Origin: a virus
IMG/VR virus record: IMGVR_UViG_3300045741_000414
Span: 1 to 25,470 of that record
Length of the DNA stretch: 25,470 nt
Reading direction: 5' to 3' (one strand)
In this document: piece after piece, positions 1 to 25,470 of the stretch
How positions within the stretch are numbered: the stretch's first letter is position 1
How the letters are laid out: each line of letters begins with the position of its first letter
Notes under the pieces: model-generated
The model's database searches: none
Told to the model about the DNA's origin: nothing
Seen by the model: only the letters and a program-made list of their open reading frames with translations
Translations under genes and position numbers: made by a program

Positions 1-1
1 T

Positions 2-199
2 TGGTCGAATCCGGGGGAGACGGTTCTGACCCCTTTCATGGGCGTCGGCTCCGAGGTCTATGCGGCCGTCGCGCTCGCCCGTCGAGGCGTCGGCATTGAA
101 CTCAAAACATCCTATTACAAACAAGCGCTTCGGAACCTGGACTCGCTGAGTCACGGACGGGTCGGTGATCAGCTAATCGCGGATGGCATCCTGCCGTGA
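2..199 (+). CDS. DNA methyltransferase, C-terminal fragment (partial at left edge)
   Basis: Open from the left edge, so only the last 65 residues are present. The fragment begins WSNPGETVLTPFMGVGSE and continues with a GVGIELKTSYYKQA stretch. This matches the S-adenosylmethionine-binding motif I (D/T-P-F-x-G-x-G-S) and the following 'G-[IV]-E-x-x-x-x-Y' strand of N4-cytosine/N6-adenine methyltransferases in which motif I lies near the C terminus (N6_N4_Mtase family). The enzyme would methylate DNA bases, as many phages do to evade restriction. The catalytic (D/S)PP(Y/W) motif would lie upstream, outside the window. The stop overlaps the GTGA at 196, but the next gene more likely starts at 250. 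Family assignment is fairly firm; specificity cannot be read. Confidence 0.8.
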   Translation, partial: WSNPGETVLTPFMGVGSEVYAAVALARRGVGIELKTSYYKQALRNLDSLSHGRVGDQLIADGILP

Positions 200-249
200 G
201 GAATCCCCCGTGCCCTTGCCTCGCTGTTGCCGCCCGAGGAGGAACCCAA

Positions 250-501
250 GTGACCACGAGCTGGTGGGGGTGGCGTCCGGTTGAAGTGAACTCGGGATGC
301 TACGAAATCACTGGCCTTTTTGGCCCCGACGGCGAAGATGGCCACGTCGATTTATCGCTCAACCCCGCGACGGGATTCTGTTCCATTCTCGCCGACGTTC
401 GTGTCGGTGGTCCCGGCGCATTACTGACGCAGATAGGCCACGGGCTCGCCGCCATTGAACGTCAGGTCGCGGCCGACCAAGAGAAGGAGATGTTAACATG
501 A
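250..501 (+). CDS. hypothetical small protein (83 aa)
   Basis: I do not recognise this protein. The frame is open from 196, but the start is placed at GTG 250 because AGGAGG (237-242) lies seven bases upstream, while the GTG at 196 has no such site. The product is acidic, begins MTTSWWGW and holds a possible beta-strand region (CYEITGLFGPDGEDG, VDLSLNPATG) followed by a short helix at the C terminus. It overlaps the next gene by ATGA, so the two are probably translationally coupled. Its place just after a methyltransferase gene and among other tiny genes fits a phage accessory or early operon. No signal peptide or membrane segment is seen. Confidence 0.6.
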   Translation: MTTSWWGWRPVEVNSGCYEITGLFGPDGEDGHVDLSLNPATGFCSILADVRVGGPGALLTQIGHGLAAIERQVAADQEKEMLT

Positions 502-716
502 CCGACCTCTGGGACGATCCCGCCGTGCTAGCGGAAGCGATGCGAGTACAAGGTTGTGGCTGTTGGTGGACGAAATCGGTTGATGGAATCGTCGTTGAAG
601 GCACCGCGTTTGATGGCATCGTCAATCAAGACGAGTGTTCCCGGTGCCTCGCCCTGCTCCTGCGCTGGGCCGGGCGCCGGGTCATCGGCCAGTGGATAGC
701 ACGGGAGGGAACATGA
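498..716 (+). CDS. hypothetical protein with paired cysteines (72 aa)
   Basis: Unrecognised. ATG overlaps the preceding stop (ATGA) and an AAGGAG-type ribosome site lies upstream. The protein carries C-G-C at residues 20-22 and C-S-R-C at 47-50, a spacing that could bind one zinc ion, followed by a helical C terminus (LALLLRWAGRRVIGQWI). It resembles the many short phage proteins with isolated CxxC knuckles, but I cannot name a family. It overlaps the next gene by four bases. A role in nucleic-acid or protein binding is only inference from the cysteine pattern. Confidence 0.6.
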   Translation: MTDLWDDPAVLAEAMRVQGCGCWWTKSVDGIVVEGTAFDGIVNQDECSRCLALLLRWAGRRVIGQWIAREGT

Positions 717-880
717 ACTACGGCAAGCCAGTGGCACACTCGTGCCCGAAATGTGGATGCTGCTGGCTCGATGGCTACGAGCATTCGGTGGGCCAGTGTC
801 GGGACTACACCCCATGGAAAGCATGGTATCGAATGAATCGCCGCTGCGTCCGGGTGCGGGTCACGGAGGTAAAGACGTGA
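713..880 (+). CDS. small zinc-knuckle-like protein (55 aa)
   Basis: The start is the ATG that overlaps the previous stop (ATGA at 713-716); an upstream in-frame ATG at 635 would run deep into the preceding gene and is less likely. A GGGAGGG ribosome site precedes 713. The protein has C-P-K-C at residues 11-14, further cysteines at 16 and 17, then H24 and C29, which looks like a compact metal-binding knuckle, and ends in a basic beta-like segment (RRCVRVRVTEV). Function unknown. It is linked to the next gene by a GTGA overlap. Confidence 0.55.
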   Translation: MNYGKPVAHSCPKCGCCWLDGYEHSVGQCRDYTPWKAWYRMNRRCVRVRVTEVKT

Positions 881-1158
881 AGCCAGTCGATTTCGCCAAA
901 AACGCGTATAAGGAACACCAGCATTTCCTCCGCTGGGAGAAGCGCGTTGAGAATCGAGCGAAACCTCTACCATGCCAAGATTGCCATGGTAAAGGTGGCT
1001 ATGTGGAGGCTGTGCTCGACTTCGGTCAAGGACCATGGATTACTTGTGGTTGGTGTGAAGGCACTGGCTTGCTCGACAGTTATCGAAGGTCGTTGTGGCT
1101 TCGATGTCAAAAAGAAGGAAAGCGAGTTGAGCGCCAGGCCACGGAGGTGAGGAAATGA
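877..1158 (+). CDS. DnaJ-type zinc-finger small protein (93 aa)
   Basis: GTG start at 877, preceded by CGGAGGT and overlapping the previous stop. The open frame extends upstream to an ATG at 742, but that part runs through the previous gene. Two CxxCxGxG motifs, CQDCHGKG (residues 33-40) and CGWCEGTG (57-64), form the classic DnaJ cysteine-rich zinc-binding hairpin. There is no J domain or substrate-binding domain, so this is a stand-alone finger, as is common in phage and plasmid small genes. The N terminus is basic and helical, and the C terminus is strongly basic (RCQKEGKRVERQATEVRK), suggesting nucleic-acid or protein contacts. The role is unknown. It overlaps the next gene by ATGA. Confidence 0.7.
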   Translation: MKPVDFAKNAYKEHQHFLRWEKRVENRAKPLPCQDCHGKGGYVEAVLDFGQGPWITCGWCEGTGLLDSYRRSLWLRCQKEGKRVERQATEVRK

Positions 1159-1416
1159 GCGACGAGCGGCAGTTACGGGTAGCACTCGACTTGATGACCA
1201 AGGACCGCGACGATTGGTACGCCTACTATGAGTCGTCCCGTCTCGAACGAATCCACTTGCGGGAGCGGGCCGAACGCGCCGAGGCGGATACCAAGCGAAC
1301 TGGATTGGCTTCAGGCGAACTGGTCGGAGCACGTCTGGTCGGATATTTCGGCGGAGGTCGTGATGCATAACAAGACCGTTCGCCAAGCCCTCGACGCCAT
1401 GCGGGGTGAGGGGTGA
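1155..1416 (+). CDS. hypothetical coiled-coil protein, apparently frameshifted
   Basis: Translation from ATG 1155 gives a charged helical N terminus (RLERIHLRERAERAEAD) and stops at 1370. Around 1294-1300 the strong preference for G/C in third codon positions leaves this frame and moves to the frame one base ahead. That frame then reads ELDWLQANWSEHVWSDISAE and continues to a TGA at 1416 that overlaps the GTG of the next gene, the same GTGA junction seen all along this operon. The second frame has no start codon of its own near the switch. I therefore read one gene of about 87 codons, broken by a one-base change, a sequencing error, or a programmed +1 shift. Function unknown; the tryptophan-rich C-terminal helix is the only notable feature. 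Confidence 0.5.
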
Positions 1417-1718
1417 AACCCGTCGGCACCGAAGCCCTCCCGTTGTTCCATCCGCCGGCCGATCGGGCGGTTGATGGGGTGACGTATGAGCCGGCCGAGG
1501 ATCATGTTCGGTTGTCGGGGCAACTCGCTCGGGTCCGTCAGGTGATGCGGGACGGGGAATGGCATACGCTCGACTATCTGGTGAACCACTGTGGGGGCAC
1601 CGCGGCCTCCGTCTCCGCCCGGTTGCGCGACCTTCGTAAACCGAAGTACGGTTCCGCAACGATTACCCGGCAACGGGTCGCGGGAGGCCTCTTTGCCTAT
1701 CGGATGGAACCCCTATGA
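1413..1718 (+). CDS. winged-helix-like phage protein (101 aa)
   Basis: GTG start overlapping the previous TGA. After about 35 variable residues comes a compact domain: helix (LARVRQVMRDGEWHTLDYL), a helix-turn-helix-like segment (GGTAASVSARLRDLRKPKYG) and a beta hairpin (ATITRQRVAGGLFAYRM). This order is typical of short winged-helix proteins in phage early operons that bind DNA. Exact family not recognised. It is followed by another gene with an ATGA overlap. It could be a transcription regulator or a replication accessory; the sequence does not decide between them. Confidence 0.6.
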   Translation: MKPVGTEALPLFHPPADRAVDGVTYEPAEDHVRLSGQLARVRQVMRDGEWHTLDYLVNHCGGTAASVSARLRDLRKPKYGSATITRQRVAGGLFAYRMEPL

Positions 1719-1897
1719 TCAGGGATCGGTCGGTCTCCAAAGACGATCTGCCGGCGGCCCGCGAAGCCATCCGGGGGTATCTAGCCTATCTCCGCGCCAA
1801 AGGCAAAGACCCCAAGGAACATCCCTATTGGGCTACCAGAGTTGCTCGAGGGTTTAGTGATGCCGGCGTGCCGGTCCGGGTGAAGGAAACCGAGTGA
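1715..1897 (+). CDS. hypothetical small protein (60 aa)
   Basis: Unrecognised helical protein with many charged residues (DLPAAREAIRGYLAYLRAKGKDPKEHPYW). It starts with ATGA overlapping the stop of the winged-helix gene and is the last well-supported gene of this operon. A further 15-codon frame opens with GTG 1894, overlapping its stop, and ends at 1941, but that is too short to call. A hairpin with terminator character follows about 50 bases downstream. Confidence 0.5.
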   Translation: MIRDRSVSKDDLPAAREAIRGYLAYLRAKGKDPKEHPYWATRVARGFSDAGVPVRVKETE

Positions 1898-1948
1898 CCG
1901 TCATCAGCCGGGTGCTTGGCGATTCCGTCCTGATGGGCTAACATACAA

Positions 1949-1976
1949 AACCCCCCGGCGAAAGGACCGGAGGGTT
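1949..1976. terminator. hairpin, possible bidirectional terminator
   Basis: AACCCCCCGG (1949-1958) pairs with CCGGAGGGTT (1967-1976) with one mismatch around an 8-base loop. On the plus strand it follows the last small gene, with a modest TTTT at 1984-1987. On the minus strand the stem is followed directly by TTTTGT, a better tract. It could end the left operon and also catch transcripts running leftward out of the structural operon. Confidence 0.5.
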
Positions 1977-2378
1977 CGCTCGGTTTTGGACCCCGTTACC
2001 GAGAACAGGCGTCGGGCAGACGTCTGAAATATTCCAACGGGGGCCGGCAAGCGCAAGGCCCAACTTCCCAAATCCAGGCAACGCCCACCCTGCGACCTGG
2101 TCCCGACATGGCCTTGTCCCCTACCGGCTGGGGAGTAACGATCAGGACTTCCCAAACCCGAACGACAACAGATCACGGGGACTGCGCCGCGCCGCCGGCC
2201 AGCGAACCGATCCCTTGTCGAACCTGAGCCACCTGCCCCCTTGGACCCCGGACCCACGCCGCCCTTCCCAGTCGGGCGATAGGGGCGGCATATCTAACAT
2301 CAAGCCTTTCAACATCTTCGACAATTCGGGGTCTGTTCGTCTAGGCGGATACTAGCGGTACTACTTAGATTCCTTGCC
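1977..2378. other. gene-poor stretch of about 400 bases
   Basis: No frame here has a convincing start, ribosome site and sustained third-position GC bias on either strand. I see no tRNA, CRISPR or long repeat. The last 90 bases (about 2290-2378) are more AT-rich and probably hold the promoter of the 2379-3236 cluster, but no clear -35/-10 pair can be picked out. Confidence 0.4.
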
Positions 2379-2522
2379 ATGAAGAACCCCGCCGCTGTCG
2401 CGCTCGGCAAACTCGCCGCCGCGAAACTGACCCCCGCCCAACGCCGGGCGCTCGCCGCCAAGGGAGGCCGAGCCGGCAAGGGTCGCCCGAAACCCCGACG
2501 CCCGAAAGGACGGACCGTATGA
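2379..2522 (+). CDS. short very basic peptide (47 aa)
   Basis: ATG 2379 to a TGA that overlaps the next ATG (2519). The product reads MKNPAAVALGKLAAAKLTPA and ends in a run rich in Gly, Arg, Lys and Pro (GRAGKGRPKPRRPKGR). Small phage and plasmid peptides beginning 'NPAAVALG(K/R)L' and ending in basic Gly/Arg/Pro tails are widespread; their function is unknown to me. The GRPK-type core resembles an AT-hook, so DNA minor-groove binding is possible but unproven. The upstream ribosome site is poor. The overlap with the lipoprotein gene and the strong GC third-position bias support it being real. Confidence 0.5.
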   Translation: MKNPAAVALGKLAAAKLTPAQRRALAAKGGRAGKGRPKPRRPKGRTV

Positions 2523-2884
2523 AACGCCTCGCCCTCCTCCTCGCCCTCGCTGGTTGCGCCACCGGTCCCAGCGAGCCCGACCCGACCGGGCGATGGCTCC
2601 TCGAGTCGGCGGTCTCGGCCAACCGGGCCATGACGCCAACGATCGCGGCGGAACTCACGATCGACGGGACCACGGCCATACTCCGGGAACAGATCGGGAG
2701 CGCGGCATTCTCCGTCATCATCGAAACCCGCGGGGTCGCCACCACGGATCCGGAATACGTCATGATCCAATGGACCGGCCTTGTCTCCACCGCGCTGCCG
2801 TCGCCCGTCATGTTGCGACGGGCCGGCGACCGGCTCGAGATCAATCAACCCCCTTTCGCCTGGACGTTCCGGAGGGGCCGATGA
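2519..2884 (+). CDS. predicted lipoprotein (121 aa)
   Basis: The N terminus MKRLALLLALAGC is a complete lipoprotein signal: two basic residues, a hydrophobic core and a lipobox L-A-G-C with the modified cysteine at residue 13. The mature part (about 108 residues) begins with a short polar linker (ATGPSEPDPTGRW) and then reads as a small beta-rich domain (TIAAELTIDGTTAIL, FSVIIETRGV, RLEINQPPFAWTFRR), resembling lipocalin-like 'GxW' folds. In a phage it could be a superinfection-exclusion or surface-altering lipoprotein. It does not have the short proline-rich form expected of an outer-membrane spanin. ATGA overlaps at both ends tie it to its neighbours. Confidence 0.65.
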   Translation: MKRLALLLALAGCATGPSEPDPTGRWLLESAVSANRAMTPTIAAELTIDGTTAILREQIGSAAFSVIIETRGVATTDPEYVMIQWTGLVSTALPSPVMLRRAGDRLEINQPPFAWTFRRGR

Positions 2885-2988
2885 GCGGGAATAGCATCCT
2901 ATTCCTCGTCTTTGTCGGTGGCGGACTCCTCGTCCTCGGCATTGCTGGCATCATCTTCGATGCGAAGGATCGTCGGGGGCGCCGATGA
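2881..2988 (+). CDS. single-span membrane peptide (35 aa)
   Basis: Begins at the ATGA overlapping the lipoprotein stop and ends at the ATGA that starts the next gene, so it is part of a coupled cluster. The sequence is a short polar N terminus, one hydrophobic segment of about 22 residues (ILFLVFVGGGLLVLGIAGII) and a strongly charged C-terminal tail (DAKDRRGRR), suggesting the tail is cytoplasmic. No function can be assigned; small lysis-related or immunity membrane peptides look like this. Confidence 0.5.
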   Translation: MSGNSILFLVFVGGGLLVLGIAGIIFDAKDRRGRR

Positions 2989-3236
2989 CCGAGCCGCACC
3001 GATACGCCTGGGTTTCCCGTGGCGGATGTCAGATCGTCGGGACGCTCTATCGGGAGCACGCCGCCCGCGTCCTCGAAGCCTGGTGGGCCATCCAGCGGGA
3101 ACGGGAGTGGGACGCGGGCACGGTTGTGACGAGGGCGGTGCCGAGCCCGAACCGGCCGCCGGGAGCGGTGGCGCGGGGACTGCGGGGCGATGGGGAGGGC
3201 GATTCCCGGGAGGGTAGCCCGGGCGGTAGGATTTAG
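2985..3236 (+). CDS. hypothetical protein (83 aa)
   Basis: Unrecognised. The N-terminal half looks folded (YAWVSRGGCQIVGTLYREHA, VLEAWWAIQRERE), while the C-terminal third is Gly/Arg/Pro-rich and probably disordered. It starts with an ATGA overlap on the membrane-peptide gene. Its TAG stop overlaps by four bases (3233-3236) the TAA of the minus-strand structural operon, a direct tail-to-tail collision without room for a terminator. Two CCCGGG hexamers (3205-3210 and 3218-3223) can pair inside the last codons. Confidence 0.5.
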   Translation: MTEPHRYAWVSRGGCQIVGTLYREHAARVLEAWWAIQREREWDAGTVVTRAVPSPNRPPGAVARGLRGDGEGDSREGSPGGRI

Positions 3237-3847
3237 CGGACGATCAGAGCGCCGGCGACGGCCCCGACGACCAAGAAGGTGAGCCGGCCCGGAATCGGGA
3301 GGCCCAAGATCGTTTTGGGCGGCAGCGGGACGAGTGCCGCCAGTTGCCGGCGGAGGTCGGCGTTGACCCCGGCCAGACGGCCCGCATCCTGCCGGGCGAC
3401 GACCAAGGCCGAATCCAGGGCCCCGGCCCGTTCCCGTTCCCGCTCGAAGGCGACCCGCCAGCCGGCGCCGGACGCCTCGAGGCCGGCAATGGTCGCCACC
3501 CGGGCCGAATCCCGCGCAAGGAGCAACGGAACGCTATCCCCTGCCGTCTGCGCGGCCGCCAGGGCGACGGTCAGCCGGTGGGCGGCATTGGACGCCTGCC
3601 CCGCCCGTTCGACGGCGTGGCGCGCCTGCTGGGCGATACTATCGGCCTCGGAACGGAGCCGGGCCGCTTCCGCCTGCCGGGCGTCGAGGGCGGCGGAATC
3701 CGCGGCATGGGCCGCCTGGGCGGCCGCCGCCGCCGCTTCGACGGCGACGACCCGCCGGAGCCAATGGGTTCGGGCCGACCGATACCAGAGGCCCAGGCCG
3801 AGGCCGGCCACCGCAGCCCCGGCGCAGAACCAGCCGGCCGATGACAT
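3233..3847 (-). CDS. coiled-coil protein with membrane segments at both ends (204 aa)
   Basis: Last gene of the structural operon. A good GGAGG site precedes ATG 3847. A hydrophobic segment near residues 5-21 (WFCAGAAVAGLGLGLWY) is followed by about 150 residues of Ala/Arg/Glu-rich heptad-like helix with many AAR, DSA and LRSEAD segments. A second hydrophobic segment (LTFLVVGAVAGALIV) lies at the very C terminus. N-terminal anchor plus periplasmic coiled coil recalls inner-membrane spanins (Rz-like), but a second anchor is unusual. If the C terminus entered the outer envelope it could act as a one-piece spanin; otherwise it is a general membrane structural protein. Function is inference. Confidence 0.6.
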   Translation of the reverse strand: MSSAGWFCAGAAVAGLGLGLWYRSARTHWLRRVVAVEAAAAAAQAAHAADSAALDARQAEAARLRSEADSIAQQARHAVERAGQASNAAHRLTVALAAAQTAGDSVPLLLARDSARVATIAGLEASGAGWRVAFERERERAGALDSALVVARQDAGRLAGVNADLRRQLAALVPLPPKTILGLPIPGRLTFLVVGAVAGALIVR

Positions 3848-4531
3848 TTACTCCTCCTTAACGATCAACGCCCCCGCGCCGACCTGCGGCGTAATGCCGT
3901 TGCTGACGGCCAGCCCCGTCATCTTGTAGGCGATGACGCCGCCGGCCGCCGTGATATCCAGGGCCGCGCCGCCCTGCGTAGTCGAAATCGTGATATCGTT
4001 GCTTGAGACGGTTTTCGTCCAGTAGACCGTCCCGGCCGTGATCCCAGCCGGCAGAGCATCCGTGACCAGGGCGAAGAAGGCAATACGGTCATCGACGGAC
4101 AGGCCGGACAGCCCGGGAATCGTGATGGTATCCGCGACGGTTGCCGTACCCTCCCCGAGTAGCGTCCCGAGCGGACAGATGTAGTCCAAGGTCCCGGCGC
4201 CGCTTGAGGACCGCCCGATTCCGAGGAAGTATTCCGTTTCGTTGCCCCCGGTCGCCGCGACAAAACTCTGCGCGTTGGCGTTGGTGATTTGGTTCGTCGA
4301 TTGCGTCCATTCCGTGCCGTTCCGGGCGACGGCTTTGCGGGCGTAGCTCGTGTAGGCCGCCTCGCTTGTCGTTTGCGACCCCGCCTCTCCGGGATAGGCC
4401 GTATGGAGGGACAGGTAGAGGCTCCCGGCCGTCGTCGAGCCCCGAATCCCGGTCGCGTCCCCGACGTTCGCCACGTCGGCATTCTGGAAGTAATGCTTGA
4501 GCAGATCGACTTCCCAGCTGTTCGCTTTCAT
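3848..4531 (-). CDS. tail-fibre-like structural protein (227 aa)
   Basis: The N-terminal half contains 'SLYLSLHTAYPGEAGSQTTSEAAYTSY', the hallmark of a common phage protein group annotated as tail fibre or structural protein, where 'LYLALHTADPG...Q...E..Y.GYAR' introduces a beta-rich fibre domain. The rest is rich in Thr, Ser, Gly and Ala with a possible receptor-facing C-terminal domain (DRIAFFALVTDALPAGITAG, VYWTKTVSSNDITIS). No signal peptide or membrane segment. It lies two bases after the preceding gene and directly abuts the coiled-coil membrane gene, in the adhesin-rich end of the operon. The family resemblance is good; an exact position in the virion is not shown. Confidence 0.65.
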   Translation of the reverse strand: MKANSWEVDLLKHYFQNADVANVGDATGIRGSTTAGSLYLSLHTAYPGEAGSQTTSEAAYTSYARKAVARNGTEWTQSTNQITNANAQSFVAATGGNETEYFLGIGRSSSGAGTLDYICPLGTLLGEGTATVADTITIPGLSGLSVDDRIAFFALVTDALPAGITAGTVYWTKTVSSNDITISTTQGGAALDITAAGGVIAYKMTGLAVSNGITPQVGAGALIVKEE

Positions 4532-4533
4532 GG

Positions 4534-4917
4534 CTAGCTCACTTTCGCTTGGTTGACGACGGTAAAGGTAATTTCCTTTTTGCCGGCCTTGAGGCCGCTG
4601 GCCCAGGTGTATTCGATCAAGGCAACGTGTTGCTCGCTCGCGGCGGCCTGCGCGTTGAGCGCGTTATCTGCGATCGCCAGCACCAAGGTCAGGAGCCCGC
4701 CGCTCGACAAGGTGCCGCCGTTCGTATTGAGGATCGACTGGGCGGACCGACTGTTGAGGACGGCGCCGGTTTTCTTGTCATAGAGCGTCAGCGTCAGGGC
4801 GGAGACCTGGGCGCTCGTGATGTTGACATCGGATTCATCGGTCAGCTGCTGGGTCAACTGACAGGTCGTTTTCTCGCAGACGACGGGCGACGTGATGGTT
4901 TGCCGAAAGTCGGTCAT
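4534..4917 (-). CDS. Ig-like/beta-sandwich virion protein (127 aa)
   Basis: A strong GGAGG site precedes ATG 4917. The protein follows the pattern of small phage beta-sandwich proteins: 'SALTLTLYDKKTGAVLNSRSAQ', then a Gly/Ser loop, an 'LTLVLAIADNAL' strand and 'EQHVALIEYTWASGLKAGKKEITFTV'. Homologues of this shape occur beside head or tail fibre genes in many siphoviruses, usually annotated as hypothetical. It probably serves as a decoration or fibre-linking domain. Two cysteines near the N terminus (CEKTTC) could pair or bind metal. No enzymatic motif is visible. Confidence 0.6.
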   Translation of the reverse strand: MTDFRQTITSPVVCEKTTCQLTQQLTDESDVNITSAQVSALTLTLYDKKTGAVLNSRSAQSILNTNGGTLSSGGLLTLVLAIADNALNAQAAASEQHVALIEYTWASGLKAGKKEITFTVVNQAKVS

Positions 4918-4935
4918 CGTCCTACCTCCGAAGGG

Positions 4936-6111
4936 TTAACTCGCCGCCACCAAGACGCCACCGGGCGCCGCGGCAATCTCGAGGTCGCTGTCCAGATCCG
5001 CCGGGATCGCCAGGATCGCCGCGGGCGCGCCCGCGATCGTTCCGGTCGGCGCCGCAAGACCGGGTCCCGTCCAACTTGCCACGGCAAGGCCGCCCGTCGT
5101 TAGTGTGCCGTCGCGGATAATGATGATCGCGACCGACGGGACCAAACTCAGGACGCCAGCGGCGCGACCGGACGACGTCGCCCCAACCGCGCCCGTGCCG
5201 ATCAGCGTCCCGACTGCCCGATTGATGCCGAACGTGGCGGCGACGAGCGCCCCGGTGCCGGTGAATACTATCCGGCCGACGCCCCGACCCGCCGTCGTGG
5301 TCGTCAGGGAGCCGATACCGGTCAGGAGGGCGACCGATCTCGCCCGGCCGGCTGTCGTCCCGCCGAAGACGGTGGTGGTCCCGGCGACCTGGATGCTGCT
5401 GACGGCCCGGCCGGTCGCCGATCCGGTCGCCCCGAGCGCCCCAATACCAGTGAGGACCGCTACCGCCCGACTTCCGCCCGTTCCGGTGGCGCCGAGCGCG
5501 CCCAATCCGGTCAGGAGCCCGACCCCTCGAGCGGTCCCGGTCGCGATGGGGGAGAGATTCCCGGTCGAGACGCCGGAGACGACGGCGGCGGCTTCGCTCG
5601 CGCCGGCCGTGGTCGAGGCCAACGCCCCCAATCCCGTGAGGGCCGCCGTGCCCCGAGCCGCGCCGGCGGTGGTGGCGCTAAGTGCCCCGAGGCCGGTTGC
5701 CATTCCGACGGCGCGGGCGGTAGCCGACCCCGTCGCCGGGATGGCCCCGATTCCGGTCAGTACCGCGACAGCTCGGGCGGCTCCCGACCCGGCGCCGACC
5801 GTGATCGCACTGATGCCGGAGACCAGGGCCATCCCGCGGCCCGATCCTGTTCCGGTTCCCGTAATCGGCGCCAGGCCGACGATACCGCTGGTTCCTCGAG
5901 CGGCCCCTGCCGTCGTGCTGAGGAGCGCCCCGCGGCCCGTCGCCAGGGCGATTGTTTCGGCGTAGCTACTGGATTTACCGGTAAGGTTGCCGCTGACCCC
6001 TACCGCCGATTCCCAATCGTCATCGATCTGGGCAAGCTGGCCGTGCTCGGTGGCGATGAGGCCGCCAGACGAGAACTCCGGATCGACGAGTCGCTTGCCC
6101 GAGAAGGCCAT
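4936..6111 (-). CDS. repeat-built fibre-like protein (391 aa)
   Basis: After an N-terminal region of about 50 residues (probably an attachment domain), residues 52 to about 333 consist of roughly 14 tandem units of mostly 20 residues with the pattern (A/G/S)-R-(A/G)-V-x-x-L-T-G-(I/L)-G-A-L-x-A-T-x-x-G. The C-terminal 60 residues are different (Ala/Pro/Gly-rich strands). Composition is almost only small residues, with an Arg and a hydrophobic cluster in each unit, as expected of a repetitive beta-structured or trimeric fibre shaft. It lies between a glycine-rich adhesin and beta-sandwich genes, so a tail-fibre role is likely. I do not recognise the repeat as a named family. No Cys and few aromatic residues. 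Confidence 0.65.
   Translation of the reverse strand: MAFSGKRLVDPEFSSGGLIATEHGQLAQIDDDWESAVGVSGNLTGKSSSYAETIALATGRGALLSTTAGAARGTSGIVGLAPITGTGTGSGRGMALVSGISAITVGAGSGAARAVAVLTGIGAIPATGSATARAVGMATGLGALSATTAGAARGTAALTGLGALASTTAGASEAAAVVSGVSTGNLSPIATGTARGVGLLTGLGALGATGTGGSRAVAVLTGIGALGATGSATGRAVSSIQVAGTTTVFGGTTAGRARSVALLTGIGSLTTTTAGRGVGRIVFTGTGALVAATFGINRAVGTLIGTGAVGATSSGRAAGVLSLVPSVAIIIIRDGTLTTGGLAVASWTGPGLAAPTGTIAGAPAAILAIPADLDSDLEIAAAPGGVLVAAS
5119..5958 (-). repeat. 14 tandem 60-bp coding repeats
   Basis: Coding repeat within the fibre-like gene. Units are mostly 60 bases (some 63-69), divergent at the DNA level but conserved in protein (L-T-G-I-G-A-L-x-A-T core). The divergence of third positions suggests old duplication kept by selection rather than a recent expansion. 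Confidence 0.65.
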
Positions 6112-6125
6112 GGGGTCCGCCTACG

Positions 6126-7496
6126 TTACCAGCTGATCACGACGGCATAGCCGGCGCCACCGAGGCCGCCCGCGCCACCCGTGCCGGGGTTCATCCCGAC
6201 TCCACCGCCACCGCCGCCACCGCCGCCACGACCACCCGCGCCGCCGGCCGCACCGTTCGTCGAGGCCGTGACCGTCGTACCACCACCACCACCACCCGCG
6301 CCGCCCTTGGTCGAGTCGCCCGCTGCACCGGCCGATCCAGCCGTTGGCGAGGCGCCATCCGTCCCGACCGCACCACCGCCGCCGACCGTATAGGAATCGG
6401 AGGCCCCGCCCGCGCCACCCGCGATAATCGCCGGCGTGGCATTGTGGCCGCCGCCCGATCCACCACCGCCGCCACCATAGACCGAACTAGCCCCGATCGA
6501 GGCCGCGACTGGTGTGGAGGCACTGCCGCCGCCGCCCGCGCCCCCGAACTCGGCGCAGTTCTGGTTGGTGGTGGGAACGGCGACCGTGCCCACGCCGCCT
6601 TCGCCCCCGCTCGACATCTGGGTGCCGGTCGCGATCGCATGCGGATAGGGACCACCGGGGACCCCGCCGGACGTCGTGCCAACGGCCCCGGCGCTCGCCG
6701 TTCCCCCGCCTCCGCCTCCGCCCGACGCGGCGGCTGAAATCGCGCCGCCGCGGCCCCCGCCGCCGCCGTAGGCGACCAGAATCGTCCCGAAGGACGTGTT
6801 CGCGCCAATGCCGCCGTCACCGCCCGCGGCACCGGCCACGCTCGCCGCGCCCGCGGCCCCACCGGCGCCGACCGTGACCGTGACGGTCGAACCGAGATCG
6901 GCCGCGACGAACGTCTCGCGGGCGAACGCGCCCCCGCCGCCCCCCGCGCCGCCCTTCGCGACTACTGCTGTCGCCAACGACGCCCCGCCCCCCCCACCGC
7001 CGCCGGCGCCCCAGAGCCGAACGAGCACGGCCTTCGGCGTAAACGCCGTCGGTTTGGTCCAGGTGTTCGCGCCGGTCGCCGTGAAGACCTGGACATCGAC
7101 CGGCCCAGCGCTGCCCGAGTAGACCGCGCCGCCCGCCGTGTAGTGGAACCAGACCCCTTCCCGGCAGACGAACTCCTCGCCCGCGAGGAGCGTGACCTTC
7201 TGCCATTCGTAGAGCGTAGCCGAAATATTCCGTTGGACCGTCACGTCGTTCGATGCGCTGGCGTGCCGGTTCCGGATGCTGATGTGCTTGATGTTCTTGA
7301 AATGATTCGCCGCCGGGGCCGCGACAATGTCGGTCGTCGTGGCCGTCGTGATTACGGCCTGTTCCGACACCAGCGTGGCGACCTGGGCTGACGGGGTCGT
7401 ATTGTCAACATCGGTCGAGGACACATCGACGACGATGTCCGCCGTCGAGGACGTAATGAGTTGGACCTTGTGCGTGGTCGCGGTCAGAGCTTGCAT
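6126..7496 (-). CDS. glycine-rich phage adhesin (456 aa)
   Basis: The N-terminal 130 or so residues form a beta domain (VQLITSSTADIVVDV, HISIRNRHASASNDVTVQR) containing 'GEEFVCREGVWFHYTAGG'. From 'VFTATGANTWTKP' onward the protein matches the layout of the glycine-rich phage adhesin domain: FT..G..TWTKP, then KAVLVRLWGAGGGGGGG, alternating polyglycine tracts with short variable segments, and a closing strand GYAVVISW. In the gp38-type adhesin of Salmonella phage S16 such glycine tracts form a polyglycine-II sandwich, with receptor-binding loops at the tips. The segments between the tracts (for example YPHAIATGTQM and PTTNQNCAEF) would be the receptor-determining loops. Probably the host-binding tip of a tail fibre. 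Confidence 0.75.
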   Translation of the reverse strand: MQALTATTHKVQLITSSTADIVVDVSSTDVDNTTPSAQVATLVSEQAVITTATTTDIVAAPAANHFKNIKHISIRNRHASASNDVTVQRNISATLYEWQKVTLLAGEEFVCREGVWFHYTAGGAVYSGSAGPVDVQVFTATGANTWTKPTAFTPKAVLVRLWGAGGGGGGGASLATAVVAKGGAGGGGGAFARETFVAADLGSTVTVTVGAGGAAGAASVAGAAGGDGGIGANTSFGTILVAYGGGGGRGGAISAAASGGGGGGGTASAGAVGTTSGGVPGGPYPHAIATGTQMSSGGEGGVGTVAVPTTNQNCAEFGGAGGGGSASTPVAASIGASSVYGGGGGGSGGGHNATPAIIAGGAGGASDSYTVGGGGAVGTDGASPTAGSAGAAGDSTKGGAGGGGGGTTVTASTNGAAGGAGGRGGGGGGGGGVGMNPGTGGAGGLGGAGYAVVISW

Positions 7497-7499
7497 GGG

Positions 7500-7733
7500 C
7501 TAGCCAATCGCTTTCACGGCCGGATTCGCGGCCGGCGCCACGTCCTGGAGATCGGTGGCTTCGATCACCACCGGCTGGGGCGCGATCCGCTTGACGGCCA
7601 CGAAGAGCAGGAAGCCGGCCCGTTCGGCCGCGACGAGCACCGACGCCTTCGCCACGGCCTCCTCGAGCGAATCGGCGGTGCCCGCGACGTAGCCGGTGCC
7701 CTCATTCAGGATGACGACAGTTTTCTCGGTCAT
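7500..7733 (-). CDS. hypothetical small protein (77 aa)
   Basis: Unrecognised. An AAGGAG site sits just upstream of ATG 7733. The protein has an alternating strand-helix-strand pattern (TVVILNEGTGYVAGTA, SLEEAVAKASVLVAAERAG, FLLFVAVKRIAPQPVVIEA), consistent with a small alpha/beta fold of about 60 residues and a flexible Ala/Pro tail. No cysteines, signal or membrane segment. Its place between two fibre-like genes suggests a fibre assembly chaperone or small virion part, but the sequence gives no direct proof. Confidence 0.55.
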   Translation of the reverse strand: MTEKTVVILNEGTGYVAGTADSLEEAVAKASVLVAAERAGFLLFVAVKRIAPQPVVIEATDLQDVAPAANPAVKAIG

Positions 7734-7745
7734 GATGCTTCTCCT

Positions 7746-8429
7746 TTACCAATAGGCCGCGTCGGTCGCGAGCGCCCAGGGGATTTCGCCCTTCATCGTA
7801 GCCAGCGCCGATTGGAGCGGCGCGACCCGAAAAGCCACTGCACTGATATCCCATCCGTTGGAACTGTCGCAGGACCAATCACAGGTCCGCGCCCCGGCGC
7901 TGCTTTGCTCCAACCATTCCATGGTCCCGCCGATCGTATCATCGCCGCCGGCGGTGAATCCCGTCCCTGGCGTATGGACCCCGCCATGGCCCGTGACGAC
8001 ACATAGAAGCAGACTGGCCGTCGTCGTCGTCACGGAGACGCTTGGCGTCGTCGTCGTGGCCGTCCGGGCATAGTTGGAGGTATCGAGGACGCCAGCCGGC
8101 ACCGTCCATCCGGTCCATTTGTCGAGCAAGAGCCCGCGCCAGTTCACCGAGGTCGAGAACGTCACGATGACCGTCGGGGTGCCACCGGTCGTCACCGTGC
8201 ATTGAAACCATTGCTGGTCCTGGTCGACGCCGGCGTCTTTGGCGCGGGTGGTCGTCCAGGTATTGCCCAGGTCATCCGTTACCGTGGAGATCGTATTGGC
8301 GCCGGCGCCCCACTCGACCCAGAGGGTCAGGAGGTCGCCGACCGACACCGCCGCCCCCGCCGTCACGACCGCGGTGCCGGCGCCGGCCGAATTGCCGAAC
8401 GTCCCAAGGGCTACCCGGGCGATCGCCAT
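7746..8429 (-). CDS. beta-rich tail/adhesin protein (227 aa)
   Basis: The N-terminal part is a recognisable jelly-roll-like pattern found in phage and bacterial surface proteins: 'GDLLTLWVEWG', 'ISTVTDDLGNTWTTTRAKDAG', 'QQWFQCTVTTGGTPTVIVTFSTSVNWRGLLLDKWTG'. The 'VTDxLGNTWT' turn and the Thr-rich strand 'TATTTTPSVSVTTTTASLLLCVVTGHGG' are typical. The C terminus continues with Trp-containing strands and a helix. It is likely a carbohydrate-facing module of a tail fibre or an associated virion protein. No catalytic residues can be picked out. It follows the secreted lectin-like gene by three bases. Confidence 0.6.
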   Translation of the reverse strand: MAIARVALGTFGNSAGAGTAVVTAGAAVSVGDLLTLWVEWGAGANTISTVTDDLGNTWTTTRAKDAGVDQDQQWFQCTVTTGGTPTVIVTFSTSVNWRGLLLDKWTGWTVPAGVLDTSNYARTATTTTPSVSVTTTTASLLLCVVTGHGGVHTPGTGFTAGGDDTIGGTMEWLEQSSAGARTCDWSCDSSNGWDISAVAFRVAPLQSALATMKGEIPWALATDAAYW

Positions 8430-8432
8430 GGT

Positions 8433-9503
8433 CTACCGAACCGGTCCAATGGGGGCCGTCGACGCCCGCACATTGTCGTAGTACATCGTGCCTACGCTCG
8501 CGGCGTTGGCCCAGTTCTCGATCCAGATGCCGCCGAGCGTGACCGATGCCTCGGCCGCGGATCGATAGAGCACCGTGGTATGTCGGCCCCGGAGGGTCGG
8601 GATGCTGGGACAGGCCAGCCCATCCGCCGCGCAGTCATCCAGCCAGAACTCGAAGAGGCCATCCGCCGCGCCCGGAGTGTTGAGCCGGACGTGCATTTCG
8701 ATGAAGTACCAATGGGTCGGCACGAGCGTGAGGTCCGGCGCGAGGTTACTACCCATCCAGGCGCTGGCTCCGCTCGGCAAATCCTGATGGAGGTACGGCA
8801 GACAAACGATCGACTCGTTGCCGAAATAGTTGTAGCAGAGGGCGACCATCTGCCCGGTGCCGACGCCGCGCGTGAAGTCGAACATCTTCTCATGGCCGCC
8901 GTCATAATCGGCTTGCGGCTGGAAGTAGAGGCGGAAATAGGCTTCGGTCAGTCCGGTCCGACTGAACCCATGCTCGGCCATGTTTCGGCCGCCGACACCC
9001 TGATGGAGCCCCGAGGTCGCCGCACAGTTCGACCGGAAGCCTTTTCCGCCACAGACGGCCGCGCCGGCTGGGGTAATGGGATTGGCATAAATCGTCCCGC
9101 ACCAGCCATGCGTTTGCAGGAGGCCGCCCGAGGCGTTCGCCGCATCGCAATCCTTGCTATACCAACTCCCCGACTCGAAATCATCGCAGAGGAGGGTGGC
9201 GGGATCGGTTCCGCATCCCGCTTCGGCCGCGTTGAGATACATCGATCCGGTCGCGGGCGGGGGCGCGGGAGGGGGAGGCGGCGCTGGTGGAGGCGGTGGC
9301 GTCGGAGCTGGAGGCGGGATCGTCCGGAACGTCACCAGCGCCCGCGCTTCGGCGAGCCACCGCTTGATGAGCGTCGAGCTCGTCCGCGTCCGCGCCGAAT
9401 CGATTTTGACCACGGCTTTGGCGAGCGAGTCGGGACTCGGCTGCTGGGCCGCCAGCCCGAGACTGTTGAGCGCGAGGACGACGGCGAGAAGAAGCGCTCG
9501 CAT
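8433..9503 (-). CDS. secreted Cys-rich lectin-like protein (356 aa)
   Basis: The start is ATG 9503, overlapping the previous stop (TGATG); the frame is open farther upstream but only as a shadow of the previous gene. Residues 1-19 form a Sec signal peptide (MRALLLAVVLALNSLGLAA, cleavage after AxA-like LAA). Then follow a helical stretch, a proline linker (about residues 63-84) and a globular C-terminal domain containing ten cysteines, the first at residue 97. The domain has the pattern of LamG/concanavalin-like or polysaccharide-lyase-like jelly rolls: LCDDFESGSW, EAYFRLYFQP, HEKMFDFTRG, THWYFIEMHVRLN, ADGLFEFWLDDC, YYDNVRAST. An even number of cysteines plus export suggests a disulfide-bonded protein outside the cytoplasm. 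A signal peptide is unusual for a virion adhesin. Confidence 0.7.
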   Translation of the reverse strand: MRALLLAVVLALNSLGLAAQQPSPDSLAKAVVKIDSARTRTSSTLIKRWLAEARALVTFRTIPPPAPTPPPPPAPPPPPAPPPATGSMYLNAAEAGCGTDPATLLCDDFESGSWYSKDCDAANASGGLLQTHGWCGTIYANPITPAGAAVCGGKGFRSNCAATSGLHQGVGGRNMAEHGFSRTGLTEAYFRLYFQPQADYDGGHEKMFDFTRGVGTGQMVALCYNYFGNESIVCLPYLHQDLPSGASAWMGSNLAPDLTLVPTHWYFIEMHVRLNTPGAADGLFEFWLDDCAADGLACPSIPTLRGRHTTVLYRSAAEASVTLGGIWIENWANAASVGTMYYDNVRASTAPIGPVR

Positions 9504-9844
9504 CACGCCCCCTGCACGTTCAGGGTGAAGACCGTATTCACCGGCAAGTTGGCCGGGAGTTCGAGCAGAATCTCGTTGGCCGCGAGCGTCGGATGGCCAT
9601 CCTGCTGCCGCCAGGGCGATACGCTCAAGCCCGTCGGCAGACCCGACACAAACGCCACCGGCAGACTTTTGGCCGCCCTCCGGCCGAGGCCCGTCAGCAC
9701 ATCGACGAACAGATGGATGGACCCACCGGGCGACAGATTGACCGGGCCCGCCGGCGTCACGATGGTGTCGATGACGGTATCGGTCGGCGGCGGGATATCC
9801 GCCGGGGCGACCACGAACACTTTGACCTGCGCGATCAGACTCAT
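9503..9844 (-). CDS. hypothetical beta-rich protein (113 aa)
   Basis: Start set at ATG 9844 because it overlaps the stop of the HExxH gene (ATGA); the longer frame from 10129 only shadows that gene. The product (MSLIAQVKVFVVAPADIPPP, then VNLSPGGSIHLFVDVLTGLG, then EILLELPANLPVNTVFTLNV) looks like one beta sandwich with a proline-rich edge. No family is recognised. It is translationally coupled to the secreted lectin-like gene after it (TGATG), so the two products may act together or be made in equal amounts. Confidence 0.5.
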   Translation of the reverse strand: MSLIAQVKVFVVAPADIPPPTDTVIDTIVTPAGPVNLSPGGSIHLFVDVLTGLGRRAAKSLPVAFVSGLPTGLSVSPWRQQDGHPTLAANEILLELPANLPVNTVFTLNVQGA

Positions 9845-10188
9845 ACATTTTCCTCGAATTGGGGGTAGGCCGCCCCGGCGAAGTCGCGCACGGTCGGCTG
9901 TTCCTTCGCGTGCGCTTGCTTCTCCATCCAGATCCAGCCGAAACACAAGACATACAGCGGCAGGTAGAACACGCCGAACATACGGACCTGATAGATATGC
10001 GTTCCTTCGTGCCGCAAGGTCGGCGCGTTGATCGGCGGCTGGCCTGCCTTTCGGTCGATGCGGTCGTCGTGCAAAGTTCGGTTGATCGAGGGCCACCAGC
10101 CCGTCATCTCGACGACGCGGATTGGCCAAGGGTCCCAGCCCTCGCCCGGATGCCAGCGCACCCGATAGGTACCTAACGTCGTCGTCAT
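9841..10188 (-). CDS. HExxH putative zinc metallopeptidase-like protein (115 aa)
   Basis: Start at ATG 10188, overlapping the previous gene's TGA (ATGA). Residues 60-64 are H-E-G-T-H, a perfect HExxH zinc-peptidase motif, embedded in 'PTLRHEGTHIYQVRMFGVFYLPLYVL'. This arrangement, HExxH then 'xxQxRxxGxxYLPxY' and a hydrophobic segment (YVLCFGWIWM), is seen in small bacterial and phage proteins of the minigluzincin/eCIS-core-like kind. A third zinc ligand is not obvious. Placed between the coiled-coil membrane gene and the adhesin set, it might cleave a peptide or envelope protein during lysis or entry, or be a degenerate structural domain. The catalytic role is inference from the motif alone. 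Confidence 0.55.
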   Translation of the reverse strand: MTTTLGTYRVRWHPGEGWDPWPIRVVEMTGWWPSINRTLHDDRIDRKAGQPPINAPTLRHEGTHIYQVRMFGVFYLPLYVLCFGWIWMEKQAHAKEQPTVRDFAGAAYPQFEENV

Positions 10189-10580
10189 GACCCGCCTCGC
10201 CGTTTCACCCATTTGTCATGATCGACCAGTTGCGCTTGAAGCTCCCGAATTGCCGTCTTCAGGTCGGCAATCTCTCCGGCCAGGCTGCCGAGGTCATGCG
10301 ACAAGTTCCGAACTTGATCGCTGCCGTTCAATTTAAGGTCTGAGATCAGCGTTGAATCGGTCGCATTCCGGTGCTCGACGCCCGAGAGGCGATTCTCCAT
10401 TTTCGCGTATAGCAACGTGGCCGCGATGGCGAGCCCGAGCCCCGTGCCGAGAATCCACCGCAGCAGTGTCTGCGCCTGCCGCCCCAACATCAGTTGCAGG
10501 TCGGTGACGGTGAGGACTTCGATCTCCTCGCCGCTAACCGTCTTCACCCGATGGTTGGCCCCATCCGACCCCGGAGTCAT
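10185..10580 (-). CDS. membrane-anchored coiled-coil protein, spanin-like (131 aa)
   Basis: Residues 1-40 are soluble and would be cytoplasmic. A transmembrane segment follows (about 41-59, WILGTGLGLAIAATLLYAK), then a long heptad-like helix (ENRLSGVEHRNATDSTLI, VRNLSHDLGSLAGEIADLKT, AIRELQAQL) and a basic tail. This N-in, coiled-coil-out layout directly after a holin-like gene and near the endolysin is what one expects of an inner-membrane spanin (Rz-like) or a holin accessory protein. No partner lipoprotein is embedded in or next to it; the only lipoprotein in the window lies in the plus-strand cluster at 2519. Confidence 0.6.
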   Translation of the reverse strand: MTPGSDGANHRVKTVSGEEIEVLTVTDLQLMLGRQAQTLLRWILGTGLGLAIAATLLYAKMENRLSGVEHRNATDSTLISDLKLNGSDQVRNLSHDLGSLAGEIADLKTAIRELQAQLVDHDKWVKRRGGS

Positions 10581-10586
10581 CGGTCC

Positions 10587-10892
10587 TTACCCGTTCGCGG
10601 GCGGCTGGAGTTTCTTCGTCTGGTCGCCCAGATGGAAGACGTAGCTCAACCCGGCACTGGCGAGCGCCGCCATATCGGCCTGGCTCAACATCGTCGGATC
10701 AGCGACCGAGAGCACGACGCCGAGTTTCACGGTCGCGACCGTCAGCCCATAGCTCAAGACGCCGACCAGAATCCGGGTCACGGGCGCCGGGAGCTTCTGG
10801 AGCAGGGCCACCGCCTTCTGGAAATACTCGTAGATCAGGTTCGTCAGCGCCGCGACGATCACGGGCAGCAACATCGTCAACAGGTCTTTCAT
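10587..10892 (-). CDS. holin-like protein (101 aa)
   Basis: Start at ATG 10892, overlapping the previous stop (ATGA). The protein begins MKDLLTMLLPVIVAALTNLI, has a short amphipathic loop (YEYFQKAVALLQKLPAPVT) and a second hydrophobic stretch (RILVGVLSYGLTVATVKLGVVLSV), then a polar tail that ends with Lys residues (DQTKKLQPPANG). Two membrane segments in about 100 residues next to an endolysin gene is the usual look of a phage holin, which forms holes in the inner membrane to release or trigger the lysin. No exact holin family is recognised. Confidence 0.6.
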   Translation of the reverse strand: MKDLLTMLLPVIVAALTNLIYEYFQKAVALLQKLPAPVTRILVGVLSYGLTVATVKLGVVLSVADPTMLSQADMAALASAGLSYVFHLGDQTKKLQPPANG

Positions 10893-11347
10893 TTGTCCGA
10901 TTCCTCCGTCGAAGGTTTCCCGCCACGTCCGACCATCTTCCCGACCCCTGACCCAATGGCGCCCCAGACGCCGCCGGCCGTCGCCCGGCCCAACGTCTTG
11001 GGGGCCACGAGGAGCGAGGCCCGCAAGAACTCTAGGAGGGTCGCCCATGCGCTATGATGATCGGCCGGCATCGGCCAATAGCCGATCTCTTGGCCCATCT
11101 CGACCGTCGCCCGGCTAGCAATCAGCAGGAGGCCAAGGAAGAACGCCGAGTCCTCAATCATCCGGCTCGCCCCGCCCCGGAGTGGGGAGCCGTATTTCGC
11201 CCCGTCAATCCGGGCCTGGGTTTCGGCCGCCTTGGCTCGGACGGTATCGAGTTCCGACATGAGCCGTACCTCGTCCTCGGACAAGCGCCGGGCTTCCTGA
11301 CTTGGGGTCAGGCTGGCGGTCGGGACGGGGGCGGGCGTCGGCTCCAT
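10889..11347 (-). CDS. phage membrane protein of the lysis region (152 aa)
   Basis: Start set at ATG 11347, just after the endolysin stop; the longer frame from 11485 reads back through the endolysin gene. The N-terminal third is Pro/Ser/Thr-rich followed by a charged helix (EDEVRLMSELDTVRAKAAETQARID). The C-terminal half has two moderately hydrophobic helices (AFFLGLLLIASRATVEMG and ATLLEFLRASLLVAP) and a Gly-rich basic end. It might be a holin, antiholin or membrane-associated assembly factor. Position between endolysin and holin-like genes argues for a lysis role. Confidence 0.5.
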   Translation of the reverse strand: MEPTPAPVPTASLTPSQEARRLSEDEVRLMSELDTVRAKAAETQARIDGAKYGSPLRGGASRMIEDSAFFLGLLLIASRATVEMGQEIGYWPMPADHHSAWATLLEFLRASLLVAPKTLGRATAGGVWGAIGSGVGKMVGRGGKPSTEESDK

Positions 11348-11351
11348 CGGC

Positions 11352-11822
11352 TCACCCAGCGGGAGGGGTATAGGGAAGATACTCAGTCCCCGTCGCCGTC
11401 CGAACTGCCCTGATCGTTTGGTGCCTGTTGGTCGGCTTGGACCGGTAGCCGACGTGAACCCAGGCCGGGTTAGCGTCGTCGCCAAACTCCCAGATCAGTT
11501 GATCGAAGTCGAGATGATGGCGACACCAGAGGAAGAGATCGGCGTTGCTGACCTTCATCCCTTCCATGTCAATCGCCCGGCCGTTGACGTGATCCGAGGT
11601 CGGCGACCCGCCGATCGCCCGGTTGAGCGCCGGCGACCGATAGAAGCTCGTAATCCGGAGGGGCCCGCAGGCGGTTCGGGCCGGCTCGAAGCACTCGGCC
11701 GCGACGAGGCGCATATTGGCGAGTTCATCCGGACTAGGCGTATTGTCGATCCCACGCCGGATTGCCGTCGGGGAACTGGTTGCCTCCTCATAGGTGCAAT
11801 GGGCGGAAATCGGCGGGGGCAT
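11352..11822 (-). CDS. endolysin, M15-family peptidase (156 aa)
   Basis: Start at ATG 11822, four bases after the hub gene's stop; upstream in-frame codons lie inside that gene. The protein is a compact Peptidase_M15_3 domain: an N-terminal helix with 'CTYEEATSSPTAIRRGIDNT' (equivalent to the F-x-x-x-E-x-x-x-S-x-T-A segment), 'LRITSFYRSPALNRAIGG', then 'SDHVNGRAID' giving zinc ligands H78 and D85, a likely catalytic acid at E112 (QLIWEF) and the third ligand H123 in 'WVHVGY'. All active-site residues expected for D-Ala-type or L-Ala-D-Glu peptidases are present. It should cut peptide bonds in peptidoglycan during lysis. There is no signal peptide, so it needs the neighbouring holin-like protein to cross the membrane. 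Confidence 0.88.
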   Translation of the reverse strand: MPPPISAHCTYEEATSSPTAIRRGIDNTPSPDELANMRLVAAECFEPARTACGPLRITSFYRSPALNRAIGGSPTSDHVNGRAIDMEGMKVSNADLFLWCRHHLDFDQLIWEFGDDANPAWVHVGYRSKPTNRHQTIRAVRTATGTEYLPYTPPAG

Positions 11823-11826
11823 GCTG

Positions 11827-13716
11827 CTAACTCCCGGCAAGGATCGTCGTGAGACGACGGGGCAGGGTCGAAAGCGTGACCCGCGGATTCGCAATTCGGT
11901 CGCTCGAGCGGACGACTTGGACGCACCGAACGGGCGTCCGCGTGACCCCGAGGGTATGGTCAGTCAGATAGCCGTACATTCCGCATTCGACGGCTGGCGT
12001 ATCCGTCACCAGCGTATTATCGGGCACGTAGGCGAGCGCTCGCAAATCGACCATATCAATATCGAACGTATCCACCGGCGCCCCGTTCGTGTCCATGTGG
12101 GTATTCCCGATCTGGACGTTCGCGGCGGCGGACGACCCGACCCGAAAGGCGGGCGATCCGGATGACCCGAGCGTCACTTGCGCCCACGCGACATAGAACT
12201 CTGGCGTCGGTGCGCTGGTCCCTCCGGCTTGGAGTTTGATTTGGAAGGTGCGACTGCCAGCCGCCACGGAGCCGGAAAAATCAAACCGTTGCCAGCCGAG
12301 AGTCCACGCCTGGTTGAGCGAATCACTTTTATAGACCTGGGCGCCATCCACAAGAAACTGCACGAACGTCGTCGCGACGGGCGCTGGATTCCCGAGAGCC
12401 GTGACGTCAATATAGACGGAGAACGTATAGATTTCCGCCGTCCGGCAATACACCGTGAATGCGGGCGTCGTAATCGCGGCCGACGTATTGCCAGCATTTA
12501 CCTTCGCGGAATAGCCGGCAGGACCCCGAAACCCCTTCGTGCTTGTTTGCGTCACCGTTCCGGTTCCGGCCAGGGTCGTCGTCCATGTATCCAGAACGCC
12601 GGCCGTCCAATGGGCGAGGTCGCCGTTCCGGATATAGTTCGTGTAGCCGTCCCCGCCCACGAGGACGCCTAACCGTTTGCCCCAGGTCGTTTGCAGGGCC
12701 GGACTATCGACATAGGACCAGTCGTCCCCGCCGCTATTGACCGCCAGATAGCCGCGTTCCCCGACGCTAATCGTCGTGGTGCTCGCCATCAGGAGGCGCG
12801 TCACGGTCGCGCTAACCTTGACCGTATCGGTGATTTGATGCGACGTATTGACGTCTTCCTCGAACCAGTAGAACGTATTGAACTGGTCGTCTTCCCGCGC
12901 CGGCCCATTCCCGTAGCCGTCGATGCCCTTGACCTCGATATAGGTATTCGCGGAGACGGCCGAGACTTCATAGGTCGGCCGCCGCAAGGCATTGGCGGTC
13001 GAAAAGGCGACCCGCGTCGTCTGATCGTTCCGTCGTTGGGTTCGGCGCAGATTCCCGAGTTGCCGTTTCGTCCGGAGATCGAAGACGTACCCGCCCCAGG
13101 CGGACGGGGGTCGGAACTGCGCGGCGAGGCCCCCTATTGCCGGCAGTAGTTCGTATCGCGTCCCGGTCAGCGACTCGAGCGCGGCGGCGTGTTGGTTGAT
13201 CGCCGCTAAGGGCGTTGCCGTCGCAAACGTGCTCTGATAATAGCGGGCGGTTTCGTCCGAGCCTAGTTTGCCGGACCAGTAGCTCGGGAGCGACGGAATC
13301 ACGAGATCGGTTAACGTCTCGCCCGAGGTTAGATAGCCGTTCGAGGCAACCGAAAACGCCGACCGGTTGCCGGCAACCGTCGTCAAAATAGCGTCCTTTT
13401 CGACCAAATCCTGGAGGACGCATTGGGCCGTATAGGTCGCCAGGCCCGACCCAACATCTTCGGTCCGTTCGGTGATCCGGAACTCTTGGAAGAGCGCGCC
13501 GCTCTCAAAGAACGCCTTGAGGACCCGGCCCACTACCAGGTCCGCATAGTAGTCCCACGACATGGCCACCTGGATCGTGAGCGAGGACCAGAACGTATAG
13601 TTGTCAATCCGATCGCTGATTTCCCATCGGATGATCGGGACCACGCTATAGACCGTCGGATTGTTGACCGACCAGTCCGACGTGAGGTGGATTTGCGTGA
13701 TCGCATAATAGGCCAT
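11827..13716 (-). CDS. tail hub / tail-associated protein with carbohydrate-binding-like domain (629 aa)
   Basis: Large protein immediately after the Dit-like and LamG-like genes, the place of the tail hub (gp27/Tal-like) in siphoviruses. The N-terminal 250 or so residues contain beta-rich segments with hub-like character (IIRWEISDRIDNYTFWSSLT, LKAFFESGALFQEFRITERT, TYTAQCVLQDLVEKDAIL). The central-to-C-terminal part contains 'YIRNGDLAHWTAG...DTWT', followed by 'SAAITTPAFTVYCRTAEIYT' and 'WQRFDFSGSVAAGSRTFQIK', the pattern of a CBM4/9-like carbohydrate-binding module. The extreme C terminus (IDMVDLRALAYVPDNTL, YLTDHTLGVTRTPVRCVQVV) resembles hub closing strands. It would close the tail tube and contact the cell surface. 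Assignment rests on position and pattern. Confidence 0.65.
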   Translation of the reverse strand: MAYYAITQIHLTSDWSVNNPTVYSVVPIIRWEISDRIDNYTFWSSLTIQVAMSWDYYADLVVGRVLKAFFESGALFQEFRITERTEDVGSGLATYTAQCVLQDLVEKDAILTTVAGNRSAFSVASNGYLTSGETLTDLVIPSLPSYWSGKLGSDETARYYQSTFATATPLAAINQHAAALESLTGTRYELLPAIGGLAAQFRPPSAWGGYVFDLRTKRQLGNLRRTQRRNDQTTRVAFSTANALRRPTYEVSAVSANTYIEVKGIDGYGNGPAREDDQFNTFYWFEEDVNTSHQITDTVKVSATVTRLLMASTTTISVGERGYLAVNSGGDDWSYVDSPALQTTWGKRLGVLVGGDGYTNYIRNGDLAHWTAGVLDTWTTTLAGTGTVTQTSTKGFRGPAGYSAKVNAGNTSAAITTPAFTVYCRTAEIYTFSVYIDVTALGNPAPVATTFVQFLVDGAQVYKSDSLNQAWTLGWQRFDFSGSVAAGSRTFQIKLQAGGTSAPTPEFYVAWAQVTLGSSGSPAFRVGSSAAANVQIGNTHMDTNGAPVDTFDIDMVDLRALAYVPDNTLVTDTPAVECGMYGYLTDHTLGVTRTPVRCVQVVRSSDRIANPRVTLSTLPRRLTTILAGS

Positions 13717-13717
13717 A

Positions 13718-14497
13718 TCAGTAACTCAACGGCTGGAGGAGCGCCGCTTGGGTTTGGTTCCCCCGCATCATCGCCAGACCGATCCAATCTCGGGCCCCGT
13801 TGCTCCCGGTGCCGAGCGCATTGATCGACACGAGCGTCGTCGTCGCCCAATCCGTGGCGAGCGCCAGCGTTGCCGACGCGCCCGGCGTGGTTTCCGCCGC
13901 CCCGTTGATGGACTGCCAGATCTGGACTTTGCCATCGCTATAGAGCCACCATCGGAGTTGACAGCGCTGGCCGGCCGTCGGGGCCGTCGCCATCGTTGCC
14001 GTCACGCTCGAGGTCCCGTTATGGTGGAAAATGCGGTAGGCCCCGCCGCTGACGTCGATCGCCAACCGCGCCCCGGTTTGGCCCGAGTTGCCGATGTAGA
14101 ACGCCCCGGAACTCGCCGTCGGTCCCTGCTCGATAAAGTCGAGGACGCCGGAATAGGCTTGCGGTCGATAATAGAAATCGACGGCCACCCCAGCCGTCCC
14201 CGCCCCGACGTTGAGATAGTCGGACGTCCCGCACCGATAGGTCACAAGCCCGCTGCTGATATGCCAGCGGGAGCGATCATTGTTGACCGTGAGGCTGACG
14301 CCGTAACTATCCGACGCGGTGCCCGTCGCGGCCCGGTGGCTCGTGACGTACTGCCCCGTCAGGGCCTGCATATTGTCGGCGCCATAGAGCCAGTTCTCGA
14401 GGTCGCGGGCTCGCCAGGCAATCGTCGCCCGAGGATAGGGCGCGAGGCCCGCCCGATAGATCCCGGGCAGTCCGATGGCGCGATAGAGATCTGGCAT
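13718..14497 (-). CDS. LamG-like tail protein (259 aa)
   Basis: ATG overlaps the stop of the Dit-like gene (TAAATG). After about 45 residues (MPDLYRAIGLPGIYRAGLAP) the protein becomes a single beta domain: 'SYGVSLTVNNDRSRWHISSG', 'VAVDFYYRPQAYSGVLDFIEQG', 'GAFYIGNSGQTGARLAIDVS', 'YRIFHHNGTSSVTATMATAP' and 'QRCQLRWWLYSDGKVQIWQS', the strand order of LamG/concanavalin-like sugar-binding domains. Between Dit and hub it is likely a tail-tip component with a carbohydrate-binding surface. The closing motif 'DWIGLAMMRGNQTQA' also fits this fold. No catalytic residues are identified. Confidence 0.6.
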   Translation of the reverse strand: MPDLYRAIGLPGIYRAGLAPYPRATIAWRARDLENWLYGADNMQALTGQYVTSHRAATGTASDSYGVSLTVNNDRSRWHISSGLVTYRCGTSDYLNVGAGTAGVAVDFYYRPQAYSGVLDFIEQGPTASSGAFYIGNSGQTGARLAIDVSGGAYRIFHHNGTSSVTATMATAPTAGQRCQLRWWLYSDGKVQIWQSINGAAETTPGASATLALATDWATTTLVSINALGTGSNGARDWIGLAMMRGNQTQAALLQPLSY

Positions 14498-15301
14498 TTA
14501 GACCCACCGCTTAAAGTAGATGACCCGACCCGTCCCAGCGGTAATCTCGATTGTCGGGGCGATCCCGAGCGTATAGTTGCCGTCCGCTGGTTCGATCGCG
14601 AAGGGGAAGGCATCTTGGCCGACCGTAATGGTCGCCAGGTTCGGCCCATACACGGAGGACTGATAGGCGTAGACCCGGCCCTTCCCGCAATCGACGATCA
14701 GGGTATCGGTATTTGCCGCCAGCGTGATCGTAAAGTCGAGTTCCGCCTGAATCTGGCCGGCCGCATCCCGATATTTGAGCTTCGGATTCGTCGCCGCCCC
14801 CATGATTTCGATGAAGGGCGTCGAGGGGGCGGTGCCGGTCGCTAGGTCGTATCGGGTATCGACGGCGGTCAGATGCCGGATCGTCGGTTCGACCGCTTGC
14901 CAGGTCGAGTCATAACAGATGAATGAGGCCGTGATCCGAACGGCCAACCCGCTCAGGGATGGGACAAGCGGCGCAATCGCCAGGGTCCGAAGCGATCCCT
15001 TGACCGCCCGCGCCGGCGTGGACCCATCATTGACCTGAATGGTTAGGACGTTCGATGCGAGCAGGTCCCGGATCTGGTGCTCGGTGTCCCGGAGCGCCTG
15101 GAGCGAGGTGCCGCGCATCGTGCCCGTTAGCTGAAGTTCCCGCGGGCCGAAGATGTACCCGGTCGGCGCCAGGCCGAACCGATTGAGGATCGGCGTCGTC
15201 TGCACTTGGCGGACCGTGCTGTCGAGCCATTGGGGCGCGGTATCCACATACCAGCCGAACGTGGCCCCGAGATCCGTCCCGTCGATGAGGACCGTCGTCA
15301 T
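14498..15301 (-). CDS. distal tail protein, Dit-like (267 aa)
   Basis: Directly downstream of the tape measure gene with an ATGA overlap, the standard position of Dit. The N-terminal half shows features of the Sipho_tail fold: 'VLIDGTDLGATFGWYVD', 'YIFGPRELQLTGTMRGTSLQ', 'ALRDTEHQIRDLLASNVLTI', 'VKGSLRTLAIAPLVPSLSG' and 'AVRITASFICYDSTWQ'. The C-terminal half is a second beta domain (PFIEIMGAATNPKLKYRDA, AELDFTITLAANTDTLIVDC). Dit proteins form a hexameric ring joining tail tube to hub. The length of about 260 residues is normal for classic Dit. The sequence does not contain a large evolved insertion. Confidence 0.75.
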   Translation of the reverse strand: MTTVLIDGTDLGATFGWYVDTAPQWLDSTVRQVQTTPILNRFGLAPTGYIFGPRELQLTGTMRGTSLQALRDTEHQIRDLLASNVLTIQVNDGSTPARAVKGSLRTLAIAPLVPSLSGLAVRITASFICYDSTWQAVEPTIRHLTAVDTRYDLATGTAPSTPFIEIMGAATNPKLKYRDAAGQIQAELDFTITLAANTDTLIVDCGKGRVYAYQSSVYGPNLATITVGQDAFPFAIEPADGNYTLGIAPTIEITAGTGRVIYFKRWV

Positions 15302-17976
15302 AACCGTACCGCCGATCCCGTAAGGATTTTCGCGTCCTGATATCGGGCAGCCAGGAGTTCGTCGATGAGCCGCTTGTTGGCGTCATCAGTTGCCTGCTTC
15401 ACGTCATCGGCTGACAAGCCGGTCCCGGTCAGGTTATAGGTCTGTTCGATGGTGATCGGTCCTGCGGCGGAGGCCCGGGTCAGCAACATATCAATTTCCG
15501 TGAGCGTTGCGACCATCTTGGTTGTATCAGCCCCGATTGCCGCCCAGACATTGAACATCGAGGCCCAATCAGTTCCGGCCGAGCTCCCGACGGAAAAATC
15601 TACGCTCGGTCCGGCCGCCGTTGGTGATCCAGTTTCCGCGACCCCGCCGCCACCATTGCCAGCCGACGACGATCCGCTCGACGCACTCACCGTCCCGCCG
15701 GTTCCGCCGGTCGATGGTCCCGAGATGACGGGTCCACCGGCCGCGACCGGCGCCAATAGGTTGATAATCCATCCGAGGGAGTCGAGAAACTCGCGTTCCG
15801 ACATTCCCCCGAAATCGGCTGGCGTGAGTTTGCCGGCGGCGGTATCGGTGAATAACTGTCGCAGTCGCCCAATCGCTTCGGTTGCCCCTGTTGGCGTACC
15901 GAGATTCAGGCCCTCGAGCGCCTTCCGGATCGCGGGAGATCCATATTTTGAATCCGTCACCAGGCCGACCGCTGCCGTCGTCTCGTCGGCAATCGCACCG
16001 AGATCGACGCCCGTTTTGATGGCTTCTTTTTGCCCTTTGAACGTCTCCTTGAAACCAGTATCCGCGGTTCGCGCGGCGCTAATGACGGCAAGAACCGCGG
16101 CGAGATTGTATTTCCCGTTCTTATCCGGTTTGAGGTCAATGCCGAAATCGCTTGCGAGTTGGGTAAACTCCGCGAGGGACGAGCCATGTGATGTCAGAAA
16201 CTTCGCCAGGTCGCCGCTGGAGACGAATCCGCGACCTTTCATCGCAGAATCCATGAATCCTTTATCCTGGAATGGCTCCAACCCGGCAATGGCCCCGACG
16301 GCTCGCCCGGGCGATTGGGCGTCGATCAGGTCGCCCATCGTCGTCCGGAGTTCCTCGAGGCGCCGGGTATTCTTCTCGAACTGCCGTTGAAGTTCACCCG
16401 ACCCGCCGAAAATGGTCTTTCCGAGCGCCACGAGCGCCCCGATGCCTTTGGTGGCGCCGCCGAGCACATCCCCCGTCCCGATTTGCGTCAGCGCGTCACC
16501 GATATCACTGATGCTGGTGACGATGTCCAGGATTTTTTGATTCAACTCGTCCCCGAAGACGGGGGCGAGATTTTGCGCCAACTCCCCTAACCGTCGCGCC
16601 TGATCCTTGAACGCTTGACCAAGGTCCATGACTTTCGTCCGGAGTCGTTCCTTCGCCTCGGTGTCCGCGTCGATTTTCTTAATGTGCCGGTCGATTTCCT
16701 CCGACAAGTCCTTAATCGGGGCCTTGGTGTCCATGAAGGACCCCTGAATAGCGATCTGCCCTTGATGCACGACCGGGATGATTTCGTTATAGACGCCCGA
16801 CCATTTGAGGAGCAGGTTGGCGTGAGCATCCTTCAACAACGCCTCCGACTTTGCCCGGTCGGCGGCATTCATGCCCTGCATTTTCTCCTGAAAGGTTGCG
16901 GTCAGCGCCTCGTATTCCTTCTGCTGCGCCGAGACGAGTTCCAAGGAAGTCCGTAGGGCCAGTTTCTCGAGGTCATGAAGGTTCTCGTGGGCCTTCTTGC
17001 GGGCGGCCAGTTCATCGTCAACCTGCTGCTTCGTCGCCTTCGCTTGGTCTTTTCCCCTCGCCTCGGCCTCGGCTTTGACGGCCCGGCTCCGTTCCGTTTC
17101 CTCCCGCGTGATGACCTTGGTCCCTTCCACCTGGATCAGCCCGAGGCGTTCCCCGATCCGTTGCCATCCTTCGATCGCCATGCCGATGAGATTGCCCGCC
17201 GCCCGAGCGGTGCCCGTGGCGAGGTTAGCAATCGCGGTGATCACCTCGCTATGGTTATCCACCCAGGTCGCAAGCCTGGCGAGGGTCGTCGCGAAATCTT
17301 TGGCGGCCTCGTTCATCGACCCTTGGCCGACCAGGGCCTTCCCGACCGCTTCCTTCACCTCATCCCATTGGTTCTTGATTTCCGATAACCGACCACCGAT
17401 CGTCCGTCCGGCGTTCTCGGCATAATCCTGGGTCACCGACCGGAGTTTGTCGATCCCATCCGCCGCCCCGAGCGCGTTAATCCCGAACTCTTTCAGGACC
17501 TTGAGCTGGCCTTGATGGACCTTGCCGACGGTTTCGGCTGCGGCCGCCATCGTCGTATGTTTGAATTGGGCGACGTCCGCAACGAGACCAAGGTCCTTGA
17601 CGCTCTGACTATAGTTGCCCGTCATCGTGATGAGGTTGGTCAGCGCCTCGCGGGCATCCTCATCGGTAAATCGGGTCGTCTCCTGAATCTTTTTGAAAAC
17701 GTCATCGAGATGCGGCCCGACCTTATCATAGGCTATCCCGAGATGGCCGAGCGCGGTTTGGAGTCGGTCGATCGACTCCTCCGAGTCGAGGAAGGCTTGA
17801 ACGGAATCTATCGCGAATTTGCCGATGGCGATGGCCCCGAAGGTCGCTGCAATCGCTTTCCCGATCCCCGCGATCGTGTCGCTGAAGGACCGCATTCGGC
17901 CCTCGATCCCATTGATCGGGCCGGTTAGACGGTCGAGCAGTTCAAGGACGACCGAAACCTTCGGACTATCCGCCAC
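15298..17976 (-). CDS. tape measure protein (892 aa)
   Basis: Starts at GTG 17976 and overlaps the chaperone fusion by 11 bases. The N terminus carries the common tape-measure opening (LELLDRLTGPINGIEGRMRS, then a hydrophobic helix FGAIAIGKFAIDSVQAFLDS), followed by 'LTNLITMTGNYSQSVKDLG' and 'HQGQLKVLKEFGINALGAAD', the conserved lambda-H/TP901 tail-length core. The middle is long charged coiled coil (for example LEKLALRTSLELVSAQQKEY and RTKVMDLGQAFKDQARRLGE). The C-terminal fifth has a Gly/Ser linker and ends with 'DELLAARYQDAKILTGSAV'. Its length should set tail length. A lysozyme or peptidase domain is not visible. It is the longest gene of the operon. Confidence 0.85.
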   Translation of the reverse strand: MADSPKVSVVLELLDRLTGPINGIEGRMRSFSDTIAGIGKAIAATFGAIAIGKFAIDSVQAFLDSEESIDRLQTALGHLGIAYDKVGPHLDDVFKKIQETTRFTDEDAREALTNLITMTGNYSQSVKDLGLVADVAQFKHTTMAAAAETVGKVHQGQLKVLKEFGINALGAADGIDKLRSVTQDYAENAGRTIGGRLSEIKNQWDEVKEAVGKALVGQGSMNEAAKDFATTLARLATWVDNHSEVITAIANLATGTARAAGNLIGMAIEGWQRIGERLGLIQVEGTKVITREETERSRAVKAEAEARGKDQAKATKQQVDDELAARKKAHENLHDLEKLALRTSLELVSAQQKEYEALTATFQEKMQGMNAADRAKSEALLKDAHANLLLKWSGVYNEIIPVVHQGQIAIQGSFMDTKAPIKDLSEEIDRHIKKIDADTEAKERLRTKVMDLGQAFKDQARRLGELAQNLAPVFGDELNQKILDIVTSISDIGDALTQIGTGDVLGGATKGIGALVALGKTIFGGSGELQRQFEKNTRRLEELRTTMGDLIDAQSPGRAVGAIAGLEPFQDKGFMDSAMKGRGFVSSGDLAKFLTSHGSSLAEFTQLASDFGIDLKPDKNGKYNLAAVLAVISAARTADTGFKETFKGQKEAIKTGVDLGAIADETTAAVGLVTDSKYGSPAIRKALEGLNLGTPTGATEAIGRLRQLFTDTAAGKLTPADFGGMSEREFLDSLGWIINLLAPVAAGGPVISGPSTGGTGGTVSASSGSSSAGNGGGGVAETGSPTAAGPSVDFSVGSSAGTDWASMFNVWAAIGADTTKMVATLTEIDMLLTRASAAGPITIEQTYNLTGTGLSADDVKQATDDANKRLIDELLAARYQDAKILTGSAVRL

Positions 17977-18576
17977 CCGTCGCCTCTTTCACGTCTGACT
18001 CGATAAGGACCTGGGCTTGCGCACCAGCCTGCAACGTCGCATGGGCGCGAACAATATTCAGCCGTTCGAGCGCCCGGGCCTGCATCATCGTCCGCCACCC
18101 ATCCCATACCGCATCGTAGGAGGCGTAACCGTCAATCGTCGGCCAGCGGGCCGGATTAAAGTACCAGTCGGGTCCAATCGTTAGCTCCGTCATGCGGCAG
18201 ACGACATCTAACGAAAAGGCCGGCCCTTCTCCGGCTACCGGGTCGCGATTGGCGGCCTCGAGCCGATCCCAGTCGTCGGGCTCCCGGGCCGGCTCGGCTT
18301 GGACCGGAGGGAGTCGAAAAAATCCAGCAACAGGGCGCCCCGTTCCTCGTCCGGGAGCGCAAGGATCTTCCGGACCGGATCGCCGCGCCAAAAGACGCCC
18401 CAGGTCAGCGGGAATGCCATCCGGAGAACCCGCTGAATCGCGGCGGTCTGTGCCGCGACCATGTCGCCGGCGGCAGCGATTTCCCGCTGGAATCTCCGGA
18501 CGGCTTCGGCCGAGATCGGCCGACCTTGGTATCGAATCCCGCCGAGCGTCACGGCCCACGCCATTCGGCTCATCAT
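17966..18576 (-). CDS. tail assembly chaperone, -1 frameshift product (about 203 aa)
   Basis: Immediately upstream of the tape measure gene lie two overlapping frames, the arrangement of lambda G and GT. The first 87 residues come from the 18576 start. At T-TTT-TTC (minus 18322-18316) a one-base backward slip moves translation into the frame reading RLPPVQAEPAREPDDWDRLE and on to a stop at 17966. The second frame has no good ribosome site of its own: its conserved segment (FSLDVVCRMTELTIGPDWYFNPA) is reached only through the slip or a weak internal ATG. The extension domain would contact the tape measure and major tail proteins during tail assembly. It overlaps the tape measure start by 11 bases. 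Confidence 0.75.
18235..18576 (-). CDS. tail assembly chaperone, short form (113 aa)
   Basis: Short gpG-like form made when the ribosome does not slip. The sequence begins MMSRMAWAVTLGGIRYQGRP and holds helices (ISAEAVRRFQREIAAAGDMV, AQTAAIQRVLRMAFPLTWGV) and 'LPDEERGALLLDFFDSL', after which the zero frame runs 26 more residues rich in Ser, Pro and Arg to a stop. Two adjacent ATGs (18576 and 18573) are both possible starts. In this family the short and long forms coat the tape measure protein at a fixed ratio before tube polymerisation. The low-complexity tail beyond the slippery site is consistent with a frame under weak selection. Confidence 0.75.
   Translation of the reverse strand: MMSRMAWAVTLGGIRYQGRPISAEAVRRFQREIAAAGDMVAAQTAAIQRVLRMAFPLTWGVFWRGDPVRKILALPDEERGALLLDFFDSLRSKPSRPGSPTTGIGSRPPIATR
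18316..18322 (-). promoter_or_regulatory. programmed -1 frameshift slippery site
   Basis: TTTTTTC on the minus strand, read T TTT TTC in the frame of the short chaperone. It fits the X-XXY-YYZ rule for simultaneous -1 slippage with perfect re-pairing in both sites. It lies about 80 bases before the zero-frame stop and in the correct phase to join the upstream and downstream chaperone frames. Confidence 0.78.
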
Positions 18577-18584
18577 CCAGCCCT

Positions 18585-19595
18585 TTAGTTGAACGTCACC
18601 GTAACCGCATCGTTCTGAATCACGGGCGTCGAGTTGTAACTCTTGAACACGAGTTCGACCGTCCCGACCGGCCCATCGTTCTGCAGGTTGTAATCGACCA
18701 GCTGCGCCTGCGGCAGCGCGATCGTGTACCGGTTGAATTGCGTGGCCCCGATCGTAACTGCCACGGCGTTGACTTCGGCATTCAGCCGCATCTTGTAGGG
18801 GTCGAATCCGCCGGCCGCCGTCGGGTAGACGAGCGCCGTTGATTCGATGACGAGCCGGAGTTCGGGATCATAGCCGTTCGGGACGAATCCTTCATGAATG
18901 TCCGCCGCGTTGAGGTTGATCCGCGGATTGTCGATGTTCCGGTTCATCTTGAACGAACAGGACCGGATGATGGGCGACGCGTAGGTCCCGATTGCCGTCG
19001 TGATGCCGGCCGCCAATGGCTCGAGCGTGGACAGCGTCGGATAGGTCGGCGCGACCATGGCCGCGTCCGTTACGGCCACATCCCCGATGCCGCGAATGTC
19101 GAATGTGTGGATCGGCGCCCCCGGGCTGCTCGCCGCCATCGACCAGTCGGCCAAGACGCCGCGGGCCGACCACTTCTCGCCCCGCTTGTAATACTCCATC
19201 GTCGCACTCGCGTAGGTCGAGGAGTCCGGGGTCGGGGTGTAGGTATAGGCGCCGGAGGCCAGGGTCGCGTCAAACCCGCTGATCTTGAGCATCGTGTGAA
19301 TGTTCGGCAGGACCGTGGCGGCATAGGTCGCCGCGGCGCCCTTGGCCCGCATCGGGATTTGACCCGAGACGGTCCGGCCCAAGACGCCGAGCCGCTTGAG
19401 CATTGCCATGTTGCCCGGGGCCGGTCCGACCGACCCGTCGAAGACGTAGCCGAACGACAAGAGGCCCGGGAACCGATCGGACAGGGCGAGCAGTTGCCCG
19501 TCTTGCGTAGCGGTGACGGCCACGGCCGTCCCGTAGGTTGCCTCCACCTTGGCGAGCAAGGCGGACAGGTTCATGGTTTTGGCGGGATAGCCCAT
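18585..19595 (-). CDS. major tail (tube) protein (336 aa)
   Basis: An AAGGAG site sits upstream of ATG 19595. The gene lies just before the tail chaperones, where siphoviruses place the major tail protein, and the long beta-rich product fits: 'GVLGRTVSGQIPMRAKGA', 'TYTPTPDSSTYASATMEYYK', 'RGEKWSARGVLADWSMAASS', 'IIRSCSFKMNRNIDNP', 'PELRLVIESTALVYPTAAGG', 'GTVELVFKSYNSTP'. The 'YYKRGEKWSARGV(L)ADW' stretch resembles tube proteins in which a central strand pair follows a 'YTPT' turn. It would form hexameric rings stacked around the tape measure protein. No frameshifted immunoglobulin extension is visible. Confidence 0.75.
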   Translation of the reverse strand: MGYPAKTMNLSALLAKVEATYGTAVAVTATQDGQLLALSDRFPGLLSFGYVFDGSVGPAPGNMAMLKRLGVLGRTVSGQIPMRAKGAAATYAATVLPNIHTMLKISGFDATLASGAYTYTPTPDSSTYASATMEYYKRGEKWSARGVLADWSMAASSPGAPIHTFDIRGIGDVAVTDAAMVAPTYPTLSTLEPLAAGITTAIGTYASPIIRSCSFKMNRNIDNPRINLNAADIHEGFVPNGYDPELRLVIESTALVYPTAAGGFDPYKMRLNAEVNAVAVTIGATQFNRYTIALPQAQLVDYNLQNDGPVGTVELVFKSYNSTPVIQNDAVTVTFN

Positions 19596-19598
19596 ACC

Positions 19599-19733
19599 TT
19601 ACTCCTTTGGTGCAGTCGGCGGCGCCGGCTGTTGCTGCTGCGTCTCGATCCAGGCGGCGATCGCCTTCTGGTCGCCGCGGAGATGCCGCGGAACCGGGAT
19701 CTTCTGATCGTGAATCACGACGTAATCGGGCAT
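19599..19733 (-). CDS. short peptide between tail genes (44 aa)
   Basis: ATG 19733 to TAA at 19599, filling the gap between tail terminator and major tail protein. The product begins MPDYVVIHDQKIPVPRHLRG, contains a helix (DQKAIAAWIETQQQQ) and ends Pro/Ala-rich. It lies three bases after the previous stop. Its codons keep the high-GC third position of the operon. Short genes in this place are common in siphoviruses; the function is unknown. Confidence 0.6.
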   Translation of the reverse strand: MPDYVVIHDQKIPVPRHLRGDQKAIAAWIETQQQQPAPPTAPKE

Positions 19734-19736
19734 CGG

Positions 19737-20273
19737 TTACGACCCTAACGGGAGAATGTTCGACGTGTAGTACTTGAACTGCGCCGCCGCGAGGAGCCAG
19801 GTATCTTCGACCTCCTCGTAACTACCCTGTTCGCTAATCGACTCGCAACTGACAAGGCGGACCGAGTTCCGGGTCCGACTCGCGACGTTGGCGTTTTTGT
19901 GCAATTCCCGCAACGAGGCGATGACGGCCCGAATGACGTAGGTCCCATCGACAATCGCCGTCATGCTCGCGGTCTTCCGTTCCGCATAGCGGACCTGTAC
20001 CGTCACATAGCCATCGACCCGCTCACCGGTTTGCGACTGCTCGGGGTCCCGATGTTCCGGGTCGCCCGAACAGGTGACAATCAGGGCCGGCAACGTCAGC
20101 CCGTCGAACCGCCCGAAGGCGGCATTCGCGTTGTCGGTCTCATCGACGATGGTGGCAATCGCCGTCGGCCGGGTATCGGTCCCATCGAGCGGCAACGCGG
20201 CGAGCTTCGCATTGACGCCATAGGTCACATCCTTGAGCCAGGCGGTCACGCATCGCACGGCCTCGAGACGCAT
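19737..20273 (-). CDS. tail terminator/completion-like protein (178 aa)
   Basis: Position between head closure and major tail protein is that of the tail terminator. The sequence shows a helix at the N terminus (AVRCVTAWLKDVTYGVNAKL), then alternating strands (TAIATIVDETDNANAAF, LTLPALIVTCSGDPEHRDPE), 'ERVDGYVTVQVRYAERKTAS' and a second helix pair (TYVIRAVIASLRELHKN), ending in strands 'SVRLVSCESISEQGSYEEVE' and 'WLLAAAQFKYYTS'. The strand-helix pattern fits tail-terminator folds, which form a hexameric ring capping the tube. Sequence identity to a named family is not obvious, so the call rests on order and fold pattern. Confidence 0.6.
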   Translation of the reverse strand: MRLEAVRCVTAWLKDVTYGVNAKLAALPLDGTDTRPTAIATIVDETDNANAAFGRFDGLTLPALIVTCSGDPEHRDPEQSQTGERVDGYVTVQVRYAERKTASMTAIVDGTYVIRAVIASLRELHKNANVASRTRNSVRLVSCESISEQGSYEEVEDTWLLAAAQFKYYTSNILPLGS

Positions 20274-20279
20274 GGTTTC

Positions 20280-20621
20280 CTAGACCTTCCGGACCACGAT
20301 ATCGAGGACGCGTCCGTCGATATCCCACCCGCCCGGTTGCCCATGGCCCGGCGCCCCGAGCATGACGTCGGAGACGGTATAGGCCGTCCCGTCCACCGTC
20401 ACCGTATCGCCCCGGGCAATGGGGATCGTGCCAGCCTCGGTCAGAACATCCGCCTTCCGAATCCGGACAACGGTCCGCCGCATGAGGACGCCGCCGCCCG
20501 ACCGATCGGTGTCGAGATAATCGACTTCCTCGACCAAGGCCCGACCGCGCCAGGTTCCTATCGCGACGACCTTGCTATCCCAGCCCCGGAGCATGGCGGC
20601 GAGATCGGTATCGACGCTCAT
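20280..20621 (-). CDS. head-tail joining / head closure protein (113 aa)
   Basis: ATG overlaps the stop of the preceding small gene (ATGA). A helix with 'SVDTDLAAMLRGWDSKVVAI' is followed by a small beta barrel: 'TWRGRALVEEVDYLDTD', 'GVLMRRTVVRIRKADVLTEA', 'GDTVTVDGTAYTVSDVMLG', 'GRVLDIVVRKV'. The phrase 'GDTVTVDGTAYTVSDV' is characteristic of head-tail joining proteins of the gpFII/HK97 gp7 type ('GDxVxVDGxxYxVxxV'), which close the capsid portal and receive the tail. It lies in the expected order after capsid genes. Confidence 0.7.
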   Translation of the reverse strand: MSVDTDLAAMLRGWDSKVVAIGTWRGRALVEEVDYLDTDRSGGGVLMRRTVVRIRKADVLTEAGTIPIARGDTVTVDGTAYTVSDVMLGAPGHGQPGGWDIDGRVLDIVVRKV

Positions 20622-20839
20622 ACCCGCCCCCGACCGACCTTGAGGGTCGGGTCCCGATGTTCAGCGGCCCCGACCGGCACCCGCACCTCGGGCGCATCCG
20701 CGACGACGTAGGCCCGGCCATCCGCGACCAGGCCCGCCGCCACGGGAATCGGGAGGACGACGATCTCCCCCGCCGCATAGGTGCGCCCGGCGACCTGCAC
20801 CCCGGACCCGGGCGCCCCTTTAATACAGACCTGCACCAT
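20618..20839 (-). CDS. small head protein (73 aa)
   Basis: Start set at ATG 20839, which overlaps the stop of the capsid gene (TAATG). The longer frame up to 21124 only shadows the capsid gene. Product: 'VQVAGRTYAAGEIVVLPIPV' followed by 'AAGLVADGRAYVVADAPEVR'. Small phage proteins with 'G..Y..GE.V.LP..VA..L...GRA' lie next to the capsid or head-completion genes of many siphoviruses; they are annotated as hypothetical or as minor head proteins. One beta hairpin plus a helix is all the sequence permits. Confidence 0.6.
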   Translation of the reverse strand: MVQVCIKGAPGSGVQVAGRTYAAGEIVVLPIPVAAGLVADGRAYVVADAPEVRVPVGAAEHRDPTLKVGRGRV

Positions 20840-22716
20840 TACAATGCCGCGTCCGTCTTCGAGAACGATCCCGCGTGCCGGACCCCGACATCGACCATCG
20901 TGATCCCGGTGACGTAGATCATGTTCTGCGAGGCCCCAGTGTATGGATCGACGATCAGATCGACCGCGCCGCCCCACTCCCCGACGAGCAACTCGGCCCA
21001 GTTGCCGAAGATGATCGACGAGCAGATGGTCGTTGCGGTGCCCTGGGTCAGGTTGCTCGGGACCTGGTTCGAGACGTAGGCGTTGTAGCCGTTGACGGAC
21101 CCGGGCTGGTTGTTGCCCTCCCACATATAGAGGGAGCCGGCCACGGTGTTCTTGAGTGTGGTCTTGAGGACCCCGCGCTGGGTCGCGTTCGTCAGATACG
21201 CCAACGAGCCGAGGTCGGCGTTCTGCACCGCCACGTCCGTCTCGAGGCCGACGAGGTTGGCCCAGGTGATCACGGCGCCGTTCGCGCCCAGGGTTCGGTT
21301 GCCGATGCCGGACGTGTTGCGAACGCCGGTCGGCTGCGAGTTCGAGCCGGTGCCGTTGATCGCGGCGCTGTCGATGCCGACCGCGACGACGTTCGCGATG
21401 TCGTCCAATACGAGCGACTGCATATCGGGCGAGGTCTGGATCAGGGCTTGCCGCGAGAAGGCGGTCGAAACCATGCCGGTTTTCGGCGAGAGGGTGACGT
21501 TGTTCAACGTCAAGGCGCCGAGGCTGTTCGCGCTGGTCGGATTTTCACCCGTCCAGTTGAAGGTGTTCGCCGTGATCTGGCGGGGGAACGAGATGGTATC
21601 CGTCAGGCCGCTCAAGAAGCGGGCGCCGCACTGCCGGACGATGAGCCGGTTCCGGAGGATCTCGATCAGGCTCATCAACGTGGTCTGGACGGCCGCGCCA
21701 CCGAGCGACGACGTGCCGACGATGTTGCCGGTGATGCTGGCACGGGTCTGGAGCGTCATCGGGAGGTAGAGGCCGCGGGACGGTTTGCCGGATCGCTTGG
21801 CGATTTCGTCGGAGGCTTCCTTCTCGAGCCCGCCCTCCCGTTCCCATTTCCCGGTCGCGATCGCCATGATCGCCCGGCCGAGGTTGTACTGCTGGTGTTC
21901 CTTCGGCGTCAGGTCGAGATGGCCGGCCGGGGTCGCCGTCGAGGCGTTCCGGACGGCGTCGGCTTCGATATCGGCGCGGGCCTTCTCGAGGCTGAAGTCC
22001 TTGTCGATCCACTCTGACAGCCGATGCTCCATCTTGAACGTTTTGGCGACGTCGCCCAAGAGTTTGATTTCCTGCTTCCGCTGTTCGACCTGCGCGTCTA
22101 CCAGGGCCTTCACGGTGCCGGTATCCGGGGTCGGGGTCTGATCCGCCATCTTCGTCTCCTTCTCCGGTGCCGGAGTTTGGAAGGTTGCCGCCGACCCGGG
22201 GATCGCCAGGCCGCGGTTGATCCCTACGGAGTCGTCGGCCGGGACCGGCACGATCGAGCCCTCCATCGGGGTCCAGCGTGTTGCGGTATAGGTCACGTCT
22301 TGGCCGTCGCGGGCTTCCGTCCAGGCGTCGATGCGATAGCCAATACTGGTGTCCGTGAGAATCCCATCGACGACGTCCTGCCGAATCTCCTGCGCCCGGG
22401 CCGAGCGGCTAAACCGCATTTCGGCGCCGAGTTTGCCGTCGGATCGGAGCGCCACGTCTTCCAGCCGGCCGATGGGCTGGCCGGTATCGTGGTTGTAGAG
22501 CAGCGGGAGCCCTCGAGCCGCCCGGCTCATGTCAATGGCCCCGGGGTCGTGGCTCAGGACTTCCTTTCCGAAATACCTAACGACCGGCTGATCGCTCGAG
22601 AGCGAGACGGGGATGCGGTCGTCCGCCGTCCCCCGCGCCGCGAGCAGGTCCCGATCCACTGTCAGCGCTCGGGTCAGTACCCCCGGTGTTGTCCCCGGGT
22701 TCTTGGGTTCCGGCAT
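20839..22716 (-). CDS. prohead protease fused to HK97-type major capsid protein (625 aa)
   Basis: One frame covers two proteins usually made from two genes. The first 170 or so residues are a prohead protease of the HK97 (U35/S78) type: 'YFGKEVLSHDPGAIDMSRAA' and 'GLPLLYNHDTGQPIGRLEDV' with the catalytic His, 'DGILTDTSIGYRIDAW' with the catalytic Ser, and 'EGSIVPVPADDSVGIN'. After a linker, an internal Met with its own ribosome site begins a 436-residue HK97-fold capsid protein: helical delta-like segment (VKALVDAQVEQRKQEIKLLG), 'GGAAVQTTLMSLIEILRNRL', 'SGLTDTISFPRQITANTFNW' and 'TFNWTGENPTSANS'. I place the start at ATG 22716 because GAGGAGG lies eight bases upstream; ATG 22734 is the alternative. 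The 5' end overlaps the portal gene by about 140 bases. Confidence 0.82.
   Translation of the reverse strand: MPEPKNPGTTPGVLTRALTVDRDLLAARGTADDRIPVSLSSDQPVVRYFGKEVLSHDPGAIDMSRAARGLPLLYNHDTGQPIGRLEDVALRSDGKLGAEMRFSRSARAQEIRQDVVDGILTDTSIGYRIDAWTEARDGQDVTYTATRWTPMEGSIVPVPADDSVGINRGLAIPGSAATFQTPAPEKETKMADQTPTPDTGTVKALVDAQVEQRKQEIKLLGDVAKTFKMEHRLSEWIDKDFSLEKARADIEADAVRNASTATPAGHLDLTPKEHQQYNLGRAIMAIATGKWEREGGLEKEASDEIAKRSGKPSRGLYLPMTLQTRASITGNIVGTSSLGGAAVQTTLMSLIEILRNRLIVRQCGARFLSGLTDTISFPRQITANTFNWTGENPTSANSLGALTLNNVTLSPKTGMVSTAFSRQALIQTSPDMQSLVLDDIANVVAVGIDSAAINGTGSNSQPTGVRNTSGIGNRTLGANGAVITWANLVGLETDVAVQNADLGSLAYLTNATQRGVLKTTLKNTVAGSLYMWEGNNQPGSVNGYNAYVSNQVPSNLTQGTATTICSSIIFGNWAELLVGEWGGAVDLIVDPYTGASQNMIYVTGITMVDVGVRHAGSFSKTDAAL
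22147..22161 (-). promoter_or_regulatory. internal ribosome-binding site and start for capsid protein
   Basis: On the minus strand GGAGAAGGAG ends six bases before ATG 22149, inside the protease-capsid fusion and in the same frame. The Met opens the capsid part (MADQTPTPDTGTVKAL). This arrangement would let ribosomes make free capsid protein in excess over the protease-bearing fusion. Confidence 0.65.
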
Positions 22717-24160
22717 TCGCAGCGGCCTCCTCATTCATGAGCGAGTTGGGGATGTAGCGTTCGATGTCATAGGCGTCGGCCAGCGTATCGGCCGCCGCGA
22801 TTTCGGCGTAGATCTCTTCCAGGTCGTCACCATTGTCCGCGACAACCCGTTGCGGCGACGTAAAGCCGGCCGCGACGGCCATCATATCCGCGGCCTGTTC
22901 CTGCTGCGGATTGACGTAGGCCCAGCCCCGCGGCCGCCAATCGTGGAGGTTGTATTGTTCCGGCGTCATCCGGAGCGACAGCCGGCCGGTCCGCCAGGCG
23001 ACTTTGATCCATTCGCGATAGATCGGCTCGCAGAAATGCTCGGCCATCCAGACTTGGAGGATGCGCCAGCCGTCGCGTTCCTGGAGGAGCCCAATGCGGC
23101 CGCTCGAGAAGTTGGTTTCCCGGAGGTCGGACGTCAGGCCGGCGTAGCTGACGTTGAGCCCGGCAGCGATCAGTTTGGTGATTTGCGTGACAAAGAGGGC
23201 GAAGTTCTGCGAGGGATGGGTCGGGTCCCAACTGTCGAAGGTTTCCCCTACGCCGAGCCGGTCAATGACGCCCGGCGCCGCATCCATCGTCGTTTGCTGG
23301 GCACTATCGGGGTCCGTCCCGTTCGGCGCGTCAGGCGATTGGACAATGAATCCCATCTTGGCGGCGGCGGTCCGGGCGGCGACCAGTTCGGCCTCCGCGT
23401 AGCCGTCCAACATCCGGAGGGCGAGCATGACGGGCGCGAGCCACGACTCCCCGCGGGTCTGGCCCGGCCGGCGGGGCACGAAGACATGCTCGATTTCCTC
23501 CGCCGGGATACGCATCCGTTCCCGCGACCCGCCGACGACGTCCCACTGATGGTATTTGAAGCAGTAATAGGCGAGCGGTCGATCCCAGGCATCGACTTCG
23601 ACCCCGAGCTTGATGGCCGGAATCCCGTCGCCGGCGGCGCGGGAATAGGTTTCGTCTACCAGGTCGGCGTCGATCAGCTGGAGGCTAAACCCGTAGGGCG
23701 GCCCGTAGACTTTCCGAATGAAGGCCTCGCCATCGCGGGCCACGGTTCGGATGACGAGTTGCTGAAAGGCCCGCCAGGACAGCCGTCCATCCGCGGAACA
23801 TGACTCGGCCCGTTGCCAGTCCGTAAAGGCGGATTCAATCGCCGTATTGGCCTGGATGTTGGGAACCCCTTGAGCGGTCTGGTTCCGGGCTTGGAGCCGA
23901 ATGCCCTTGTGGCCGATCACGTTCTCGGCCACCAAGGCGAGATAGCGACGGACGAGCGGATTATTGCGCTCGAGGTCCCGGGCCCGGTCGCGGAGCGTCC
24001 GGATGGACCCGCGGAGTTCGTTGGTTGGGCCCGTTGACCCCGTAATCCAGTCGGCCGTCAGCCGGGAGGGGATTGCGCCCGCGAAAAAGTTCCGCTTCCC
24101 GCCCGCCGGCACGAACCCAAGGGATCGCATGACCCGCGTGAGGAAGGACGGTTTTGCCAT
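22577..24160 (-). CDS. portal protein, lambda gpB type (527 aa)
   Basis: ATG overlaps the stop of the preceding gene (TAATG). The sequence matches the lambda-type portal family (Phage_portal_2) along its length: 'ELRGSIRTLRDRARDLERNN' with 'NPLVRRYLALVAENVIGHKG', 'SWRAFQQLVIRTVARDGEAF', 'FSLQLIDADLVDETYSRAAG', 'PAEEIEHVFVPRRPGQTRGE', 'SWLAPVMLALRMLDGYAEAE', 'LNVSYAGLTSDLRETNFSSG'. It forms the twelve-subunit ring at one capsid vertex through which DNA is packaged. The length of 527 is normal. The last 45 or so residues are Gly/Ser/Asp/Pro-rich and overlap the first codons of the protease-capsid gene. Confidence 0.9.
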   Translation of the reverse strand: MAKPSFLTRVMRSLGFVPAGGKRNFFAGAIPSRLTADWITGSTGPTNELRGSIRTLRDRARDLERNNPLVRRYLALVAENVIGHKGIRLQARNQTAQGVPNIQANTAIESAFTDWQRAESCSADGRLSWRAFQQLVIRTVARDGEAFIRKVYGPPYGFSLQLIDADLVDETYSRAAGDGIPAIKLGVEVDAWDRPLAYYCFKYHQWDVVGGSRERMRIPAEEIEHVFVPRRPGQTRGESWLAPVMLALRMLDGYAEAELVAARTAAAKMGFIVQSPDAPNGTDPDSAQQTTMDAAPGVIDRLGVGETFDSWDPTHPSQNFALFVTQITKLIAAGLNVSYAGLTSDLRETNFSSGRIGLLQERDGWRILQVWMAEHFCEPIYREWIKVAWRTGRLSLRMTPEQYNLHDWRPRGWAYVNPQQEQAADMMAVAAGFTSPQRVVADNGDDLEEIYAEIAAADTLADAYDIERYIPNSLMNEEAAANAGTQEPGDNTGGTDPSADSGSGPARGAGDGGRPHPRLALERSAGR

Positions 24161-24732
24161 TAGAGGCTCGGCCGGGTGAACGTGACCGCCAACGAGGCGT
24201 AGCCGGTTCCGGGATGCCGAAGCCGGAAGAGTTCGTTCTGGAGCGTGGCCCGCATCGCTTTGAGGTCCGCGAGCGTCATCTTGCGAACCGACCGGCCCCC
24301 GATCGTATACTCCTCGGGTTCGTCGCCGGACAGCCGGGCGGAAATCGCGGCCTCGACATAGGCCAGGTTGATTTCGGCAAACGTCGTCCGGTCGCCGGGC
24401 ATGGCCGTCGAAGCGTCCGGCATAATGGTCAGGGGGTCGAGCCGCTCGAAGTACTTGACGCCCGAATAGGTCCCCGACCCCGTCCAGATCCGGGTGACTT
24501 CATAGCGCCCGGCTTCGAGGGCGCCCGTCGTCGCAAACGGCACGATCACCGTGAACGTACTGCCGTCGTTCGTCACCCACCCGGAGTTCCAGACGAGCGC
24601 GGATTTCCCGGCGATGGCATAGGACAACGCCCAGCCCTCGCTAATGGGATAGGAGGCTGAGGAGGTCGTCCATTTCCAGGTCGCGCCCGCGGCGGCAACG
24701 ATCGGCTCGCGAGTCGGGGTAATCGGGGCCAG
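24160..24732 (-). CDS. phage connector-like protein, CTG start (190 aa)
   Basis: Protein-like sequence continues upstream of the TTG at 24627: 'LAPITPTREPIVAAAGATWK', 'WKWTTSSASYPISEGWALSY'. This is the conserved opening of a phage family ('APITPTREP..A.AG.TW.W..SL..YP.S.GW.LSY') found beside portal genes. A TAG closes the frame twelve bases before the CTG at 24732, and AGGAGG sits five bases upstream of that CTG, so CTG is the best start (ATT 24723 is the only near alternative). The N-terminal domain is beta-rich. The C-terminal part (TFAEINLAYVEAAISARLSG, GGRSVRKMTLADLKAMRATL) resembles gpW-like connector helices. It may help join portal and tail or act in DNA packaging. Confidence 0.65.
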   Translation of the reverse strand: MAPITPTREPIVAAAGATWKWTTSSASYPISEGWALSYAIAGKSALVWNSGWVTNDGSTFTVIVPFATTGALEAGRYEVTRIWTGSGTYSGVKYFERLDPLTIMPDASTAMPGDRTTFAEINLAYVEAAISARLSGDEPEEYTIGGRSVRKMTLADLKAMRATLQNELFRLRHPGTGYASLAVTFTRPSL

Positions 24733-24737
24733 CGGTG

Positions 24738-24744
24738 CCTCCTA
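24738..24744 (-). promoter_or_regulatory. ribosome-binding site deciding a CTG start
   Basis: TAGGAGG on the minus strand with a five-base gap to CTG 24732-24730. The TAG is also an in-frame stop for the connector frame, so initiation must follow it. No ATG, GTG or TTG occurs in that frame until 24627, by which point a conserved domain would already be cut. Confidence 0.65.
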
Positions 24745-24818
24745 CGGCGAAGGGCCGTCGATCCCTGAGACGACAGGATCGGCGGCCCCCGGCTCGCTCG
24801 CTGCGAGTAGTCCGCTTA
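24745..24818. other. leader of structural operon, or remnant of an upstream gene
   Basis: Minus-strand frame reading SGLLAASEPGAADPVVSGID and ending at the TAG at 24744-24742 keeps high third-position GC but has no start before an in-frame stop near 24845. It may be the C-terminal stub of a gene once extending further right (for example terminase), or simply leader sequence of the structural transcript. A competing ATG frame (24823-24641) is very Arg-rich and overlaps the connector gene, so I do not call it. Confidence 0.3.
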
Positions 24819-24980
24819 TGCAATTTGCAAGACTAGACTAGCAAATATCCCGACGGTTGTCAACAGGCGCTGTGGTAGTGGGTCAGTTTCCGTCGTGACA
24901 AACGTTGACGGGCGACGGTCTACCTGAAAGACATTGTCCTTGATCAATTTGCCGATAGATGAGTGAGGGGAATCAGTCAT
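24816..24980 (-). CDS. possible small membrane peptide after regulator (54 aa)
   Basis: ATG 24980 overlaps the end of the regulator gene by eight bases (ATGACTGA). The product begins MTDSPHSSIGKLIKDNVFQV and ends with a hydrophobic stretch (LLTTVGIFASLVLQIA). Base composition is much less GC-rich than in the structural genes. Its last 16 codons coincide with the structural promoter and one flanking inverted repeat, so the frame may be fortuitous. Coupling to the regulator gene is the main support. Confidence 0.35.
   Translation of the reverse strand: MTDSPHSSIGKLIKDNVFQVDRRPSTFVTTETDPLPQRLLTTVGIFASLVLQIA
24819..24846. promoter_or_regulatory. operator-like inverted repeats over the structural promoter
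   Basis: ATTTGC (24823-24828) and GCAAAT (24841-24846) form an inverted repeat spaced by 12 bases, enclosing the -10 element and a tandem TAGTC. A second palindrome TGCAATTTGCA (24819-24829) overlaps its left arm. Position over the -10 and start site suggests a repressor site. Confidence 0.5.
24835..24863 (-). promoter_or_regulatory. promoter for the structural operon
   Basis: On the minus strand: TTGACA (24863-24858), 17-base spacer, TAGTCT (24840-24835), with TG one base before the -10 giving an extended -10. It points at the connector-portal-capsid genes, about 100 bases ahead of the CTG start. No other promoter of similar quality is seen within the operon. Confidence 0.6.
24861..24885 (+). 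repeat. left arm of an inverted repeat flanking the regulatory cassette
   Basis: CAACAG, a 7-base variable centre, then GGTAGTGGGTCA. The reverse complement of 25327-25348 gives CAACAG, 4 bases, and the same 12-base core. The outer edge coincides with the -35 TTGACA of the structural promoter, which reads outward from this arm. Confidence 0.55.
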
Positions 24981-25242
24981 TCCGGTTGTCATTGGTGACC
25001 TTCCCAGTCGCGGTTTCATTGGTGGATCGCATTCTTTCGATTAGTTTTCGAAAATGAGCCACACGTTCCTCGGCCAGTCGAATAACGGCATGCTGCCAGC
25101 CCGGCGGCGGGGTACGGTGCGCCTCAGCTTCGGCCCGGAGCCGCGCCTGCCGAATCGTCGCCACGGAGACCCCCAGCCGGTCGGCTAGGTCTTTGTGGTC
25201 CATACGGTCGAAAAGACCGTCCGTCGTTTCCTTGAAATTCAT
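24973..25242 (-). CDS. helix-turn-helix transcription regulator (89 aa)
   Basis: Start set at ATG 25242, with GGTGGTG six bases upstream; the upstream ATG at 25257 would lie only about 14 bases from the expected transcription start and lacks a ribosome site. A helix-turn-helix appears near the N terminus (DHKDLADRLGVSVATIRQAR), where LADRLGVSVATIRQAR has the A-x-x-x-G-V-S pattern. It is followed by 'PPPGWQHAVIRLAEERVAHF' and 'RKLIERM', a helical dimerisation-like part. Small regulators with 'RQARL..EA.AHR.PPPGW..A...LAE.R' are known to me as orphan HTH proteins of bacteria and mobile elements. Nested inverted repeats over its promoter suggest that it represses itself, and it may also act on the nearby structural promoter. 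The C terminus is polar and Asn/Thr-rich. Confidence 0.7.
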   Translation of the reverse strand: MNFKETTDGLFDRMDHKDLADRLGVSVATIRQARLRAEAEAHRTPPPGWQHAVIRLAEERVAHFRKLIERMRSTNETATGKVTNDNRND

Positions 25243-25292
25243 TGTATGCACCACCATTGACAGATTGCGATCTGTCTATTATACTGCATACA
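25243..25292. promoter_or_regulatory. nested palindromic operator with one dyad axis
   Basis: Inner repeat GACAGATTGCGATCTGTC (25259-25276; 7-bp arms, 4-base centre) lies exactly midway between TGTATGCA (25243-25250) and TGCATACA (25285-25292). Both pairs share the axis at 25267.5. The inner repeat covers the expected transcription start, the right outer arm lies in the promoter spacer, and the left outer arm lies at the start codon of the regulator. Confidence 0.65.
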
Positions 25293-25306
25293 CCTTATAT
25301 GAACAA
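25278..25306 (-). promoter_or_regulatory. promoter of the regulator gene
   Basis: On the minus strand TTGTTC (25306-25301), a 17-base spacer and a perfect TATAAT (25283-25278). Directed at the helix-turn-helix gene with expected transcription start near 25271, inside the inner palindrome. Confidence 0.7.
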
Positions 25307-25307
25307 G

Positions 25308-25469
25308 CTATCTACCACCAAGCAAGTGACCCACTACCGGCGCTGTTGGTAACTTGGCTTGGGCCCGAATCACGGCTTGCCAGGTTACGGGAAGGAGGCC
25401 GCAATCGCGGCATTTGAAGGTGAAGAGGATATCATCCGGCGCGATCCCGTCTAGCCGCCCCAAGACCCA
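25308..25469 (-). CDS. hypothetical protein with CxxC motif, C-terminal part (partial at right edge)
   Basis: Open from the right edge to a TAG at 25308-25310; 53 residues are visible. The first part looks like a real folded protein: 'LGRLDGIAPDDILFTFKCRD' with C-R-D-C-G, a half zinc ribbon, and 'LLPVTWQAVIRAQAK'. A zinc ribbon would need a second CxxC, which is absent before the stop. The last residues (LPTAPVVGHLLGGR) are encoded by the flanking inverted repeat, so the original C terminus may have been replaced by the cassette. No family can be named. Confidence 0.45.
   Translation of the reverse strand, partial: WVLGRLDGIAPDDILFTFKCRDCGLLPVTWQAVIRAQAKLPTAPVVGHLLGGR
25327..25348 (-). repeat. 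right arm of the inverted repeat flanking the regulatory cassette
   Basis: Minus-strand reading CAACAG, CGCC, GGTAGTGGGTCA matches the left arm at 24861-24885 in two perfect blocks. The arm lies inside the open reading frame at the right edge. The two arms enclose about 440 bases with the regulator gene. Confidence 0.55.
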
Positions 25470-25470
25470 T

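Follow-up and report, generated by a model that had tools for sequence, protein, structure and literature searches.

A late-operon phage gene for a predicted Sec-exported, cysteine-rich protein with a PL14-like jelly roll

Introduction

Polysaccharide lyases of families PL7, PL14, PL18 and PL36 share a jelly roll whose inner sheet carries the catalytic cleft (PMC8618178). The protein considered here is encoded in a complete IMG/VR virus record of 25,470 bp from a phage in an environmental sample (the window). Its likeness to PL14 (PF21294; AkAly30, 5gmt, and Chlorella virus vAL-1, 3gne) and PL36 (Aly36B) lies in the predicted jelly roll, in a strand of W-x3-E-x5-LNTPG type and in profile similarity. 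It differs from these enzymes in scoring below the Pfam cut-off, in not retaining SxR and YxY, in its richness in cysteine, in the helix and proline linker that precede the domain, and in being the product of a phage late-operon gene. A second set for comparison is a group of myxobacterial ‘CEDFE’ proteins (L021, L022, L024 and L026, labelled PL14 by Pfam), with which it shares predicted export and a W-E-N-[TD] strand and, for L022, L024 and L026, likeness to the start motif LxCEDFE; these, however, are cellular, lipid-anchored or otherwise exported, and have kept YxY.

From the phage side, free depolymerases and tail-spike lyases are pertinent, since they too are late proteins and their target is polysaccharide on the host surface. 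Most known examples are either beta-helix parts of the virion or soluble proteins that have no Sec signal, whereas the window protein has a predicted Sec signal and no PHROG match at E 0.1. Proteins of the Cor, Llp and Bor types are small exported phage proteins that act at the host envelope; the window protein differs in having no lipobox, in its much larger jelly-roll domain and in its late-operon position. Carbohydrate-active folds are also present in uncultured soil phages as auxiliary CAZymes, in an account with no mention of signal peptides or secretion (PMC6460857), and in comparison with these the window protein is without the PL14 catalytic set.

The gene and its setting

The gene and those neighbours to which reference is made below are:

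6126..7496, minus strand: glycine-rich fibre-like protein, same operon (Pfam Gly_rich_2; similarity to L011)
7746..8429, minus strand: downstream gene, 227 aa (its relative adjoins the window-protein relative in phage contig L008)
8433..9503, minus strand: gene for the 356-aa predicted exported protein (ATG 9503, stop 8433; homology in the minus-strand frame)
9503..9841, minus strand: upstream gene, 112 aa (TGATG overlap with the window gene)
11352..11825, minus strand: M15 endolysin, same operon (Pfam PF08291, E 7.8e-17; PHROG 894, endolysin)

The start codon (9503), preceded by a GGGGG tract, overlaps the TGA of the upstream gene in the sequence TGATG. Such stop/start overlap is a common mark of translational coupling, and coupling to the upstream gene is likely here. 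Family searches (Pfam, PHROG) with the 112-aa product gave nothing above any cut-off. The neighbour gene in L008 matches the 227-aa gene at E 6e-9, and the L008 copy has a signal peptide; a candidate relative in L082 was dropped when checking did not confirm it. A 609-aa open frame on the plus strand (8202-10031) was rejected as a real gene, all homology being in the minus-strand frame, and is a chance product of G+C-rich DNA.

A previous sequence-only reading had located the gene in a tail operon. That placement holds and can be made more precise, since a lambda-type portal (Pfam, 1e-95), a capsid protein with a protease part (PHROG 617, 5e-114), a tape measure protein (a weak PHROG match) and the M15 endolysin are on the same strand, with the gene between lysis and fibre genes. 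From right to left on the minus strand the order is portal, capsid, tape measure, M15 endolysin and small membrane-segment proteins, then the 112-aa coupled gene, the window gene, the 227-aa gene and the glycine-rich fibre-like protein. The small membrane-segment proteins found no match in family searches, and their resemblance to a lysis set is our own reading. The same earlier account proposed action near lysis, with which a gene beside lysis genes fits, the evidence for that timing being one of position.

Two other minus-strand products deserve mention in their own right. One (9841-10191, about 116 aa), two genes before the window gene, has a membrane segment after an HExxH motif (RHEGTHIYQ) and is metallopeptidase-like, with no Pfam match. 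The other (3233-3847, 204 aa), with a hydrophobic segment at either end and an Ala-rich coiled coil in between, is possibly spanin-like.

Export signal

9447..9503, minus strand: predicted Sec signal peptide, about aa 1-19, MRALLLAVVLALNSLGLAA (rule-based score; export-type N-termini in relatives)

After MRALLLAVVLALNSLGLAA comes the predicted cleavage and then QQ. The rule applied combines charge (a positive n-region), a hydrophobic core and an AxA-like cleavage site, and is passed by two of 31 candidate window genes, the other being a small lipoprotein gene (2519-2884, plus strand), and by 60 of 5000 shuffled versions of the window protein (1.2%). No second transmembrane stretch is present, the highest later 19-aa hydropathy being 0.88, and the n-region, core, cleavage site and freedom from a later transmembrane helix are together those of a type I Sec signal. 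There is no lipobox (the first cysteine is residue 97), and hence not the lipobox cysteine after the h-region that marks lipoproteins of the superinfection-exclusion type; a C-terminal anchor is likewise absent. The signal peptide proposed from the letters of the DNA is thus upheld by rule-based prediction, and the relatives described below, a bacterial lipoprotein among them, also have export-type N-termini. These predicted N-termini are a stronger argument for export than the signal rule applied to the window protein on its own. Export is well supported by computation, and would be expected in the real host.

The small lipoprotein gene at 2519-2884, on the strand opposite to the window gene, encodes 121 aa with a lipobox (MKRLALLLALAGC) and is a candidate phage lipoprotein, with no family match.

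Domain layout and fold

Beyond the signal peptide the protein is laid out as follows:

9318..9446, minus strand: charged spacer, aa 20-62, probably helical (sequence)
9249..9317, minus strand: proline-rich linker, about aa 63-85 (sequence)
8436..9245, minus strand: C-terminal domain, aa 87-356, predicted PL14/PL36-type jelly roll (ConA-like), Cys-rich (AF2, Foldseek, hhalign, relatives, motif check)
9186..9215, minus strand: invariant cysteine pair C97 and C106, with motif LLCDDFE (alignment of five sequences)
9024..9053, minus strand: invariant cysteine pair C151 and C160 (alignment of five sequences)
8667..8714, minus strand: family signature strand, around aa 264-279, THWYFIEMHVRLNTPG (basis of both motif scans)
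8610..8633, minus strand: invariant cysteine pair C291 and C298 (alignment of five sequences)

A search for the motif W-L-A-[DE]-A-R-A-L of the spacer (aa 20-62) yielded only unrelated proteins and no similar module. The proline linker of the earlier account is present, the proline run being at about aa 63-83. All ten cysteines (97, 106, 119, 135, 151, 160, 223, 234, 291 and 298) are in this domain of 270 aa, with other window genes encoding 0-4 each; the earlier count is therefore correct, and six of the ten are invariant among five divergent sequences. The protein is probably disulfide-bonded. Disulfide formation as the sole and general reason for export was considered and dropped, the domain of an exported relative, L082, having no cysteine. 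In the signature strand W and E are invariant, and N, T, P and G nearly so, in an alignment of 11 sequences.

AlphaFold2 models are of moderate confidence, with pLDDT 52 and pTM 0.61 from a 5-sequence alignment, and pLDDT 64 and pTM 0.72 from the 11-sequence alignment. With both, the best Foldseek matches in the PDB are the PL14 alginate lyase 5gmt, the PL36 enzyme Aly36B and PL14 vAL-1; for the 11-sequence model E ranges from 1.8e-9 (5gmt) to 8.6e-7 and TM from 0.50 to 0.58. Comparison by hhalign, whose E-values each refer to one comparison of small alignments, gave a probability of 97.8% (E 9e-13) with PL14-Pfam proteins of Myxococcota, and 99.2% (E 6e-20) with the myxobacterial ‘CEDFE’ exported proteins and lipoproteins. 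A beta-jelly-roll of PL14/PL36 type is thus well supported by computation as the predicted fold, and the structure prediction that had been suggested as a check agrees with the earlier description ‘lectin-like’ as regards fold.

Close relatives

Searches with the single protein of viral contigs, genome contigs, and phage and plasmid records gave no relatives, and a capsid-protein scan of viral contigs found nothing. A scan of viral contigs with a hand-made motif, W-Y-x-[ILV]-E-x-[HR]-V-[KR]-L-N, found L002/L009 and the more distant L003 (identical to L004 and L007), to which alignment searches added L008 and L011 from phage contigs and the bacterial L010. The window protein (P0001) is 32% identical to the L002 protein over 322 columns (E 9e-39), and its identity to the proteins of phage contigs L009, L008 and L011 is 31-37%. 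These three records are phages, as is evident from a terminase and head-tail adaptor in L008, a tyrosine-type integrase and endolysin in L009 and a gpJ-type tail protein in L011. Their proteins, for which the start codon had to be picked within the open frame, have hydrophobic export-type N-termini that differ in sequence from one another. The L008 and L011 proteins end in a hydrophobic tail, but no NCBIfam sorting-signal model matches these tails and anchoring is therefore only suggested by sequence.

The bacterial relative, on a Kofleriaceae chromosome (L010:3682-4764), is a lipoprotein with the lipobox MVAGARSLRWLVVVTLAMGC and 38% identity to the phage domain; of 379 Myxococcota genomes searched at E 1e-10, just one had the close family. 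Myxobacterial lipoproteins being the nearest cellular relatives, the window gene might be thought a bacterial surface-protein gene of recent capture and without function for the phage. This is highly improbable, as the local G+C is 0.65, like that of the window elsewhere, the gene tightly overlaps the one upstream, and independent phages repeatedly have relatives next to tail, portal or lysis genes.

The same bacterial relatives, as surface lipoproteins, have a bearing on another possibility, namely a lysogenic-conversion or superinfection-exclusion factor, expressed from the prophage or early, that covers surface glycan against related phages. Export combined with a glycan-type fold would suit such a role, as would the related gene in the integrase-containing L009 record and tails in L008 and L011 that could anchor. 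The gene is, however, coupled within a late operon, where a consensus scan of the minus strand from 7000 to 11500 (weak evidence) found no promoter of its own; the window yielded neither an integrase nor a repressor, and the protein has neither lipobox nor anchor. We regard this role as rather unlikely. The protein had no match in PADLOC or among defence families.

Catalytic residues

The catalytic set of PL14, as in vAL-1 and AkAly30, consists of the Lys in GGKLPG together with SxR and YxY on the inner sheet. Against Pfam PL14 (PF21294) the window protein scores 13.5 bits, the cut-off being 27, and weak matches are given by three of five family members, with a best E of 1.7e-4. This sub-threshold match is the only one in Pfam; a known tail fibre, spike or depolymerase family was matched in neither PHROG nor Pfam. 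The protein is filed as PL14-like and not as PL14. In a joint alignment, L017-L020 and the phage protein L089 retain Lys, SxR and YxY; the window protein, L008-L011, L003, L082, L084 and L090 are without the full set, an outcome that is alignment-dependent. The window protein lacks SxR and, within YxY, the first Tyr; the last Tyr is retained as Tyr237. Its Lys206 is aligned by hhalign with the PL14 lysine, a placement that is inconsistent between alignments.

An active exported lyase or depolymerase whose active site has diverged, thinning capsule or exopolysaccharide before lysis so that progeny spread, would accord with a fold nearest to that of alginate lyases, and with the pairing of Lys206 and the retention of Tyr237. 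It would also accord with the features of L089 (5292-6758), a phage-encoded protein with a signal peptide, the full PL14 set (GGKLPG, SxR and YxY) and a score above the Pfam cut-off, encoded near a lambda-type tail gene. L089 is a probable exported lyase on sequence grounds, and since it combines the full set with a signal peptide, exported phage enzymes of PL14 type probably exist. For the window protein itself we hold this reading to be unlikely: beyond the residues missing from it, the uncertain place of Lys206 and the low Pfam score, its four close relatives have no common replacement set. The earlier suggestion that it cuts a polysaccharide is accordingly weakened by loss of the Lys, SxR and YxY set from all five. 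Cutting by PL14 chemistry appears unlikely because the remaining PL14 residues, SxR and YxY, are lost, and glycan binding is the simpler guess, although absence of these residues would be compatible with another active site.

Wider survey of phage PL14-like proteins

A second scan, with W-x3-E-x2-[VIM]-x-L-N-T-P-G, gave 14 stretches, and from these, the first scan and the alignment searches 11 distinct proteins of phage contigs with readable N-termini could be assembled (window, L008, L009, L011, L003, L082, L084, L085, L086, L089 and L090), these being related to one another and hence not independent. Export-type N-termini are found in 10 of the 11. When a suitable start is chosen, eight satisfy the strict rule; the signals of L084 and L090, though plainly hydrophobic, narrowly fail on the charge or cleavage term, and L086 clearly fails, with no signal peptide. 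Among other ORFs of at least 150 aa in the surveyed loci, eight of 83 pass, five of them being fibre-like neighbours in L008, L011, L082 (two) and L085. Phage genes are present in L082, L089, L090 and L084. IMG/VR may contain host DNA, and L085, with choice-of-anchor domains, is the most doubtful.

Attention is drawn to runs of fibre-like genes (Fn3-type, PL14-like and others), each with its own signal peptide, at L082:4022-8629, L008:5864-11194, L011:8502-11128 and L085:10-3397, in contigs that also encode terminase, portal, capsid or tail proteins, L085 being only doubtfully phage. The sole signal-less PL14-like protein from a phage contig, L086 (4088-6523), retains YxY and runs on into Fn3 and other domains, and because of these features it may be a true virion fibre.

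L086 is also relevant to whether the window protein is itself a virion part, such as a tip of a fibre or a decoration, with a hydrophobic N-terminus that either does not serve export or serves an unusual assembly route. Its gene has fibre-like neighbours, and ConA-like folds often occur in tail fibres and in the decorations of capsids, with many such matches in the viral structure library. But tailed virions assemble in the cytoplasm, and an exported protein would be lost to that assembly. Export-type N-termini are, moreover, kept in 10 of 11 proteins with a different signal sequence each time, as expected under export, where only signal function is conserved, and the conservation of cysteine pairs speaks for a compartment that is oxidising. 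A virion role is very unlikely on this evidence.

A proposed mode of action

The reading that we favour, with moderate confidence, is of a late-expressed, Sec-exported glycan-binding protein that acts at the host envelope around lysis. Computation supports the gene, its signal peptide, the domain fold, the invariant cysteines, the exported relatives, the loss of PL14 residues and the late-operon position. As to actual export, disulfides, glycan binding, timing and benefit to the phage, we infer the following course. The protein would be made from the late transcript, with translation coupled to that of the preceding gene, and exported late in infection by the host Sec system, signal peptidase removing about 19 residues. 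Its domain would fold outside the cytoplasm, with at least three disulfides made by host oxidising machinery, and the helical segment and proline linker would keep it at a distance from its partner or surface. The groove of the jelly roll, where enzymes of PL14/PL36 hold acidic polysaccharide, would bind a glycan of the host envelope or exopolysaccharide. The protein would accumulate before lysis and be set free together with progeny, and the benefit may be in masking or displacing glycans that would trap these progeny or readmit related phages. If the host has two membranes, the protein, which has neither lipobox nor anchor, could remain in the periplasm up to lysis, and that possible retention weakens a role at the outer surface before then.

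Implications

The fold is known, and so is export of phage accessory proteins; it is unusual to find the two combined in the late fibre regions of several unrelated phages, and no description of a class of exported PL14-like phage proteins was found in the literature searched. Adhesin-like folds encoded in the tail regions of uncultured phages are usually assumed to be virion parts. Sec signals on such genes in several unrelated phage contigs point instead to action outside the cytoplasm and off the particle. We put forward, tentatively, that uncultured tailed phages have a class of Sec-exported, fibre-like late genes whose non-virion products remodel the glycan surface of the host before lysis. 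Its members, each provided with a signal peptide of its own, might include jelly rolls of PL14-like type as well as Fn3-type and other beta proteins, and would conceivably form a phage-encoded, extracellular second adhesin set beside the virion's own. If so, remodelling of surface glycans during infection would be a commoner phage strategy than annotation implies, and the automatic labels ‘tail fibre’ and ‘lyase’ would be wrong for this exported class.
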